DNA from: Isoptericola luteus
GTDB lineage: Bacteria > Actinomycetota > Actinomycetes > Actinomycetales > Cellulomonadaceae
Assembly: GCF_020297055.1 (NCBI RefSeq)
Contig: NZ_JAIXCQ010000006.1
Location: 62,001-126,000 of the forward strand
Direction: 5' to 3'
Length of the DNA: 64,000 nucleotides
Under the pieces are notes generated by a model. That model was not told the DNA's origin, did no database searches, and was given only the letters and a program-made list of their open reading frames with translations. Of this stretch, positions 1-64,000 are shown piece by piece. The position numbers and the translations under genes were made by a program. Within the stretch, counting starts at the first letter, position 1, and every line of letters begins with the position of its first letter.

Positions 1-276
1 AACGGCATGGGCTCGGGGATCGTCATGACCCTGGGGGCGGACGTCGCGCCCGCGGACGTGCGGCCCACGTTCCTCAGCGTGTGGCGGCTGTTCCAGGACA
101 CCGGTGACGCCCTCGGCCCGCTGGTGCTCTCGGCCGGGGCGGCGCTCGGGTCTCTCGCGGCCGGCGTGTGGGCGACGGCCGTGCTGGGGGCGGGCTCTGC
201 TGCGGCGCTCGCGCGCTGGGTGCCGCGCTACTCACCGCACGGGAACCTGGTGCGCGGCCGACGCCGGGGTCTCTGA
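1..276 (+). CDS. MFS transporter, C-terminal fragment (5' end outside window)
   Basis: The frame is open from the first base, so the gene begins upstream of the window. The visible 91 residues read like the end of a major facilitator transporter: a cytoplasmic loop containing SVWRLFQDTGDALGPL, then a hydrophobic Gly/Ala-rich helix (about residues 40-68), then a short basic tail. Such proteins export or import small solutes across the inner membrane; the substrate cannot be told from this piece. Its end overlaps the end of the opposite-strand quinone reductase gene by 45 bases. The family call rests only on the tail and on hydrophobicity. Confidence 0.6.
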   Translation, partial: NGMGSGIVMTLGADVAPADVRPTFLSVWRLFQDTGDALGPLVLSAGAALGSLAAGVWATAVLGAGSAAALARWVPRYSPHGNLVRGRRRGL

Positions 277-1101
277 CGGCCACGTGTCCGTGACGGCGGT
301 GTCGGTGCGGTGCACCCCGAGGCCGGAGCGACCCGGCGCGAGGTCGGCCCGCAGCTCGTCGTTCCGGTCGTAGTCCCCGCTCTCGTGCGTCCGGTACTCC
401 ACCCACGGGCCGTCCTCCAGGCCGGCCAGGCGCGCGCGCAGGGTCCGGGCGGCCTGCGCGTAACCGCCGTCGTCCATCCGGTTCGCGCCGAGGACGAGCA
501 CCGGATCGGCGACTCGCATGCCCGTGTACCAGAAGGTGCCGTGCAGCAGTCCGAAGAGCACCTCGGTGAGGTCGCCGTGCAGGCCGCGCGGCCCGACGCC
601 GTTGCCCGCGCCCACCGTCACCACCGCGAGGGCTCGCCGCCCGGCGAGGCCGCCGTCGCCGTAGCGCAGGGTGCGGCCCGAGCCCGGGTCGCGCACGCCG
701 TAGGCGAAGCCCTGGACGAGCACCCGGTCGAGCCATCCCTTGAGGATCGCCGGCGGCCCGTGCCACCACAGCGGGAACTGCAGGACGACGGTGTCGGCCC
801 AGGCGAGCTTGTCGTGCTCGGCACGGATGTCGGGCGCGAGCGTCCCGGCGCGCAACGCGCGCTCGGAGGCCGCGGCGACGTCGAGCCGGTCCGTCGGCAG
901 CTCGTCAGGCAGGCCCTCGAACGCGCCGTCGTCCGGCTCGCCGAAGTCGGCAGCGGTGACCACGGGGTTCCACCCCATCGCGTACAGGTCCGACTGGACC
1001 ACCTGGTGCCCGCCGGCGCGCAGCGCGGCCACGCCGTCGTCGCGCAGGTTTGCCGTCAGTGACCGGGGCTCCGGGTGGGCGAGCACCCACAGGACCTTCA
1101 T
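232..1101 (-). CDS. NAD(P)H dehydrogenase (quinone), flavodoxin-like fold
   Basis: This 289-residue protein starts MKVLWVLAHPEPRSLTANL, the typical N-terminus of the NQO1/MdaB/KefF flavodoxin-fold family, in which the AHPEPRS-type loop binds FMN or FAD phosphate. The family signature QFPLWWHGPPAILKGWLDRV follows at about residues 130-149. These enzymes carry out two-electron reduction of quinones with NAD(P)H and avoid semiquinone radicals. A GGGAG ribosome site sits 6 bases before the ATG. The C-terminal 40 residues are polar and extend past the family core. It is divergent from the GlxA-type regulator gene (114 bases between starts), which could control it; that is inference. Confidence 0.85.
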   Translation of the reverse strand: MKVLWVLAHPEPRSLTANLRDDGVAALRAGGHQVVQSDLYAMGWNPVVTAADFGEPDDGAFEGLPDELPTDRLDVAAASERALRAGTLAPDIRAEHDKLAWADTVVLQFPLWWHGPPAILKGWLDRVLVQGFAYGVRDPGSGRTLRYGDGGLAGRRALAVVTVGAGNGVGPRGLHGDLTEVLFGLLHGTFWYTGMRVADPVLVLGANRMDDGGYAQAARTLRARLAGLEDGPWVEYRTHESGDYDRNDELRADLAPGRSGLGVHRTDTAVTDTWPSETPASAAHQVPVR

Positions 1102-1215
1102 CGTCAGCTCTCCCTCTGTCGGTGGCGGCGCCGGCCGTGGCGCCGTGCACCACTCTGCAGGGCTGCGGCGTCCGCGGCCAGTGGCCGGAAAGCCACACCG
1201 TGCAAGGATCGGGCC

Positions 1216-2277
1216 ATGCCCACGACGACCGAGGCGGCGCCGGGACCGCCCGAGCGCCACCTGGTGGCCGTCCTCGTGCGCGACGGCGTCATGCCGCTCG
1301 AGCTGGGTCTGGTCCACCAGCTCTTCGGCGTGGCCCGTGCTGCCGACGGCCGCCGCCTGTACCGCGTGCGCACCTGCGCGGCGGAGCCCGGGAGGGTCCG
1401 CACGGACGCCGACTTCGCCGTCGAGGTGCCCCACGGCCCCGCGACCCTCGCCGAGGCGGACACCGTGGTCGTTCCCGCCTCGCACGAGCTCGACGAGACG
1501 GAGCACGCCGCGGTCGGCGAGGACCTCCTCGCCGGCGTCCGGCCGGACGCGCGGATCGTCTCGATCTGCACGGGCGCGTTCGTGCTGGCCCGGGCCGGCC
1601 TGCTCGACGGGCGGCGGGCGACGACGCACTGGCTGTCCGCCGAGCGCTTCCGGGGCCGCTTCCCGCAGGTCGACCTGGACGCGAGCGTGCTGTTCACCCA
1701 GGACGGCCGGGTCCTGACCTCGGCGGGGGAGGCCGCGGGGATCGACCTGTGCCTGCACCTGATCCGCACCGACCACGGCGCGGCCGTCGCCAACGACGTC
1801 GCGCGCCGCACCGTCGTCCCTCCCTTCCGCGACGGTGGGCAGGCCCAGTACGTGGACCTCCCCGTGCCGGAGGCGACCGGCGAGCACACCGGCCCGGCAC
1901 GGGCGTGGGCGCTGGAACACCTGGACGAGCCCATCGGCCTGGCGGACCTCGCGCGCCGCGCGGCGATGAGCACCAGGACCTTCACCCGCCGTTTCCGTCA
2001 GGAGGTGGGCGTCTCGGCCGGGGCGTGGCTGGTGCAGCAACGCCTCGTCCGGGCTCGCCACCTGCTGGAACGCACCGACCTGCCGGTCGAGGCCGTCGCC
2101 CGCCGCGCAGGCTTCGGCACCGGTGCGTCGCTGCGCCAGCGCTTCGGCAGCCAGCTCGGCGTCAGCCCCGCCGCCTACCGGGCCACGTTCGCCCACGGTC
2201 GCGCAGAAGGCGCCCGCACGGAGAAATCACCTCACGAGTCCCGTGAGTTGCTTGACGGAACTGCACTTCGCACCTAG
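1216..2277 (+). CDS. GlxA-type transcriptional regulator (DJ-1/PfpI domain plus AraC HTH)
   Basis: The protein has 353 residues in two parts. An N-terminal DJ-1/PfpI-like domain (about 10-180) carries the nucleophile-elbow sequence ICTGAFVLA and then THW. A C-terminal AraC-type double helix-turn-helix (about 235-335) has MSTRTFTRRFRQEVG and ends with the GVSPAAYR motif. Family members such as GbdR and CdhR activate catabolism of compatible solutes (glycine betaine, carnitine). The ATG at 1216 has AAGGA 8 bases upstream. Its stop codon lies only 9 bases before the transaminase ATG of the ectoine-like operon, so it probably controls that operon, the divergent quinone reductase, or both. The ligand is unknown. 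Confidence 0.85.
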   Translation: MPTTTEAAPGPPERHLVAVLVRDGVMPLELGLVHQLFGVARAADGRRLYRVRTCAAEPGRVRTDADFAVEVPHGPATLAEADTVVVPASHELDETEHAAVGEDLLAGVRPDARIVSICTGAFVLARAGLLDGRRATTHWLSAERFRGRFPQVDLDASVLFTQDGRVLTSAGEAAGIDLCLHLIRTDHGAAVANDVARRTVVPPFRDGGQAQYVDLPVPEATGEHTGPARAWALEHLDEPIGLADLARRAAMSTRTFTRRFRQEVGVSAGAWLVQQRLVRARHLLERTDLPVEAVARRAGFGTGASLRQRFGSQLGVSPAAYRATFAHGRAEGARTEKSPHESRELLDGTALRT

Positions 2278-2286
2278 ATGTAGGTG
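2231..2286 (+). promoter_or_regulatory. Promoter-like element flanked by two palindromes before the ectoine-like operon
   Basis: Inside the last codons of the regulator gene, TTGACG (2252-2257) is followed after 17 bases by TAGATG (2275-2280), a plausible -35/-10 pair, although the -10 is weak. Two perfect inverted repeats flank it: CTCACG-agtcc-CGTGAG (2231-2247) just upstream, and CACCTA-gatg-TAGGTG (2271-2286) covering the -10 and ending at the transaminase ATG. Palindromes in these positions look like activator or repressor sites. The promoter strength and the binding protein are inferred. Confidence 0.5.
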
Positions 2287-3528
2287 ATGGAGGTCTTCGA
2301 GAAGTGGGAATCCGAGATCCGCGGCTACAGCCGGGCCTACCCCACGGTGTTCGCCTCGGCGTCGAACGCGCGTCAGGTGGACGAGGCCGGGCGTAGCTAT
2401 ATCGACTTCTTCGCGGGCGCCGGGGTGCTCAACTTCGGTCACAACAACCCGCGCATGAAGCGCGCCATGATCGAGTTCCTCGAGGCCGACGGCGTCGCGC
2501 ACAGCCTCGACATGGCCACCACGACCAAGCGGGACTTCATCGAGGCCTTCGTCGCGACGGTGCTCGTGCCGCGCGGCATGACGATGCGGCTCCAGTTCAT
2601 GGGACCCACCGGGACCAACGCCGTGGAGGCGGCGCTCAAGCTCGCGCGGCGGGTCACCGGTCGCCGCGAGGTGGTCGCCTTCACCCACGGGTTCCACGGC
2701 ATGACCCTGGGTGCGCTCGCGCTCACGGGCAACGACGCCTTCCGCCGGGCCGCGGGCGTACCGCTGGACAACGTGCACCGGCTGCCGTTCGAGACCGCCC
2801 CCGGCGGCGGCCTCGCGTCGCTCGAGGCGTACCGGGCGCAGCTCGCCGACGTCTCGAGCGGGCTGCTGCCGCCGGCGGCGTTCGTCGTCGAGACGATCCA
2901 GGCCGAGGGCGGCGTCAACGTCGCGAGCCCCGAGTGGCTGCACGCCGTGCAGGACCTCGCGCACGACGTCGGAGCGCTGTTCGTCATCGACGAGATCCAG
3001 GTGGGCTGCGGCCGCACCGGCAGCTACTTCAGCTTCGACGGCATGGGGCTGGACCCGGACGTCATCTGCCTGGCCAAGGGCATCGGTGGCTACGGGACGC
3101 CGCTCGCCATGAACCTCAACCGCCCCGAGCTCGACGCCCAGTGGGCGCCCGGGGAGCACACCGGCACGTTCCGGGGGCAGGGCCTGTCGTTCGTGGCGGG
3201 ACGCCAGGCGCTGACCTACTTCGACGACGACGAGCTCATGACGCAGGTCCGCGCCAAGGGCGACGTGATCCGCAACGCCCTCGAGGACCTGGCCGCCGGG
3301 ATCGACGGTGCCGTCGTCCGCGGCCGCGGCATGATCCAGGGCCTCGACGTGGTCGACGGCGCACGCGCCAAGGCCGTCGCCGCGGCCTCCTTCGAGCGCG
3401 GGCTGCTCGTCGGCCCCTGCGGCAGCGGCGGCCGCGTGCTCAAGGCCATCCCGCCGCTCACCATCGGAGACGACGACCTGGCCGAGGGCCTGGAGATCCT
3501 CGCCGAGGCGGTGCGACGCACGAGCTAG
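2287..3528 (+). CDS. EctB/DoeD-like diaminobutyrate transaminase (class III, PLP)
   Basis: The 413-residue protein closely resembles L-2,4-diaminobutyrate transaminase: EKWESEIRGYSR at the start, YIDFFAGAGVLNFGHNNP (about 38-55), GPTGTNAVEAALKLARR (about 101-117), FTHGFHGMTLGALALTGN, IDEIQVGCGRTG, and the PLP lysine in LAKGIGGYGTP (about Lys264). Such enzymes interconvert diaminobutyrate with 2-oxoglutarate and aspartate semialdehyde with glutamate. In ectoine synthesis EctB runs towards diaminobutyrate; in degradation DoeD runs the other way. No ectA or ectC is present and a DoeA-like hydrolase follows, so degradation is favoured. A GTG three bases earlier is an alternative start; no clear ribosome site precedes either. 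Confidence 0.85.
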   Translation: MEVFEKWESEIRGYSRAYPTVFASASNARQVDEAGRSYIDFFAGAGVLNFGHNNPRMKRAMIEFLEADGVAHSLDMATTTKRDFIEAFVATVLVPRGMTMRLQFMGPTGTNAVEAALKLARRVTGRREVVAFTHGFHGMTLGALALTGNDAFRRAAGVPLDNVHRLPFETAPGGGLASLEAYRAQLADVSSGLLPPAAFVVETIQAEGGVNVASPEWLHAVQDLAHDVGALFVIDEIQVGCGRTGSYFSFDGMGLDPDVICLAKGIGGYGTPLAMNLNRPELDAQWAPGEHTGTFRGQGLSFVAGRQALTYFDDDELMTQVRAKGDVIRNALEDLAAGIDGAVVRGRGMIQGLDVVDGARAKAVAAASFERGLLVGPCGSGGRVLKAIPPLTIGDDDLAEGLEILAEAVRRTS

Positions 3529-3554
3529 TCCGACGAGCAGCGAGGAGGCCGGGC

Positions 3555-4787
3555 ATGCGGCAGCGCGACGACATGACGTTCCCGTTCGAGGAGTACGAGC
3601 GGCGCGTCGGCGACCTGCGCCGACGCATGGCCGACCGGCTGCTGGACGCCGTGGTGATCACGGACCCCGAGAACCTCATGTACCTGACGGACTACCAGAC
3701 CACCGGGTACTCGTTCTTCCAGGCCCTCGTGGTGCCGCTCGACGCGGAGCCGTTCATGATCACCCGCTCCATGGAGGAGTCGAACGTCGTCGCCCGCACG
3801 TGGGTCGAGCTCACCCGCCCCTACCCCGACACCGGGGACGCGATCCAGAGCCTCGTGCAGTCGCTGCGGGAGTTCGGCCTGCACACCAAGGACGTCGGGT
3901 ACGAGCGCAACAGCTACTACTTCCCGGCCTACCACCAGGACTACGTGCACACGTCGTTCCGGGAGGGCCGCCTGCTGGACTGCTTCGGCATCGTCGAGGA
4001 GGGCCGCATCTGCAAGTCGCCCGCGGAGATCGAGGTCATGCGCCGGGCGGCGCACGCGACCGAGGTCGGGATGCGCGCGGGGATCGAGGCGGCCGCCGCC
4101 GGCGTCACGGAGAACGACATCGCCGCCGAGATCAGCGCGGCCATGTTTCGTGCGGGGGGCGAGTTCCCCGCCGTGATGCCGTACGTGACGTCCGGGCCGC
4201 GGACGATGATCGGGCACGCGACGTGGGAGGGGCGCACCGTGCAGCCGGGGGAGCACGTGTTCCTCGAGGTCGGCGGGTGCTTCCGCCGCTACCACACGGC
4301 CATGATGCGCACGATCGTGCTCGACGACCTGTCGCCGTCCCTGTACGTGGCGCAGGAGCGCATGAAGCTGGCGCTCGCGGAGGTGGAGGCCGCCATCCGG
4401 CCGGGGCTGACGGTGTCCGACGCGGACAACATCGTGCGCAGCATCATCTCGGACAACGGGGTCCAGGGGGAGCTCATCACGCGGTCCGGGTACTCGATCG
4501 GCATCGCGTTCCCGCCGAGCTGGGACGAGGGCTACATCGTGAGCCTCAACCAGGGCGACTCCCGCATCCTGCGCGAGGGCATGACGTTCCACATCATCCC
4601 GTGGATGTGGGGGGTGGACGGGGACAAGACCGTCGGCATCTCCGACACCGTCCGCGTGACCGCCGACGGCTGCGAGTCGTTCTTCACGCTCGACAAGGAC
4701 TTCACCAGCAAGCCGGAGCACGCCGCCGTCCGCGCGCCCGACGACGTCGAGGCCGAGCCCACGCCCATCCGTCCGGAAGTCGCCTGA
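3555..4787 (+). CDS. Ectoine hydrolase-like M24-family protein (DoeA/EutD type)
   Basis: This 410-residue protein has the creatinase/prolidase architecture: an N-terminal domain (about 1-160) and a C-terminal pita-bread domain (about 170-390). The five metal ligands of M24 peptidases are mostly replaced. HVFLEVGG stands where VxxDxGG is expected, YHTAMMRT stands for SDxTRT, and RSGYSIGI stands for the TGHGIG histidine motif. A degenerate metal site fits DoeA/EutD ectoine hydrolases, which to my knowledge work without metal, opening the ectoine ring to N-acetyl-diaminobutyrate. GGAGG lies 6 bases before the ATG at 3555, and the flanking transaminase and dehydrogenase support the assignment. 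A creatinase-like enzyme is the alternative. Confidence 0.75.
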   Translation: MRQRDDMTFPFEEYERRVGDLRRRMADRLLDAVVITDPENLMYLTDYQTTGYSFFQALVVPLDAEPFMITRSMEESNVVARTWVELTRPYPDTGDAIQSLVQSLREFGLHTKDVGYERNSYYFPAYHQDYVHTSFREGRLLDCFGIVEEGRICKSPAEIEVMRRAAHATEVGMRAGIEAAAAGVTENDIAAEISAAMFRAGGEFPAVMPYVTSGPRTMIGHATWEGRTVQPGEHVFLEVGGCFRRYHTAMMRTIVLDDLSPSLYVAQERMKLALAEVEAAIRPGLTVSDADNIVRSIISDNGVQGELITRSGYSIGIAFPPSWDEGYIVSLNQGDSRILREGMTFHIIPWMWGVDGDKTVGISDTVRVTADGCESFFTLDKDFTSKPEHAAVRAPDDVEAEPTPIRPEVA

Positions 4788-4797
4788 GGAGGTGCAC

Positions 4798-6180
4798 GTG
4801 CTCACCGTGACCGATCCGAGCACCGGCGAGGTGGTCAGCGAGCAGCCCGCCGCGACCGCTGCCGAGGTCGAGGCCGTGCTGGCCGCCGCCGAGGCGGCCC
4901 GTGAGCCGTGGGTGGCGCGCGGTCTCGAGGGCAGGGCGCAGGTGCTCCACGCCGTCGCCGCCCACCTGCGGGCGCACGTCGAGGACCTCGCTCCGCTGAT
5001 GACGCTGGAGATGGGCAAGCCGATCACCGAGGCGCGCGGCGAGGTGGAGAAGGCGGCCTGGTGCGCCGAGCACTACGCCGAGCACGCCGCCGCCTACCTG
5101 GCCGACGAGGTCATCGCCTCTGACGCCACCCGCAGCTACGTGCAGCACCTGCCCCTGGGCACCGTGCTCGGCATCCTGCCGTGGAACGCCCCGTTCTGGC
5201 TGGCGCTGCGGTTCGCCGCCCCCGCGCTGATGGCGGGCAACACCTGCGTGCTCAAGCATGACCCGCACGTGCCCGGCTGCGCGGCGGCGATCGGCCAGGT
5301 CTTCGCCCACGTGCTCGCCGAGGCGGGCGCGCCGGCAGGGGTGTTCGCGAACCTGCCGCTGGAGACGGCCGACGTCGCGGACGTCGTCCGGGACCGGCGC
5401 GTGCAGGCGGTGTCGTTCACGGGCTCCGCGCGGGGCGGGGCGGCCGTCGCGGCCGTCGCGGCGGGGGAGATCAAGCCCGCCGTGCTCGAGCTCGGCGGGT
5501 CGGACCCGTGCATCGTGCTCGCCGACGCCGACCTCGACGCCGCGGCGGACGTCATCACGACGTCGCGGATCATCAACGCCGGCCAGTCGTGCATCGCCGC
5601 GAAGCGCATCATCGTCGAGGCGCCCGTGCACGACGAGCTGGTCGACCGGCTGCGCGTCCGCCTCGCCAAGCTGGTCGTCGGCGACCCGCGCGAGGCGCAG
5701 ACGCAGGTGGGCCCGATCGCCCGCGCCGACCTGCGTGACACCCTGCACCGGCAGGTCACCGAGACGGTGGCCGCCGGCGCGTCCCTGCTGCTCGGCGGCG
5801 AGCTCCCCGACGGCCCGGGCTACTTCTACCCGCCGACGCTGCTCGCCGGCGTCACCGACCGGATGCCGGCGGCGTGCGAGGAGACGTTCGGCCCGGTCAT
5901 GGTGGTGATGCGGGCCGCGGACGCCGAGGACGCGCTCGCGCGGGCCAACGACACCGACTACGGGCTCGCCGCGAGCGTCTGGACGACCGCCGAGCGGGGC
6001 GAGGAGCTCGCCCGGCGGATCGCCGCGGGCCAGGTCTCGGTGAACGGCATCGTCAAGACCGACCCGCGGCTGCCGAGCGGTGGGATCAAGCGTTCGGGCT
6101 ACGGCCGCGAGCTCGGCCCGCACGGGATCAAGGAGTTCGTCAACGCCCAGCAGGTGTGGGTCGGCCCGCGCCGCGGCTGA
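4798..6180 (+). CDS. NAD(P)-dependent aldehyde dehydrogenase, DoeC/GabD-like
   Basis: The 460-residue protein is a complete aldehyde dehydrogenase. It has the oxyanion-region sequence GILPWNAPFWLALR (about 120-133), the general-base glutamate in LELGGSDP (about 231), the catalytic cysteine in NAGQSCIAAKR (about 265), and the PFGP-like EETFGPV near 360. It resembles succinate-semialdehyde dehydrogenases. In this operon its likely substrate is aspartate semialdehyde from the transaminase, giving aspartate, as DoeC does. The GTG at 4798 has GGAGG 5 bases before it, overlapping the end of the hydrolase gene; a GTG at 4792 is too close to that site. It ends the operon, tail to tail with the lyase gene. 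Confidence 0.85.
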   Translation: MLTVTDPSTGEVVSEQPAATAAEVEAVLAAAEAAREPWVARGLEGRAQVLHAVAAHLRAHVEDLAPLMTLEMGKPITEARGEVEKAAWCAEHYAEHAAAYLADEVIASDATRSYVQHLPLGTVLGILPWNAPFWLALRFAAPALMAGNTCVLKHDPHVPGCAAAIGQVFAHVLAEAGAPAGVFANLPLETADVADVVRDRRVQAVSFTGSARGGAAVAAVAAGEIKPAVLELGGSDPCIVLADADLDAAADVITTSRIINAGQSCIAAKRIIVEAPVHDELVDRLRVRLAKLVVGDPREAQTQVGPIARADLRDTLHRQVTETVAAGASLLLGGELPDGPGYFYPPTLLAGVTDRMPAACEETFGPVMVVMRAADAEDALARANDTDYGLAASVWTTAERGEELARRIAAGQVSVNGIVKTDPRLPSGGIKRSGYGRELGPHGIKEFVNAQQVWVGPRRG

Positions 6181-6201
6181 CGCGGGCCGGCCCACGGCAC
6201 G

Positions 6202-8106
6202 TCACCGGACCGTCGCGAAGCTCGGGTGGGGCGGCTGGTTGTACGCCGAGTTCTGCCAGGCCACGGCCAGCCGGTACTGCCGGTCCTCCATGAGCGACGA
6301 GTGCGCGATCGGGGTGGGGATCGTCGTGGAGTAGATCCGCAGCGCGCTGCTGTCGCCGGTGCGCCAGACGACCTCCTCGCGCCAGTCCCCGATGATGTCC
6401 GCCTGGAGCGCGGGCGTCGCCTTGGTGCCGTTGTTCGACGCCACGCCTGTGGCGGTGAGAAGACGCGTGTCGCCGCCAGTGCCGTACTCGTCGACGTGGG
6501 TGCCGTCGAGCAGCTCGCGCTGCCCGTCGCCGTCCCACCAGACGACGAAGTTGGTGGAGCCGGGCTTGCGCCCGAGGTTTCCGTTGTCGGTGGCGCTCCG
6601 CAGACCGCTCACGGCCGACGACCACACCTCGGCGCCCGGGTTGCCCGCCCAGACGTCCGCCGCCACGCCGCGGCCGTTGTCGCAGCCGCACGCCGGGGCG
6701 CTGGACACGATCTGTCCCGTCGCCGCGTCACCGACCCAGTGCGCGGGGTCGCTGCCCGACTCCGAGGGCTTGAAGACCTCGAGCCCCGGCCGCGACGGCA
6801 CCAGGTCGCTGACGTGGTAGGCGTCGCCGTGGTGCGTACCGTTCTGCCAGAGGCCCCAGCCGTTGTCGTCGATCGCCATCGAGCCGTAGAGAATCTCGTC
6901 CCTGCCGTCGGAGTCGACGTCCGCGACCGAGAGCTGGTGGTTGCCGCGGCCGGTCCACTCGGGCCCGTTGGTCGACGAGCCGGAGTCGAACGTCCAGCGA
7001 CGCGTGAGCTCGCCGCCCCGGAAGTCCCAGGCGGAGACGGCGGTCTTGGCGTAGTAGCCGCGGCCCATGACGATGCTCGGGCGTGAGCCGTCGAGGTAGG
7101 CGGTGCCGGCGAGGAACCGGTCCACCCGATTGCCGTACGTGTCGCCCCAGTCGCCGACGTTGCCGCGTGCGGGCCGGAAGTCGGCGGTGTCGAGCACGGC
7201 GCCGTCGGTGCCGCGGAACACGGACAGGAACTCCGGTCCCGTCAGGACGTAGCCGCTGGAGTTCCGGTGGTCGGCGGACGCGCTGCCGATCACCTGCCCC
7301 GTGCCGGAGACCGAGCCGTCGCCGGTCCGCACCGCGACCTCGGCCCGGCCGTCGCCGTCGTAGTCGTACACCTGGAACTGCGTGTAGTGCGCGCCGGCCC
7401 GGACGTTGCGCCCCAGGTCGATGCGCCAGAGGCGCTCGCCGTCTAGCTCGTAGGCGTCCAGGAGCACGTTGCCCGTGTACCCCGACTGCGAGTTGTCCTT
7501 GGCGTTGCTCGGGTCCCACTTGAGGACGATCTCGTACTCCCCGTCGCCGTCCAGGTCGCCCACCGAGGCGTCGTTGGCGGAGTACGTGTAGCTGCCGCTC
7601 GGGGTGCTGCCTCCTGTCGGCACGTCGAGCGGGACGTCGAGCGTGCTCGCGAGCGCGCCCACGACGGGCTCGAGGACCAGCGAGCCCTGCGAGCGGGCCG
7701 GCGTGCCCGTGGACCGTGCCGCGGCCGCGCCGGGACCCGCGGGGACGACGGCGTACCGGGCGTCGGCGGGCGCGCCACGGTCGAGGAACGTGGTGGCACC
7801 GCGGACGGGCTCGGGCGAGACGAGCACGCCGTCGCGGTAGACGTCGAAGGCAGCGTCGTCGCCGTCGGCGGTGAGCAGGCGCCAGCTCACGACGTTGCCG
7901 TCGTCGCCGGGCGTGCTGATCGTGCCCCGTCCGGAGACGGGGGAGAGGCCCGGGGCGACGGCGACGCCCTGACCGGCGGGTTCCGGGAGGTCACCGGGTC
8001 CACCGGGGCGGTCGAGCGCGACGGCGAGGGTGGGCACCGACAGGGCGAGCGCGCCGAGGGCGGCGACGCACGCACCGAGTGTGGACTTGCGGGAGATCGG
8101 CAGCAT
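6202..8106 (-). CDS. Secreted rhamnogalacturonan lyase, polysaccharide lyase family 11
   Basis: This 634-residue enzyme begins with a signal peptide: a basic start MLPISRKS, then a hydrophobic Ala/Leu-rich core ending near residue 31. The mature protein has the PL11 plan, an N-terminal Fn3-like domain followed by an eight-bladed propeller with Asp-rich calcium loops such as DLDGDGEYEIVLKWDP (about 184-199), YDYDGDGRAEVAVRTGDG and DVDSDGRDEILYGS. PL11 enzymes (YesW, YesX) cut the rhamnogalacturonan I backbone of pectin by beta-elimination. ATGs occur at 8109 and 8106; GGAG is spaced best for 8106. The CE12 esterase and altronate dehydratase nearby act on the same material. Confidence 0.9.
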   Translation of the reverse strand: MLPISRKSTLGACVAALGALALSVPTLAVALDRPGGPGDLPEPAGQGVAVAPGLSPVSGRGTISTPGDDGNVVSWRLLTADGDDAAFDVYRDGVLVSPEPVRGATTFLDRGAPADARYAVVPAGPGAAAARSTGTPARSQGSLVLEPVVGALASTLDVPLDVPTGGSTPSGSYTYSANDASVGDLDGDGEYEIVLKWDPSNAKDNSQSGYTGNVLLDAYELDGERLWRIDLGRNVRAGAHYTQFQVYDYDGDGRAEVAVRTGDGSVSGTGQVIGSASADHRNSSGYVLTGPEFLSVFRGTDGAVLDTADFRPARGNVGDWGDTYGNRVDRFLAGTAYLDGSRPSIVMGRGYYAKTAVSAWDFRGGELTRRWTFDSGSSTNGPEWTGRGNHQLSVADVDSDGRDEILYGSMAIDDNGWGLWQNGTHHGDAYHVSDLVPSRPGLEVFKPSESGSDPAHWVGDAATGQIVSSAPACGCDNGRGVAADVWAGNPGAEVWSSAVSGLRSATDNGNLGRKPGSTNFVVWWDGDGQRELLDGTHVDEYGTGGDTRLLTATGVASNNGTKATPALQADIIGDWREEVVWRTGDSSALRIYSTTIPTPIAHSSLMEDRQYRLAVAWQNSAYNQPPHPSFATVR

Positions 8107-8122
8107 CATTGCTCCGTTCCGT

Positions 8123-8170
8123 GTGAGTCGATTCACTTCGGACGGTACGACACTGCCAGAAAGCGGTTGC
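8123..8170 (-). promoter_or_regulatory. Possible operators upstream of the rhamnogalacturonan lyase
   Basis: A near-palindrome GTGAGTCGATTCAC lies at 8123-8136 in the leader of the lyase gene. An imperfect LacI-type site GAAAGCGGTTGC lies at 8159-8170, with four of six symmetric pairs matching. Read on the minus strand, a TACCGT hexamer lies between the two. The nearby LacI protein could act here, but the site differs clearly from its own upstream palindrome, so the link is weak. Confidence 0.3.
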
Positions 8171-8204
8171 CCGCGTCATCCCCTGGTCCCACCCCGTGGG
8201 ACGC

Positions 8205-8534
8205 TCAAGGGCGGGGGATGCTCGTCACCGTCGTCAGGAGGAACACCGAGTCGTCGAGCGCGAGCACGGCGTGCCGGTCATGGGTGAGCACGCGGAGCTG
8301 GCCGGCGCCCACCTCTTCGTCGCCCTCCAGCGCCGTCACGCGCACGCGGCCGTGCAGCACGAGGATCGACGCCGCGGGCGGCGAGTTGTGCTCGCCGAGC
8401 TCGACCCCCTCCGTCAACGCCAGCACCGACTGGCGCAGCGGGCCGTCGTGGACGACGATCTCGGCGCTGCGGCCGTTGTCGGCGCTCCTGGCGCGTTCGA
8501 GGTGCGATTCGATCAGTCGGTCGAGGTCTGCCAT
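8205..8534 (-). CDS. Small cupin-domain protein
   Basis: A 109-residue single-domain protein with a cupin beta-barrel pattern: GEHNSPPAASILVLHGRVRVTALEG (first motif, about 48-72) and VGAGQLRVLTHDRHAVLALDDSVFLLT (second motif, about 76-102). In the first motif only part of the usual metal-binding histidine set is present. Proteins of this size are often sensors or small-molecule binders; the ligand is unknown. TACGGT lies 7 bases upstream of the ATG without a Shine-Dalgarno sequence, which suggests a leaderless transcript and supports the start at 8534 rather than the longer frame above it. Confidence 0.7.
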   Translation of the reverse strand: MADLDRLIESHLERARSADNGRSAEIVVHDGPLRQSVLALTEGVELGEHNSPPAASILVLHGRVRVTALEGDEEVGAGQLRVLTHDRHAVLALDDSVFLLTTVTSIPRP

Positions 8535-8566
8535 GCGCCTCACCGTAGCGGCAGCGAGGCCATTCC

Positions 8567-9373
8567 TCAGCCGAGGAGGCCGAGCCGCTCGAAGGCCTGC
8601 GCCACCCCGCCGCCCGCCGGGCCCGGGACGACCAGGTCGGCCTCGGCCAGCAGCCCCGGCGGGGCGCCCTCGACGGCGACGCCCGTCCCGGCGCACTGCA
8701 GCATCTCCAGGTCGTTGTGCCCGTCACCGACGGCGACGACGTCGGACAGCGGGCTGCTGAGGTGACGCATCACGATCTCGATGCCGACGGCCTTGGTGAT
8801 CTCGGCGAGGTGGATCTCGCCCGAGCCCGTGCCGGTGTCGGCGTACGAGCTCGGCAGCACCCCGATCCGGCTCCCGAGCTGGGCACGCATGACGTCGAGC
8901 GGCACGGGGGAGTCGAAGTAGCTCACCTTGGCGAAGCTCACGCCCGACAGGTCGCCGGGCATGCGCAGCACGTCGGCGATCTCGGGCGGGGCGGCCGCGC
9001 CACGCCGCAGGAGGCGGACGTCGGTCCCCACGGGTCCGTACACGGCGTCCGGCGTCTCGAGCAGGTAGGCGACGTCGTGCGCGTCGAGCAGCGCCAGGAC
9101 GCCGGCGGCCAGGTCGGCGGGGAACCTGACGTCCTCCGCGACGGCCCCGTCCAGGCGCACGTACGCGCCCGCGGAGGCGACGACGCCGTCGAACCCCGCA
9201 TCCAGGAGGTGGTCGGTCAGCATGGACACCGGTCGCCCGGTGCACAGCAGCACCCGGTGCCCCGCCCGGCGTGCGGCGCGCACGGCCGCCGCGTGCGCCG
9301 GCGGCACGGTGCCGTGGTCGGCGTACGTGCCGTCCACGTCCAGGAACACGGTCCTCGGGCTCGATCCCGTCAC
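8567..9373 (-). CDS. HAD-superfamily phosphatase, Cof/YidA type
   Basis: A 268-residue cytosolic hydrolase with all four HAD motifs: FLDVDGTY near the N-terminus (nucleophile Asp and following Asp), CTGRP (motif II, about 43), a conserved lysine in EITKAVGIEIV (about 191), and VAVGDGHNDLEMLQCAG (motif IV, about 213-229). The large cap between motifs II and III is of the Cof (C2b) type. These enzymes dephosphorylate sugar phosphates or flavin-type metabolites, and the exact substrate cannot be told. It starts with GTG, preceded by GGAGG at 8 bases spacing. It is convergent with no neighbour and is transcribed towards the cupin gene 32 bases away. Confidence 0.85.
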   Translation of the reverse strand: MTGSSPRTVFLDVDGTYADHGTVPPAHAAAVRAARRAGHRVLLCTGRPVSMLTDHLLDAGFDGVVASAGAYVRLDGAVAEDVRFPADLAAGVLALLDAHDVAYLLETPDAVYGPVGTDVRLLRRGAAAPPEIADVLRMPGDLSGVSFAKVSYFDSPVPLDVMRAQLGSRIGVLPSSYADTGTGSGEIHLAEITKAVGIEIVMRHLSSPLSDVVAVGDGHNDLEMLQCAGTGVAVEGAPPGLLAEADLVVPGPAGGGVAQAFERLGLLG

Positions 9374-9447
9374 GTGGTCAGTCCTCCGGTGCGTCGACGG
9401 CGTGGGCTCCTGCCAGCCTAGTCGGAGCCCCGTGCTTGACTGCCGCC

Positions 9448-10191
9448 ATGACTGCCGCAGCGCACGAGGGCTCCCCCGAGGACGACGTCGCGACCCGGGG
9501 CGACCTCTGGTCGATGATCCACGCGGAGCGGGCGGCGCTCGCGGAGGAGCTCGCGGGCCTCGACGACGAGGCCTGGCGCACGCCGTCGCTGTGCACGGGG
9601 TGGTCCGTGCAGGACGTGGTCGCGCATCTCACCGCGGGGGCGAGCACCGGCCGGTGGGCATGGCTGCGCAGCATCGTGGCGGCGGGGTTCGACGCCGACA
9701 AGCACAACGCCCGCCGGCTCGCCGAGCACCGGGGGCCCGACCCCGCGGACACGCTGCGCCGGTTCCGGGCGGTCGTGGACAGCCGGGTGGCGCCCTCGGG
9801 CGACACCGCCGCGTGGCTGGGCGAGGTCGTCGTGCACGCGCAGGATGTCCGACGGCCGCTCGGGATCACCACCGTGCCGCCCGTCGCGACCCTGACGCCG
9901 GTGGCGCGGTTCTTCGCGGCGAAGGACTTCGCGGTGAACAGCCGGAGCACCGCGCGCGGGCTGCGGCTCGTCGCCACCGACGGGCCGTTCGCCGCGGGCT
10001 CCGGCCCCGAGGTGCACGGCACCACCCTCGCCCTGGTCATGGTGATGGCCGGTCGGGCGTCGTTTTGCGACGAGCTCTCGGGGGGCGGCGTGGCGATCGT
10101 GCGCGACCGGCTGGCGCCGCCGGGAACGTCACCGCGTCGGCTGCTGCGCGGGATCAGGGCTGAGGGCGGTCAGCGAGGCGACGTCACGTGA
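9448..10191 (+). CDS. Mycothiol-dependent maleylpyruvate isomerase-family protein (MDMPI/DinB)
   Basis: The 247-residue protein is an actinobacterial DinB-fold (MDMPI) protein. The N-terminal four-helix bundle contains LCTGWSVQDVVAHL, with a metal-binding histidine, and GEVVVHAQDVRRPLG, which gives the ExxxH pair of the zinc site. Relatives use mycothiol as a cofactor or in thiol transfer; members other than the true isomerase are mostly uncharacterised. A second family member lies at 18948-19685. The last 8 bases overlap the end of the altronate dehydratase gene on the opposite strand. It is divergent from the HAD gene across 74 bases. Confidence 0.75.
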   Translation: MTAAAHEGSPEDDVATRGDLWSMIHAERAALAEELAGLDDEAWRTPSLCTGWSVQDVVAHLTAGASTGRWAWLRSIVAAGFDADKHNARRLAEHRGPDPADTLRRFRAVVDSRVAPSGDTAAWLGEVVVHAQDVRRPLGITTVPPVATLTPVARFFAAKDFAVNSRSTARGLRLVATDGPFAAGSGPEVHGTTLALVMVMAGRASFCDELSGGGVAIVRDRLAPPGTSPRRLLRGIRAEGGQRGDVT

Positions 10192-11770
10192 CGGCGCCGA
10201 GCTGCCAGGGCACGAACTCGTCCGCGCCCAGGTCGAGCTCCTCGGACACGGTCTGCTCGCCGGAGGCGACGGCGAGGATCTTCTCGAAGAGCTCGGCACC
10301 GACCTCCTCGACGGACAGGCCGGTCTCGACGATCCGGCCGGCGTCCAGGTCCATGTCCTCGCGCATGCGCCGGTAGGTGTCGGAGTTGGTCGCCACCTTG
10401 ATCGACGGTGCCGGCTTGCAGCCCAGCACGGAACCCCGCCCGGTGGTGAAGACGACGACGTTCGCACCGCCCGCGACGATGCCGGTCACCGAGACCGGGT
10501 CGTAGCCGGGGGTGTCCATGAAGGTCATGCCGCGCTCGGTGACGGGCTCGGCGTACTCGTGGACCGCGACGAGGTCGGCGGTGCCCGCCTTGGCGACGGC
10601 GCCGAGCGACTTCTCGAGGATGGTGGTGAGCCCGCCCGCCTTGTTGCCGGGCGACGGGTTGTTGTCGAGCGTGCCGCCGCCGGCGGCCGCGTAGCCCTGC
10701 CACCAGTCGAGACGGTCCAGCAGCCGCTGGCCCACCTCGCGGGACACCGCCCTGCGCAGCAGCAGGTGCTCGGCACCGAACACCTCGGGGGTCTCGGCGA
10801 GGATCGACGTGCCGCCCTGCGCGACGAGCAGGTCGGACGCGTGGCCCAGCGCGGGGTTGGCCGTGATGCCGGAGAAGCCGTCGGAGCCACCGCAGTTCAG
10901 CCCGAGCACGAGCTCGGAGGCGGGTGCCTCCTCGCGGCGCAGCGCCTCGATCCCCGGGAGCATCTCCGTGATCGCGGCGACCCCGGCGCGCACCGTCGCA
11001 CGGATGCCGCCGGTGTCCTGGATCGTCAGGGTCCGCACGGGCAGGTCGTCGCGGAGCCGCAGCCCGTCGAGCACGGACGTCACGGGCAGCATCTCGCAGC
11101 CCAGCCCGACGACCAGCAGGCCCGCCATGTTGGCGTGCGACGCGTACCCGCGCAGCGTGCGCAGCGTCACCTGGGCGCCCTCGGACGTGGGCACGAGGCC
11201 GCAGCCGGTGTCGTGCGTGAGGGCGACGACGCCGTCGACGTGCGGGTAGGCGTCGAGCACCGGACCGCGGAACTGGTCGGCGATCATCCGCGCCGTCGAG
11301 GCCGAGCAGTTCACCGACGTGAGGATGCCGACGTAGTTGCGGGTGCCCCAGCGGCCGTCGGAGCGCCGGTAGCCCTGGAACGTGCGGCGGTGCGTGGCGG
11401 GCGGGAGCACGGTGCGCGCGGTGCCGAACTCGTACTCGCGGGCACCGTCGTCCATGCCGAGGTTGTGCGTGTGCACGTGCTCGCCGGGTGTGATCGCCGC
11501 CTTGGCGAGCCCGATGGACTGCCCGTACTTGTGCACCCCGGCGCCGGCCTCGACGGGGCGGACGGCGAGCTTGTGCCCGCGCGGCAGGGTCGACGCGGTG
11601 ATGATCTCGTCCCCGCCGGGGAGCCGGACCGTCGTGCCCGCGGGCACCTGGCGGGTCGCCACCGCGACGTCGTCCGCGGGCCGGAGCAGCAGCGCGATCT
11701 CCGCGAGGTCGACGGTGCCGGGCAGCGGCTCGGGCGCGTGCGGGACGCTGGTCAGCGGGATGGTGCTCAC
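10184..11770 (-). CDS. uxaA: Altronate dehydratase (UxaA family)
   Basis: The 528-residue enzyme has an N-terminal SAF domain (about 30-115, with GEHVHTHNL) followed by the large UxaA/GarD catalytic domain. That domain contains GYRRSDGRWGTRNYVGI, THDTGCG, NCGGSDGFSGITANPALG and NPSPGNKAGGLTTI. UxaA removes water from D-altronate to give 2-keto-3-deoxygluconate in galacturonate breakdown; the related galactarate dehydratase GarD is the main alternative. Its GTG start overlaps the stop of the lacI gene by three bases in the sequence GTGA, so the two are co-translated. With the lyase and acetylesterase nearby it links pectin depolymerisation to central metabolism. Confidence 0.85.
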   Translation of the reverse strand: MSTIPLTSVPHAPEPLPGTVDLAEIALLLRPADDVAVATRQVPAGTTVRLPGGDEIITASTLPRGHKLAVRPVEAGAGVHKYGQSIGLAKAAITPGEHVHTHNLGMDDGAREYEFGTARTVLPPATHRRTFQGYRRSDGRWGTRNYVGILTSVNCSASTARMIADQFRGPVLDAYPHVDGVVALTHDTGCGLVPTSEGAQVTLRTLRGYASHANMAGLLVVGLGCEMLPVTSVLDGLRLRDDLPVRTLTIQDTGGIRATVRAGVAAITEMLPGIEALRREEAPASELVLGLNCGGSDGFSGITANPALGHASDLLVAQGGTSILAETPEVFGAEHLLLRRAVSREVGQRLLDRLDWWQGYAAAGGGTLDNNPSPGNKAGGLTTILEKSLGAVAKAGTADLVAVHEYAEPVTERGMTFMDTPGYDPVSVTGIVAGGANVVVFTTGRGSVLGCKPAPSIKVATNSDTYRRMREDMDLDAGRIVETGLSVEEVGAELFEKILAVASGEQTVSEELDLGADEFVPWQLGAVT

Positions 11771-12813
11771 GGGATCACGACCTCGGGATCGGGGGAGAGG
11801 CGGACGGCGGGGGAGGAGGCGGCAGGGGCGGGGGCGGGCCCGCTGGAGGAGCGGACCACCAGGTGCGTGGGAAGGCAGCGGCGCTCCGGCGCCTGCCCGG
11901 CGGCCCGACCGCCGGTGACGTCGAGCAGGTCCACGGCCTGGCGTCCGGCCCGGGCGAGCGGGACGGCGACGGTCGTCAGCGGGGGCGTGACGAGGGTGGC
12001 GGCGGCGACGTCGTCGAAACCGACCACGGAGACGTCGTCGGGCACGCGCACCCCGCGGGCGTGCAGGCGGGCGAGCACGCCCAGCGCGACGAGGTCGTTG
12101 AAGCACAGCACGGCGCTCGCGCCGGCGGCGAGCGCGAGGTCGGCCGCCTGGACGCCGCCCGCGTGGACGGGGCGGAACGCGCCGAGGTCCAGGACCTCGG
12201 TCGCCTCGACCTCCGCCGCGCCGCCGGCCGTGAACGCGGAGCGGCGCAGGGCGTCCGACCACGAGGCGGCGGGACCGCCCGCGTACGCCACGGCGTCGTG
12301 GCCGAGCGCGCGCAGGTGCGCCAGCGCCTGGCGGACGCCGTCGGCCGTGTCGAAGGAGACCGACGGCGCGCCGGGCGCCTCGCGGTTGACCAGCGCCACG
12401 CGACCGTCGGCCACGACGCGCTCCAGCGCGGGCGGGGGCATCCGGGGGGAGCAGAGCACGAGGCCGTCGACGCGGTCGAGGAGGCGGTCCACGAGGTCGC
12501 GCTCCAGGTCCCCGTCCTCGTCGGTGTCGGCGACGAGCACCTCGCGCCCGGTCTCGCGGGCCCTGCCCTGCACGCCCTTGGCGACCGCGGCGAAGAACGG
12601 GTTCTCCAGGTCGGGCAGCACCAGGCCGATGGTGCCGGTGCTGCCGGTGGTCAGCGCCCGGGCGGCGTGGCTGGGGCGGTAGCCGAGCGCCTCGGCGGTA
12701 CGCACCACCTGCTCGCGGTTCGCCGCGGAGACGTGGGGCGCGTCGCTCAGGGCGCGGGACGCCGTGGCGAGCGAGACGCCCGCGGCGCGCGCGACGTCAC
12801 GAAGAGTGACCAC
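11767..12813 (-). CDS. LacI-family transcriptional repressor of the pectin/altronate genes
   Basis: The 348-residue protein starts with the classical LacI helix-turn-helix VTLRDVARAAGVSLATASRA and hinge, followed by a periplasmic-binding-protein-like sensor domain (GTIGLVLPDLENPFF at about 60-74, VSVVGFDDVAAATLVTPPLTTV near 265-286). I chose the GTG at 12813, which has GGGAGG 4 bases upstream and gives the standard family N-terminus; the frame could extend to a TTG at 12858, but that would run through the operator. It is co-transcribed with uxaA by a 3-base overlap. A perfect palindrome 31 bases upstream indicates autoregulation. The inducer is probably a galacturonate- or rhamnogalacturonan-derived sugar. 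Confidence 0.88.
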   Translation of the reverse strand: MVTLRDVARAAGVSLATASRALSDAPHVSAANREQVVRTAEALGYRPSHAARALTTGSTGTIGLVLPDLENPFFAAVAKGVQGRARETGREVLVADTDEDGDLERDLVDRLLDRVDGLVLCSPRMPPPALERVVADGRVALVNREAPGAPSVSFDTADGVRQALAHLRALGHDAVAYAGGPAASWSDALRRSAFTAGGAAEVEATEVLDLGAFRPVHAGGVQAADLALAAGASAVLCFNDLVALGVLARLHARGVRVPDDVSVVGFDDVAAATLVTPPLTTVAVPLARAGRQAVDLLDVTGGRAAGQAPERRCLPTHLVVRSSSGPAPAPAASSPAVRLSPDPEVVIP

Positions 12814-12843
12814 GCGACCTCCCGAGGGCTCCGGGGAACCGAC

Positions 12844-12867
12844 TGGAACCGGTTCCAACGCGTTCCA
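12844..12867. promoter_or_regulatory. LacI-type operator pair upstream of lacI-uxaA
   Basis: TGGAACCGGTTCCA (12844-12857) is a perfect 14-base palindrome with the central CG step typical of LacI/GalR operators. An overlapping second site has the perfect core AACGCGTT (12857-12864) and ends in TTCCA. They lie 31-54 bases before the lacI start codon, where promoter recognition should occur, so the repressor probably shuts off its own operon. The binding protein is inferred from position and type. Confidence 0.75.
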
Positions 12868-12882
12868 CCCTACCGCAGGGGG

Positions 12883-13590
12883 TCAGGCCGGAGGATCGGC
12901 CGGCCAGGAGAACCAGTCCTCGGGGACCGACTCGTCGAGCCGGTGCACCTCGTCGTCGCGCAAGGCCCAGGCGACCAGGAGGCCCGTGGCCACGATCCTC
13001 GCGACGGCCCCGGCGCCGAGCGGGCTGAAGTGCGTGTCGTCCGCCCGCCCGTCGGCGTGCAGGAAGTACCGCTTCGTCTCCTCCGGTCCGAGCCCGTGCC
13101 ACAGGGCGAGCGAGTCGCCCTGGAGGTCGAGCAGCGGCACGTCCTCGTCCGCGGCCACGGCCCGCACCGCGTCCGGGTACTCGCCGTGGGTGGGCAGGGC
13201 GGTCCCCGCCTCGTCGAAGGAGCGCCGCTCGACCGGCGTCACCAGCACGGGCTCGGCCCCGGCGTCCCGGGCACCGCGCACGTACTCGCGCAGGTGCTCC
13301 GAGTAGTCGGACCAGGGCTCCGTGAACCGCGACGGGTCGTCGGCCTTGGCGTCGTTGTGCCCGAACTGGATCACGAAGACGTCGCCCCGGCTGACCGCGG
13401 CGAGCGCCGTGCCGCGACGGCCCTCGGCGGCGAAGCTCCTGGTGCTGCGCCCGTTGCGGGCGTGGTTCGCCACGGCGACGTCGTCGCGCAGGTAGAAGGG
13501 CAGGGCCATGCCCCAGCCCGTCTCCGGCGCGGCCGCCGCGCCCTTCGGAGCGGCGGTCGAGTCGCCGACCAGGTGGATGGTGCGGGGCAT
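12883..13590 (-). CDS. Rhamnogalacturonan acetylesterase-like SGNH hydrolase (CE12)
   Basis: This 235-residue SGNH/GDSL hydrolase has TIHLVGDSTAAP (catalytic Ser in GDST, block I), NHARNGRSTRSF (Gly and Asn blocks), FVIQFGHNDAK (block III with GHND) and ADDTHFSPLGAGAVA (Asp and His of the triad, block V). These are the hallmarks of family CE12 enzymes such as YesT, which remove acetyl groups from rhamnogalacturonan. No signal peptide is visible, so it may act inside the cell on imported oligosaccharides. GGAGG lies 4 bases before the ATG. It is the first gene before lacI-uxaA on the same strand, separated by 69 bases that hold the operator. Confidence 0.87.
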   Translation of the reverse strand: MPRTIHLVGDSTAAPKGAAAAPETGWGMALPFYLRDDVAVANHARNGRSTRSFAAEGRRGTALAAVSRGDVFVIQFGHNDAKADDPSRFTEPWSDYSEHLREYVRGARDAGAEPVLVTPVERRSFDEAGTALPTHGEYPDAVRAVAADEDVPLLDLQGDSLALWHGLGPEETKRYFLHADGRADDTHFSPLGAGAVARIVATGLLVAWALRDDEVHRLDESVPEDWFSWPADPPA

Positions 13591-13816
13591 GGGTCCTCCA
13601 GGGGACGTGGGAAGACGCGGGAGAACCCCGCGCCCACCGGTATGGCCGGGTGCTCGTCTGCACCCTATGTGCCCCACGTCACCCGGCCGTGCCGCTCCGC
13701 ACCGCCGACCCGGGGCCGCCCACCGAGATGCCCTGTACGCACACCGGTCCCGTGAGTAGGGTCGGCGCAGATCCGGTCAGCACCAGCACCGTCGCCGCGC
13801 GCACCAGGAGTCAACG

Positions 13817-14239
13817 ATGCCCCGTCCACCGTTCCCCGCCCCCGTGCTCGACCTGCTCCGCGAGCCCCGGCCCGCGGTGATCGGCGTGGTGCGCAGCGAC
13901 GGCAGCCCTGTCACGGCGGCCACGTGGTACCTGCTCGAGGAGGACGGCGCCGGCGGTGGGCAGGTCGTGGTGAACCTCGACGCCACGCGCAGGCGGGTGG
14001 CCCACATGCGCGCCAACCCCCAGGTGAGCGTGACGGTGCTGGGCGAGAGCTGGTACACGCACGTGACGCTGCTCGGCCGCGTGAGCGCCTGGCGCGACGA
14101 CGTCGACCTGGCGGACATCGACCGGATCTCGCGGCACTACGGCGGCGAGCCGTACGCCGTGCGGGACGGCGCCCGCGTGACCGCCGTGATCGACGTCGAG
14201 CGCTGGACGGCCTGGGGCTCCCTGGCCGGCGCCCGCTGA
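13817..14239 (+). CDS. PPOX-class (split-barrel) F420-dependent or flavin oxidoreductase
   Basis: The 140-residue protein has the split-barrel flavin-binding fold common in actinobacteria: PRPAVIGVVRSDGSPVTAATWYLL, VVVNLDATRRRVAHMRANPQV and SVTVLGESWYTHVTLLGRV. Many small actinobacterial members use coenzyme F420 (F420H2-dependent reductases); others use FMN, and sequence alone does not decide here. AGGAGT stands 5 bases before the ATG. The 226 bases upstream contain TAGGGT at 13757-13762, a plausible -10, which implies a leader of roughly 50 bases. It is followed 9 bases later by pntA, so the two may be co-transcribed. Confidence 0.7.
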   Translation: MPRPPFPAPVLDLLREPRPAVIGVVRSDGSPVTAATWYLLEEDGAGGGQVVVNLDATRRRVAHMRANPQVSVTVLGESWYTHVTLLGRVSAWRDDVDLADIDRISRHYGGEPYAVRDGARVTAVIDVERWTAWGSLAGAR

Positions 14240-14248
14240 GCGGCGGCG

Positions 14249-15802
14249 ATGCGACTCGGAGTGCCCCGTAACCCCGGGGCCGAGCATCGCCTGGCCGTCG
14301 TCACCCCCGACGCGGCCGGCCGGCTGACCGACCTCGGCTACGACGTCGTCGTCGAGCCGGGGGCCGGCGACGGCGCACGGATGCCCGCCGCCGAGTACGT
14401 CGCGGCCGGCGCTCGCGTCGCCGAGCGCACGGAGGTCTGGTCGGCCGACGTGGTGGTGACCCTCGACCCGCCCGGGCCGGACGAGCTCGCCCTGCTGCGA
14501 CCGGGCACCGTCCTGGTGTCGCGGCTGGCGCCCGCGACCGACGCCGAGCTGCTCGCCGACCTCGCCGCCCGCGGCGTGACGGCGCTCGCCCTCGACGCCG
14601 TGCCGCGCATCTCGCGCGCCCAGGCCCTGGACGTGCTGTCGGCGCTGTCCAACGTGGCCGGGTACCGGGCCGTGATCGAGGCGGCCGACGAGTTCGGCGG
14701 CATGTTCACCGGCCAGGTCACCGCCGCCGGGTCGACGCCGCCCGCCCGGGTCTTCGTCATCGGCGCCGGGGTGGCGGGGCTCGCGGCGATCGGCACGGCG
14801 GTCAGCCTCGGCGCCGAGGTGTACGCCTTCGACGTCCGCCCCGAGGCCGCCGAGCAGATCGAGTCGCTCGGCGCACGCGTCGTGCGGGCGGACGCCGCGA
14901 CCCAGGACGTCAGCGCCGACGGGTACGCGAGCGCGCAGAGCGCGGACCAGGAGGCCGCGGCCCTGCGGGCGTACGCCGACCAGTCGGCGCAGGCGGACGT
15001 CGTCATCACGACCGCCCTCGTGCGGGGCACGGCACCCACGACGATCACGCACGAGATGGTCGGGTCGATGCGCCCCGGGTCGGTGGTGGTCGACCTCGCG
15101 GCGTCCGGCGGGGGCAACTGCGAGGCCACCGTGCCGGGCGAGCGGGTCGTGACGGACCGCGGCGTCGTGGTGCTCGGGTACACGGACCTGCCAGCCCGGC
15201 TGCCGCAGCACAGCTCGCGGCTGCTGGGCACGGTCGTGGTCAACCTGCTCACGCTGCTCACACCGGCCCGCGACGGCACGCCCCTGCTCGACCTCGAGGA
15301 CGCGGTCGTGCGCGGGATGACGGTGGCGCGTGGCGGCCAGGTCCTGTGGCCGCCACCACCCGTGCAGGTCTCGGCGGCGCCACCGCCCGCCCCCGAGAGC
15401 GATGCCGGCGCGGTGGGCGCGGGCGTGGCGCCCGACCCCGCGCTGCGCCGCCGTCGCCGGACGCTCCTGGCAGGGCTGGGAGCCGTCGCCGCCGGCGCCC
15501 TCGTGGCGATCTCCCCGTCGGACGTCGTGGGCCACTACACGGTGTTCGCCCTGGCCGTCGTCGTCGGGTTCTACGTGATCTCGAACGTCACCCACGCCCT
15601 GCACACACCGCTCATGGCCCAGACCAACGCGATCAGCGGCATCATCATGGTCGGCGCGCTCCTGCAGATCGGGGACCCGTCGCCCGTCGTCACGACGCTC
15701 GCGGTCCTCGCCGCGGCCCTGGCGAGCATCAACGTCTTCGGCGGGTTCCTCGTGACCCGGCGGATGCTCGGCATGTTCCGCCGCGACCCGGAGGCGTCAT
15801 GA
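14249..15802 (+). CDS. pntA: NAD(P) transhydrogenase alpha subunit, fused dI plus membrane segment
   Basis: The 517-residue subunit has the NAD(H)-binding domain I (residues 1 to about 375), with [18 protein letters not shown] at the start and the Rossmann loop [18 protein letters not shown] (about 169-186). A low-complexity Pro/Ala linker follows, and then the C-terminal membrane part (about 405-505) contains [38 protein letters not shown] and further helices. Actinobacteria often split this protein into PntAA and PntAB; here they are one chain. With PntB it couples hydride transfer between NADH and NADP+ to proton flow. Its TGA overlaps the ATG of pntB in ATGA. Confidence 0.93.
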
Positions 15803-17211
15803 CCGTCACGTCCGTGGTGCTGGCCGCCTACCTGGCCGCCGGGATCCTGTTCATCGCGTCGTTGGCGGGCCTGTCCGCACAGACCTCCGCGCGGCGCGGC
15901 ACCGTGCTGGGCATGCTCGGCATGACGGTGGCGCTCGCGGCCACCGTCGCGCTGGCGCTCGAACGGTCGTCGCGCCCGTGGCCGGTGACCGCGGGGCTGA
16001 TCCTGCTGGTGCTGGTCGTCGGTGCGGCGGTGGGCACCTGGCGGGCGCGGCGCGTCGAGATGACGCAGATGCCGGAGCTCATCGCGCTGCTGCACTCGTT
16101 CGTGGGACTGTCCGCGGTGCTCGTCGGGTACGGGTCGTACCTGGCCGAGCCGGCGGGCGCGGCCGCGGTCGACCCCGTGCACCGGGTCGAGGTCTTCCTC
16201 GGCGTGCTCATCGGAGCCGTGACGTTCACAGGGTCGGTGGTGGCGTTCGGCAAGCTGTCTGGCCGGATGGCGTCGGCGCCGCTCACGCTGCCGGCGCGCA
16301 ACCTGCTCAACCTGGCGGCGCTCGTGGTGTGCGGCGGTCTGCTGACATGGTTCCTCGCGGGGGGTTCGACGGCGGCCGGGCTGGCGCCGCTGCTGGTGAT
16401 GACGCTCGTCGCGCTCGCCCTGGGCTGGCACCTGGTGGCGGCGATCGGCGGCGGCGACATGCCCGTCGTGGTGTCGATGCTCAACTCGTACTCGGGCTGG
16501 GCGGCGGCTGCGGCCGGGTTCACGCTCGGGAACGACCTGCTGATCGTCACGGGCGCCCTCGTCGGTGCCTCCGGTGCGATCCTCAGCTACCTCATGTGCA
16601 AGGCCATGAACCGTTCGTTCTGGTCCGTCGTCCTGGGCGGGTTCGGCACGGGCGGCGGCACGTCGCCCGGCGCGACCACGGAGCAGGGGGAGGTCCGCGA
16701 GGCCTCGCCGGAGGCCGTGGCCGACCTGCTGGCCGGCGCGCGGTCGGTCGTCGTGGTGCCCGGCTACGGGATGGCGGTGGCCAAGGCGCAGCACCCGGTC
16801 GCGGAGCTCGCCCAGCGCCTGCGCGACCGCGGGGTCCGTGTGCGGTTCGGCGTGCACCCGGTGGCCGGGCGGCTGCCCGGGCACATGAACGTGCTGCTGG
16901 CCGAAGCGCGGGTGCCGTACGACATCGTGCTCGGCATGGAGGAGGTCAACCCGGACCTGCCGGACACCGACGTCGTGCTCGTGATCGGCGCGAACGACAC
17001 GGTGAACCCTGCGGCGCAGGACGACCCGGCGTCGCCGATCGCGGGCATGCCCGTCATCGAGGCGTGGAAGGCCCGCGACGTCGTGGTCTTCAAGCGCTCG
17101 CTCGCCACCGGCTACGCGGGCGTGGGCAACCCGCTGTTCTTCCGGGACAACACGCAGATGCTCTTCGGCGACGCGAAGGAGCAGGTGGACAAGATCGTCC
17201 AGGCGCTCTGA
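15799..17211 (+). CDS. pntB: NAD(P) transhydrogenase beta subunit
   Basis: The 470-residue protein has about nine hydrophobic segments in the first 285 residues (including [24 protein letters not shown] in pieces, and [20 protein letters not shown]). A soluble NADP(H)-binding domain III follows (about 290-470), with [41 protein letters not shown] and [13 protein letters not shown]. All are strongly conserved family motifs and nothing is missing. It is translationally coupled to pntA and is followed 18 bases after its stop by a strong hairpin. The enzyme supplies NADPH using the proton gradient. Confidence 0.95.
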
Positions 17212-17228
17212 CGACGGAGTCGCGACGC

Positions 17229-17259
17229 CCTGACGGCGCGGCCGGACCGCGCCGTCAGG
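17229..17259. terminator. Strong bidirectional hairpin between pntB and mqo
   Basis: A perfect 13-base stem, CCTGACGGCGCGG (17229-17241) pairing with CCGCGCCGTCAGG (17247-17259), with the 5-base loop ccgga. It lies between the converging pntB (ends 17211) and mqo (ends 17269) genes, so it can terminate both. No T-run follows, which is usual for high-GC actinobacterial terminators. Confidence 0.85.
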
Positions 17260-17268
17260 AGTGGCCGG

Positions 17269-18834
17269 TCAGACCCGGGAGTCGGCCTGGGACTCGTACA
17301 CCGCGGCGTCGAGCACGCCGTCGGCGCGCACGACGGGGGCAGCCGGCTCGACGGGTGCGGCCGGTGCCGTCTCGAGGTCGCGGGCGTCGGCGGGGACGCC
17401 GTCGATGCTGGGCATCAGGGTGGACAGCTCGCCGCGCCAGGAGGCGAAGCGCTCCGGGAAGCAGGTCTCGAGCACGTCGACCATCGCGGAGGCGGCGGTC
17501 GAGGCGCCGGGGGAGGCGCCGAGCAGGCCGGCGATGGTGCCGTCGGCGCCCGAGACGATCTCGGTGCCGAACTGCAGCACGCCCTTGCCCTCGGCGTCGC
17601 GCTTGATGACCTGCACGCGCTGCCCGGCGGTGATCGTCTCCCAGTCCTTCGGGTGAGCGGTCGGCATGAACTGCTGGAGGCTGTGGAACTTGGTCTCCGG
17701 CGCCGCCACGAGCTGGCCGACGAGGTACTGGGTGAGGTCGAGGTTCTTCAGCCCCGCGCCGAGCATCGACGTGAGGTTGTGGGCGCGCATCGACGTGATC
17801 AGGCCGAGGTACTTGCCCTTCTTGAGGTACTTGGGGCTGAACCCGGCGTACGGGCCGAACATGAGGTACTGCCGGCCGTCGATGACGCGCGTGTCCAGGT
17901 GAGGCACCGACATCGGCGGCGCGCCGACGTCGGCCTTGCCGTAGACCTTGGCCTGGTGCCGCGCGACGACCTCGGGGTTCGAGGTGCGCAGAAACTCGCC
18001 GGAGATCGGGAAGCCGCCGAAGCCCTTGATCTCGGGGATGCCCGAGGACTGCAGCAGCGGCAGCGCGCCGCCACCGGCGCCGACGAACACGAACTTGGCG
18101 TCGACGGTGCTCGTGCGCACGTCCGCGTTCCAGGAGCGGTCCTTGACGCGCAGGCGCCAGCGGCCGTCCTTGCGGCGCTTGAGGCTCTTGACCTCGTGCT
18201 CGAGCTTGAGCTCGGCGCCGTTCTGCACGAGCCCGTCGACGAGCTGGCGGGTGAGGTTGCCGAAGTCGACGTCGGTGCCCGAGGTCGACCGGGTCGCGGC
18301 GACGGCCTCCGAGGCGTCGCGGTCCTCGGTGAGCAGCGGTGCCCAGCGCTCGATCGTGGCGCGGTCGGTGCTGAGCTCGAGGTCGCGGAACAGGGGGTGC
18401 GCGCTGAGGGCCTGGTGCCGGCGGCGCAGGTACTCGACGTTCTTCTCGCCACGCACGAACGTCATGTGCGGGGTGCGGCTGATGAACGACGAGTCCTTGA
18501 GGCGGCCGGTCGCCAGCAGGTGCTGCCACAGCTCGCGGGAGACCTCGAACTGTTCGTTGATCGCCACCGCCTTGCTGATGTCGACCGTGCCGTCGGCTCG
18601 CTCCGGCGTGTAGTTGAGCTCGCAGAGCGCGGCGTGCCCGGTGCCCGCGTTGTTCCACGGGTTGGAGGACTCCAGCGCGACGTCGTCGAGGCGCTCGTAG
18701 ATGCGGATCGACCACGTCGGCTCGAGCTGCTGGAGCAGCGTGCCGAGGGTCGCACTCATGATGCCGGCGCCGATGAGGACGACGTCGACGTCGCCTGAGG
18801 CCTGGGTGCCGGGAGCCGTCTGTCGCGAAGTCAC
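17269..18834 (-). CDS. mqo: Malate:quinone oxidoreductase
   Basis: The 521-residue FAD enzyme matches Mqo throughout: the dinucleotide-binding VVLIGAGIMSATLGTLLQQL near the start, LESSNPWNNAGTGHAALCELNYT (in pieces, about 55-77), GAGGGALPLLQ, and GLLGASPGASTA near the C-terminus. It oxidises malate to oxaloacetate and passes electrons to quinone at the membrane surface, in place of or beside soluble malate dehydrogenase. I chose the GTG at 18834 over that at 18843 because TACAGT lies 7 bases before it and overlaps the other start. The last 30 residues form an Ala/Pro-rich tail. It converges on pntB. Confidence 0.95.
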   Translation of the reverse strand: MTSRQTAPGTQASGDVDVVLIGAGIMSATLGTLLQQLEPTWSIRIYERLDDVALESSNPWNNAGTGHAALCELNYTPERADGTVDISKAVAINEQFEVSRELWQHLLATGRLKDSSFISRTPHMTFVRGEKNVEYLRRRHQALSAHPLFRDLELSTDRATIERWAPLLTEDRDASEAVAATRSTSGTDVDFGNLTRQLVDGLVQNGAELKLEHEVKSLKRRKDGRWRLRVKDRSWNADVRTSTVDAKFVFVGAGGGALPLLQSSGIPEIKGFGGFPISGEFLRTSNPEVVARHQAKVYGKADVGAPPMSVPHLDTRVIDGRQYLMFGPYAGFSPKYLKKGKYLGLITSMRAHNLTSMLGAGLKNLDLTQYLVGQLVAAPETKFHSLQQFMPTAHPKDWETITAGQRVQVIKRDAEGKGVLQFGTEIVSGADGTIAGLLGASPGASTAASAMVDVLETCFPERFASWRGELSTLMPSIDGVPADARDLETAPAAPVEPAAPVVRADGVLDAAVYESQADSRV

Positions 18835-18947
18835 GCCCGCCACTGTACGACGTGCGTGAAAACTGTCACAAAGAATGAGAGGAACCTCACAAGAGCTCCT
18901 GACCTGCAGTGACGCCCGTCACAGAACGGTTCCTGCAACCGCGCAGG

Positions 18948-19685
18948 TCAGGCCCCGGAGGTCGGTTCAGGGGTCGTCGACGACGGCCAGGGAGCCATCT
19001 CGGGAAGCGAGACGGGGTTGCCGTCCCGGGTCGCGGAGACCTCTCCGGCGGGCTCGCGACCGGCCAGCCAGGCGGCGACGTCGCGCGGGTCCCCGACGAG
19101 CTCGAGCCCGCCGTCGCCGCCCCGCCAGGCATCCGGGAGGCGCACGGCCAGGAAGTCGCGCAGGTGGGCGCAGAACGCGGGGTCCCACGTGTCGTACCCG
19201 AGGCTCAGGCCGCCCAGCCCGGCGGTCGCGTCGACGGCGTGGATGCGGGCCTCGCGCCACCAGGCCAGCAGCGCGTCGGTCAGCACGCCGTCGCGGTACG
19301 CGATCGGGGCGTCCCACAGCGGGTGCCCCGGCTCGGGCCAGGCGGCCGCCAGGCGCTCCCGCGCCGCGACGAGGGCGTCCGCGTGCTCGGCGGCGGTGCG
19401 CCCGGCGCCCGCCTCGATCGCCGCGGCACGGCCGGCCTGGCCGCCGTCGTAGGGGGCCACGGTCTCGCCGCGCGCGGCGTACTCCGCCTGGCGCGCGAGC
19501 GCCGCCGCGACGCCGGCGAGGTGCGAGAGCACGTGCCCCCGCGTCCAGCCCGGCAGGGGCGACGCGTGGCCGACCGCGTCGTCGGGCAGCGCGCGCACGA
19601 CGTCGACGACGGCGCCGAGCGCGGCGTCGGCGTCCGCGAGCACGTGGGCGGTCGGGGTCTCGGGGGTCGCGGCGTCGTCCGTCAT
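18948..19685 (-). CDS. Mycothiol-dependent maleylpyruvate isomerase-family protein
   Basis: The 245-residue DinB/MDMPI-fold protein has PLPGWTRGHVLSHLAGVAAAL (split at residue 20; first metal histidine at about 53) and WREARIHAVDATAGLG (ExxxH zinc pair at about 150-154, then the HxxD loop), matching the actinobacterial maleylpyruvate isomerase. The true enzyme uses mycothiol to isomerise maleylpyruvate in gentisate degradation, but no gentisate genes are here, so the role is open. Its ATG overlaps the stop of the PPOX gene by 4 bases and it is the third gene of the operon with the TetR regulator. The divergent gap to mqo is 104 bases. Confidence 0.8.
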   Translation of the reverse strand: MTDDAATPETPTAHVLADADAALGAVVDVVRALPDDAVGHASPLPGWTRGHVLSHLAGVAAALARQAEYAARGETVAPYDGGQAGRAAAIEAGAGRTAAEHADALVAARERLAAAWPEPGHPLWDAPIAYRDGVLTDALLAWWREARIHAVDATAGLGGLSLGYDTWDPAFCAHLRDFLAVRLPDAWRGGDGGLELVGDPRDVAAWLAGREPAGEVSATRDGNPVSLPEMAPWPSSTTPEPTSGA

Positions 19686-20419
19686 GGCCACAGCAGCTCC
19701 TTGGTCCAGGTGATGTCGGTGTCGTCGTGCGTGGTGGGGGTGGTGGGGGTGGTGCGGGTGGCGCCGGCCGCCGGTGTACGCCGGTAGCGCAGGCGCGACT
19801 GGCCCTTGTCGTCGCTCGCCTGCCAGAACTCCACCTCGACGGGGGTCAGCACCCACGCCGTCCAGGTGGGGGCGGCGTCGTCGGGGTGGGCGCGGGCATG
19901 TTCGAGCCGGTCCGCGAACGCGTCCCGGTACTCCTGCGGGGAGCCGAGGGGCTCGCTCTGGTGGCCCACCAGGCCGGCGGCGCGCGAGCCGTCGGGTCGG
20001 GCCCGGAAGTCCGCCGCCCCGGCCTCGGTGCCCGCCGAGGTGGCGCGGCCGGTGACCCGCACCTGCCGCCCGAGGTCACGCCAGAAGAAGGTGAGCGAGG
20101 CGTGCGGGTTCGCCTCGAGGTCGCGGCCCTTGGGGCTGCTCGCGTGCCCGGCGAACCACCAGCCGTCGTCCGTGACGTCCTTGAGCGCGAGGGTGCGCGC
20201 GTGCACCCGTCCCTCGGTGTCCGCCGTGGAGAGGGTCGCCGCGTGCGGCGCGCCGACCCCGGCCGCGAGGGCGTCGTCGAGCCACGCGCCGAACAGGTCC
20301 TGAGGCGCGGCGGGAGCGCTGCTCAGGTCGTCGAGGTCGACGCCGAACGGCGGGAGGCCCGGAGGAAAGGTGCGGAGCGCGCGCAGGCGCTCGCGGAACG
20401 TCGGCCGTCCCTGCGTCAT
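19682..20419 (-). CDS. Pyridoxamine 5'-phosphate oxidase-family flavoprotein
   Basis: The 245-residue protein looks like a PdxH-type flavin oxidase: AATLSTADTEGRVHARTLALKDV (in two pieces, about 60-82), WWFAGHASSPKGRDLEANPHASL, FFWRDLGRQVRVTGRA, and a C-terminal QSRLRYRR in the position of the PdxH WRLHDR-type substrate motif. True PdxH makes pyridoxal 5'-phosphate; the operon with TetR and MDMPI proteins suggests a specialised relative. Near the C-terminus a Thr/Pro run (ATRTTPTTPTTHDDTD) arises from short repeats of the codons for Thr-Pro. It is joined to both neighbours by ATGA overlaps. Confidence 0.75.
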   Translation of the reverse strand: MTQGRPTFRERLRALRTFPPGLPPFGVDLDDLSSAPAAPQDLFGAWLDDALAAGVGAPHAATLSTADTEGRVHARTLALKDVTDDGWWFAGHASSPKGRDLEANPHASLTFFWRDLGRQVRVTGRATSAGTEAGAADFRARPDGSRAAGLVGHQSEPLGSPQEYRDAFADRLEHARAHPDDAAPTWTAWVLTPVEVEFWQASDDKGQSRLRYRRTPAAGATRTTPTTPTTHDDTDITWTKELLWP

Positions 20420-20982
20420 GCGTCCTCCTTCGTGGTGCGGCCGAGCAGCGTGACGAATCCCCGCACGGCGGCACGCATGGCGCCGGGGTCGCCGGTGGCG
20501 CGGGCGAGCACGTAGCCCCCCTGCACCACGGCGACCGCGGTGTGCGCCAGGTCGCGGGCGGCGTCGTCGGGCAGCCCCGTCTCGCGCAGGGCGGCGGCCA
20601 CGGACCCGACCAACCGGACGAAGTAGGCGGTGACGACGTCGCGAAGGTCGTCGTCGTCCATGACGGCCTGGTCGCTGGTGAGGCGGCCGATCGTGCAGCC
20701 GCCGAGCGCGTCGCGGGGCCGCTCGAGGTAGGCGACGACGCGGTCGAGCGCCGGCGAGTCGTCGTCCAGCTCGGCACGCGCCACCGCGAGCGCCTCGGCC
20801 ACGGAGGCGCCCACCGCGGCGAGGGCGAGGTCGTGCTTGGTGGGGAAGTGGTGGTAGAGGCTGCCCTGCCCCACGCCGCTCACCTCCAGCACCTGGCGCG
20901 GGCTGGTGGGCCCGACGCCCTGGGAGGCGAAGAGCCGCTGGGCGGACGCGATGAGCCGGTCCCGTGCGTCGGTGGTGACCAT
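20416..20982 (-). CDS. TetR-family transcriptional regulator
   Basis: This 188-residue repressor has the N-terminal TetR helix-turn-helix (about 6-50): RDRLIASAQRLFASQGVG, then QVLEVSGVGQGSLYHHFPTK. The C-terminal part is an all-helical ligand domain with CTIGRL. It is the first gene of an operon with the PPOX and MDMPI proteins, with 4-base overlaps throughout. The ATG at 20982 lies just 4 bases from a perfect 28-base operator, and no ribosome site fits between them. Translation therefore probably uses a very short leader, and binding would block transcription start directly. The inducer is unknown. Confidence 0.85.
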   Translation of the reverse strand: MVTTDARDRLIASAQRLFASQGVGPTSPRQVLEVSGVGQGSLYHHFPTKHDLALAAVGASVAEALAVARAELDDDSPALDRVVAYLERPRDALGGCTIGRLTSDQAVMDDDDLRDVVTAYFVRLVGSVAAALRETGLPDDAARDLAHTAVAVVQGGYVLARATGDPGAMRAAVRGFVTLLGRTTKEDA

Positions 20983-20986
20983 CACG

Positions 20987-21014
20987 CCAACATACCTACG
21001 TGTAGGTATGTTGG
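20987..21014. promoter_or_regulatory. TetR operator, perfect inverted repeat
   Basis: CCAACATACCTAC (20987-20999) and GTAGGTATGTTGG (21002-21014) are exact inverted copies separated by two bases. The AT-rich centre stands out from the surrounding sequence. Its position 4 bases before the TetR start codon, on that gene's promoter, makes it the natural autoregulatory site of this repressor. Confidence 0.88.
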
Positions 21015-21064
21015 CCAGGGGGACCGGGACGCCTCCGCAGCGCGACCGCCCCGCCCCCTGGAGC

Positions 21065-21135
21065 GTGTGTGGGGGGGGGTTGGGCCCCCCCGCCGGCCCC
21101 CCCCCCCCCCCCCCCCCCCCACACCCCCCCCACAC
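21065..21135. repeat. Homopolymer cluster with C24 tract and flanking inverted repeats
   Basis: The 136 bases between the TetR operator and the end of the acetyltransferase gene contain G9 (21071-21079), C7 (21085-21091), C24 (21097-21120) and C8 (21124-21131). GTGTGGGGGGGG (ending 21078) and CCCCCCCCACAC (21124-21135) are inverted copies, so the region could fold into a hairpin. On the minus strand it is a string of G-runs able to form a quadruplex, upstream of the TetR operon. A sequencing or assembly artefact is a serious alternative. Confidence 0.8.
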
Positions 21136-21150
21136 CGCCACGGTGCCCGG

Positions 21151-22401
21151 TCAGAAGTAGTCGCGCACGTGCACCTGGCGGCCGCCCCACAGGGCGTCCC
21201 AGACGGCGTCGTGCTCCGTCGGCCCCGTGAGGTGCCCGGCGAGGCGCAGATTCGCGCACGACTGCGCCCCGGCGTAGGACTGGGCCAGCCCTGCGGAGGT
21301 GAACGTCGGGCGGTCGCCCGGCACTGCGTGGCCGTCGGCCTCCACCCGGACGGCGCCCGCCTCGACGGCGAGCGTCCAGGCGCCCTCGAGATCCGGGGCG
21401 AGGGGGTCCACGACGGCGAACGGCACCCGCGCGCTCACGGGGGCGAGGCGCGCGGACGCGAGCGCGCCGGGCACGTCGAGCAGCCGCAGCATGTACGGAC
21501 GGCTGGTCGTGGTGGCGGCGTGGTCGGGCAGCACGAGCCGCGTCACGTCCGCCCCCGCCCAGGCGCCCGACGTGGCGACCGTGACCTCGCCGACCACGGC
21601 CGAGAACGAGCCGAGCAGCCGCCACAGCGCCCGCGCGGCGTCGGGAGTCAGCGCGACCAGGTCGTCCACCTCGACGGCGCCCGTGCGGTCGTACCCGGAC
21701 CCGCGCGACCAGCTCACGAAGCCGACGAGCCGTTCGTCGCCGGCGCCGGCACCGTCGCCGCCGCCTGCGCCGCCCGTCACGGCGAGGGTGACGCCGGTGC
21801 AGTCGGCGTCCGGGCCCACCATCTCGCCGGGCTCCATGAGGAACGGGGCTTCCGCGCGCGTCAGCGGGCCGTTCTGCGCGGAGGCCCACGTGGAGTAGAC
21901 GCGCCGGACTGCGGGCACGTCGGCCGCCGTCGCGCGGCGGGTGCGCACGGCGTCGGGCGGTCGGACGGCGGCCAGGGCCGCCATCGGGACGCGCGCCTCG
22001 TCGAACGAGCCGACCACCTCGTACCCGAGGCCGCGGTAGATCCCGGCCGAGGAGGGGTAGAGGGTCGAGACGACCTCGCCGAGGCCGCGAGCCTCCGCGA
22101 GCGCGGCGTCCACCAGCGGGCGCAGGATCCCGCTGCCGCGGCGTTCCGCCGCCACCGTGACGCCTGCGAGCCCCGCCGTGGCGACGGGCACGCCGTGGAA
22201 CCAGGAGGTGAACCGCCGCACGCCCAGCGCGGCGACGACCTCGCCGCCGTCCGTCGCGACCCACGGCCGGGTGTTCGGGGCCGGCCACGACGCGGGGTCC
22301 GGGTCCGCCTGCGGGCGGGAGGGGACGCCGAAGGCCTCGGCGCCGAGGCGGCGGGCGGCGGGCACGTCGACGAACGCGCTGCGGCGGATCTGAAGGCTCA
22401 C
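21151..22401 (-). CDS. Eis-like GNAT N-acetyltransferase with SCP2-type C-terminal domain
   Basis: The 416-residue protein has the three-part architecture of Eis proteins: a GNAT domain (about 1-150) with the acetyl-CoA loop VTVAAERRGSGILRPLVDAAL (in pieces, about 78-98), a second GNAT-like domain (about 160-300), and a C-terminal SCP2-like region (about 310-416). It ends in DYF, and Eis proteins use the C-terminal carboxylate in catalysis. The family acetylates amines, including aminoglycosides in some species; the substrate here is unknown. GTG at 22401 is the likely start, without a clear ribosome site. It is divergent from an MFS gene over 63 bases. Confidence 0.82.
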   Translation of the reverse strand: MSLQIRRSAFVDVPAARRLGAEAFGVPSRPQADPDPASWPAPNTRPWVATDGGEVVAALGVRRFTSWFHGVPVATAGLAGVTVAAERRGSGILRPLVDAALAEARGLGEVVSTLYPSSAGIYRGLGYEVVGSFDEARVPMAALAAVRPPDAVRTRRATAADVPAVRRVYSTWASAQNGPLTRAEAPFLMEPGEMVGPDADCTGVTLAVTGGAGGGDGAGAGDERLVGFVSWSRGSGYDRTGAVEVDDLVALTPDAARALWRLLGSFSAVVGEVTVATSGAWAGADVTRLVLPDHAATTTSRPYMLRLLDVPGALASARLAPVSARVPFAVVDPLAPDLEGAWTLAVEAGAVRVEADGHAVPGDRPTFTSAGLAQSYAGAQSCANLRLAGHLTGPTEHDAVWDALWGGRQVHVRDYF

Positions 22402-22464
22402 ACCGGCGACGCTAGCGGCCGGCGGCCGGAGCGGCAGCGTCATTTGCGCCGTAGCGTGGTGCGG

Positions 22465-23823
22465 GTGGCCGTGACCTCGCAGCAACGCCGCGTCCTGCTC
22501 GTGGCGATCCTCGCGTCGTTCGTGTCGTTCCTCGACGGGACGGTGGTGAACGTCGCGCTGCCCGCCATCGGCGACGAGCTGGGCGGCACCGGCGCGGACC
22601 GGCTCCGGCTGCAGCAGTGGGTGGTCGACGGCTACCTCGTGACGCTCGGCTCCCTGATCCTGCTCGCCGGCTCGCTGTCCGACGTGCACGGGCGGCGACG
22701 GGTGCTGTCCGCCGGGCTGGTCGGGTTCGCCGTCGCGTCGGTGCTCTGCGCCATCGCACCGACCGGACCCGTGCTCGTGGGCGCCCGGCTGCTGCAGGGC
22801 GTGGCGGGCGCGCTGCTCGTGCCCAGCTCGCTCGCGCTCATCATCTCGGCGTTCGACGGCGAGGCGCAGGGCCGGGCCATCGGCCGGTGGACCGCGTGGA
22901 CGGGCACCGCGATGATCGTCGGGCCGTTCGTCGGCGGCGGGCTCGTGGACCTGGCGTCCTGGCGCTGGGTGTTCTGGATCAACGTGCCGGTCGTCGCCGT
23001 GACCTGGTGGCTGCTGCGCGCGGTGCCGGAGTCGGCCGGGACCGGGCGGCGGCTCGACGTCCCCGGGGCGGTCCTCGCGGCGACAGGGCTGGCGGCGGCC
23101 GTGTTCGGGCTCATCGAGCGGGTGTGGCCCGTGGCCGTGGTCGGCGCCGTGCTGCTCGTCGTGTTCGTCGCCTACGAGCGGCGCGCCCCCGACCCGATGA
23201 TGCCGCTGCGGCTCTTCGCCGCCCGGAACTTCGCATGGGGCAACGTGGCGACGTTCGCCGTCTACGGCGCGCTCTCGCTCGGCGGGTTCGTGCTGGGCCT
23301 GTTCCTCCAGCAGGTGGCGGGGTACTCGGCCACGGCCGCCGGCGTGGCGCAGCTGCCCATGACGCTCGCGATGCTGGCGCTCTCCACGCGGTTCGGCACC
23401 CTCGCCGGCCGGTACGGGGCGCGCTGGTTCATGACGGTGGGACCGGTCGTCGCCGGGGTCGGCTTCCTGATGCTGCTGGTCATGGACGAGTCCGCCGCGT
23501 ACGTCACCCAGGTGCTGCCCGGCCTGCTCGTCTTCGGGCTGGGGCTGTCGATCACCGTCGCGCCCCTCACCTCGGCGATCCTGGGCGCGGCCCCGCCGTC
23601 CGACGCGGGGATCGCGTCGGCGGTGAACAACGCCGTCTCCCGCGTCGCCGGGCTGGTGACCGTCGCGCTCGCGGGCGTCATCCTCGGGGGCACGCTGGAC
23701 GTCGCGTCGTTCCACCGGGCGCTCGTCGTCACCGCGGCCATGCTCGTGCTCGGCGGGCTGATCAGCATGATCGGGATCCGGGACGTGCGGCGTCCCGTCG
23801 AGCCCGTCACAGAGGCAGCTTGA
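22465..23823 (+). CDS. MFS drug transporter, DHA2 (EmrB/QacA) type
   Basis: The 452-residue membrane protein begins with the DHA2 helix-1 motif FVSFLDGTVVNVALPAIG. It has the loop motif GSLSDVHGRRRVLSAG between helices 2 and 3, WRWVFWINVP at the end of helix 6, and hydrophobic segments throughout. It is shorter than typical 14-helix members, so the exact number of helices is uncertain. Such proteins export drugs by proton antiport. TAGCGT lies 7 bases before the GTG at 22465, which supports this start among several GTGs. Its end overlaps the convergent GNAT gene by 17 bases. Confidence 0.85.
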   Translation: MAVTSQQRRVLLVAILASFVSFLDGTVVNVALPAIGDELGGTGADRLRLQQWVVDGYLVTLGSLILLAGSLSDVHGRRRVLSAGLVGFAVASVLCAIAPTGPVLVGARLLQGVAGALLVPSSLALIISAFDGEAQGRAIGRWTAWTGTAMIVGPFVGGGLVDLASWRWVFWINVPVVAVTWWLLRAVPESAGTGRRLDVPGAVLAATGLAAAVFGLIERVWPVAVVGAVLLVVFVAYERRAPDPMMPLRLFAARNFAWGNVATFAVYGALSLGGFVLGLFLQQVAGYSATAAGVAQLPMTLAMLALSTRFGTLAGRYGARWFMTVGPVVAGVGFLMLLVMDESAAYVTQVLPGLLVFGLGLSITVAPLTSAILGAAPPSDAGIASAVNNAVSRVAGLVTVALAGVILGGTLDVASFHRALVVTAAMLVLGGLISMIGIRDVRRPVEPVTEAA

Positions 23824-24298
23824 ACCCTTCGTGCGACTGCGCGTAACCGAGCGACCGGTAGAAGCGATGAGCGTCCGGGCGCTGCTTGTCCGACGTGAGC
23901 TGGGCCAGGGTGCAGCCGCGCTCGCGGCCGCGGGCGTGGGCGTGCTCCATGAGCGCGCGCCCGAGCCCCTGGCTGCGCAGCCTCGTGTCGACCCGCACCG
24001 CCTCGACGAGGAGCCGGGTCGCCCCGTTGCGCGAGATGCCGGGGACGAACGTCAGCTGCATGACGCCCACCACCTCGCCGTCGAGCTCGGCGACGACGAG
24101 CTCGTCGTTGGCGCTGGCCTCGATGGCGTCGAACGCCGCCTCGTGGGCAGGCCCGTAGGTGCCCGTGCGCGCGGCCGCGACGGCGTCGTCCGCGATGAGC
24201 TCGACGACGCGCGCCAGGTCGGCGTGGCGGGCGGCGCGGAACCTGAGGGCCGACGCGGGCTCGGTGGGCTCGGTCGCGGGTGCGGGGGACTCGGGCAC
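23807..24298 (-). CDS. GNAT family N-acetyltransferase
   Basis: A 163-residue single-domain acetyltransferase with VGVMQLTFVPGISRNGATRL (motif C/D region), VRVDTRLRSQGLGRALMEHAHARG (in pieces, about 103-126; motif A with the Q/RxxGxG/A acetyl-CoA pyrophosphate loop RSQGLG) and AHRFYRSLGYAQSHEGFKLPL (motif B, in pieces, at the C-terminus). The substrate cannot be predicted. It starts with GTG with TACCGT 6 bases before and no ribosome site, so it is probably leaderless. The final 17 bases overlap the end of the MFS gene on the other strand. Confidence 0.85.
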   Translation of the reverse strand: MPESPAPATEPTEPASALRFRAARHADLARVVELIADDAVAAARTGTYGPAHEAAFDAIEASANDELVVAELDGEVVGVMQLTFVPGISRNGATRLLVEAVRVDTRLRSQGLGRALMEHAHARGRERGCTLAQLTSDKQRPDAHRFYRSLGYAQSHEGFKLPL

Positions 24299-24408
24299 GC
24301 CCGGACGGTATCAGCGTCTGCCCGAGCACCGTCGAGCCGCCCCGAGCGTGCCTCCGCCCTGGGCAGAATGCGCGGCGTCCGTCCGGGGACATGCGCCAGG
24401 GTGGGCGC

Positions 24409-25422
24409 ATGAGGGTTCTGGTGCTGGGTGGCTCGGTGTTCCTCTCGCGTGCGGTCGCGGCCGACGCCCTGGCGCGCGGTCACGAGGTGGTGGCGCTGAC
24501 GCGCGGGCGCACGGGCGGTGTGCCCGACGGCGTGCGGCACGTGGTCGCGGACCGCGAAGGGCCGTTCCCGGGCGATCTCGCCGCCGAGGCCTGGGACGCC
24601 GTCGTCGACGTGTCGCGCACGCCGTCGCACGTGCGCAAGGCGGTCGCGGCCGTCCCGGGGGCGCACTGGGTCTTCGTCTCCACGATCAACGTGTACGCCG
24701 ACGACACGGACCCGGGCGGGCCGGGCGTGGGGCGGTTGCGCGAGCCCGAGCACCAGGACCTCGACCCGTCGACAGGCCCTGAGGCCTACGGCGCGATGAA
24801 GGTCGCGTGCGAGCAGACGGTGCTCGCCGCCGTCGCGAGCGCCACGGTCGTCCGCCCCGGCCTGGTGGTCGGCCCGGGCGACCCGAGCGGCCGGTTCGCC
24901 TACTGGCCCCAGCGGATGCGCCGGGTGCTCGACGGCGGCGCCGCCGACGTCCTGGCGCCCGGGGACCCGGACGACGTGCTGCACGTCGTCGACGTCCGTG
25001 ACCTGGCCGCGTGGATCGTCGACGTCGCCGAGCGGCGGACGGAGGGCACCTTCGACGGCGTGGGCCCTCGGACGACGGTGGGCGAGCTGCTGGACGCCGT
25101 CGCCCGCGGCACCGGGGCCGCCGCGCCCCGATGGCGCTGGGCGGGCAGGGCGGAGCTCGAGGCCGCCGACGTCCGGCCCTGGTCGGGGGAGCGTTCGCTG
25201 CCGTTGTGGTTGCCACGCCCGGAGTACGACGGCATGGCCGCGCACGACGCCGGCCCGGCGCTCGCGGCGGGCCTGTCGCCGCGTCCCGTCGAGGACACGG
25301 CACGCGACACGCTCGCGTGGCTACGGGCCACCCCGGACGCCGCCGTCACCGGTCTGACCGCCGAGCAGGAGTCCGGGGTGCTGCGGGGTGTCGCCGGCCC
25401 GCCGCCGACCCCAGGGGGGTGA
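24409..25422 (+). CDS. NAD-dependent epimerase/dehydratase-family (extended SDR) protein
   Basis: The 337-residue protein begins MRVLVLGGSVFLSRAVAADA, an extended-SDR nucleotide loop (GGSxFLSR instead of the usual GGxGFIG). It continues with HWVFVSTINVYADD and, later, EAYGAMKVACEQ, the YxxxK active-site pair (Tyr at about 125). The C-terminal half has VHVVDVRDLAAWIVD-like sequence, typical of substrate-domain ends. Close relatives in actinobacteria are annotated as reductases or epimerases of unknown substrate. A second in-frame ATG at 24391 is possible, but the shorter form begins at the beta strand. It is divergent from the GNAT gene. Confidence 0.75.
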   Translation: MRVLVLGGSVFLSRAVAADALARGHEVVALTRGRTGGVPDGVRHVVADREGPFPGDLAAEAWDAVVDVSRTPSHVRKAVAAVPGAHWVFVSTINVYADDTDPGGPGVGRLREPEHQDLDPSTGPEAYGAMKVACEQTVLAAVASATVVRPGLVVGPGDPSGRFAYWPQRMRRVLDGGAADVLAPGDPDDVLHVVDVRDLAAWIVDVAERRTEGTFDGVGPRTTVGELLDAVARGTGAAAPRWRWAGRAELEAADVRPWSGERSLPLWLPRPEYDGMAAHDAGPALAAGLSPRPVEDTARDTLAWLRATPDAAVTGLTAEQESGVLRGVAGPPPTPGG

Positions 25423-25588
25423 GTGGGGTCGGTCACGTACCCCGTACCACGCCTGGTTCAGGGCTACGGTTGAACCGTCAGCACCCGCTCCTCAACCCGG
25501 GGGCCGTGGGTGGTCGTTCGTCCTTCAGGGCGTCGTCTCGCGATCTTCGCGTCCCCGCCCGTGGGCGTGATGTGAGGGAGTGAGACGG

Positions 25589-26344
25589 ATGTCGTTCGAC
25601 GGCAAGGTGGCGCTCGTGACCGGCGGAGGTTCGGGCATCGGGGAGGCGATCAGCAAGGACCTCGCGGCACACGGCGCGAAGGTCGTGGTCACCGACATCC
25701 GGCTCGACGCGGCCCAGCGCGTGGCCGACGAGATCACGGCCGCGGGCGGCCAGGCGGCGGCGTTCGAGCAGAACACCGCGGTCAAGGAGGACGCCGTCAA
25801 GGCGGTCGAGTTCGCCCGGTCGACGTTCGGCGGCCTGAACTACGCCGTCAACAACGCCGGTATCGGCGGCGCGCAGGCCCCGGCGGGCGAGGTCGACCTC
25901 GACGACTGGGACCGTGTCATCGACATCAACCTCAACGGCGTGCTGTACAGCATGCGCGCCCAGATCCCGGCGATGCTCGAGCAGGGTGCGGACTCCAGCG
26001 CGATCGTCAACATGGCGTCGATCCACGGCACGGTGGCGGCCATCGGCAACGGCGCGTACACCGCCGCCAAGCACGGCGTGGTGGGCCTGACCAAGAACGC
26101 CGCCGCGGAGTACGGCCCCCGCGGTCTGCGCATCAACGCGATCGGCCCGGCCTACATCAAGACCCCGCTGGTGGAGTCGAGCCTCCCGCCCGAGGTGCGT
26201 GAGGCGCTCGTCGCGAAGCACCCGCTCGGCCGGCTTGGCGAGCCCGAGGAGGTGGCGACCGTCGTGCGGTTCCTGCTGTCCGACGACGCGTCGTTCGTCA
26301 CCGGCGCCTACTGGCTCGTCGACGGCGGCTACACGACCGTCTGA
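25589..26344 (+). CDS. SDR-family NAD(P)-dependent oxidoreductase (classical)
   Basis: This 251-residue classical short-chain dehydrogenase has the TGGGSGIGEAI nucleotide loop (about 11-21), VTDIRLD after strand 2 (an acidic residue there favours NAD), NNAGIGG, the catalytic serine in NMASIHGTVAA (about 139), YTAAKHG (Tyr-Lys, about 152-156), and VDGGYTTV at the end. It resembles 3-oxoacyl or glucose-type dehydrogenases; the substrate is unknown. GGGAG lies 8 bases before the ATG at 25589. The 166 bases upstream carry no other gene. A long palindrome begins directly after the stop codon. Confidence 0.88.
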   Translation: MSFDGKVALVTGGGSGIGEAISKDLAAHGAKVVVTDIRLDAAQRVADEITAAGGQAAAFEQNTAVKEDAVKAVEFARSTFGGLNYAVNNAGIGGAQAPAGEVDLDDWDRVIDINLNGVLYSMRAQIPAMLEQGADSSAIVNMASIHGTVAAIGNGAYTAAKHGVVGLTKNAAAEYGPRGLRINAIGPAYIKTPLVESSLPPEVREALVAKHPLGRLGEPEEVATVVRFLLSDDASFVTGAYWLVDGGYTTV

Positions 26345-26348
26345 GACG

Positions 26349-26439
26349 CTGCCGAGCTGCCGAGCTGCCGAGCAGGAGTTTGACACCGTTATCGGCCGAG
26401 AATCGGCGCGATAACGGTGTCAAACTCCTGCTCGGCAGC
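26349..26439. repeat. Long perfect palindrome preceded by three tandem GCTGCCGA units
   Basis: Three tandem copies of GCTGCCGA (26349-26372) lead into two perfect 31-base inverted arms, 26364-26394 and 26409-26439. Each arm contains TTTGACACCGTTATC or its complement. The 14-base centre forms a further 5-base stem (GCCGA/TCGGC) with a GAA loop and one bulged G. It sits between the converging SDR and SRPBCC genes, where it can terminate both. The arms are far longer and more AT-rich than the pntB-mqo terminator, so a mobile palindromic repeat is equally possible. Confidence 0.88.
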
Positions 26440-26454
26440 GGGAGGGGTCGTGGC

Positions 26455-26961
26455 TCAGGCGAGGCCGGCGGCGAGCTCGTCGACGAGGTCGAAGCCCTCC
26501 TGCAGGCCGCTCTCCATGCCGGATGAGACGATCGCGTCGCGGACCTCCTTGCTCGGGGCCCGGGTCACGAGGGTCAGCGTGGTGCGCCCGTCGTGCTCGA
26601 CGAACACGTACGTGTTGAGCGTGGCCGCCGACTCGCCGTCGGGCATGCCCTCGAACACCTCCGTGTGCACGAGGCGCTCGGTGGGCACCACCTGGGTGAA
26701 CTCGCCGTGGAAGGCGACCTCGAAGCCCTCGTTCGCCTGCATCGCGTACCGATAGGTGCCGCCGGGGCGCGCGTCGATCTCGACGCTCGTGACGGTGCCG
26801 TGCTGGCCGGCCCACCACTGGGCGATGAGCTCGGGCTCGGTGAACACGCGCCAGACGGCGGCCGCCGGGGCGGCGAACTCGCGCACCACCTGGATGTCGG
26901 TGTCGTTCGGCAGCGTCAGGTTCGCGCTGCCCTTGGTCGGGGTGGGGGTCGTGCTGGTCAT
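26455..26961 (-). CDS. SRPBCC/AHSA1-domain protein
   Basis: A 168-residue START-like helix-grip protein with the AHSA1/CalC pattern: VVREFAAPAAAVWRVFTEPELI (split, about 24-45), QWWAGQHG, DARPGGTYRYAM, and a C-terminal helix after ESGLQEGFDLVDELA. Such proteins bind hydrophobic small molecules or act as stress-response chaperone partners; actinobacterial genomes often pair them with ArsR regulators. The ArsR gene lies 10 bases upstream on the same strand, which supports that pairing. The gene ends 15 bases from the long palindrome, which probably ends its transcript. Confidence 0.85.
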   Translation of the reverse strand: MTSTTPTPTKGSANLTLPNDTDIQVVREFAAPAAAVWRVFTEPELIAQWWAGQHGTVTSVEIDARPGGTYRYAMQANEGFEVAFHGEFTQVVPTERLVHTEVFEGMPDGESAATLNTYVFVEHDGRTTLTLVTRAPSKEVRDAIVSSGMESGLQEGFDLVDELAAGLA

Positions 26962-26971
26962 GGTGCTCTCC

Positions 26972-27310
26972 TCAGTCGTCCGTGGGTGTGTCCATGGAGG
27001 CGAGCAGCTCGTCGATCAGCTCGAACCGCTCCTCCCACAACCGCTCGTAGCGGCCGACCCACGCGTAGATCTCCTGCAGGGGCCGGGCGTCCGCGCGGTA
27101 GAGGCGACGACGGCCGTCGTCGCGGACCTCGACCAGCCCGACCTCGCGCAGCACGCGAAGGTGCTTGGAGACGACGGGCTGGGCGACGTGGAGCAGCTCG
27201 ACGAGCTCGCCGACGCTGCGTTCCCGAGCGGCGAGGGCGTCGAGGATCTCGCGGCGCCGGGGCTCGGCCACCGCGTTGAACGCGTCCGTCGTCGTTGCTG
27301 CTCGTGCCAT
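26972..27310 (-). CDS. ArsR-family winged-helix regulator
   Basis: The 112-residue protein has the ArsR/SmtB winged helix: EPRRREILDALAARERSVGELV, then VAQPVVSKHLRVLREVGLVEVR (recognition helix) and DGRRRLYRAD (wing). It has no cysteine pairs for metal sensing. Together with the SRPBCC gene it forms the common autoregulated ArsR-SRPBCC pair in which the ligand is not a metal. A CCTATATAGG palindrome is 15 bases upstream of the ATG. No ribosome site is evident before the ATG, suggesting a short or leaderless transcript. Confidence 0.88.
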   Translation of the reverse strand: MARAATTTDAFNAVAEPRRREILDALAARERSVGELVELLHVAQPVVSKHLRVLREVGLVEVRDDGRRRLYRADARPLQEIYAWVGRYERLWEERFELIDELLASMDTPTDD

Positions 27311-27324
27311 GGGAATAATCTATG

Positions 27325-27334
27325 CCTATATAGG
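27325..27334. promoter_or_regulatory. Candidate ArsR operator/promoter
   Basis: CCTATATAGG is a perfect 10-base palindrome in the 30-base gap before the arsR-like gene, embedded in an AT-rich stretch (27314-27338) that contrasts with the GC-rich surroundings. Its position over the promoter fits an autoregulatory ArsR site; the binding itself is inferred. Confidence 0.6.
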
Positions 27335-27340
27335 AATGTG

Positions 27341-28180
27341 TCAAGTGGTGGGGTTGCAGCGGGCTGCCAGCGTGGCCAGGAGGCCGACGTCCGGCCGCCA
27401 CGGCTCCAGGTTCCAGGTCGCCTTGTCCGGGGCGCCGAGCGCGTGGCACTCGAGCTGGTCCCGCATGGTCGGGCTGTCGACCTCGGGGTCGCCCGCCGTC
27501 AGCTCGGACCAGGCGACGTCGGCTCCGGCCCGGCCCGCGCCGCGCGCCCAGGCGGTCGGGGTGACGGCGAGGGACCGGCCGCCCTCGCGCTCGCCCCAGT
27601 CGGCGCCCGCCACCGCCGTCGTGCCGAGGGTGGCCTCGAGCGGTGCGGGCTCGGCGCTCGCCGTGGGGCGGGGTTGCAGCGCGAGGTGCGTGTCGTCGAC
27701 GGCCACCAGCGCGCCGCGGGACGCCGCGAGCCCGCCGACGGCCGCCTCGTCGACGAGCACCGTGACGCTGCCGTCCGGACGGACCTCGAACCGGCCGCCG
27801 GAGCGCAGCGCGATCTCGGGCGCCCCCGCGAGGCGCGTGGCCACGTCGTCGAGCGCGGCGGCGTCCACCGTGACCGTCGCGGCGCCCTCGCCCGCGTCGT
27901 CGACCCGGACCCCGGGGTCGTCCTCCGCCACTCCGGGGACCCGCACCTCGAGCGTTACCCCGCCGGAGGACAGCTCGACGCGCAGGCCGTCGGCGGCGGG
28001 GCCAGGAGAGCGTGGCGACGGGAAGGAGGTGGGCGAGGCGGTGGGCGAGGGTATGGGCGACGTGGACGGCACGGCGGACGACGGCTCCGCCGGCGCGGGG
28101 GAGCCCGTGCAGCCGCCGAGGGCCAGCGCGAGCGCGCCGAGCACAGCGGGCCAGGGGGGAGTCGTCGGGCGTGGGAGCAC
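27341..28180 (-). CDS. DUF2599-type secreted lipoprotein
   Basis: The 279-residue protein begins MLPRPTTPPWPAVLGALALALGGC (split at residue 20), a signal peptide ending in the lipobox LGGC, so it should be anchored outside the membrane. A Ser/Pro/Thr-rich linker follows. The C-terminal 60 residues contain LAVTPTAWARG, DSPTMRDQLECH and WNLEPWRPDVG, which match what I know of DUF2599. The function is unknown. A longer frame from a GTG at 28252 exists, but the start at 28180 gives a normal signal peptide. The iron box at 28253-28271 lies between this gene and the divergent siderophore-interacting gene, so it may also be iron-controlled. Confidence 0.75.
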   Translation of the reverse strand: MLPRPTTPPWPAVLGALALALGGCTGSPAPAEPSSAVPSTSPIPSPTASPTSFPSPRSPGPAADGLRVELSSGGVTLEVRVPGVAEDDPGVRVDDAGEGAATVTVDAAALDDVATRLAGAPEIALRSGGRFEVRPDGSVTVLVDEAAVGGLAASRGALVAVDDTHLALQPRPTASAEPAPLEATLGTTAVAGADWGEREGGRSLAVTPTAWARGAGRAGADVAWSELTAGDPEVDSPTMRDQLECHALGAPDKATWNLEPWRPDVGLLATLAARCNPTT

Positions 28181-28252
28181 GGCACCAGTGTCGGCGTGGG
28201 GGCGGCGCGCGGCCAGAGAGCTTCCGACGCGGACAAGGCTGGACGCAGACAC

Positions 28253-28271
28253 TTAGGCTCGCCTAACCTTA
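28253..28271. promoter_or_regulatory. IdeR/DtxR-type iron box
   Basis: TTAGGCTCGCCTAACCTTA matches the 19-base DtxR/IdeR consensus (TTAGGTTAGSCTAACCTAA) at 16 positions. It ends 5 bases before the start codon of the siderophore-interacting protein and contains TAACCT (28264-28269), the probable -10. Iron-loaded IdeR bound here would block that promoter. Confidence 0.85.
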
Positions 28272-28276
28272 GTGCC

Positions 28277-29197
28277 GTGAGTGCCAACAGCTTCCGGAAG
28301 CCGGTCGACCCCCACGTCCTCGTCGCGGAGGTGGTGACGTCCAAGCAGATCAGCCCTTCCCTGCAACGGGTCACCCTGGGCATCGAGGACATCGACCGGC
28401 TGACGCTGGTCGGCGACGACCAGTGGTTCCGGCTGTTCCTGCCGCGCCCGGGCCAGGAGTCGCTCAAGCTGCCCACCCGCACGTCGAACCTCGGCTGGTA
28501 CGCGCAGTACCTCGCGACGCCGCGGGCACGCCGTCCGCTCGTGCGCAACTACACCGTCCGAGCCGCCCGTCCCGAGCTGCGCGAGATCGACGTCGACTTC
28601 GTGCTGCACGGCCCGGGCGGCACCGGCCACGACGCCGGCCACGACGCCGGCCACGAGGCGGCCCACCAGGCAGGACACGACGCGGGGCACGCCGCCGCGG
28701 AGCCGGCCGGCCCCGGCGCCACGTTCGCCAGGACCGCGACGGCGGGGGACACCGTCGGCATCCTCGACCAGGGCGCGTACCACCGCCCGCGCCCGGACGC
28801 GGCGTGGACGCTGCTCGTCGCCGACGAGAGCGGGCTCGCCGCCGTCGCCGGCATCTGCGAGTCGCTGCCCGACGACGCGCAGGGCGTCGCCGTCGTCGAG
28901 GTCCCCACCGCGGACGACCGGCAGGACTTCCGCGTGCCCGCCGGCGTCGACCTGCGCTGGGTCGAGCGCGACCGGGCGGCATCCTCCGAGCCGGTGCTCG
29001 GCGAGGTGCCGGGCCGGGCCGCGCTCGAGTTCGCCCGGCAGGCCGAGCTGCCCGCCGGCACCGGGTACGCGCTCGTGGCCGGCGAGCAGGCGCTCGCCGC
29101 AGGCATCCGGCGCCACCTGGTGAACGACCGGCGGTGGTCCAGGGCGAACGTGGACTTCGTGGGCTACTGGCGGCACGGCAAGGCGTCGCCGAGCTGA
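28277..29197 (+). CDS. Siderophore-interacting protein (FAD-dependent ferric reductase) with His-rich insert
   Basis: The 306-residue protein belongs to the ViuB/SIP family. An FAD-binding domain contains NYTVRAARPELREIDVDFVLH (split, about 94-114; RxYTxR flavin motif variant), and an NAD(P)H domain contains LLVADESGLAAVAGICESLP (about 176-195) and a C-terminal WRHGK. Family members reduce ferric siderophores in the cytosol. An unusual segment (about 115-140) has repeated GHDAGH units with seven histidines in roughly 25 residues, placed in the loop where relatives have a short HG turn. The gene is controlled by the iron box directly before its GTG. Its stop codon abuts the stop of the convergent M24 gene with no base between. 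Confidence 0.88.
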   Translation: MSANSFRKPVDPHVLVAEVVTSKQISPSLQRVTLGIEDIDRLTLVGDDQWFRLFLPRPGQESLKLPTRTSNLGWYAQYLATPRARRPLVRNYTVRAARPELREIDVDFVLHGPGGTGHDAGHDAGHEAAHQAGHDAGHAAAEPAGPGATFARTATAGDTVGILDQGAYHRPRPDAAWTLLVADESGLAAVAGICESLPDDAQGVAVVEVPTADDRQDFRVPAGVDLRWVERDRAASSEPVLGEVPGRAALEFARQAELPAGTGYALVAGEQALAAGIRRHLVNDRRWSRANVDFVGYWRHGKASPS

Positions 29198-30346
29198 CTA
29201 TCCGACGACGACGACCTCGTGCGGCGACGTGTTGAGCCGTACGGCCGCGTCGGGCGTGTCCGCCATGCCGGGCACGCCCGAGGGGAAGGCGACGACGATG
29301 TCCTCGATACGCACGCCGAAGTCCCCGGGCAGGTAGATCCCCGGCTCGACGGAGAAGCACATCCCGGGCTCGACCGGCGTCTCGGAGCCCTCGACCATGT
29401 AGGGCGGCTCGTGCGTCGTCAGGCCGATGCCGTGACCCGTGCGGTGCACGAAGTGCTCGCCGAACCCGGCGTCGTCGACGACGGAACGGGCCGCGCGGTC
29501 CACGTCCTGGCAGGTGGCTCCCGGCCGGACGGCGTCGACGGCCGCCTGCTGGGCGGCACGGACGACGTCGTGCACCTGCTGCTCGCGGTCGGTCAGCGGG
29601 CCGACGTGCACGGTGCGCGTGGTGTCCGAGCCGTAGCCGTCGGCGAGCCCGCCGAAGTCCATGACCACCATGTCTCCCTCGACGACGACGCGGTCCCCGG
29701 CCTCGTGGTGCGGGTCGGCGCCGTTCTCGCCGGCGCACACCAGCGTGAAGTCGACCTGCTCGTGCCCGTGCTCGCACAGCAGGGCGTCGAGGTCCGCCGC
29801 GACGTCGCGCTCGCGGCGGCCGGCGAACGGCCGCGTGACGATCTCGGCGAACACCGCGTCGGCGCCCGCGCCGGCGGCGGCGAGCCGGGCGACCTCCTCG
29901 GGCGACTTGACCGCCCGCAGCATGGGCAGCGCCGTCGTCACCGCCGCGTAGGACGAGGCAGGCAGCGCCCGCTGCAGGCCGAGCACGTGCAGCGCCCACG
30001 CGGCGTCGCTGATCGCGTACCGGCCGTCCGGGCGCAGCAGGCGCGCGGCGACGGCGTGCTCGTCCTCGCCGTCGGACCAGGCGACGGCCTCGATCCCGCC
30101 GACCGCGCCGACCTCCAGGTCGTGGGCCTCGAGCCGCGGCACGACGGCGCTCGCGGCGGCTCCGTCGTCGTCGGCGCGGATCACGAGGAGCGTGAGGCGC
30201 TCGGTGTCGGCGGCGGGTGTGTAGCCGAGGAAGTACCGCAGGTCGGGGCCGGGGGTGACGAGCACCCCCGCGAGCCCGGCGGCGGCCGCCTGGGCGGCGG
30301 CACGGGCGCGTCGGGCCGAGTAGACGGGCGCGTCGAAGGGCGTCAT
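29198..30346 (-). CDS. Xaa-Pro aminopeptidase-like M24 family metallopeptidase
   Basis: The 382-residue protein has the creatinase N-terminal domain (about 1-130) and a complete M24 domain with all five metal ligands: VVMDFGG (Asp), GYGSDTTRT (Asp), HRTGHGIGLTTHEPP (His), FSVEPGIYLP (Glu) and VRIEDIV (Glu). It should be a two-metal enzyme cleaving after Xaa at Xaa-Pro bonds, in contrast to the degenerate M24 protein at 3555-4787. The start codon at 30346 gives the full N-terminal helix, though no strong ribosome site is seen. It lies behind the quinone oxidoreductase and ligD genes on the same strand. Confidence 0.88.
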   Translation of the reverse strand: MTPFDAPVYSARRARAAAQAAAAGLAGVLVTPGPDLRYFLGYTPAADTERLTLLVIRADDDGAAASAVVPRLEAHDLEVGAVGGIEAVAWSDGEDEHAVAARLLRPDGRYAISDAAWALHVLGLQRALPASSYAAVTTALPMLRAVKSPEEVARLAAAGAGADAVFAEIVTRPFAGRRERDVAADLDALLCEHGHEQVDFTLVCAGENGADPHHEAGDRVVVEGDMVVMDFGGLADGYGSDTTRTVHVGPLTDREQQVHDVVRAAQQAAVDAVRPGATCQDVDRAARSVVDDAGFGEHFVHRTGHGIGLTTHEPPYMVEGSETPVEPGMCFSVEPGIYLPGDFGVRIEDIVVAFPSGVPGMADTPDAAVRLNTSPHEVVVVG

Positions 30347-30383
30347 GCCGCCAGCATTCCACCGCGCGGACGGGCCGGCAGGC

Positions 30384-31322
30384 TCAGCCGGCGCCTCCCG
30401 CGACCCGCACCACGATCTTGCCGCGCGTGTGCCCCGACTCGTTCGCCCGGTGCGCCTCGGCGGCGTCGGCCAGGTCGAAGACCTCGGCCACCTCGACCGT
30501 GACCTTTCCGGCGTCGATCAGCGCCGCCAGGGCCTCGAGGTCCGGCACGGACGGGCGCACCCAGACGTACTGCCCGCCGTGGTCGTCGCGGGCCGCGGCG
30601 TCGACGACGGAGGCGATGGTGCCGCCGTCGGCGAGCACGGCCGCGCTGACGGCGACCGCGTCCCCGCCCACGTAGTCCAGCGCGACGTCGACGCCGTCGG
30701 GCGCGAGCGCGCGGACGCGGTCCGCGAGACCGTCGCCGTAGGTCACCGGCTCGGCACCGAGACCCCGCAGGAACTCGTGGTTCTTCTCGCTGGCGGTGCC
30801 GATGACCCGGGCGCCCAGCGCACGGGCGATCTGCACCGCGAACGCGCCGACGCCGCCGGCGGCGGCGTGCACGAGCACGGTCTGCCCCTCGTGGACGCCG
30901 GCCCGCCGGATCGTCTGGTAGGCGGTGAGCCCGGCGAGCGGGACCCCAGCCGCCTCCTCGAACGACAGCGTGGCCGGCTTGCGGGCGAGGGTCCGCACCG
31001 GCGCCGCGACGAGCTCCGCGAAGGTGCCGCCCTGCACCACGTCCTTGCGCACGTAGCCGTAGACCTCGTCGCCGGGCGCGTACTCGGTGGCGTCCAGGCC
31101 GACCTGCTCGACGACGCCCGCGACGTCCCAGCCGGGCACGGCGGGGAAGAAGGTGTCGAGGACGGCGTCGAGGTAGCCGCCGCGGACCTTCCAGTCCACC
31201 GGGTTGACGCTCGCGGCCCGGACGCGCACCAGCACCGCGTCGGGCGCGACCTTGGGGGTGGGCAGGTCGGTCAGCTCGAGGACGTCGGCGCCGCCGAAGC
31301 GGGAGTAGGAGATGGCTCGCAT
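30384..31322 (-). CDS. Zinc-type alcohol dehydrogenase-like NADP quinone oxidoreductase (MDR)
   Basis: The 312-residue medium-chain dehydrogenase/reductase starts MRAISYSRFGGADVLELTDL, typical of quinone oxidoreductase-like proteins. It has VNPVDWKVRGG (about 48-58), VPGWDVAGVV, the NADP loop VHAAAGGVGAFAVQIARALG (about 144-163), and GKIVVRV at the end. The cysteine and histidine ligands of catalytic and structural zinc are absent, so it is a zinc-free reductase acting on quinones or enones. The ATG at 31322 lies within a longer open frame starting at 31355; conservation favours the shorter. It lies 51 bases downstream of ligD on the same strand. Confidence 0.85.
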   Translation of the reverse strand: MRAISYSRFGGADVLELTDLPTPKVAPDAVLVRVRAASVNPVDWKVRGGYLDAVLDTFFPAVPGWDVAGVVEQVGLDATEYAPGDEVYGYVRKDVVQGGTFAELVAAPVRTLARKPATLSFEEAAGVPLAGLTAYQTIRRAGVHEGQTVLVHAAAGGVGAFAVQIARALGARVIGTASEKNHEFLRGLGAEPVTYGDGLADRVRALAPDGVDVALDYVGGDAVAVSAAVLADGGTIASVVDAAARDDHGGQYVWVRPSVPDLEALAALIDAGKVTVEVAEVFDLADAAEAHRANESGHTRGKIVVRVAGGAG

Positions 31323-31373
31323 GAACGGGCCAACCCGGCCCGGGGCGCGGAACATTCCCGGGCGAGGCCCGCG

Positions 31374-33926
31374 TCAGGTCTCGACCACCACGTCGGCCGG
31401 GGTCTTGTCGTCGCGCCAGCCGCGCCACACGGCGTGCCGCAGGCGGGGCGGGTCGTCGGAGGACGGGCGCGCGGGGTCGCTGGTCCAGTCGCCGAACGAG
31501 ACCTCCGCGACGTGCTCCGGGGCGGCCCACCGGGCGTGGGCGGCCTCGGGGCGCGGCACGCCGTCCAGCGGCGCCGCGTCGACCGGGCGCAGGCGGCGCA
31601 CGACCTGGCGCCGGTCGGCCTCCCGGAAGCCGGTGCCGACCTTGCCGACGTACCGCAGGGAGCCGTCGGCGTCGGGCAGCGCCAGCAGCAGCGACCCCGC
31701 CACGGCCGGGTCCTCCTGGCCCGAGCCCGCGTGCAGCGGGCGCCAGCCCACCACCACGACGTCCTGGGTGCGCGCGTGCTTGATCTTCAGCCAGTCCCGC
31801 GAGCGCCGGCCGGGCGTGTAGCCCGACCGGCGGCGCTTGGCCACCACGCCCTCGAGCCGCATCAGGCGCGACGTCTCCAGTGCCTCGCCGAGGTCGCCGT
31901 CCAGGGCCTGGGGGACGTGGACCGGGCGGCGCGGGTCGACGACCCGTCCCAGCTCCGCGCGCCGGTCCGTGTACGGCGACTGCTCGAGCGACCGGCCCGC
32001 CACCCGCAGGACGTCGAAGAGCACGAGGTCGACCGTGACCCCGCGCCGTGCCTTCTCCACGTCGCGCGGCCGGGTGAGGTTCGCGCGCTGCTGCAGGCGC
32101 CGGAACTCGGGCCGCCCGCCGGCGTCGAGCGCCACGATCTCGCCGTCGAGCACGAGGGGCAGGTCGTCGTTCCCGACCATGTCCGCCAGCGCCTGCAGCT
32201 CCGGGAACGTCACCGTGAGGTCCTGTCCCGAGCGGGACGTCAGGCGCACACGGCGGCCCGCGTCGTCGGCGAACACCTCGACGACCGCGCGGAAGCCGTC
32301 CCACTTGACCTCGAAGGCCCAGTCGTCCGGGTCCAGGCGGGCGAGCTCGGCGGGCGGAGCCGTGGTCGCGAGCATCGGGCGCGGTGCCGGGGCGCTCGCG
32401 GCGGGGCCCGCGTCTCGCGCGGCAGCGGGGCGGTCGCCGGAGCGCCGGTCCGATGGCTCGCCCGGCCGCGGCTCGCCGCCGGACCCGGGCTGGTCCTTCG
32501 TGCGGTGGATGAGCCACGAGTTCTCATCGTCCCCGCCCCGGCCGCCGGTGCGGATGAGCGCGAGCCGACGCGAGCCGCGGCGCTCGCTGTGCAGGGTGGC
32601 GATCACCTCGCCCTCGCGCCACTTCTCCAGCTCGTACGTGCCCGCGTCCCAGATGGTCACCTCGCCCGCGCCGTACTCGCCGGCGGGGATCGAGCCCTCG
32701 AAGGCGCCGTACTCCAGGGGGTGGTCCTCCGTCTGCACGGCGAGGTGGTTCTGCTTCGGGTCGGTGGGCTCGCCCCGCGGCAACGCCCAGCTCACCAGCA
32801 CGCCGTCGTGCTCGAGGCGGAAGTCCCAGTGCAGCCGGCGGGCGTGGTGCTCCTGGATGACGAACGACGGCGCGTCGGACGTGGCGCCGGCCGGCGCGCC
32901 CCCGTCGGTACCGCCCATCGGCTCGGGCGTCCGGTCGGGGTCGCGCTTGGCCCAGTACGTCGTCAGCCGGTCCGACGGCGCGCGGTCGAACGTGGCCAGG
33001 CGCTCCGGCGTCGGCTCGAGCTGGGACAGGTGCCCGGCGACCAGCGGCTCGAGCAGGTCGCCGTCGCGCTCCAGGCGTTCCAGCACCTCGGCGTAGCCGA
33101 GCTGGCCCAGAGCGGGGTCGTCGAGCTCGGCCCAGGTGCGCGGCGCCGCGACGGTCGGCTCGTCGCGTCCCCGGAGCGAGTAGGGGGCGATCGTGGTCTT
33201 CGCGCCGTTGTTCTGCGACCAGTCCACGAGCACCTTGCCCGCGCGCAGCGACTTCTTCATGTCGCTGACCACGAGGTCCGGGTGCTCGGCCTCGAGGTGG
33301 CGGGCGAGCTCGCGTGCCACGGCGGAGACGGCGTCGGAGGTGAGCGCGTCGTCGTGGCCCGTGAGCGCCGCGTACAGGTGGATGCCCTTGGACCCGCTGG
33401 TCACCGGGAACGGCTCCAGGTCCATGCCCTGCAGGATGGTGCGCGCGAGCCGCGCCACCTCGGCACACTCCGCCAGCCCCGCGCCCGGCCCCGGGTCGAG
33501 GTCCAGGACCAGGCGGTCCGGAGGCAGCGGGGTGCCCGTGCGGCCGAACTGCCACTGCGGCACGTGGATCTCCAGGGTCGCCGTCTGGCCCAGCCAGGTG
33601 AGGGTGGCCAGGTCGTCCACCAGCACGTAGTCGTTGGTCGAGGTGCGGTGCTTGATGGCGCGGCGCGGCACCCAGGACGGCGTCGAGGCGTCCAGGTTCT
33701 TCTGGAAGAACATCTGCCCCGAGACCCCGTCCGGCCAGCGCTTGCGCGTGGCGGGCCGGTGCGCGGCGTGCCGGAGCAGCGCGGGCGCCACCTGCGCGAG
33801 GTACTGCAGCACCTCGCCCTTGGTGGTGCCCGTGGCCGGGTAGTAGACCTTGTCGAGGTTGGTCAGCTGCAGGCGTCGTCCCTCGACCGAGACGGTCTGC
33901 GGAGGGCTCGACGACGGGCGTGCCAT
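31374..33926 (-). CDS. ligD: Multifunctional ATP-dependent DNA ligase D (Pol-PE-Lig)
   Basis: The 850-residue enzyme has all three LigD modules in mycobacterial order. The primase-polymerase (about 10-300) has the catalytic DLDPGPG (about 139-145) and VTSGSKGIHLY. The 3'-phosphoesterase (about 345-480) has QEHHARRLHWDFRLEHDG. A Pro/Gly/Arg linker follows, and then the ATP ligase (about 525-850) has the nucleotidyl lysine in EVKWDGFRA (about 540), LDGEIVAL, GVVAKRR and WLKIKH. It fills and seals double-strand breaks with Ku. The ku gene is about 6.8 kb away on the opposite strand, not adjacent as in many genomes. Confidence 0.96.
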   Translation of the reverse strand: MARPSSSPPQTVSVEGRRLQLTNLDKVYYPATGTTKGEVLQYLAQVAPALLRHAAHRPATRKRWPDGVSGQMFFQKNLDASTPSWVPRRAIKHRTSTNDYVLVDDLATLTWLGQTATLEIHVPQWQFGRTGTPLPPDRLVLDLDPGPGAGLAECAEVARLARTILQGMDLEPFPVTSGSKGIHLYAALTGHDDALTSDAVSAVARELARHLEAEHPDLVVSDMKKSLRAGKVLVDWSQNNGAKTTIAPYSLRGRDEPTVAAPRTWAELDDPALGQLGYAEVLERLERDGDLLEPLVAGHLSQLEPTPERLATFDRAPSDRLTTYWAKRDPDRTPEPMGGTDGGAPAGATSDAPSFVIQEHHARRLHWDFRLEHDGVLVSWALPRGEPTDPKQNHLAVQTEDHPLEYGAFEGSIPAGEYGAGEVTIWDAGTYELEKWREGEVIATLHSERRGSRRLALIRTGGRGGDDENSWLIHRTKDQPGSGGEPRPGEPSDRRSGDRPAAARDAGPAASAPAPRPMLATTAPPAELARLDPDDWAFEVKWDGFRAVVEVFADDAGRRVRLTSRSGQDLTVTFPELQALADMVGNDDLPLVLDGEIVALDAGGRPEFRRLQQRANLTRPRDVEKARRGVTVDLVLFDVLRVAGRSLEQSPYTDRRAELGRVVDPRRPVHVPQALDGDLGEALETSRLMRLEGVVAKRRRSGYTPGRRSRDWLKIKHARTQDVVVVGWRPLHAGSGQEDPAVAGSLLLALPDADGSLRYVGKVGTGFREADRRQVVRRLRPVDAAPLDGVPRPEAAHARWAAPEHVAEVSFGDWTSDPARPSSDDPPRLRHAVWRGWRDDKTPADVVVET

Positions 33927-34012
33927 GCGGTCATCGTCGCGCGGCGGGCCGCTGTGCGCACCAGCGCGGGCACCCGCCGCCCCGCACCGGGGCCCGTCCT
34001 AGGGTGGGGCCC

Positions 34013-34795
34013 GTGACCTCGACGGACGCGTACCTGAGCTCCCTGTTCTCTCTCGGCGGGCGGGTCGCCGTCGTGACCGGTGGCAGCTCCGGCATCGGGC
34101 GGGCCATCGCCGGGGCCCTCGCGCGGGCGGGCGCACGCGTCGTCCTCGTGGCCCGCCGCGAGGCCGAGCTGGCCGCCACCGCGGCGGAGCTGGTCGCCGA
34201 CGGCTGCACCGCCGCCTGGGTGAGCGCGGACCTCGGCACCCGCGCCGGCGTGCGCGACGCCGCCGAGCGGGCGGCCGCCGTCTACGGGGAGCCCGACGTG
34301 CTGGTCAGCTCCGCCGGGATCAACCTGCGACCGCCGATGGACGACCTCGACGACGCGACCTGGGACGCGACGATGGCGGTCAACCTCGAGGCGCCGTTCC
34401 TGCTGGGGCAGCGGTTCGGGCCGGGCATGGCCGAGCGGGGCTTCGGGCGGCTCGTCCACGTGTCGTCGCAGCAGGCGCACCGCGCGTTCGTCACGTCCGG
34501 CGCCTACGGCGTCTCCAAGGGGGCGCTCGAGTCGCTGGCCCGGTCGCAGGCCGAGGCGTGGTCCGCCCGCGGCGTCACCGCGAACACCCTCGTGCCCGGG
34601 TTCGTCCTGACACCGCTCAACGCGCGGCTGCAGGCCGACCCCGCGCGGGTGGCGGCGCTCGCGGACCGCACGCTGGTGGGCCGCAACGGCGTTCCGGGCG
34701 ACTTCGCCGGCGCTGCCGTCTTCCTCGCGAGCGCCGCGTCCGCGTACGTGACGGGACAGTCGCTGTTCGTGGACGGCGGCTTCTCGGTCCACTGA
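34013..34795 (+). CDS. SDR-family oxidoreductase
   Basis: The 260-residue classical SDR has VVTGGSSGIGRAIAGALARAG (split, about 19-39), NADP-type arginines in VARREAEL after strand 2, VSSAGINLRPP in place of NNAG, the catalytic serines in VHVSSQQAHRA (about 146), YGVSKGALE (Tyr-Lys at about 159-163), and VDGGFSVH at the C-terminus. The substrate is unknown; gluconate 5-dehydrogenase-like enzymes have the same pattern. The GTG at 34013 has TAGGGT 7 bases before it and no Shine-Dalgarno sequence, so the message is probably leaderless. It is divergent from ligD and converges on the epoxide-hydrolase-like gene. Confidence 0.87.
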   Translation: MTSTDAYLSSLFSLGGRVAVVTGGSSGIGRAIAGALARAGARVVLVARREAELAATAAELVADGCTAAWVSADLGTRAGVRDAAERAAAVYGEPDVLVSSAGINLRPPMDDLDDATWDATMAVNLEAPFLLGQRFGPGMAERGFGRLVHVSSQQAHRAFVTSGAYGVSKGALESLARSQAEAWSARGVTANTLVPGFVLTPLNARLQADPARVAALADRTLVGRNGVPGDFAGAAVFLASAASAYVTGQSLFVDGGFSVH

Positions 34796-34813
34796 GTGGA
34801 CCCGTCCCTCGGG

Positions 34814-35839
34814 TCACCGGTCGAGGAAGTCCAGCAGCTCGGCGGTGACGAACCCGGGGTTCTCCTCCACCAGCCAGTGCCCGGCGTCCGGCACGTCCGT
34901 CGCCCGCACGATGCCGGTCATGCGCGGGGCCACGGTGGCGCGGATCGGGTCGAGCTGCCCCTGCGCGGTCAGGAGCAGGGTGGGGACGTCCACCGGCGTC
35001 GCCGACTCGTTGTCCTGGACGTCCTGCTCGAGGCTGCGGTAGAGATCGAAGCCGCCGGACAGGGCCTCGGGTCGCTCGTACGTCCGCGCGTACTCGTCGA
35101 TCTCGGCGTCGGTGAACGGGGACCGCTGCGAGGTGCCACCGAACGACGTCCCGCCGAACGCGACCTGCGGGTAGAACAGCGCGAGGTACTCGCGGACGTC
35201 GTCGCCGACGATCGCCTCGGGGACCTTGGGCTGGGAGTGGAACGCGATGTGCCAGCTCAACGAGCGGTAGGTCGGGGCGTCCAGCGCGGGCCCGGGCAGC
35301 GGGAGGTCGAGGTAGCCGAGGCTCGCCGTGTCCTCGGGGAACTGGGCGGCGTACTGGAACGCCACGGCGGCGCCGAGGTCGTGCCCGACGACGTGGGCGT
35401 CGCGCACGCCGAGCCTGTCGTCGACCAGGGTGTGCAGGTAGCGCGCCAGGGTGGCCTTGTCGTAGCTGTCCGGGCTCCCGGTGCTGTCGCCCAGGCCAGG
35501 CAGGTCGACGGCGTAGACGGTGTGGTGCTCCGCGAGCTCCGGCATGATCGACCACCAGCTGAACCAGGTCTGTGGCCAGCCGTGGATCAAGACCACCGGC
35601 GTGCCGCTTCCTCCTGTCACGTAGTGCATCCGGACCCCGTCGACGGACGCGAACTCGTGGCGGAACGTCCCGTCGAACCCGGGCTCGTCCCAGGTGGCGG
35701 CGGCGTGCGGAGGGGCCTCGTCGATGCGGGGAGCGCAGGCGGCGCCACCGAGCGTCAGGACGACGGCGAGTGCAGCGGCGAGCACTGTGCTCGGACGTCG
35801 GGCGGCACGGCTCGGGAACGGTCGGGGTACGTGGCTCAT
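34814..35839 (-). CDS. Exported epoxide hydrolase-like alpha/beta hydrolase
   Basis: The 341-residue protein begins with a signal peptide of about 33 residues ending LTLGGAACAP, a probable but not textbook lipobox. The catalytic domain has HGWPQTWFSW (oxyanion HGxP), and the nucleophile elbow VVGHDLGAAVA has aspartate instead of serine, as in epoxide hydrolases and haloalkane dehalogenases. The acid is likely in the QGQLDPI region and the histidine is in DAGHWLVEE (about 321). It could detoxify epoxides outside the membrane. The start at 35839 is chosen from the signal peptide. It is divergent from an XRE-cupin regulator gene over 67 bases. Confidence 0.82.
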   Translation of the reverse strand: MSHVPRPFPSRAARRPSTVLAAALAVVLTLGGAACAPRIDEAPPHAAATWDEPGFDGTFRHEFASVDGVRMHYVTGGSGTPVVLIHGWPQTWFSWWSIMPELAEHHTVYAVDLPGLGDSTGSPDSYDKATLARYLHTLVDDRLGVRDAHVVGHDLGAAVAFQYAAQFPEDTASLGYLDLPLPGPALDAPTYRSLSWHIAFHSQPKVPEAIVGDDVREYLALFYPQVAFGGTSFGGTSQRSPFTDAEIDEYARTYERPEALSGGFDLYRSLEQDVQDNESATPVDVPTLLLTAQGQLDPIRATVAPRMTGIVRATDVPDAGHWLVEENPGFVTAELLDFLDR

Positions 35840-35868
35840 GACGCCGAGTCTCTGCTGGCTCACCACGG

Positions 35869-35896
35869 TCTGGCACGACTTCTTGCTGTTCTGGCA
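35869..35896. promoter_or_regulatory. Direct-repeat operator candidate in the divergent promoter region
   Basis: TCTGGCA occurs twice in the same orientation, at 35869-35875 and 35890-35896, exactly 21 bases apart (two helical turns), inside the 67-base gap between the hydrolase and the XRE-cupin regulator gene. A dimeric regulator touching one face of the helix would fit. Binding by the adjacent regulator is inferred. Confidence 0.45.
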
Positions 35897-35906
35897 AGGT
35901 CGTCGG

Positions 35907-36482
35907 ATGGGTAACGAATCGGAGGACGTGCTCGCCCTTGTCGGGCCTCGGCTGCGCGCGCTGCGGCGCGAGCGCGGCATCACCCTCGCCGGCCTCGCGG
36001 CCGTCACGGGCGTGTCGGAGAGCACCCTGTCCCGCCTGGAGAGCGGGCAGCGGCGCGCGACGCTCGAGCTCCTGCTGCCGTTGGCGCGGACCTACAACGT
36101 CCCGCTGGACGACCTCGTGGGTGCCCCGCGCACGGGCGATCCCCGGATCCACCTGAAGCCGATCCGACGGCACGGGTTGGTCTTCATCCCCTTGTCACGC
36201 AGGCCGGGCGGCACACAGGCGTTCAAGATGATCATCCCCGCCCGACCCGTACCGCAGGTGCCGACGCCACAGACCCACGACGGCGTCGAATGGCTGTACG
36301 TGCTCAACGGACGTCTCCGGCTGCTCGTCGGCGAGCGGGACCTGACGCTGTCGCCCGGCGAGGTGGCCGAGTTCGACACCTCCCTGCCGCACTGGCTGGG
36401 CAACGCCGACGCCGGTGGTGTCGAGGTTCTCGTCCTGTTCGGTCCGCAGGGCACGCGCGCACACCTGAGTACCTCGACCTGA
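35907..36482 (+). CDS. XRE-family regulator with cupin sensor domain
   Basis: The 191-residue protein has an N-terminal Cro/C1 helix-turn-helix (about 12-66): LRALRRERGITLAGLAAVTG, then VSESTLSRLESGQRRATLELL (split). A C-terminal cupin barrel (about 95-185) has THDGVEWLYVLNGRLRLLVG and LSPGEVAEFDTSLPHWLGNA. This HTH-cupin family senses small ligands and usually controls an adjacent catabolic or detoxification gene; here that would be the divergent hydrolase. AAGG lies 7 bases before the ATG. The ligand is unknown. Confidence 0.88.
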   Translation: MGNESEDVLALVGPRLRALRRERGITLAGLAAVTGVSESTLSRLESGQRRATLELLLPLARTYNVPLDDLVGAPRTGDPRIHLKPIRRHGLVFIPLSRRPGGTQAFKMIIPARPVPQVPTPQTHDGVEWLYVLNGRLRLLVGERDLTLSPGEVAEFDTSLPHWLGNADAGGVEVLVLFGPQGTRAHLSTST

Positions 36483-36506
36483 CCCCACGGGGGTACGGTG
36501 CTGCGC

Positions 36507-36788
36507 ATGGCCGACGACTCCACCGCGACCGACATCCGGCGCCCGCTGACCCTCACGATGTACGGGGCGACGTGGTGCGGCGACTGCCGCCGCGCCAAGC
36601 GCGTGCTCGACACCCGCGGCGTCGAGTACGTGAACGTGGACCTCGTGGCCGACCCCTTGCGGGCCGACGACGCGGAGGCGATCAGCGGCCGCAAGAACAT
36701 CCCCGTGGTCGTGTTCCCCGACGGCGACGTCTTCGTCGAGCCCACGGACGCCGAGCTCACCGCCAAGCTGGACGCCGCCGGCCTCTGA
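36507..36788 (+). CDS. Glutaredoxin-like/mycoredoxin-family protein
   Basis: The 93-residue thioredoxin-fold protein has LTMYGATWCGDCRRAKRVLD with the redox pair CGDC (about Cys25 and Cys28), the cis-proline in NIPVVVFPDG, and a C-terminal helix. Actinobacterial homologues (mycoredoxins, NrdH-like proteins) reduce mycothiol-protein disulfides. Mycoredoxin-1 usually has CGYC, so the CGDC here is a variant, probably with altered redox potential. TACGGT lies 7 bases before the ATG, and an in-frame GTG at 36498 is less likely. It converges on the ABC permease gene. Confidence 0.85.
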   Translation: MADDSTATDIRRPLTLTMYGATWCGDCRRAKRVLDTRGVEYVNVDLVADPLRADDAEAISGRKNIPVVVFPDGDVFVEPTDAELTAKLDAAGL

Positions 36789-36795
36789 GCGCCCG

Positions 36796-37620
36796 CTACT
36801 CCCAGCGGAACCAGGCGGCGGCCGCGGCGCCGGCGACGACCGTGCACGCGCCGAGGGCGACGAGCGACTGCCCGGGCACGGCGGCGCCGGCCCCTGCGGC
36901 GCTGAGCCCGTCGACGGCGGCGCCGAAGGGGAGCCGGCCGCCCACCGTCTCGAGCGCCTCGGGCAGGTTCTGGCGCGGACCGAACATCCCGCCGAGCGCC
37001 CCCTGGGCGAAGAACGCCGTCAGGCCGATCGCCACGGCGGAGCCGGGCGTCGGGGCGACGGCCGCGACCAGCAGGCCCACCGCGTACATCGCGGCGATCG
37101 TCAGCGCCAGCACGCCGACGGCGGCCGCGAGGCGGGCGGGTGCCGACGCCCCGAGCCACACGGCCGCGACGCCCAGCGCCAGCGCGATGCCGAGCAGGAT
37201 CTGCGCGACCCCGACGAGCGCCTGCGCGCCGAGCACCAGCGCGGGGGACGCGGGCGTGACGCCCAGCCTGCTCAGGATCCCGCTGCGCCGGTAGTAGGCG
37301 AGGAAGCTGGGCATGTTGACGACGCCCACCAGGGCGACCACGAGGGTCAGCGTCAGCGGGATCACGTAGACGTCGAGCGCGGTGCGCCCGCCCGTCCCGG
37401 GGATCACCTGGTCCAGGCCCGGGGCGAGCCCGTTCATCACGAGGATCAGCACCGGCATCCCGAGCGGCACCACGAGCCCGGCGGTGTCGCGCGCGACCAT
37501 CTTTGCCTCGGCGACCGTCAGCGCGAGCCAGGCCGCCGCCCCTGGGCGGGGCGCCGCGGGAGGCAGGCCCGCGTCCAGGTCGTCGGTGCGCGGGTCGCGG
37601 CTGGTGCGGTCGGTGGTCAT
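36796..37620 (-). CDS. ABC-2 type transporter permease
   Basis: The 274-residue membrane protein has six hydrophobic segments in the ABC-2 pattern: LVVPLGMPVLILVMNGLAP (helix 1), VIPLTLTLVVALVGVVNMP (helix 2), LVGVAQILLGIALALGVAA, LAAAVGVLALTIAAMYAVGL, VAIGLTAFFAQGALGGMFGP, and a last helix ending AAAAWFRWE. The cytoplasmic sequence SFLAYYRRSGILSRLGVTPAS (in pieces) is typical of DrrB-like exporters. It forms an exporter with the ATPase encoded just before it, with a 4-base ATGA overlap. The substrate, perhaps an antibiotic or lipid, is unknown. The divergent two-component system probably controls it. Confidence 0.88.
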   Translation of the reverse strand: MTTDRTSRDPRTDDLDAGLPPAAPRPGAAAWLALTVAEAKMVARDTAGLVVPLGMPVLILVMNGLAPGLDQVIPGTGGRTALDVYVIPLTLTLVVALVGVVNMPSFLAYYRRSGILSRLGVTPASPALVLGAQALVGVAQILLGIALALGVAAVWLGASAPARLAAAVGVLALTIAAMYAVGLLVAAVAPTPGSAVAIGLTAFFAQGALGGMFGPRQNLPEALETVGGRLPFGAAVDGLSAAGAGAAVPGQSLVALGACTVVAGAAAAAWFRWE

Positions 37621-38567
37621 GACGCCTCCAGGGTGCTGCCCGTGAGGGCGAGGAACGCGTCGTCCAGGCCGGGACGGCGCAGCTGGGTCTCGGTGGCGAC
37701 GACCCCGGCCCGCGCGAGCGCCGAGCCCACCTCGCGCAGCAGCTCGTCCGGCCCGGTGCCCGCCGAGCCGGCGGAACCCGTGACGACGAGCCGCGGACCC
37801 CGGGCGTCGACGTGCCCGACGACGGGCAGCCCGGCCAGCAGGTCGGCGGCCGCCGGGTCGTCCGTGCGCAGGGTGACGGTCGGTCGCAGCCCGGCGCGGT
37901 CCACCAGACCTGCGACGGAGCCGGACGCGACGACCCGGCCGGCGTCGAGGATCGTCACCCGGTCGCACAGCCGCTCGACCTCCTCCATGTGGTGGCTGAC
38001 GAGCAGCACCGTGACGCCGTCGGCACGCAGGTCCTCCACCAGCGCCCACATGCTGCGCCTGGCCTCCGGGTCGAGGCCCGTCGTGAGCTCGTCGAGGACG
38101 ACCGCGCGCGGCTCGCCCACGAGGGCCAGGGCGACCGACACGCGCTGCTGCTGCCCGCCGGACAGCTGCTCGAAACGGGTGTCGCGCGCCTTGCCGAGGC
38201 CGACACGCTCGACGAGGCGGTCCGGGTCGAGGCCTTGCCGGTAGAACGAGCGGTAGAGCCGCACCAGCTCCCGGACCGTCAACGCCCCGTGCAGGGACGC
38301 GCCCTGGAGCTGCACGCCCAGGACGCTGCGCACCCGACGCCGGTCGGCGCGGGGGTCGAGCCCGAGCACCCGCACCCGGCCGGAGTCCGGCGCGCGGGCG
38401 CCGGCCAACAGCTGCACGGTCGTGGACTTGCCGGCCCCGTTGCGGCCGAGCAGGCCCACGACCTCGCCCCGGGCCACCGACAGGCTCACGTCGTCGAGGG
38501 CCACCATCGGCGGGCGGCCCCGTCGTCGGTACGTCTTGCGCAGGTGCTGCGCCACCAGAGCGGTCAT
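37617..38567 (-). CDS. ABC transporter ATP-binding protein (DrrA-like)
   Basis: The 316-residue ATPase has Walker A GLLGRNGAGKSTTVQLL (about 37-53), a Q-loop in LGVQLQGASLHG, the signature LSGGQQQRVSVALAL (about 136-150), Walker B AVVLDELTTGLDPEA (about 158-172) and the switch histidine in LLVSHHMEEVE. A C-terminal domain of about 90 residues is typical of the DrrA group. It energises the permease encoded immediately downstream. The ATG at 38567 is 112 bases from the divergent sensor kinase gene, a common arrangement in actinobacterial efflux modules. Confidence 0.92.
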   Translation of the reverse strand: MTALVAQHLRKTYRRRGRPPMVALDDVSLSVARGEVVGLLGRNGAGKSTTVQLLAGARAPDSGRVRVLGLDPRADRRRVRSVLGVQLQGASLHGALTVRELVRLYRSFYRQGLDPDRLVERVGLGKARDTRFEQLSGGQQQRVSVALALVGEPRAVVLDELTTGLDPEARRSMWALVEDLRADGVTVLLVSHHMEEVERLCDRVTILDAGRVVASGSVAGLVDRAGLRPTVTLRTDDPAAADLLAGLPVVGHVDARGPRLVVTGSAGSAGTGPDELLREVGSALARAGVVATETQLRRPGLDDAFLALTGSTLEAS

Positions 38568-38679
38568 GGTGGCGACGCTACGAACGGGCCGCCCGCCGGC
38601 GCGCGTGCCGCCGGTCACGACCGGCACCCATGACTTCCGGCACGGTCGGGACGGGGCCCGGCCGGTTAGCGTGGTGACC

Positions 38680-39810
38680 GTGCGCCGGCTGGGCCCCGAG
38701 GAGCTGTCCGGGCTGACGATCCTCGTCGTCTGCCTGGCCATCGTCGTGCCCGTGCCCTTCGTGGTCGACCCGGACCGGATGCTCGTCCCGCTGGCCGTGT
38801 GGGGGACGCTCGCCGTGGCATGGATCGTCGCCACCGCGGCAGCGGTCCTGCTCCCGCCGCGCCGCCGCACCGCACTCGGGGCGCTCGCGGCGCAGACGGT
38901 GCTGACGGCCGCCCTCGTCGTCACCGTGCCCGGGATCGGCTGGCTGCCGATCCTGCTGGTCTTCGGCGCGGCCCTGAGCACCTACGTGGGCCCGTGGGCG
39001 GTGACGGGGGCCGTCGTCGTCGTGAACACGGCGGCCCTGCTCGTGGTGTCCCTGCTCGCCCCGGGCCCGGGGCGCGCGCTCGAGCTCGTGCTGTCCCTGG
39101 GGCTCTACGTGCTCCTGCAGGTGGCGAGCGCGGCGGTGTGCGTCGCGCTGCAGCGCGAGCAGCGCCTGCGCACCGAGCTCACCGTCGCGCACACGGCTCT
39201 CGCGGCGGCGGCCGTCCTGGGCGAGGAGGCGACCCGCGCGTCGGAGCGGCTGCGGATCTCGCGGGAGCTGCACGACCTCATCGGCCACCAGCTCACGGTG
39301 CTCACGCTCGAGCTGGAGTCCGCCGCCCATCGTCCCGGCGAGCGCGGGGTCGAGCACGTCGAGCGTGCCCGGTCCTTGGCCCGCGAGCTGCTCGGGGACG
39401 TGCGGGCCACGGTCGGGGAGCTGCGCCGCCGGGCCCCGGACCTGCGCGATGCCCTCGGCGCGGTCGCCGCCGCCGTACCGTCCCCGCGGGTCGACGTGGT
39501 GGTGGCCGACGATGTCGTCGCGGACGAGGAGCAGACGGCCGCGCTCGTGCGCATCACCCAGGAGGTGGTGACCAACGCCGTCCGGCACGCCGAGATGGCC
39601 ACCGAGCTGCGGATCGCCGTGACGACCGACGGCGACGGCGCGCTGCGGCTGGTGGCCCGTGACGACGGGCTCACGTCGGGCCCTCTGCGCCTCGGGCACG
39701 GGCTCGCCGGCATCGTCGAGCGGGCGGAGGCGCTCGGCGGCGGCGCGACGTTCGACGCCACGTCCGGGTTCACGGTCGAGGCCCGGTTGGCCGGCCGGGC
39801 GGCGTCGTGA
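38680..39810 (+). CDS. NarL-type sensor histidine kinase (HisKA_3)
   Basis: The 376-residue kinase has five to six hydrophobic segments in the first 150 residues, a short helix, and then the HisKA_3 dimerisation helix RISRELHDLIGHQLTVLTLE with the phosphoacceptor His at about 198. The ATPase domain has ITQEVVTNAVRHAEM (N-box variant) and DDGL / LGHGLAGIVERAEALGG. The sensor part is all membrane, as in LiaS/DesK-type kinases that detect cell-envelope stress. TAGCGT stands 7 bases before the GTG at 38680, which I therefore prefer over the GTGs at 38671 and 38674. Its TGA overlaps the response regulator GTG. Confidence 0.9.
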   Translation: MRRLGPEELSGLTILVVCLAIVVPVPFVVDPDRMLVPLAVWGTLAVAWIVATAAAVLLPPRRRTALGALAAQTVLTAALVVTVPGIGWLPILLVFGAALSTYVGPWAVTGAVVVVNTAALLVVSLLAPGPGRALELVLSLGLYVLLQVASAAVCVALQREQRLRTELTVAHTALAAAAVLGEEATRASERLRISRELHDLIGHQLTVLTLELESAAHRPGERGVEHVERARSLARELLGDVRATVGELRRRAPDLRDALGAVAAAVPSPRVDVVVADDVVADEEQTAALVRITQEVVTNAVRHAEMATELRIAVTTDGDGALRLVARDDGLTSGPLRLGHGLAGIVERAEALGGGATFDATSGFTVEARLAGRAAS

Positions 39811-40496
39811 GCGGGACCCCCGGCGCGACCGGTCGCGCAGGCGCGGAGGATCAGGGTCGAGTGCGCCTGGTGCTCGCCGACGACCAGACGCTGGTGCGGC
39901 ACGGCATCCGCAGCCTCCTGGAGATCGCGGGCGGCTTCGACGTCGTCGCCGAGGCGGAGGACGGCGAGGCGGCGGTGACGGCGGTGCGCGAGCACGCCCC
40001 CGACGTCCTGCTGCTGGACCTGAGGATGCCGGGTCGCGACGGGATCTGGGCGCTGGAGACGCTGCGGGCTGCGGGGCTCGACGTCGCCGTCCTCGTGCTG
40101 ACCACGTTCGACGACGACGCGCTGGTGCTGCGGGCGCTGCAGGCGGGGGCGAGGGGCTACCTGCTCAAGGACGTCACGCTGGAGCAGCTCGCCGACGCGG
40201 TGCGGACCCTGGCCGGCGGAGCCACGCTGGTGCAGCCGGCGGTGACCGCCCGGCTCCTGCGCGCGGTCCGGGCGGGTCCTGCGCCGGTCGTCGCGGTGCC
40301 GGCCGGCCTCACCGAGCGTGAGCGTGAGGTGCTGCGGCTCATGGCCCAGGGCTGGTCCAACCGGGAGATCGCCGACGCCCTGTACCTGGCCGAGGGGACG
40401 GTCAAGAACCACGTCTCGAACGTGCTCCTCAAGCTCGGTGCGAAGGACCGGACGCGCGCGGTGCTGCTCGCGCTGCAGTCGGGCCTGCTGGCCTGA
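39807..40496 (+). CDS. NarL/LuxR-type response regulator
   Basis: The 229-residue regulator has a receiver domain (about 20-135) with LVLADDQTLVRHG, phosphoacceptor Asp at about 71 in VLLLDLRMPGRDG, the conserved Thr in VLVLTTFDDD and Lys in GYLLKDVT. A LuxR helix-turn-helix (about 168-229) has LTEREREVLRLMAQGWSNRE and GTVKNHVSNVLLKLG. It is coupled to the kinase gene by a GTGA overlap, and the pair is divergent from the ABC exporter, whose expression it likely controls. The first 18 residues form a disordered leader not found in all relatives. Confidence 0.93.
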   Translation: MSGTPGATGRAGAEDQGRVRLVLADDQTLVRHGIRSLLEIAGGFDVVAEAEDGEAAVTAVREHAPDVLLLDLRMPGRDGIWALETLRAAGLDVAVLVLTTFDDDALVLRALQAGARGYLLKDVTLEQLADAVRTLAGGATLVQPAVTARLLRAVRAGPAPVVAVPAGLTEREREVLRLMAQGWSNREIADALYLAEGTVKNHVSNVLLKLGAKDRTRAVLLALQSGLLA

Positions 40497-40537
40497 GCGT
40501 CGCTCCGCACCCGCCGGCCCGGGGGATACTCGTCGGC

Positions 40538-40759
40538 GTGGAGATCCCCGTCGCCTGGTCCGTCGTCCTTCTCGTCGCCGCCCTGTGGAACCTCATGGTG
40601 TGGCCCTCGTTCTGGCGTCGCGTGACCAAGGACCCGCGGGCCCGCGACGACGCCGGCCGCCCCACCCGCTTCTTCACCGTGCACGCCGTGCTGGTGGGCG
40701 TCTCGATGGTGCTGGCGCTGCTCGTCGGCGTCGTGGGGGTGCTCACACTCGTCGGCTGA
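40538..40759 (+). CDS. Small SCO4848-like membrane protein
   Basis: A 73-residue protein with two hydrophobic helices, VAWSVVLLVAALWNLMVWPS (about 5-24) and VHAVLVGVSMVLALLVGVVG (about 48-67). They flank a polar loop with FWRRVTKDPRARDDAGRPTRFF. The pattern W-x-x-W/F, a basic loop with Asp, GxPTxFFxVH and a second helix is that of the SCO4848 family, conserved in actinobacteria with unknown function. GATACT lies 7 bases before the GTG. It follows the two-component system by 41 bases and precedes ku by 14. Confidence 0.75.
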   Translation: MEIPVAWSVVLLVAALWNLMVWPSFWRRVTKDPRARDDAGRPTRFFTVHAVLVGVSMVLALLVGVVGVLTLVG

Positions 40760-40773
40760 GCCACCATGGTCAC

Positions 40774-41757
40774 ATGAGGGCGATCTGGAAGGGCGCGGTG
40801 ACGTTCGGCCTCGTGAACGTGCCCGTCAAGCTGTACAGCGGCACGGAGGACCACGACGTCCCCCTGCACCAGGTGCACGACAAGGACGGCGGGCGCATCC
40901 GCTACCGCCGCGTGTGCGAGATCGACGGCGAGGAGGTCTCCTACCAGAGCATCGACCGCGCCTACGACGACGGCGAGCGCACGGTGGTGCTCAGCAAGGA
41001 GGACCTGGCGTCCCTGCCCGCGGAGGCCAACCGTGAGATCGAGGTCGTCGAGTTCGTGCCGACCGACCAGATCGACCCGATCATGTTCGACCGCACGTAC
41101 TACCTGGAGCCGGACTCCAAGAGCCCCAAGGCCTACGTGCTGCTGCGGCGCACGCTCGAGGAGACCGACCGCACCGCCGTCGTGAAGTTCGCCCTGCGGC
41201 AGCGCACCCGGCTCGCGGCCCTGCGCGTGCGCGACGAGGTGCTGGTGCTGCAGACGCTGCTGTGGGCGGACGAGGTGCGCGAGGCCGACTTCCCGTCGCT
41301 GGACGGCTCGGTGACCGTGTCGGACCGGGAGCTCGCGATGTCCGCGCAGCTCGTCGAGAGCTACGAGGCGGACTTCACGCCCGACGAGTACGCCGACGAG
41401 TACCAGGTGCAGCTGCGCCAGCTCATCGAGGCGAAGATCGAGCAGGGCGACGCGCTCGACACTGCCGAGACGTTCGGCGAGCAGCCGGAGAAGGGTGACG
41501 CCGAGGTCATCGACCTCATGGAGGCGCTGCGGCGCAGCGTGAAGGGGTCGAAGTCCTCGGGCGCGACGTCGAGCACGGACGACTCCGGGGCGAAGGGCAC
41601 GGGCGAGAAGCCCCGGACGAGCAAGGCCCCCGCGAAAAAGACCCCGGCCAAGAAGGCCCCCGCGAAGAAGGCTGCCGCGAAGAAGCCGGCGGCCGCCAAG
41701 GCTCCCGCCAAGAAGCCCGCGGCGAAGAAGCCGGCGGCCCGCAAGAAGGCGGGCTGA
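40774..41757 (+). CDS. ku: Non-homologous end-joining protein Ku
   Basis: The 327-residue protein begins MRAIWKGAVTFGLVNVPVKL, the standard bacterial Ku start, and has the complete ring-forming core (about 1-255) with HQVHDKDGGRIRYRRVCEID (about 31-50), YYLEPDS and ADEYQVQLRQLIEAKI. From about residue 270 it has a lysine-rich tail made of AKK, PAKK and AAKK repeats resembling histone H1 tails, which in mycobacterial and Streptomyces Ku increase DNA binding. Ku threads onto broken ends and recruits LigD, encoded at 31374-33926. It is followed 3 bases later by the end of a convergent TetR gene. Confidence 0.96.
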   Translation: MRAIWKGAVTFGLVNVPVKLYSGTEDHDVPLHQVHDKDGGRIRYRRVCEIDGEEVSYQSIDRAYDDGERTVVLSKEDLASLPAEANREIEVVEFVPTDQIDPIMFDRTYYLEPDSKSPKAYVLLRRTLEETDRTAVVKFALRQRTRLAALRVRDEVLVLQTLLWADEVREADFPSLDGSVTVSDRELAMSAQLVESYEADFTPDEYADEYQVQLRQLIEAKIEQGDALDTAETFGEQPEKGDAEVIDLMEALRRSVKGSKSSGATSSTDDSGAKGTGEKPRTSKAPAKKTPAKKAPAKKAAAKKPAAAKAPAKKPAAKKPAARKKAG

Positions 41758-41760
41758 CCC

Positions 41761-42315
41761 CTACGCGGTCCCGGCGGTGCCGCGCCGGGCCTGCGCCGTC
41801 TGGGCGACGAGAGCGATCAGGTCGCCGAGCCCGGCGTCGTCCACGCGCGTCGCGCCGATGGTGGCGAGCGAGTACAGCCCTTCGCTCATGAGCGAGACGG
41901 CGCGCGCGAGGACCGGGTCGCCGAGCTCGTCGTCGAGGGCCTCGGTCCACGCCGCCTGGGCCTCGTCGAGCACCTCGCGGGCCTGCGGGTACAGGCCCTG
42001 GGACAACCGCGAGGCGGCGAGGTAGACCAGCTCGAACTCGCCGTCGATGTCCGCGGAGGTGCGCAGGAGGTAGTCGACCGCGCCCTGCGGTGCGCTCCGC
42101 ATGGCGGCGACGTCGGCTGCGGTGAGCTCGCGCAGGTGCTCCAGGAGGCCGTCGGCGAGGGCGTCCTTGGACGGGAAGTGGTAGAGCAGGCCGCCCTTGG
42201 AGACGCCGGCACGCTCGGCGACGGCCTCGAGGGTGGCGGAGCGCTCGCCCGTGGACACGAGGATCTCGGCGTACGCGTGCAGCACCTTGGCGCGGGCGGC
42301 GGGAGGCGGAGGCAT
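41761..42315 (-). CDS. TetR-family regulator of the adjacent efflux pump
   Basis: The 184-residue repressor has the TetR DNA-binding domain (about 6-52): KVLHAYAEILVSTGERSATL, then AVAERAGVSKGGLLYHFPSK. The KGGLLYHF form belongs to the group with TetR_C_13-like ligand domains. It is divergent from the DHA2 drug-transporter gene, with 103 bases between start codons containing ACCGGCTGGACGGT (inverted ACCG/CGGT ends), a weak operator candidate. A repressor of this pump is the natural reading. Its stop lies 3 bases from the ku stop. Confidence 0.87.
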   Translation of the reverse strand: MPPPPAARAKVLHAYAEILVSTGERSATLEAVAERAGVSKGGLLYHFPSKDALADGLLEHLRELTAADVAAMRSAPQGAVDYLLRTSADIDGEFELVYLAASRLSQGLYPQAREVLDEAQAAWTEALDDELGDPVLARAVSLMSEGLYSLATIGATRVDDAGLGDLIALVAQTAQARRGTAGTA

Positions 42316-42418
42316 GTCGACACCCTAGTGGGAACCTGTTACTGTACCGGCTGGACGGTGCGGAAGTTCGATGTCGCCACCTCGCCCCGGCCGTCCTGCT
42401 CGTGTGAAAGGCCACCCC

Positions 42419-44005
42419 GTGACTTCCGTCCTGACCTCGGCGCGCCCTGCCCCGAAGGCATCCGCGCCGACGACCTTCGCCCCGAAGGGCCCCGGCTTCC
42501 AGAGCCCCGGGCTCGCCGGGCCTGCCTGGCGCCGCTGGGTCGCCCTCGTCGTCCTCATGCTCCCCGTGCTGCTGGTGTCCGTGGACAACACGGTGCTGAG
42601 CTTCGCGCTGCCCCAGATCTCCGCGGCGCTGGCCCCCAGCGGGTCCCAGCTGTTGTGGATCGTGGACATCTACCCGCTCGTGCTGGCAGGGCTGCTGGTG
42701 CCGATGGGGTCGCTCGCCGACCGCCTCGGACGGCGCCGGGTGCTCCTCGTCGGCGCGGTCGGGTTCGCGGCGGTCTCCGCCGTCGCGGCGTTCGCGCCGA
42801 CCGCCGGCGCCCTCGTGGCCGCCCGCGCGGGGCTGGGGTTCTTCGGCGCGATGCTCATGCCCTCGACGCTGTCGCTCCTGCGCAGCGTCTTCACCGACCG
42901 CGAGGAGCGCCGGCTGGCGATCGCGGTGTGGGCGGCGGGCTTCGCCGCGGGCTCCGCCGTGGGGCCGATCGTGGGCGGTGTGCTGCTGGAGCACTTCTGG
43001 TGGGGCTCGGTCTTCCTGCTGGCGGTGCCGGTGCTGGCCCTGCTGCTCGCCACCGCGCCCGTGTTCGTGCCCGAGTCGCGCGACCCCGAGCCGGGCCGAC
43101 TCGACCCGCTCTCGGTGGTCCTCGTGATGGGGGCGATGGTCCCGGTCGTCTACGGGATCAAGTCGCTCGCCGCGGACGGCGTCACCGCCCTCACGCTCGC
43201 GGTGATGGCCGCCGGCGTCGGGGCGGGGGTGGCGTTCGTGCGCCGCCAGCTGCGTCGCCCGGACCCGATGCTCGACGTCCGGCTGTTCGCCGTCCCGGCG
43301 TTCACCGGCAGCGTGCTGGTCAACCTGCTGTCCGTGTTCTCCCTGGTCGGTTTCCTGTTCTTCGTCTCGCAGGACCTCCAGCTCGTCATCGGGCTGTCCC
43401 CGGTCGAGGCGGGGACCGCCCTGCTGCCCGGCACCGTGGTGATGGTCGTCGCCGGGCTCGCCGTGGTGCGCGTCGTGCGCCGGGTGCGTCCCGCGCACGT
43501 GGTGGCCGCGGGCCTCGGGATCTCCGCCGTGGGCTACCTCGTCACCGCCCTGGTGGCGGGCCGCGGCGAGGTCGGGTGGATCTCGTTCGCCTTCGTCGTG
43601 CTCGCGCTCGGCATCGGCGCCGCGGAGACGGTGTCCAACGACCTCGTCGTCTCGACCGTCCCGGCGGCCAAGGCCGGGGCCGCGTCCGCCATCTCGGAGA
43701 CGGCGTACGAGATCGGCGCCGTGCTCGGCACCGCCGTCCTGGGCGGCATCCTCACGGCGTCGTACGCGGCGAGCGTCGTCGTCCCGCGCGGGGTCTCCGC
43801 CGCGGACGCCGCGACAGCGGTGGAGACGCTCGGCGGTGCGACCACCGTCGCCGCCGGACTGTCGGCGGGGCGGGCGCAGGCGCTGCTCGACTCGGCCCAC
43901 GCGGCGTTCGGCAGCGGTGTCGTGCTGACCTCCGCGATCGGGTTCGTCGCCGTCGTGATCGCGGCAGGCATCGCGCTCGCGACACTGCGCGACGTGCGTT
44001 CCTGA
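42419..44005 (+). CDS. DHA2-family MFS multidrug transporter (SmvA/QacA-like)
   Basis: The 528-residue protein has 14 probable membrane helices. It contains LVSVDNTVLSFALPQISAAL (helix 1), LADRLGRRRVLLVG (loop 2-3), RAGLGFFGAMLMPSTLSLLR, AAGFAAGSAVGPIVGGVLLE (DHA2 motif C) and WWGSVFLLAVP. These match QacA/SmvA pumps for cationic biocides, with the aspartate in helix 1 present. AAAGG is 7 bases before the GTG at 42419; an upstream GTG at 42404 is less well placed. The first 40 residues are a Pro/Ala/Lys-rich cytoplasmic leader. Divergent TetR control is likely. Confidence 0.9.
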   Translation: MTSVLTSARPAPKASAPTTFAPKGPGFQSPGLAGPAWRRWVALVVLMLPVLLVSVDNTVLSFALPQISAALAPSGSQLLWIVDIYPLVLAGLLVPMGSLADRLGRRRVLLVGAVGFAAVSAVAAFAPTAGALVAARAGLGFFGAMLMPSTLSLLRSVFTDREERRLAIAVWAAGFAAGSAVGPIVGGVLLEHFWWGSVFLLAVPVLALLLATAPVFVPESRDPEPGRLDPLSVVLVMGAMVPVVYGIKSLAADGVTALTLAVMAAGVGAGVAFVRRQLRRPDPMLDVRLFAVPAFTGSVLVNLLSVFSLVGFLFFVSQDLQLVIGLSPVEAGTALLPGTVVMVVAGLAVVRVVRRVRPAHVVAAGLGISAVGYLVTALVAGRGEVGWISFAFVVLALGIGAAETVSNDLVVSTVPAAKAGAASAISETAYEIGAVLGTAVLGGILTASYAASVVVPRGVSAADAATAVETLGGATTVAAGLSAGRAQALLDSAHAAFGSGVVLTSAIGFVAVVIAAGIALATLRDVRS

Positions 44006-44071
44006 TCACACCTCCGCGCAGGTGGGAGCGGGAACTGGCGTCGTGCCGCGCGTTCGGTCAGGGTGGAGGCG

Positions 44072-45919
44072 ATGACCGACGAGCGCGACGAGCAGGACCT
44101 TCACGTCCCGGACGGCGAGACCGCCGAGGCCGTCGGAACCGTCGAGGCCGGCGGAACCGGCGGGACTGGCGTGGCCGGAGGGCGCCGGGTCCCGCCGCGC
44201 TGGGTCCGCTGGACGCTCGTGGCCGTCGCGGCGCTGGTCGCGTCCGTCGTCTTCGGTCTCAGCACGGCGACGGCCGAGCTCGGGTTCGGGCCGCACGAGG
44301 CGATCTACGAGGTCGACAACGACGGAGTGGTCGCGCTCGACCTCGGCCCGCTCGGCACGCTGGAGATCGACGCGCCGCTGCCGCTCGGCCTCGGTGTCGA
44401 CGTCACGGTCAAGGAGATCCCGGCCGACCTGACCACGGTGACCGCCGCGAACACCCTCGAGGCCCTCAGCCGGGACCTGCAGAGCTACCTGCAGTTCTTC
44501 TCGACACCGGACGTCGCCGTGCACAGCGTCGCCGTCGCACTGATCCAGAACGCGCTGTGGCGGACCGGTCTCGCCCTCGTGGTGCTCGCACTGGTCGCGC
44601 TCTGGCTGCGGTGGCTGCTCGGGCCCCGGCGCCGGGCCGAGCTCAGCACGGCGCTCGCGCCGCGCACGGGCGAGATCACGGCCGGTGTCGCGGTGGTCGC
44701 GCTCGTCGTCGGCACGATGTCAGCGGGCGGCATCGAGACGTCGTCGTCCGGCCGGACGGCCTCGCCCGTCTTCGCCGGCACGGCGCTCGAGGGTGCGCGC
44801 ATCACCGGCCGGCTCGCCGGCGTGATCGACACCTACGGTGGTCAGCTCGTCTCGCTGTACCAGGACAACGAGGCGTTCTATGCCGCCGCGAACGACCAGC
44901 TGTCCAGGGCGTGGGACGTACGCCTCGGCGCCGAGACGGTGAGCGACGCGGCGGCCGACGGCAGGCTGTTCGCCTCGCCGGCCCCCACCGGGGAGGCCGC
45001 GGACGCCGAGGACGACGCGCCGACCGTGCTTCCCCCGCGCACCGCGCCCACGGGGGTGCCCGAAGAGGACCTGGTCACGCTCGTCGTCGTCTCCGACCTG
45101 CACTGCAACACCGGGATGACCCCCTTGATCGCCCAGACGATCGAACGCTCTGGGGCCGACGTCGTGCTCAACGCCGGCGACACGACCATGAACGGCACGT
45201 CGGTGGAGAAGGTCTGCGTCGACTCCTTCGCGTCCGCGGTGCCGCGCGGCGTCACGATGGTCGTGTCGGACGGGAACCACGACTCGCAGATCACGTCCCG
45301 CCAGGAGGCGGCGCACGGCCAGAAGATCCTCGACGGCGGGGTGATCGAGGTGGAGGGGCTGCGCATCCTCGGCGACCGGGACGCGCTGGAGACGCGTGTC
45401 GGCGGAGGGACGAACGTGGCCCGGGAGCGCACCCCGGCAGAGCAGGCGGCCGAGCTGGCCGCCACGGCGTGCGACGACGGCCAGGTGGACCTGCTGCTCG
45501 TCCACACCCCGCAGGTGGGGCTGGAGGGGCTCGAGTCCGGCTGCGTCCCGTTCCAGGTCTCGGGGCACACGCACGCCATGGCAGGCCCGGAGCAGGTGGG
45601 GCAGGGCATCCGGTACGTCAGCGCGTCGACCGCCGGCGCGGCGGCGAACCAGCCCACGGTGGGGCCGCTCAACGGGACGGCGGAGATGACGGTGCTGCGC
45701 TTCGACCCGGGGGCGCGGCGGATGGTCGACTGGCAGCTCGTGTCGATCACCCCCGACGGCGGTGCCACGGTCTCCGAGCGTCAGGAGGTGCCCGTGCCGG
45801 TCCCGGTCGACGACGAGGCGCTGTCGTCGTCCGTGGTGGTGGGCGACGCGCCGGAGGGTGAGGCGCCGGAGGGCACCACGTCGCCCTCCACGTCGCCCTC
45901 CGCGTCGCCCTCGCCGTAG
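44072..45919 (+). CDS. Membrane-anchored calcineurin-type metallophosphoesterase
   Basis: The 615-residue protein has an acidic Gly-rich N-terminus, then three membrane helices: WVRWTLVAVAALVASVVFGL (about 42-61), TGLALVVLALVALWLRWLLG (about 165-184) and ITAGVAVVALVVGTMSAGG (about 199-217). The outer part holds the phosphoesterase (about 335-560) with VVVSDLHCN, LNAGDTTMNG, SDGNHDS, LVHTP and VSGHTHA, so all metal motifs are present. The tail is Ser/Pro/Thr-rich with a short codon repeat. Its substrate, perhaps a cell-surface phosphodiester, is unknown. GGAGG lies 2 bases before the ATG at 44072, close but usable. The TAG stop is part of the -10 of the next gene. Confidence 0.82.
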   Translation: MTDERDEQDLHVPDGETAEAVGTVEAGGTGGTGVAGGRRVPPRWVRWTLVAVAALVASVVFGLSTATAELGFGPHEAIYEVDNDGVVALDLGPLGTLEIDAPLPLGLGVDVTVKEIPADLTTVTAANTLEALSRDLQSYLQFFSTPDVAVHSVAVALIQNALWRTGLALVVLALVALWLRWLLGPRRRAELSTALAPRTGEITAGVAVVALVVGTMSAGGIETSSSGRTASPVFAGTALEGARITGRLAGVIDTYGGQLVSLYQDNEAFYAAANDQLSRAWDVRLGAETVSDAAADGRLFASPAPTGEAADAEDDAPTVLPPRTAPTGVPEEDLVTLVVVSDLHCNTGMTPLIAQTIERSGADVVLNAGDTTMNGTSVEKVCVDSFASAVPRGVTMVVSDGNHDSQITSRQEAAHGQKILDGGVIEVEGLRILGDRDALETRVGGGTNVARERTPAEQAAELAATACDDGQVDLLLVHTPQVGLEGLESGCVPFQVSGHTHAMAGPEQVGQGIRYVSASTAGAAANQPTVGPLNGTAEMTVLRFDPGARRMVDWQLVSITPDGGATVSERQEVPVPVPVDDEALSSSVVVGDAPEGEAPEGTTSPSTSPSASPSP

Positions 45920-45928
45920 GCTCGTGAG

Positions 45929-46636
45929 GTGCCCCCGCCCTCCCCGGAACCGTCGCTCGACCCCGACGAGCTGACCCCCGTCGCACAGGACTACCTCAAG
46001 GCCGTGTGGTCGGCCACGGAGTGGTCGGACGAGAGCGTCACCACCGGTCTGCTGGCCGACCGCCTCGGGGTGGGCCCGTCCACCGTCTCGGAGACCGTGC
46101 GGCGGCTCACCGCCCAGGGGCTGCTCGGCCACGAGCCGTATCGCGGGGTGTGGCTGACGGAGCTGGGGCGCCGGTACGCGCTGGTGATGGTGCGCCGCCA
46201 CCGGGTGCTGGAGACCTGGCTGGTGCGCGAGCTCGGGTACGCCTGGGACGAGGTGCACGACGAGGCCGAGGTGCTGGAGCACGCGGTCTCCGACCGGCTC
46301 GTCGAGCGGATCGCCGCGCGCCTCGGCCACCCTGAGCGGGACCCGCACGGCGACCCGATCCCAGGACCGGACGGGCAGGTCGTGCGCCCGGCGGCCGTTC
46401 CCCTGGTCGACCTCGCGTCCGGTGCGCACGGCGTCGTCGCGCGCATCTCGGACGCCGATCCCGAGGCGCTGCGCTACCTCGCCGAGCTCGGCATCGACCT
46501 GGACGTCACGGTCGTCGTGACGGAGCGGCGCGAGTTCGCGGGCACCGTCGGGCTCGCCTGGGAACGGGACGGCGAGCAGGTCGCCGTGGACCTCGGGATG
46601 CTCGCGGCGTCACGGATCTGGGTGGTCCCCGCGTAG
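45929..46636 (+). CDS. DtxR/MntR-family metal-dependent regulator
   Basis: The 235-residue protein has the DtxR winged helix (about 12-75): AQDYLKAVWSATEW, then LADRLGVGPSTVSETVRRLT and GLLGHEPYRGVWLTELG. The dimerisation/metal domain (about 76-150) has RRHRVLETWLVRELGY, DEVHDEAEVLEHAVSDRLVE (split) and LGHPERDPHGDPIP. A C-terminal FeoA/SH3-like domain follows. The metal ligands His and Glu in EVHDEAEVLEHAVS are those of DtxR family members; sequence does not settle iron versus manganese. TAGGCT (45917-45922), which includes the stop codon of the previous gene, lies 6 bases before the GTG, so it is probably leaderless. Confidence 0.9.
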   Translation: MPPPSPEPSLDPDELTPVAQDYLKAVWSATEWSDESVTTGLLADRLGVGPSTVSETVRRLTAQGLLGHEPYRGVWLTELGRRYALVMVRRHRVLETWLVRELGYAWDEVHDEAEVLEHAVSDRLVERIAARLGHPERDPHGDPIPGPDGQVVRPAAVPLVDLASGAHGVVARISDADPEALRYLAELGIDLDVTVVVTERREFAGTVGLAWERDGEQVAVDLGMLAASRIWVVPA

Positions 46637-46709
46637 GCTGTCGGCGTTCCCCGACGACGTGCGCACGGTTCTTCGTGCCGCGTCGTCGAATCGTTTCGAG
46701 AGGCGTCGC

Positions 46710-47876
46710 GTGAATCGTCCCACCCCCGTGTCCCTGGCGCTGTTCGCCCTCGCGCTCGGCGGCTTCACCATCGGCACGACCGAGTTCGCCACCATGGGCC
46801 TGCTGCCCCAGATCGGCGCCGACCTGGGCGTGAGCGACCCCGTCGTCGGGCACGCGATCACCGCCTACGCCGTGGGCGTGGTCGTCGGCGCGCCGCTGCT
46901 GACCGTCGCGGCCGCCCGGATGTCACGCCGGCGCCTGCTCCTGGTGCTGATGGGGTGCTACACCATCGCGAACGTGCTCTCCGCGGCCGCGCCCGGCATC
47001 GAGTCGCTCGTGGCCGGCCGGTTCCTCGCCGGCCTGCCGCACGGCGCGTTCTTCGGCGTCGGCGCCGCGGTGGGCGCGGCCGTGGCGGGCCCGGGCCGGC
47101 GCGGGCACGCCGTGTCGATGATGATGACCGGACTCACGGTCGCGAACGTCATCGGTGTCCCGGTCTCCACCGCGGTCGGCCAGCAGCTCGGCTGGCGGGT
47201 CGCGTTCGTGCTCATCGGGGTGCTGGGCGCGGCCACGTTGCTCGGCATCTGGCGGTTCGTCCCGGACCACGGCGCGGTCGACTCGAGCGTGCGCCACGAG
47301 CTCGGCACCCTGCGCAACGGGCCGCTGTGGATCTCCTTCGCCGCCGGGGCCATCGGGTTCGGGGGGCTCTTCGCCGTCTACACCTACGTGGCGCCGACCG
47401 TCACGAAGGTCGCGGGCATGGCCGAGTCGGCCGTGCCCTGGGTGCTCGCCGTCTTCGGCGTCGGCATGACCGTCGGGACGCTGCTGGGTGGCCGGCTCGT
47501 GGACCGGAACGTGCTGCGCACCGTGGTCGGCGGGTTCGTCGCCACCGCGGCCTCCCTCGTCGTGTTCGCGCTCGTCGGGACGATGCCGGTGCCCGCCGTG
47601 CTCGCGCTCTTCGCACTGGGTGTCACGTCCCAGGTGCTCGGGCTGGCGATGCAGACCCGCCTGATGGACCTCTCGCCGCGGGCGCAGTCCCTCGGCGCGG
47701 CCCTGTGCCACTCGGCGCTGAACATCGGCAACGCCGGCGGCGCGTTCTTCGGCGGCCTCGTCATCGCCGCGGGCCAGGGCTACCTCGCGCCGGCCTGGGT
47801 CGGGCTGGCGCTCACGCTGGTCGGCCTGGCGATGGTGCTCGCGTTCGGCCGCCAGCGCGTCCCGCACCCCGGCTGA
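46710..47876 (+). CDS. MFS transporter, DHA1 type (AraJ/Cmr-like)
   Basis: The 388-residue transporter has 12 probable helices: LALFALALGGFTIGTTEFAT (helix 1), LLPQIGADLGVSDPVVGHAI, ARMSRRRLLLVLM (loop 2-3), FLAGLPHGAFFGVGAAVGAA (helix 4), TGLTVANVIGVPVSTAVGQQ (motif C) and WRVAFVLIGVLGA. The GTTEF and GLPHGAFFGV motifs are characteristic of sugar/arabinose-efflux-like DHA1 proteins. The substrate is not predictable. GAGAGG lies 6 bases before the GTG at 46710. A 20-base direct repeat begins inside its last codons. Confidence 0.88.
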   Translation: MNRPTPVSLALFALALGGFTIGTTEFATMGLLPQIGADLGVSDPVVGHAITAYAVGVVVGAPLLTVAAARMSRRRLLLVLMGCYTIANVLSAAAPGIESLVAGRFLAGLPHGAFFGVGAAVGAAVAGPGRRGHAVSMMMTGLTVANVIGVPVSTAVGQQLGWRVAFVLIGVLGAATLLGIWRFVPDHGAVDSSVRHELGTLRNGPLWISFAAGAIGFGGLFAVYTYVAPTVTKVAGMAESAVPWVLAVFGVGMTVGTLLGGRLVDRNVLRTVVGGFVATAASLVVFALVGTMPVPAVLALFALGVTSQVLGLAMQTRLMDLSPRAQSLGAALCHSALNIGNAGGAFFGGLVIAAGQGYLAPAWVGLALTLVGLAMVLAFGRQRVPHPG

Positions 47877-47979
47877 GCCGGAGGTGCAGCGCAGGGTGAG
47901 GGCCGAGGGACGAGGCACTCGCGCGCAGCGGAACCGCAGGTGCGGCCGGCGAAGGGTCCGCTGAGCCGGAGGTGCAGCG
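47872..47979. repeat. 20-base direct repeats after the MFS gene
   Basis: GCTGAGCCGGAGGTGCAGCG occurs at 47872-47891, covering the stop codon of the transporter gene, and again exactly at 47960-47979. The 88-base unit between repeat starts has no open frame of its own. The second copy ends 30 bases before the VKOR promoter. The origin, whether a local duplication or a dispersed genomic repeat, cannot be told from one locus. Confidence 0.8.
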
Positions 47980-48021
47980 GGCGTCGCCCGGCCTGTCAGG
48001 AGGGTGCGGTACCGTCGCGCC

Positions 48022-48678
48022 GTGACCGAGAGCACGGTGAGTGACGGACCCTCCTCCGACGTCGACGGCAACGACGATCCCCAGCCCGGCGGCGTGCGCC
48101 CGCTGGCCTACCGCACCCTCGGCGTCCTGCTGACGGTGCTCGGCGGGATCGGCTTCGCCGGCTCGTTCTGGCTCTCCTACGAGAAGATCCAGAGCTTCGT
48201 CAACCCGGAGCGCGCGGCGAGCTGCACCATCAACATCTTCCTGTCGTGCAGCGACGCGATGGGGTCCTGGCAGGGCGCGCTGCTCGGGTTCCCGAACCCC
48301 TTCATCGGTCTGGCGGCGTTCCCGGTGGTGGTCACCACCGGGGTCGTGGTGCTGGCGGGGGTGCGCCTGCCGCGCTGGTACTGGCTGGGCCTGCTCGGCG
48401 GGTCGGTGCTGGGTCAGGCACTGATCTTCTTCCTCATGTGGACGAGCTTCTACGACCTGGTCAAGCTCTGCCCGGCCTGCCTGGTGGTGTGGACGATCAT
48501 GTGGCCGCTGCTGTGGTTCCAGGTGGTCCACGCGGTCCAGGAGGGCCACCTGCCGGCGGGCGCTGGGCTGCGTCGTGCCGTCGTGGGCAACCGCGGGATC
48601 GTGCTGGTCATCGGCTACGTCGTGGCCGTGGGCTGGCTGCTGCTCGCCGTCGGGCCGGAGCTGTTCGCGTCCTTCTGA
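48022..48678 (+). CDS. Vitamin K epoxide reductase-family protein
   Basis: The 218-residue membrane protein has four to five helices and the VKOR cysteine pattern: a loop pair in ERAASCTINIFLSCSDAMGS (about Cys63 and Cys71) and the redox CxxC in KLCPACLVVW (about Cys153 and Cys156). VKOR reoxidises a DsbA-like partner using quinone and so drives disulfide formation in secreted proteins of actinobacteria. No DsbA-like gene is next to it. TACCGT lies 6 bases before the GTG at 48022, which I prefer to the GTG at 48004. It lies 97 bases before leuS. Confidence 0.9.
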   Translation: MTESTVSDGPSSDVDGNDDPQPGGVRPLAYRTLGVLLTVLGGIGFAGSFWLSYEKIQSFVNPERAASCTINIFLSCSDAMGSWQGALLGFPNPFIGLAAFPVVVTTGVVVLAGVRLPRWYWLGLLGGSVLGQALIFFLMWTSFYDLVKLCPACLVVWTIMWPLLWFQVVHAVQEGHLPAGAGLRRAVVGNRGIVLVIGYVVAVGWLLLAVGPELFASF

Positions 48679-48775
48679 CGCGGGCGGGGTGCGCGGATCG
48701 CCGAGAGGACCGTGGGCCGGGTGGTGCCCGCGAACCGCTCCGGCACCCGCCTGACCGGCCGGTAGACTCCGGCGG

Positions 48776-51712
<2,937 letters not shown>

Positions 51713-51713
51713 G

Positions 51714-53285
51714 TTGTCCACGAGCCGTCTGGAGGGTGCCCTCGCGCGCAGCGAGGGCGCCTTCGGCACGCCCGCGCTGGCGCTCCTGCACCGCAAGGAG
51801 GGCCCGCTCGTCGTCGCCGTCCTGTCGCTGATCTTCACGCCCGGTCGTTCGCGGGTGGCCACGGAGCAGATGCACGTCGAGGTGGAGGACCTGCTCGCCG
51901 AGGCGCGCTCCGGCGACCGCGACGTGCCCGACGGGCCCGCGCGCGCCCTGTGCTCACGCTGGGTGGCGGGGCGCTGGCTGGTGCGTTCGCTCGACGACGA
52001 GGGCGTCGAGCAGTACCAGGTGAGCTCGCACGCCGCGGAGGCGCTGGCGTTCGTCGACCGGACCCAGGGCTCGCGGTCGCTGGTGAGCGAGTCTCGGATC
52101 CGCACGCTGCTGGTGGCTCTCGACGGGCTGGCCCGGGACGCACGCCCCGACCGGGCCTCGCAGCAGGCGGCGCTGCGCGAGCAGATCGCACGGTCCCGCG
52201 ACGAGGTCGCGCGCGCCGAGGCGGAGCTGGCGCGGCTGGAGGCGGGCGGCCCCGTCACGCAGGTCCCGACGGACCGCCTGGTGGAGCAGCTCGACAACGT
52301 CGCGTCCCTCGTCCGCGAGCTCCCGGCGGACTTCGCACGCGTCGTGGAGTCGATCGCCGAGCTGCAGCGTGCCATCGTCACGAGCCTGCGGCAGGACGAG
52401 CGCGCCACGGGGGAGGTGCTGGGCGACTATCTCGACGCGTCGGAGCACCTCATGCGCCGCACCCCGGAGGGCCGGGCGTTCGCTGGCGCGATGGAGGTGC
52501 TGCGCGACCCGCAGCTGCTGGCCCAGGTGGACGACGGCGTCCGCGCGGTGCTGTCCCACCCGTTCGCGGCCGACGTGCCCGAGGACCGGCGCGAGGCGGT
52601 GCGTGCCCTCTACGGGCAGCTGCTCACGGCGGTCGACGCCGTCCTCGACGCGCAGGCCCGGGCCTCGCGCACCATCACGCAGCAGCTGCGGGTGCACAAC
52701 CCGCTGCGCGACCGCGAGCTCGACGCCGCCCTGCGCGAGGCGACGGCGGCGATGGCCCAGTGGTTCCCGGCGTCCGCGCGCGCCGCCCGGGTCGAGCCGC
52801 TGCGGTGGTTCGAGCGGGCCCGGCTCGGCCGGTTCCGCGACCAGCTGCACGACCTGCGTCCTGAGACGCCGCCCGAGGCCCTGCGTGAGCAGCACGACCT
52901 CGACGACCACGACGCGGGCAGCCCGCTGGCGACGCTGCGCGGCATGGGCGGCCCGCGCTACGCGGAGACGACGGCGCACGTGGCGCGCATGCTGGCCGCG
53001 CGCGGGACGGCGAGCGCCGACGAGGCGTTCGCCTCCGCGCCCGTCGAGCTGCGGCGGCCCGTGGAGCTGCTCGGCTACCTGGAGCTGGCGGCTCCCGACG
53101 CGCTGGACGAGGTGCTGGCGGCCGGGGACGTGCCCGCGGACCGGGTGCGGCGGGTGACGACGGTGCGCGCGGACGGCACCACGCGCGACCTGGCGCTGCC
53201 GCTGGTGCGGCTCGAGGTCGGCGACGACGCTCCGGGCGCCCGGGCGGAGACGCCGGCGAACATCAGGGACGAGGGGGAGGCATGA
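51714..53285 (+). CDS. jetA: Wadjet JetA / condensin MksF-like protein (DUF3375)
   Basis: The 523-residue protein matches DUF3375. Its N-terminal winged-helix part has ALALLHRKEGPLVVAVLSLIF (split after residue 20) and LCSRWVAGRWLVRS. A coiled-coil region follows (about 140-260), then ITQQLRVHNPLRDRELDAAL and WFERARLGRFRDQL. JetA/MksF is the kleisin-like subunit that bridges the heads of the SMC-like JetC. It starts with the rare TTG one base after the leuS stop and has no clear ribosome site, which implies translational coupling to leuS. It overlaps jetB by 4 bases. In Wadjet the complex extrudes DNA loops and marks plasmids for cleavage. Confidence 0.88.
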   Translation: MSTSRLEGALARSEGAFGTPALALLHRKEGPLVVAVLSLIFTPGRSRVATEQMHVEVEDLLAEARSGDRDVPDGPARALCSRWVAGRWLVRSLDDEGVEQYQVSSHAAEALAFVDRTQGSRSLVSESRIRTLLVALDGLARDARPDRASQQAALREQIARSRDEVARAEAELARLEAGGPVTQVPTDRLVEQLDNVASLVRELPADFARVVESIAELQRAIVTSLRQDERATGEVLGDYLDASEHLMRRTPEGRAFAGAMEVLRDPQLLAQVDDGVRAVLSHPFAADVPEDRREAVRALYGQLLTAVDAVLDAQARASRTITQQLRVHNPLRDRELDAALREATAAMAQWFPASARAARVEPLRWFERARLGRFRDQLHDLRPETPPEALREQHDLDDHDAGSPLATLRGMGGPRYAETTAHVARMLAARGTASADEAFASAPVELRRPVELLGYLELAAPDALDEVLAAGDVPADRVRRVTTVRADGTTRDLALPLVRLEVGDDAPGARAETPANIRDEGEA

Positions 53286-54118
53286 CCGAGGTGTCCGAGG
53301 TGGACCACGACGCGGCGCACGACACGGCACAGGTCGCGATGCACGAAGACCACACCGGCGCGCCGCCCGCGGCGCCGCCCGGGCCCCCGACGTTCGTCGA
53401 GCCGGAGGCCGTCGAGGCCGACGTCACCACCCTGTTCGCGGGGGACACCGGCGTGCTGCCGTACCAGGCGCGCCGGGCGCTCGCGCTCGTGCTGCAGCGG
53501 CGCTACCTGTCGGCCGCCGGTCACCCCGCCGAGTGGAAGGCGCTGCTCGCGCACCAGGGAGTGCTCGCGTCGCGCTGCCACGATCTCTTCGTCGAGCTGG
53601 TGGTGGACCGCGACTACGAGATCGCCTACAAGCGTCAGGTGCGCGAGGCAGGGCTGAGCATCCCCGTGCTGCTCAAGGACGAGCCGTACAAGCGCATCGA
53701 GACGCTTCTCATGCTGTTCGCCCGCAACCGGTTCCGTCAGGAGCAGGGCGTCGGCGAGCGTGCGGCGTACGTGGACGCCGAGGAGCTCGTGGACTACGCC
53801 CTCGGATTCCTCGCGCAGGACGAGACCAATCTCGCCGGCCGCCGTCGGGAGATCGACAACGCGGTCGCGTCGCTGGTGCGGGAGCACGTGCTCGACGAGG
53901 TCGCGCAGGGCCGGTACCGGGTGGAGCCCGTGGTCGAGATCCTGCTGCCGGTCGAGCGGCTGCGCGAGCTGACCGCCTGGCTGCGCGACCCCTCGCCGTC
54001 CGGTCCGGGCTCGCCCCACACGACCGACCGCGCCGGTGAGGCGGACGAGGCCGACGAGACCCACGACGCCGACGACGGCTCGGACGCCGTCGACGAGGAC
54101 GAGGAGGCCACGGCGTGA
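53282..54118 (+). CDS. jetB: Wadjet JetB / condensin MksE-like protein (DUF4194)
   Basis: The 278-residue protein has the DUF4194 core (about 60-225), a pair of winged helices: GVLPYQARRALALVLQRRYL, LFVELVVDRDYEIAYKRQV, KDEPYKRIETLLMLFARNRF (about 132-151) and RYRVEPVVEILLPVERLREL. This KITE-like subunit binds JetA and the JetC heads. Compared with typical members of about 200 residues it has extra ends: an acidic, His-containing N-terminus (about 1-45) and an Asp/Glu-rich C-terminus (about 245-278). Both ends are probably disordered. ATGA overlaps link it to jetA and GTGA overlaps link it to jetC. Confidence 0.88.
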   Translation: MTEVSEVDHDAAHDTAQVAMHEDHTGAPPAAPPGPPTFVEPEAVEADVTTLFAGDTGVLPYQARRALALVLQRRYLSAAGHPAEWKALLAHQGVLASRCHDLFVELVVDRDYEIAYKRQVREAGLSIPVLLKDEPYKRIETLLMLFARNRFRQEQGVGERAAYVDAEELVDYALGFLAQDETNLAGRRREIDNAVASLVREHVLDEVAQGRYRVEPVVEILLPVERLRELTAWLRDPSPSGPGSPHTTDRAGEADEADETHDADDGSDAVDEDEEATA

Positions 54119-57100
54119 CCGTCACGGGCACGAGCACGACGTCAGAGGCCGCTGCCGCCGCGCCCCGGATGCAGCAGTCGCTGTTCGGGCTGATCCCCAC
54201 GGCGTCGGACGGGCGCCAGTGGGTGGCGCACTCGATGCAGCTCGTCAACTGGGGCGGGTACCACGGGCACCACGAGGTGCGGTTCGCGGGGACGACGACG
54301 CTGCTCACGGGCGCGTCCGGCTCGGGGAAGTCCACGCTGCTGGACGCGTACATCGCGCTGATGATGAGCCACACCACGCCGTTCAACGGTGCGTCGAACG
54401 GGGCCACCAGCGGGCGCGCCCGGGGGCAGGAGCAGCGCAACGTCGTCTCGTACGCCCGCGGCAAGCTCGACGAGCAGCGCACCGGTGCGGCGACGTCGAA
54501 GGACCGGGTGCTGCGCGGCGAGACGTCGGACACGTGGTCGGCGATCGCGATGACCTGGTCGTCCCAGGCCGGCGAGCGGATCACCGCCTTGCGCGCCTGG
54601 TACGTGCCGCGGGGCGCGAGCCGGGCGGACGAGACGACGCCGGTGCGCGCCGTCGTCGACGCGGACTTCGACGCGCGGCGGCTCGAGCCGCTCGCGGCGC
54701 AGCGCTTCGGCCGGGCGGGGCTCTCGGCCGCCGGGCTGACGACGTTCGACACCGACAAGGCGTTCGCCACGCGGCTGCACGCGGCGCTCGGCATCGGCGC
54801 CGCCGGGGACGGCGACACGGCGATGCAGCTGCTCGGCCGCATCCAGGCGGGGCAGCAGATCACCACGGTCGACGCCCTGTACAAGGCGATGGTGCTCTCG
54901 GCGCCCGAGACGATCCGCATCGCCGATCGCGCCGTCGCGCACTTCGACGAGCTGAGCGAGGTGCGGCACGAGATGGACACCGCGCAGCGTCAGGTCGACG
55001 TGCTGCGCCCGATGCTGGACCACCGCGCGGCGATCGACGCCGCGGTCCAGGCCCGCCGCGTCGTCGAGGACCTCGGGCTCGACGCCGCCGGCGCCGCCGT
55101 CGCCACCCCGGGCTCGCAGGGCGACGGGGGCCCGCGGGGTGGGTCGCCCACGCCGTTCACGGCCTGGCGCGACCGCACCCAGCTCGACCTGCTGCGCGAC
55201 GCGGAGACGCACAACCGCACCCAGCACCGCGCGGCCGCCGAGCGGGTCGCCGTCGCCGAGCAACGGATCGCCGCCGCGGAGGCCGAGCTCGAGCAGGTCC
55301 GGGCCGACCAGCGCAAGAACGGCGGCGACGCGATCGAGGCGGCGGAGCGCGACGTGCGCGAGGCCGAGCGCGGTCTCGCCGACGCGCGGCGCGCCCGGGC
55401 GGAGCTGGAGGGTCAGGTCGCGCCGCTCGAGCGCGACGTCTCCACCCGGCGTGACCTGGAGCGGCTGCACGCCGACGCACGCCGGTACCGCGACGAGCGC
55501 GACCGGCACACGGACGCGCTGTCCGAGGCGGTGCTCGACGCGAGCACCCGGGAGAAGGTGGCCGCCCAGGCGCTCGCGGAGCTGGAGCGTGAGGCCGCCT
55601 CGCTGCGCGACCGCAAGGGCAACGTCCCGCGCGAGCTGCACGAGGCGCGCGTGGCCCTCGCCCGGGCGTCAGGGTTGCGCGTGGAGGACCTGCCGTTCGT
55701 CGGCGAGCTGCTCGAGGTCCGCGGGGAGTACGAGCCGTGGCGGGAGGCCGCCGGCCTCGCGCTCGGCGGCTTCGCGCTGACGCTGCTCGTCGACGAGGAC
55801 CGGCTGTCGGGGTTCCGCACGGCGATCGACGACGTGCCGTCGGCGGTGCGGCTCCGGTTCGAGGGCGTGCCCACCGGCCTGCCGCTGTACGAGGAGACGG
55901 ACCGTTCGCTGCTGGGCGGGCGGCTCGAGATCAAGGCGGGGCCGTTCGGCGGCTGGCTCGCGGGCCGGCTCGCCGAGCGGTTCGCGTACGTCTGCGTGGA
56001 CGACCCGGCCGACCTGGCCCGGCACGACCTCGCCCTCACGCGCACCGGCCAGACCACCGAGGGCCGCCGCGGCGCCCACGGCGGCCGGGGCCGCGCGTCC
56101 GCGCTGGGCTTCAGCAACCACCGCCGGCTCGAGAAGCTGGTGGACGACGTCGCCGCCGCGCGCACCGAGCTGCGGCTCGCCACCGAGACGCTGGCGGGGG
56201 CGCGTCTGCGGCAGAAGGGCGAGGCCGACCACTTCGTCGCCTACAGCCAGGCGCTGCGCGTGGGGTGGGACGACATCGACGTGGCCGGGGCCGAGGCCAG
56301 GGCCGCCGAGCGCCGCGAACGGCTCGGGGCGCTGGTCGCGGGCTCCGACGTCCTGCGCGCGCTCAAGGCCGACGAGGACGCGCTGCGCGCCCGGCTCACC
56401 GAGCTCTACCGGGAGCGCGCCGAGGGACAGAACCGGGTGACCGAGCTCGGCGCCACCTGGGAGCAGCTCAGCGACCAGGTGGACCAGGTCGCGGACGCCG
56501 TCGAGCGGGCGGACGAGGACGGCGTCGCCCCCAGCCCCGAGCAGGAGCGGCACCTGGGCGAGCTCATGGCCGCCGTGGGCTGGTCCGGGGCGGTCGCGAC
56601 GTCCGGGGGCGGCGGGCTCGCCGACCTCACGACCGCGGTGTCCGCCGTCGAACGTGAGCTGCGGCACGACCTGGACGCGGCCGACGACGCCGAGCGCAAC
56701 GCCCGTGCGGCGCTGGCGGCGCTGTTCGAGCGGTTCAACGACACGTGGCCGGACCCGAACCGCGGGGCCGACCCCGACGCGTCGTACGAGGACTTCCTGC
56801 GGATCTTCTCCGAGCTGGAGTTCGCCCAGCTGTACCGGCTGCGGGGCAAGTGGTCGGCGCACCTGCGCCAGATGTCGGGCGACCAGCTCACCCGGTTGAA
56901 CAACGGGATCGCCCAGGCGGTCGCGGAGATCCGGGACCGGATGGAGCCCGTCAACACCATCCTCGCCACGCTGCCGTTCCGCGACGGCGAGCACCGGCTG
57001 CGCATCACCGCCACGCCCGCGGAGGGGCAGGACGTCGCGTCGTTCCGCCGCCAGCTGCGCGAGCTGGCGACGACGCCCGCGGGGGACGTGCCGATGGCCG

Positions 57101-57567
57101 AGCACGAGCGCCGATACGCGCGCATGTCGCGGCTCATCGACCGGATCCGCCCGGACAGCCCGGAGCGTCGCCGGCTGGTGGACGTGCGCGACCAGGTACG
57201 CATCAGCGCGGAGTGCGTCGACGTCGAGGGCAACCACGTGAGCGTCTACGACCACATCGCCGGCAAGTCCGGCGGGGAGTCGCAGGAGCTCGTGGCGTTC
57301 ATCGTCGGCGCGGCGCTGCGCTACCAGCTCGGCGACGCCGGCGCCGAGCGCCCGCGCTACGCCCCCGTGTTCCTCGACGAGGCGTTCATCAAGGCGGACG
57401 CCCGGTTCGCCGGCCGTGCGGTGGGCGCGTGGCGAGGGCTGGGCTTCCAGCTCGTCGTCGGCGCGCCGCTGGACAAGGTGAGCGCGCTGGAGCCGCACGC
57501 CGACGTCGTCCTGCAGGCCGTCAAGGACGCGACCGGCCGCTCACGGCTGGTGACGCTCGTCGGCTAG
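54115..57567 (+). CDS. jetC: Wadjet JetC / condensin MksB-like SMC ATPase
   Basis: The 1150-residue ATPase has an N-terminal Walker A in LLTGASGSGKSTLLDAYIAL (about 63-82), the family sequence PFNGASNG, and long Ala/Glu/Arg-rich coiled coils (about 350-520 and 690-830) around a hinge-like globular part (about 530-640). The C-terminal head has the ABC signature KSGGESQEL (about 1051-1059), Walker B PVFLDEAFIKAD (about 1084-1095) and VVGAPLDKVSALEPHAD. This is the MukB/SMC-like motor of Wadjet and MksBEF. Both ATPase halves look intact. A jetD gene should follow, but the next gene, 4 bases away, is on the other strand and unrelated. Confidence 0.92.
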   Translation: MTVTGTSTTSEAAAAAPRMQQSLFGLIPTASDGRQWVAHSMQLVNWGGYHGHHEVRFAGTTTLLTGASGSGKSTLLDAYIALMMSHTTPFNGASNGATSGRARGQEQRNVVSYARGKLDEQRTGAATSKDRVLRGETSDTWSAIAMTWSSQAGERITALRAWYVPRGASRADETTPVRAVVDADFDARRLEPLAAQRFGRAGLSAAGLTTFDTDKAFATRLHAALGIGAAGDGDTAMQLLGRIQAGQQITTVDALYKAMVLSAPETIRIADRAVAHFDELSEVRHEMDTAQRQVDVLRPMLDHRAAIDAAVQARRVVEDLGLDAAGAAVATPGSQGDGGPRGGSPTPFTAWRDRTQLDLLRDAETHNRTQHRAAAERVAVAEQRIAAAEAELEQVRADQRKNGGDAIEAAERDVREAERGLADARRARAELEGQVAPLERDVSTRRDLERLHADARRYRDERDRHTDALSEAVLDASTREKVAAQALAELEREAASLRDRKGNVPRELHEARVALARASGLRVEDLPFVGELLEVRGEYEPWREAAGLALGGFALTLLVDEDRLSGFRTAIDDVPSAVRLRFEGVPTGLPLYEETDRSLLGGRLEIKAGPFGGWLAGRLAERFAYVCVDDPADLARHDLALTRTGQTTEGRRGAHGGRGRASALGFSNHRRLEKLVDDVAAARTELRLATETLAGARLRQKGEADHFVAYSQALRVGWDDIDVAGAEARAAERRERLGALVAGSDVLRALKADEDALRARLTELYRERAEGQNRVTELGATWEQLSDQVDQVADAVERADEDGVAPSPEQERHLGELMAAVGWSGAVATSGGGGLADLTTAVSAVERELRHDLDAADDAERNARAALAALFERFNDTWPDPNRGADPDASYEDFLRIFSELEFAQLYRLRGKWSAHLRQMSGDQLTRLNNGIAQAVAEIRDRMEPVNTILATLPFRDGEHRLRITATPAEGQDVASFRRQLRELATTPAGDVPMAEHERRYARMSRLIDRIRPDSPERRRLVDVRDQVRISAECVDVEGNHVSVYDHIAGKSGGESQELVAFIVGAALRYQLGDAGAERPRYAPVFLDEAFIKADARFAGRAVGAWRGLGFQLVVGAPLDKVSALEPHADVVLQAVKDATGRSRLVTLVG

Positions 57568-57571
57568 GCGC

Positions 57572-58387
57572 TCATCCGCGGGTGACCCACACGAACCGCG
57601 TCCGCACCTCCGCCTTGGTGACGGGAACCAGGCGGATGCGCCCCGTCGTCGGACGATCGACCGACACCTTGCGCGTGCGCCACGCCTTGGTGCTGGACCT
57701 GGCGTCGACCGTGCCCGCGTACCGCTTGCCCACGTAGACCTTCATGCGCCCGGCGTCGGGGCCGGTGCGCACGGACAGGCGGATGGTCCGCGCCCTCTCG
57801 TAGGAGTACCTCGTCCGGGTGGAGAGCGAGGCGGAGTTCCGCGTGCTCACCACGGCGTAGGCGTGCTGGTGGGCAGCACCCTGGATGACGGACTTGTTGA
57901 CGTCGAAGTTCAGTATCGGGACGAGCGGGGCGTTCGTGCACTGGGTCTTGGACCACGCGCTCTTGTTCCCGGCGGCGTCGCGGGCGCGGACCCGGATGCA
58001 GAGCTCGCCGCCGTCGTACAGAAGGCCGCGGTAGGAGCGTGTCCCGGCGGAGCGCCAGGTCTTTCCCACGGTCGACCACCCGCTCAGCGCCTCCCGCTCG
58101 CCGGCGACGCGGGTCTGGATCTGGTAACCCGTCACCCCGCGGCTGTCCCGCGACTTCGTCCATGTCGCGCGCGGCTTCCAGGCGTACAGTCCGGCGAAGT
58201 CCGGGCCCTTCGGGTCGAGCCAGCGCTCGAGGCTGACGACCGGGCGGGTCGGGGCGGTGCGGTCGGCGGCATGGGCCGACGGCGCCGCAACCAGCGCACC
58301 GGTCAGCGCGACGGCGAGGCTCAGGAAGAACCCTGCGGCACGGCGGTGGACGGGGCGGCGGGGCTCGGTGCTCGACACGGTGCTCAT
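57572..58387 (-). CDS. Secreted Fn3-like protein of unknown function
   Basis: The 271-residue protein has a clear signal peptide (basic RRPVHRRAAG, then FFLSLAVALTGALVAAPSAH, cleavage after AHA at about 41). The mature part begins with an Fn3-like domain (about 45-150) containing CIRVRARDAAGNKSAWSKTQ, typical of bacterial fibronectin repeats. A second beta-rich part (about 155-271) is rich in Arg, Thr and Lys, with repeated RTG and RTR strings. No catalytic motif is visible; a cell-surface or matrix role is possible. It sits tail to tail with jetC (4 bases apart) where a jetD gene would be expected, and is divergent from glgP. Confidence 0.75.
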   Translation of the reverse strand: MSTVSSTEPRRPVHRRAAGFFLSLAVALTGALVAAPSAHAADRTAPTRPVVSLERWLDPKGPDFAGLYAWKPRATWTKSRDSRGVTGYQIQTRVAGEREALSGWSTVGKTWRSAGTRSYRGLLYDGGELCIRVRARDAAGNKSAWSKTQCTNAPLVPILNFDVNKSVIQGAAHQHAYAVVSTRNSASLSTRTRYSYERARTIRLSVRTGPDAGRMKVYVGKRYAGTVDARSSTKAWRTRKVSVDRPTTGRIRLVPVTKAEVRTRFVWVTRG

Positions 58388-58531
58388 GAATCTCCAGTGT
58401 CCGGCGATGGGTCGAGCCGGAGCATATCGGGACATCCCGCCCCGCACCGGGTGAAGTCCGGGGTCTTCTCGGGCCACCGGCGGGTGCGGGAGGACCGCCG
58501 CTGCGACCGGCGGTGGGCGGGGCCCCGTGTA

Positions 58532-58537
58532 TAGGGT
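58532..58537 (+). promoter_or_regulatory. -10 element of the glgP promoter (leaderless)
   Basis: TAGGGT, part of TATAGGGT, lies 6 bases before the GTG of the phosphorylase gene. No Shine-Dalgarno sequence intervenes, so transcription should begin at or next to the start codon. It is one of the clearest examples of the leaderless pattern in this window. The 156-base divergent gap holds no other gene. Confidence 0.65.
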
Positions 58538-58543
58538 CGGGAC

Positions 58544-61015
58544 GTGACCGAGAACACCCCGCTGATCAGCAGCCCGGAGCACTCCGTCGAAGGGTTCGTG
58601 CGCGAGTTCATGCGCGAGCTGAACTTCTCCCAGGGCACCGTCCTGGAGCGGTCGACGGTGAACGACGAGTACCTGGCCCTCGCCCGCACGGTGCGCCACT
58701 ACCTCATGGCGCAGTGGATGGAGACGACCGTCGACCACTACCGCGCGCAGCCCAAGGCCGTGGCCTACCTGTCCGCCGAGTACCTGCTGGGGCGCCAGCT
58801 CGACAACGCGCTCATCGCCACGGACCTGGTCGAGATCGCGACCGAGGCCCTGGCGAGCCTCGGGCTCGACCTCGCCGACCTGCGCGAGGCGGAGGTGGAG
58901 CCCGGCCTCGGCAACGGCGGCCTGGGCCGGCTCGCGGCCTGCTTCATCGACTCGCTGGCCACGATGAGCGTGCCCGCCATCGGCTACGGGATCCGGTACG
59001 AGTACGGGATCTTCCGGCAGACGTTCGCGGACGGCCGCCAGGTCGAGGAGCCGGACAACTGGCTCGAGTACGGCTCGCCGTGGGAGTTCGCGCACCCCGA
59101 GCACGAGGTCACGGTCGGCTTCGGCGGCCACACCGAGAAGTACACGGACGACGACGGCGTCGAGCGGTCGCGGTGGGTGCCGGGCTGGCGGGTGCTGGGC
59201 GTGCCGCACAACTACATGGTGCCCGGCTACCGCAACGGCCGCGTCAACACGCTGCGGCTCTGGAGCGCGCGGGCGACGCACGCGTTCGACCTCAAGATCT
59301 TCAACTACGGCGACTACGCGGAGGCGGTCCGCTCCCAGACGTTCGCGGAGAACATCTCCAAGGTGCTGTACCCGGAGGACTCCACGCCGCAGGGCAAGGA
59401 GCTGCGGCTGCAGCAGCAGTACTTCTTCGTGGCCTGCTCCATCCGCGACTTCATCGACCAGCTCCTGCCGCGCGGCTTCGACCTCCACCGGCTGCCGGAA
59501 CGCATCGTGTTCCAGCTCAACGACACGCACCCGGTGATCGGGATCCCGGAGCTCATGCGCGTGCTGGTGGACGAGCACGGCTTCGAGTGGGACGACGCCT
59601 GGGACGTCACCCGCCGCTGCTTCGCCTACACCTGTCACACGCTGCTGCCGGAGGCGCTCGAGGTGTGGCCGGTCGAGCTGATGGGGCGCCTGCTGCCGCG
59701 GCACCTGGAGATCATCTACCGGATCAACGACGAGTTCCTCGCCGACGTGCGCGAGCGCTCGGGTGGTGACGAGCTGCTGGTGCGCCGGATGTCGATCATC
59801 GCGGAGCACCCGGAGCGGGCCGTGCGCATGGCGTACCTGGCGACGGTCGGCGGGGCCAGGGTCAACGGCGTCGCCGAGCTGCACTCGCAGCTGCTCCGGG
59901 ACAAGGTGCTGGCGGACTTCGCGTCGTTCTTCCCGGAGAAGTTCACCAACGTCACGAACGGCGTGACGCCCCGCCGGTTCGTCAAGCTCGCCAACCCGGG
60001 GCTGTCCGGGCTGATCACCGAGGCGATCGGCGACGGCTGGGTCACCGACCTCGACCGCCTGCGCGAGCTGGAGCCCCTGGCGGAGGACGCGGAGTTCCGC
60101 CGGCGGTTCCGCGAGGTCAAGGCGGCGAACAAGGACCGCCTCGTCGACCTGCTGCGCCGCCGCGACGGCATCGAGATCGACCCGTCGACGATGCTCGACG
60201 TGATGGTCAAGCGCCTGCACGAGTACAAGCGCCAGCTCCTCAAGCTGCTGCACGTGGTCACCGTCTACGACCGGATCACCACCGGCGAGCTGGCGGTCGC
60301 GGGCGTCACCCCGCGCACCGTCGTTTTCGGTGCCAAGGCCGCCCCCGGGTACGTCATGGCCAAGCAGATCATCGCCCTGATCAACCACGTGGGCGCGGTG
60401 GTGAACTCCCACCCGGAGGTCTCGGGCGTCCTGCGCGTGGCGTTTCCCGCCAACTACAACGTCACGGTCGCGGAGACGCTCGTGCCCGCGGCCGACCTCT
60501 CCGAGCAGATCTCGCTCGCCGGCAAGGAGGCGTCCGGCACGGGCAACATGAAGTTCGCCCTCAACGGTGCGCTGACCATCGGCACCGACGACGGAGCGAA
60601 CGTGGAGATCCGCAAGCTCGTGGGCGACGACAACTTCTTCCTGTTCGGGCTAACGGAGCCGGAGGCCAGCGCGATCGCGGAGCGGGGCTACCGCCCGACG
60701 TCGTACTACGAGGAGAACGAGTCGCTGCGCCGTGCGCTCCACCTCATCGCGACGGGCGTGTTCTCCCACGGCGACCGGTCGACGTTCGAGCCGGTCGTGT
60801 CCAACCTGCTGGGCGAGGACCGCTTCATGGTCCTCGCGGACTACCAGTCGTACCTCGACGCCCAGGAGCGCGTGGACGCCGCGTACGCCGACCCGGAGGC
60901 GTGGAGCAGGTCCGCCGTGCTGAACGTGGCCCGGTCCGGGTTCTTCTCCTCCGACCGGTCGATGCGTGACTACCTCGAGCGGATCTGGCACGCCGAGCCG
61001 CTGCCGAGCTCCTGA
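58544..61015 (+). CDS. glgP: Glycogen/maltodextrin phosphorylase
   Basis: The 823-residue GT35 enzyme has the family motifs AYLSAEYLLGRQLDNALIAT (about 76-95), EPGLGNGGLGRLAACFIDSL (about 121-140), GYGIRYEYGIFRQ, VMVKRLHEYKRQLLKLLHVV (split, about 556-575) and the pyridoxal phosphate lysine in EASGTGNMKFALNGALTIGT (Lys at about 670). It releases glucose 1-phosphate from glycogen. The length is standard and no motif is missing. It stands alone, divergent from the Fn3-like gene and convergent with the HerA-like gene (15 bases between stops). Confidence 0.95.
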   Translation: MTENTPLISSPEHSVEGFVREFMRELNFSQGTVLERSTVNDEYLALARTVRHYLMAQWMETTVDHYRAQPKAVAYLSAEYLLGRQLDNALIATDLVEIATEALASLGLDLADLREAEVEPGLGNGGLGRLAACFIDSLATMSVPAIGYGIRYEYGIFRQTFADGRQVEEPDNWLEYGSPWEFAHPEHEVTVGFGGHTEKYTDDDGVERSRWVPGWRVLGVPHNYMVPGYRNGRVNTLRLWSARATHAFDLKIFNYGDYAEAVRSQTFAENISKVLYPEDSTPQGKELRLQQQYFFVACSIRDFIDQLLPRGFDLHRLPERIVFQLNDTHPVIGIPELMRVLVDEHGFEWDDAWDVTRRCFAYTCHTLLPEALEVWPVELMGRLLPRHLEIIYRINDEFLADVRERSGGDELLVRRMSIIAEHPERAVRMAYLATVGGARVNGVAELHSQLLRDKVLADFASFFPEKFTNVTNGVTPRRFVKLANPGLSGLITEAIGDGWVTDLDRLRELEPLAEDAEFRRRFREVKAANKDRLVDLLRRRDGIEIDPSTMLDVMVKRLHEYKRQLLKLLHVVTVYDRITTGELAVAGVTPRTVVFGAKAAPGYVMAKQIIALINHVGAVVNSHPEVSGVLRVAFPANYNVTVAETLVPAADLSEQISLAGKEASGTGNMKFALNGALTIGTDDGANVEIRKLVGDDNFFLFGLTEPEASAIAERGYRPTSYYEENESLRRALHLIATGVFSHGDRSTFEPVVSNLLGEDRFMVLADYQSYLDAQERVDAAYADPEAWSRSAVLNVARSGFFSSDRSMRDYLERIWHAEPLPSS

Positions 61016-61030
61016 CCGCGCCCCGCGACG

Positions 61031-62815
61031 TCAGCGGCGCCGTCGGGTACCGAAGACCGTGCGCGTGATCTCCCGCGCGAGCGTGGTGCCCACCGTCGTC
61101 AGGATCGATTCCAGCGGGCTGCGGGCCGGGCGTCCGCCGGACGGGCGGGTGGACCGCGGTGCGGGGGAGCGACGCTCCGCCTGCTCGGCCGCCTCCTCGG
61201 CCTCGGCACGGGCGTCGGCGGCGTCCTGGCGCTCCTGGTCGGCGCGGGCGCGCTCGGCCAGGAGCTCGGCAGCGGACTCCCGGTCGACGGAGGCCCCGTA
61301 GGCGGCCTGGCCGGGCGACGCCGCGACGGTCGCGGTCAGGGTGGCGGCGGGGGCCGGGTCCATCGAGGACTGCGGCGCGCGCACGCGGGTCCAGGCCACC
61401 GGCGTCGGGGTCCCGTCCTCGTCGAGCAGCGTGACGACGGCCTCGCCCGTGCCGAGGGACTGCAGCAGCCGCTCGAGGTCGTAGGGCGAGCGGGGGAACG
61501 TGCGCACGGCCGCGCGCAGGGCGGTCGCGTCGTCGGGCGTGAACGCGCGCAGCGCGTGCTGCACGCGGCTGCCGAGCTGGGCCAGCACGTCGGCGGGCAC
61601 GTCCTTGGGCGACTGCGTGACGAAGAAGACGCCCACCCCCTTGGACCGGATGAGCCGCACGGTCTGGACCACCTGCGTGAGGAAGTCCTTGGACGCGCCC
61701 GTGAACAGCAGGTGCGCCTCGTCGAAGAAGAACACCAGGCGCGGCCTGTCCGGGTCGCCCACCTCGGGCAGCTCCTGGAAGAGCTCGGCGAGCAGCCACA
61801 TGAGGAACGTCGAGAACAGGGCGGGCCGGTCGGCGATCTCGGGCAGCTCGAGCGCGGAGATCACCCCGCGCCCGTCGAGCGCCGTGCGCAGCAGGTCCGC
61901 CGTGTCGAAGGCGGGCTCGCCGAAGAAGACGTCGCCGCCCTGCGCCCCGAGGCCGGAGACCTCGCGCAGGATGACGCCCGCCGTCGCGGTCGAGATGCCG
62001 CCGATGCCCTTGAGCTCCGCCTTGCCCTCGGGCGAGGTGAGATAGGCGATCGTGGCCCGCAGGTCCTCGAGGTCGAGCAGGGCCAGGCCCTGGGCGTCCG
62101 CCCAGTGGAAGATCAGCTGCAGGCTGGACGACTGCGTCTCGTTGAGCCCCAGGACCTTGCTCAGCAGCAGGGGGCCGAAGTCGGTGACGGTCGTACGGAC
62201 GGGGACGCCCGTGCCGAGCCCGCCGAGGGCGTAGAACTCGACGGGGAACGCGGTGGGCTCCCAGTCCTGGCCGATGCTCGACGCGCGTGAGGCGATCTTC
62301 TCGTTCGCCGGGCCGGGGACCGCGAGACCTGACAGGTCCCCCTTGACGTCCGCGAGGAAGACAGGGACGCCCGCCGCGGACAGCCCCTCGGCCATCCCCT
62401 GCAGGGTCTTGGTCTTGCCCGTGCCGGTGGCGCCCGCCACCAGACCGTGACGGTTGAGCATCGACAGCGGGAACCCGACCTGCACCGACGCGTCGGGCGT
62501 CGCCTCGCCGCCCACCTCGCCGGTGAGCAGCGCGCCCAGCGCCAGCGTCGGGCCGTCGTGGGTGTACGCGGTGCGGACCTCGTCGCCGTAGCCGGGCTCG
62601 ACGCCGGCGGGGGCTTCCTGAGGCGCCGCGCGGTCCGCCTCGCCCGCACTCTTCGGTGCGGCACGGCGTGCCTCGGCGGGTGCGGCCCGGTGTGCCTCCG
62701 CCGCCTCGAGGGCTGCCTGGGCGGCCGCGGCCCTCGCTTCCGCCGCCTGTGCAGCGGCCTGGGTGGCGGCCGCCCGCAGCGCGGCGAGCTCGGCGTCGTC
62801 GGCGGTCTGGCCCAT
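61031..62815 (-). CDS. HerA-like ATPase (DUF853 family)
   Basis: The 594-residue protein has an Ala-rich coiled N-terminus (about 5-65), then a HerA/FtsK-type ATPase with Walker A VAGATGTGKTKTLQGM (about 123-138), LADVKGDLSGLAVPGPANEK (about 154-173) and Walker B LVFFFDEAHLLFTGASKDFL (about 375-394). The arginine-finger region FFVTQSPKDVPADVLAQLGS (about 410-429) follows, and then a C-terminal Ala/Glu/Arg coiled region. DUF853 proteins are widespread in actinobacteria with poorly known function. No NurA-like nuclease is adjacent. The ATG at 62815 has TAGCGT 7 bases before it, making it preferable to the GTG at 62824. It is divergent from degV. Confidence 0.85.
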   Translation of the reverse strand: MGQTADDAELAALRAAATQAAAQAAEARAAAAQAALEAAEAHRAAPAEARRAAPKSAGEADRAAPQEAPAGVEPGYGDEVRTAYTHDGPTLALGALLTGEVGGEATPDASVQVGFPLSMLNRHGLVAGATGTGKTKTLQGMAEGLSAAGVPVFLADVKGDLSGLAVPGPANEKIASRASSIGQDWEPTAFPVEFYALGGLGTGVPVRTTVTDFGPLLLSKVLGLNETQSSSLQLIFHWADAQGLALLDLEDLRATIAYLTSPEGKAELKGIGGISTATAGVILREVSGLGAQGGDVFFGEPAFDTADLLRTALDGRGVISALELPEIADRPALFSTFLMWLLAELFQELPEVGDPDRPRLVFFFDEAHLLFTGASKDFLTQVVQTVRLIRSKGVGVFFVTQSPKDVPADVLAQLGSRVQHALRAFTPDDATALRAAVRTFPRSPYDLERLLQSLGTGEAVVTLLDEDGTPTPVAWTRVRAPQSSMDPAPAATLTATVAASPGQAAYGASVDRESAAELLAERARADQERQDAADARAEAEEAAEQAERRSPAPRSTRPSGGRPARSPLESILTTVGTTLAREITRTVFGTRRRR

Positions 62816-62915
62816 GGCGGGCACGCTAGCGCGGGGGTGGGGCGCGTGCGCGCCGAGCCGTCGAGAGGGAGCGGTGCGGAGCCGGCCGCCGGGGCGCCAC
62901 TAGACTGCGGGTGCC

Positions 62916-63794
62916 ATGCCCTCAGCCCCTCCCACGGTTCGCGTCGTCACCGACTCGACCGCCTGCCTGCCCGCCGCACCGCGGGACGCCTCGAGCCCCG
63001 TCGTCGTCCCCCTGAGGGTGGTGTCGGGAGACTCGGCCTGGCTCGAGGGCGTGGACATCACCCCCGAAGAGGTGGCTGAGCGCATTCGTGCCGGCGAGCG
63101 GCTGAGCACCTCTCAGCCGCCGGCCCAGGACTTCTCCGCCGCGTACCGCGACCTGGCCGCCGCCGGGGCGCGCGCCGTGGTGGCCGTCCACCTGTCGGGG
63201 ATGCTGTCCGGCACGGTGGACGCGGCGGCCGCCGCGGGGCAGCGGGCCATGCTGCCCGTGCGGGCCGTGGACTCTGGCACGGTCGCGATGGCGCTCGGGT
63301 TCGCCGCGCAGGAGGCGGCGCGCTGCGCGGCGGACGGCCAGGACGCGGCGCACGTCGCGAAGCGCGCCCGCCAGGTCGCGGCGTCGTCCCAGACGTACTT
63401 CCTCGTGGACTCGCTGGAGCACCTGCGTCGCGGTGGCCGGCTGTCGGGCCCGGCGGCGGCGCTGGGCACCGCGCTGGGCGTGCGGCCGATCCTGACCGTG
63501 CGTGACGGTGCGATCGAGCTCGCGCAACGCGTGCGCACCCGGCGGGCGGCGACCGACCGGCTGGTCGAGCTCACCGTGGCCCGCGCCCAGACCTGTGCGC
63601 GTCCCGCGGTCGCCGTGCACCACCTCGGCGTGCCCGAGCGCGCCGAGGAGCTCGGGCGGGTGCTCGCCGACCGGACCGGGGTGACACCCGTCGTCACTCC
63701 CGTCAGCGCCGTGCTCGGGGCGCACGCCGGCCCCGGGGCGCTCGCCGTCGTGGTCGCGGAGCTCGGCGGCCACGTGCACGAGGACCCCTGGTAG
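62916..63794 (+). CDS. degV: DegV-family fatty-acid-binding protein
   Basis: The 292-residue protein has the DegV/FakB fold. VVTDSTACLPA at the N-terminus binds the lipid carboxylate, then LSTSQPPAQDFSAAY, VHLSGMLSGTVDAA, VDSGTVAMALG (about 125-135), VDSLEHLRRGGRLSG (about 165-179) and VRPILTVRDG follow. FakB proteins present fatty acids to a FakA kinase in Firmicutes; actinobacterial members carry out related lipid binding. In many actinobacteria degV stands between leuS and comEA, and here both are in the window with extra genes in between. TAGACT (62901-62906) is 9 bases before the ATG. Confidence 0.92.
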   Translation: MPSAPPTVRVVTDSTACLPAAPRDASSPVVVPLRVVSGDSAWLEGVDITPEEVAERIRAGERLSTSQPPAQDFSAAYRDLAAAGARAVVAVHLSGMLSGTVDAAAAAGQRAMLPVRAVDSGTVAMALGFAAQEAARCAADGQDAAHVAKRARQVAASSQTYFLVDSLEHLRRGGRLSGPAAALGTALGVRPILTVRDGAIELAQRVRTRRAATDRLVELTVARAQTCARPAVAVHHLGVPERAEELGRVLADRTGVTPVVTPVSAVLGAHAGPGALAVVVAELGGHVHEDPW

Positions 63795-63940
63795 GACGGC
63801 GGAGCCGGGCGGCGACCCGGCCGACCACTGAGGTCGTGACTCCGGCGGCAAAAGGAGCCGAACCTGTGCACAGGGCGGCGCCGTCCACAGCGTGACCCGG
63901 AACTCCTGGTCGGGCCCGACGGCGGTCCTACCGTCGCCGG

Positions 63941-64000
63941 GTGACCTCGACCGCCCCCCGCGACCCCCTGCCCCACGAGCCGCGCGCCGCGGCGTCGACC
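63941..64000 (+). CDS. Start of a probable ComEA-like competence gene (3' end outside window)
   Basis: An open frame of 20 codons runs to the window edge from a GTG that has TACCGT (63929-63934) 6 bases before it, the same leaderless signature seen for other genes here. The residues MTSTAPRDPLPHEPRAAAST are low-complexity and carry no motif. The proposal of comEA (helix-hairpin-helix DNA-binding protein) comes only from the usual degV-comEA-comEC order in actinobacteria. The 146 bases after degV contain nothing else I can identify. Confidence 0.4.
   Translation, partial: MTSTAPRDPLPHEPRAAAST

Follow-up and report, generated by a model that had tools for sequence, protein, structure and literature searches.

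A type I Wadjet locus of Isoptericola luteus encoding JetABC without the JetD nuclease

Loop extrusion with ATP hydrolysis is established for other Wadjet motors, and MukBEF has the same kleisin-KITE-SMC architecture as the complex described here. Wadjet type I, known as JetABCD, MksBEFG or EptABCD, generally serves to restrict small circular plasmids and includes the nuclease JetD (MksG). In Bacillota, jetABCD and small plasmids are reported to exclude each other almost completely (PMC12287153). In Pseudomonas aeruginosa, MksBEF is a Muk-like SMC complex without a nuclease that exists alongside SMC-ScpAB (PMC4255302), and a review describes it as nuclease-free with a chromosome role, having probably arisen through loss of JetD (PMC10586767). 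According to the same review, MukBEF and MksBEF may derive from defence systems, and the total-extrusion model implies that JetABC also acts on chromosomes, an activity which it describes as undocumented for a JetABCD system (PMC10586767). P. aeruginosa PA14 has a nuclease-bearing operon as well (PMC10123090), and therefore the MksBEF precedent is not valid for every Mks system of P. aeruginosa. Corynebacterium glutamicum provides an actinobacterial homologue of JetABC, also beside a separate SMC-ScpAB, but its MksBEFG retains MksG and limits some plasmids without folding the chromosome (PMC7083940, PMC10123090). No paper joining Wadjet with Cellulomonas or Isoptericola was found.

The jetABC genes and the position of jetD

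The stretch of Isoptericola luteus DNA under analysis, 64,000 nucleotides in length, is hereafter called the window. Three intact and successively overlapping genes occupy positions 51714-57567 of its forward strand. The first, jetA or mksF (51714..53285), encodes the kleisin subunit (Pfam DUF3375, 6e-103; PADLOC JetA1, 2e-156; PDB JetA 8q72, E 3e-19). It is followed by jetB or mksE (53282..54118) for the KITE subunit (Pfam DUF4194, 2e-34; PADLOC JetB1, 2e-77), which carries an FV form of its N-terminal motif, and by jetC or mksB (54115..57567) for the SMC-like ATPase (PADLOC JetC1, E 0; PDB JetC 8dk2, E 5e-44; SbcC_Walker_B and AAA_29 domains). JetC contains a Walker A motif GASGSGKST (G66-T74), a signature SGGE (S1052-E1055) and a Walker B motif VFLDEAF (V1085-F1091), and all these residues except A67 and S70 are invariant across eight aligned JetC proteins. 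Pfam, PADLOC and the motif alignment thus agree with the preliminary description of this DNA, in which overlapping JetABC genes in Wadjet order and an intact set of JetC motifs had been noted. Judging from the overlaps, the three genes probably form one operon.

The subunits, gene order, overlaps, ATPase motifs and top PADLOC profiles (JetA1, JetB1 and JetC1) are all those of Wadjet type I. JetC matched JetC1 (E 0) far better than JetC2 (0.0017), neither type II nor type III gave the best match, and JetC3 was not found among the matches listed (best 25 of 39 PADLOC families). The match to the MukB N-terminal domain (18.8 bits, E 0.0014) was under the cut-off of 23, and in sequence JetC is far nearer to JetC1 than to MukB. 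The complex also co-occurs with SMC (915 bits) and ScpA (1.3e-40) encoded separately in the same genome, a coexistence shared with MksBEF as far as these two components are concerned.

What distinguishes the locus from Wadjet type I is the lack of JetD, by which it has the composition of MksBEF: MksF, MksE and MksB present, MksG absent. At the usual jetD position (57568..57571, no strand assigned) there are 4 bases and then an opposite-strand open reading frame, without jetD or a remnant of it. No JetD profile matched in the window at E 1e-4 among stop-to-stop open reading frames of at least 40 aa, and PF09983 and PF11795 gave no match in the whole genome of the strain while the C. glutamicum control was matched. 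The type I nuclease, defined by DUF3322 plus DUF2220/JetD_C, was therefore not detected in this genome, the controls being matched, and a custom profile made from nine actinobacterial JetD proteins likewise gave no match. Nor did any nuclease or JetD model match within JetA, JetB or JetC, a fusion that the preliminary description had considered; the domains above cut-off were DUF3375, DUF4194 and the ATPase.

It is highly improbable that JetD is present and was missed through an assembly gap or through divergence beyond the profiles. The genome is split over 26 contigs, but its completeness is 99.95%, the window has no N, so that a gene concealed by a gap is excluded there, and the next gene lies only 4 bases past jetC. 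The custom profile matched all of seven known JetD-positive genomes, two of which had contributed to it, and 14 of the 18 genomes of the genus, this one included, had no JetD match. The absence of JetD after jetC, as noted in the preliminary description, is thus confirmed beside an intact JetABC, and its suggestion that JetD might be encoded elsewhere finds no support in this genome.

Distribution and turnover of JetD

All 18 Isoptericola genomes carry JetA, and 4 of the 18 have a JetD match as well. In a family sample of 200 genomes, JetA was found in 156 and JetD in 31, all of the latter carrying JetA, leaving 125 of the 156 JetA genomes without a JetD match. No relative of JetB was confirmed in the viral contigs scanned. 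Within the order to which Isoptericola belongs, a different family (f11) has its jet genes lying apart from one another.

A JetC tree of 112 rows, 106 of them scored, calls for no fewer than 16 changes of JetD state, 15 of these changes being forced by well supported branches. Among 26 JetD-positive loci of this clade, JetD distances follow JetC distances (r 0.93), as expected from vertical inheritance of JetD with repeated loss. JetD fragments were found beside intact JetABC at L197 (106 aa, 62 bits), at L236 (89 aa, 41 bits) and at the more distant L194 (128 aa, 103 bits). From the many state changes, the tracking distances and the fragments, JetD seems to have been lost repeatedly while the motor was retained, the direction being taken as loss rather than gain. 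When a subset of 39 rows was placed on an IQ-TREE tree, the JetD label required 9 changes against a shuffle mean of 11.1, and of 500 shuffles, 52 came out as low for one group and 58 for the other; a label barely more clustered than in shuffles speaks for rapid turnover and against a single old event.

The frequent changes of state and the JetD fragments in relatives could also be expected if JetABC were a functionless, decaying remnant of a past defence system. This is very improbable, because dN/dS for JetA, JetB and JetC was 0.02-0.38 in all of seven close JetD-less pairs tested (leuS, 0.02-0.26 in six of these pairs), the ATPase motif residues are conserved, and the system is retained throughout the genus. 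JetABC is under purifying selection.

The median JetD/JetC distance ratio was higher in seven Cellulomonadaceae-type loci (1.81) than in 15 others (1.33), but the case for faster JetD evolution preceding loss is weak because the JetA/JetC ratio rises too (0.99 versus 0.80). An inactive JetD in JetD-positive relatives is unsupported, at most one of 24 near-invariant residues being altered in the nine proteins checked. In a comparison aimed at a relaxed JetD interface, sites conserved in JetD-positive and lost in JetD-less systems (12 in JetA, 3 in JetB and 10 in JetC) are scattered without a clear patch and are confounded with phylogeny.

The leuS neighbourhood and the JetB N-terminus

Directly upstream of jetA lies leuS for leucyl-tRNA synthetase (48776..51712, forward strand; Pfam tRNA-synt_1_2, 1e-52), the conserved anchor of the locus, with its stop codon (TAG, 51710-51712) 1 base ahead of the annotated jetA start. 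This adjacency was found in all Isoptericola genomes for which the flank was fetched, 15 of the 18, and it recurs among members of six further genera, while the linkage is missing in one of two genomes checked in Paraoerskovia (L287) and one of two in Luteimicrobium (L292). Perhaps leuS and jetA are co-transcribed in the window lineage. JetC and LeuS distances among the leuS loci correlate with r 0.67 (19 rows), or 0.84 when two displaced rows are removed. In Isoptericola G410, a complete jetABCD occupies this leuS locus, with a JetC that fails to track the LeuS of the genome; replacement by a foreign, armed system is therefore possible there.

Downstream, the opposite-strand open reading frame ends at 57572, 4 bases past the JetC stop. 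The strand and spacing are as first described, but the Fn3-like label given to it is weak, the match being to Ig_Rha78A_N below cut-off (E 0.004). Comparison of the locus in related genera, as the preliminary description had proposed, showed that leuS-jetA recurs while the gene after jetC varies by lineage; the first same-strand gene in Isoptericola is that for glycogen phosphorylase. Clustering of downstream open reading frames at 112 loci scored as JetD-less or as carrying a JetD fragment, with mechanical gene picking and one locus mis-scored (L140), showed first same-strand genes common to near relatives only, and a substitute effector at this position was rejected. PADLOC searches of six neighbours gave matches for a HerA-like ATPase only, all distant.

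The N-terminus of JetB differs between the groups. In the window's clade, FV without the subsequent PV is found in 19 of 19 proteins and the FI form is gone, whereas FI is present in 23 of 23 JetD-positive relatives counted. We propose from these sequences that FIxPV is a putative JetD docking site of the clade. The IFDR motif published for JetB (PMC10586767) could not be mapped onto FIxPV, as all PDB alignments stop short of that part of JetB. JetD-less JetB proteins outside the clade keep FI in 46 of 50 cases, and PV too in 43 of 50; there, a partner could still be docking in trans.

That retention would favour JetABC working with a nuclease in trans, either an unrecognised substitute for JetD or a housekeeping nuclease, as would the order sample, in which the genomes of 13 of 74 JetD-less loci show a JetD match at some other place (one being only a 28-bit fragment). 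For the window lineage we give this little probability: its own genome has no JetD, the genes after jetC recur only in near relatives, and FI is gone from all 19 JetB proteins of its clade. The different nuclease suggested in the preliminary description thus gains nothing from the neighbourhood.

Possible function of JetABC without the nuclease

The reading that we prefer, at a probability of about 60%, is that JetABC of the window, free of a nuclease, serves the chromosome as a second condensin of the MksBEF kind. The type I motor JetABC (MksFEB) would have lost the nuclease JetD (MksG) during evolution and have been retained as a second condensin-like complex. By homology, JetC dimers would hydrolyse ATP, the kleisin JetA would bridge them together with JetB, and DNA loops would be extruded; without JetD, the complete extrusion of a circle should end without cutting. 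The likeliest substrate would be the chromosome, where the complex may aid SMC-ScpAB in folding or segregation by analogy with P. aeruginosa MksBEF. The complex may be made from the leuS transcript, and hence its expression may be constitutive. A chromosome-organising condensin, one of the options in the preliminary description, is the best fit to the phyletic, synteny and selection data, and its chromosomal role is inferred.

Some observations count against a condensin. In C. glutamicum, which among actinobacterial relatives has been studied best, chromosome folding is not a function of the nuclease-bearing MksBEFG (PMC7083940), most JetD-less JetB proteins outside the clade keep FI, the G410 locus is armed, and leuS linkage is not universal.

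JetABC might instead act against plasmids without cutting, full extrusion of small circles leading to their compaction, silencing or mis-segregation. The circle-sensing parts of the motor are intact and conserved, and some plasmids are kept at a lower copy number by the Mks complex of C. glutamicum (PMC7083940). This alternative is nevertheless unlikely, since deletion of mksG in C. glutamicum equals deletion of mksB or mksF in its plasmid effect (PMC10123090), cutting therefore being the active step there, and since presence in every genome of the genus, next to leuS wherever the flank was fetched, is unlike a patchy defence trait. In this near-universal presence and fixed core-gene neighbour, the window system also differs from Wadjet type I.

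The condensin reading may be extended, tentatively and at somewhat less than even odds, to Actinomycetes at large: Wadjet would repeatedly have given up its defensive cutting of plasmids and become a second condensin, near-core and without a nuclease, a conversion which would be old in the Isoptericola-Sanguibacter-Jonesia lineage, as the leuS position and the loss of the proposed docking site suggest, with the jet genes of f11 having drifted apart. P. aeruginosa belongs to a distant lineage, and type I systems of actinobacteria seem to have lost JetD separately from it and on many occasions. The claim in the preliminary description of novelty for this lineage is narrowed by the nuclease-free chromosomal MksBEF known in P. 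aeruginosa (PMC10586767), but for recurrent JetD loss across Actinomycetes and a nuclease-free complex near-core in a genus we found no published report.

The apparent repeated loss of JetD, together with sister species that retain it, provides natural pairs for testing a motor incapable of cutting. For the family as a whole, Wadjet calls based on JetABC alone would mislabel many genomes as plasmid-restricting.

The leuS-linked jetABC locus

The jetA, jetB and jetC genes (window 51714-57567) are intact and overlap in the canonical order of a type I Wadjet (Mks) system, in agreement with the preliminary description, and the Walker A, signature and Walker B motifs that it claimed for JetC were all found. 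The nearest solved structures by sequence were JetC 8dk2 for JetC (E 5e-44) and JetA 8q72 for JetA (E 3e-19), and the closeness of JetC to that of Isoptericola sp. BMS4 was 82%. The annotated start of jetA lies one base after the stop codon of leuS, and jetABC may be co-transcribed with leuS. The opposite-strand ORF does end 4 bases past jetC, but the Fn3-like identity once proposed for it found no support above the cut-off. The other neighbours tested were an iron-dependent repressor, an MFS transporter, a VKOR protein, a glycogen phosphorylase and a HerA-like ATPase (61031-62824, minus strand; PF05872, 3e-185). Among these and the opposite-strand ORF, solely the HerA-like ATPase matched PADLOC models, all distantly (HerA and mad8). 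Homologues of this ATPase are also located near the JetABC locus in a Sanguibacter-group genome (G209) and in Timonella (G172).

After comparison of the locus in related genera, leuS was found directly upstream of jetA in 15/15 genus genomes with a fetched flank, a count that leaves out G383, G422 and G426. The same adjacency was detected in members of Luteimicrobium, Paraoerskovia, Sanguibacter, Timonella, Jonesia and Puerhibacterium. The linkage was not seen in the other named loci, and it is absent in a second genome each of the Paraoerskovia group (L287) and the Luteimicrobium group (L292). JetC and LeuS distances correlated with r 0.67 (19 rows; 0/1000 permutations as high), and with r 0.84 once Puerhibacterium and one Isoptericola genome, G410, were removed. 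In these two, LeuS is near Isoptericola but JetC is not, so the complex at their leuS locus looks swapped for a foreign one. G410 carries leuS-jetABCD (L196, 135-10137), with jetD directly behind the leuS-linked jetABC. Since this complex looks as if exchanged in place, its JetC being far from genus mates and its LeuS near, its JetD is not proof of an ancestral JetD at the leuS locus.

Absence and distribution of JetD

The whole-genome search suggested earlier gave no match to Pfam JetD_C or DUF3322 in the Isoptericola luteus genome, while the control, C. glutamicum, was detected. A profile built from nine actinobacterial JetDs also gave no match in this genome or in G383, G422 and G426. This profile detected 7/7 genomes given as JetD controls, including G410 and G434 (coordinates match L232), which contributed rows to it, and G442, G186, G414, G376 and G102, which did not. 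No JetD remnant was seen in the window, a sequence free of N. That a JetD is present but was missed is thus given hardly any weight.

JetA was found in 18/18 genomes of the genus and JetD in 4/18; in the carriers G186, G376 and G414, JetD lies beside a second JetA, and the remaining carrier is G410. In the family sample, JetA was detected in 156/200 genomes and JetD_C in 31/200, all 31 within JetA genomes. Among 297 genomes of the order, JetA was present in 123 and JetD_C in 66; JetD lay within 10 kb of 62 of the 136 JetA places over the cut-off and not of the other 74, two of which (G126, G163) reach a contig end and are not judgeable. The class-wide sample (n=295) gave JetA matches in 58 genomes (56 over the cut-off) and JetD_C in 32. 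For the 80 named loci, a subset kept from 287 confirmed, JetD was present in 21, absent in 53, a fragment in 1, and the sequence ended too early in 5.

Two other JetD-less groups were observed. In one family of the order, f11, 22 such loci (L062-L076, L080, L082-L085, L090, L091) have a jetA-jetB gap of 0.4 to about 11 kb filled with other genes. In L064 the separated jet genes have genes for siderophore uptake and one resembling an O6-methylguanine methyltransferase in between. Within the fetched regions, JetB was found in 17/22 of these loci and whole JetC in 5; jetB is split from jetC in 3/5 loci with both whole. In another, f6, a second JetD-less clade (L109, L116, L121-L129, L131-L133) has no JetD nearby in 14/14; since 7 of the genomes encode a separate JetABCD as well, the two complexes may divide the labour.

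Changes of JetD state and the JetB N-terminus

The JetC tree (FastTree, 112 rows, JetD state known for 106) requires 16 or more switches of JetD state, of which well supported branches force 15; a losses-only model requires 29 losses over the whole tree. The well supported clade that includes the window has 14 JetD-less rows (17 rows at support 85), and 13 rows when checked with IQ-TREE on a set of 39. Owing to long branches, the position of Timonella and Jonesia deep in the tree is unsure. JetD and JetC distances agree (r 0.925 over 80 loci and 0.93 over the 26 of the clade under study; 0/500 permutations as high), the pattern predicted for a JetD that moved together with its motor and later disappeared from many lineages. 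Gain of JetD through joint transfer with the motor is a possible alternative. JetD fragments lie behind intact JetABC in L197 (G449; 1314-1632, minus strand; 106 aa) and L236 (Cellulomonas sp. URHE0023; 13466-13733, plus strand; 89 aa), and beside it in the more distant L194 (128 aa). These appear to be loss caught half done, and loss is the probable direction of change. No description of recurrent JetD loss in Actinomycetes was found in titles and abstract openings of the papers that full-text searches of the open-licence PMC literature brought up, nor any paper there on Wadjet together with Cellulomonas or Isoptericola, which is not proof of novelty.

The short N-terminal motif of JetB has FI in 23/23 JetD-carrying loci (FIxPV-like in 22) and in 46/50 JetD-less loci outside the window's clade, including leuS-linked Puerhibacterium, which groups with G410 by JetC; five rows of unknown JetD state were set aside. 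The JetD-less leuS clade has FV without PV in 19/19, and the window (53393-53422) reads FVEPEAVEAD against FIxPVxMEEDP-like in JetD-carrying relatives. For a different type I system, a review (PMC10586767) describes contact between JetD and an IFDR motif in the N-terminal part of JetB. FIxPV may be a candidate JetD docking site, although no alignment with IFDR was obtained, and the FV form comes from one lineage and is not independent evidence for it.

JetABC as a putative second condensin

That JetABC is a decaying remnant is very improbable. Pairwise dN/dS for JetA, JetB and JetC was 0.02-0.38 in seven close JetD-less pairs, compared with 0.02-0.26 for leuS in six of them. The use of stop-to-stop ORFs and the partial saturation of synonymous sites make these values noisy, yet no value approaches 1; the highest, 0.376, is one JetB pair with uncertain ORF ends.

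A nuclease supplied in trans is a doubtful explanation. In its favour, a JetD_C match elsewhere in the genome accompanies 13/74 JetD-less places of the order sample; against it, none was found in Isoptericola luteus, and JetD-less loci share no gene in the place of JetD, apart from near relatives. Plasmid control without cutting is also unlikely, if slightly less so. SMC and ScpA are encoded away from the JetABC locus. A nuclease-free MksBEF is already known from P. aeruginosa (PMC10586767). The best supported reading, to which we assign a probability of roughly 0.6, is that JetABC without its nuclease would still extrude DNA loops, with the chromosome as its substrate, and may act as a second condensin in the manner of P. 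aeruginosa MksBEF.
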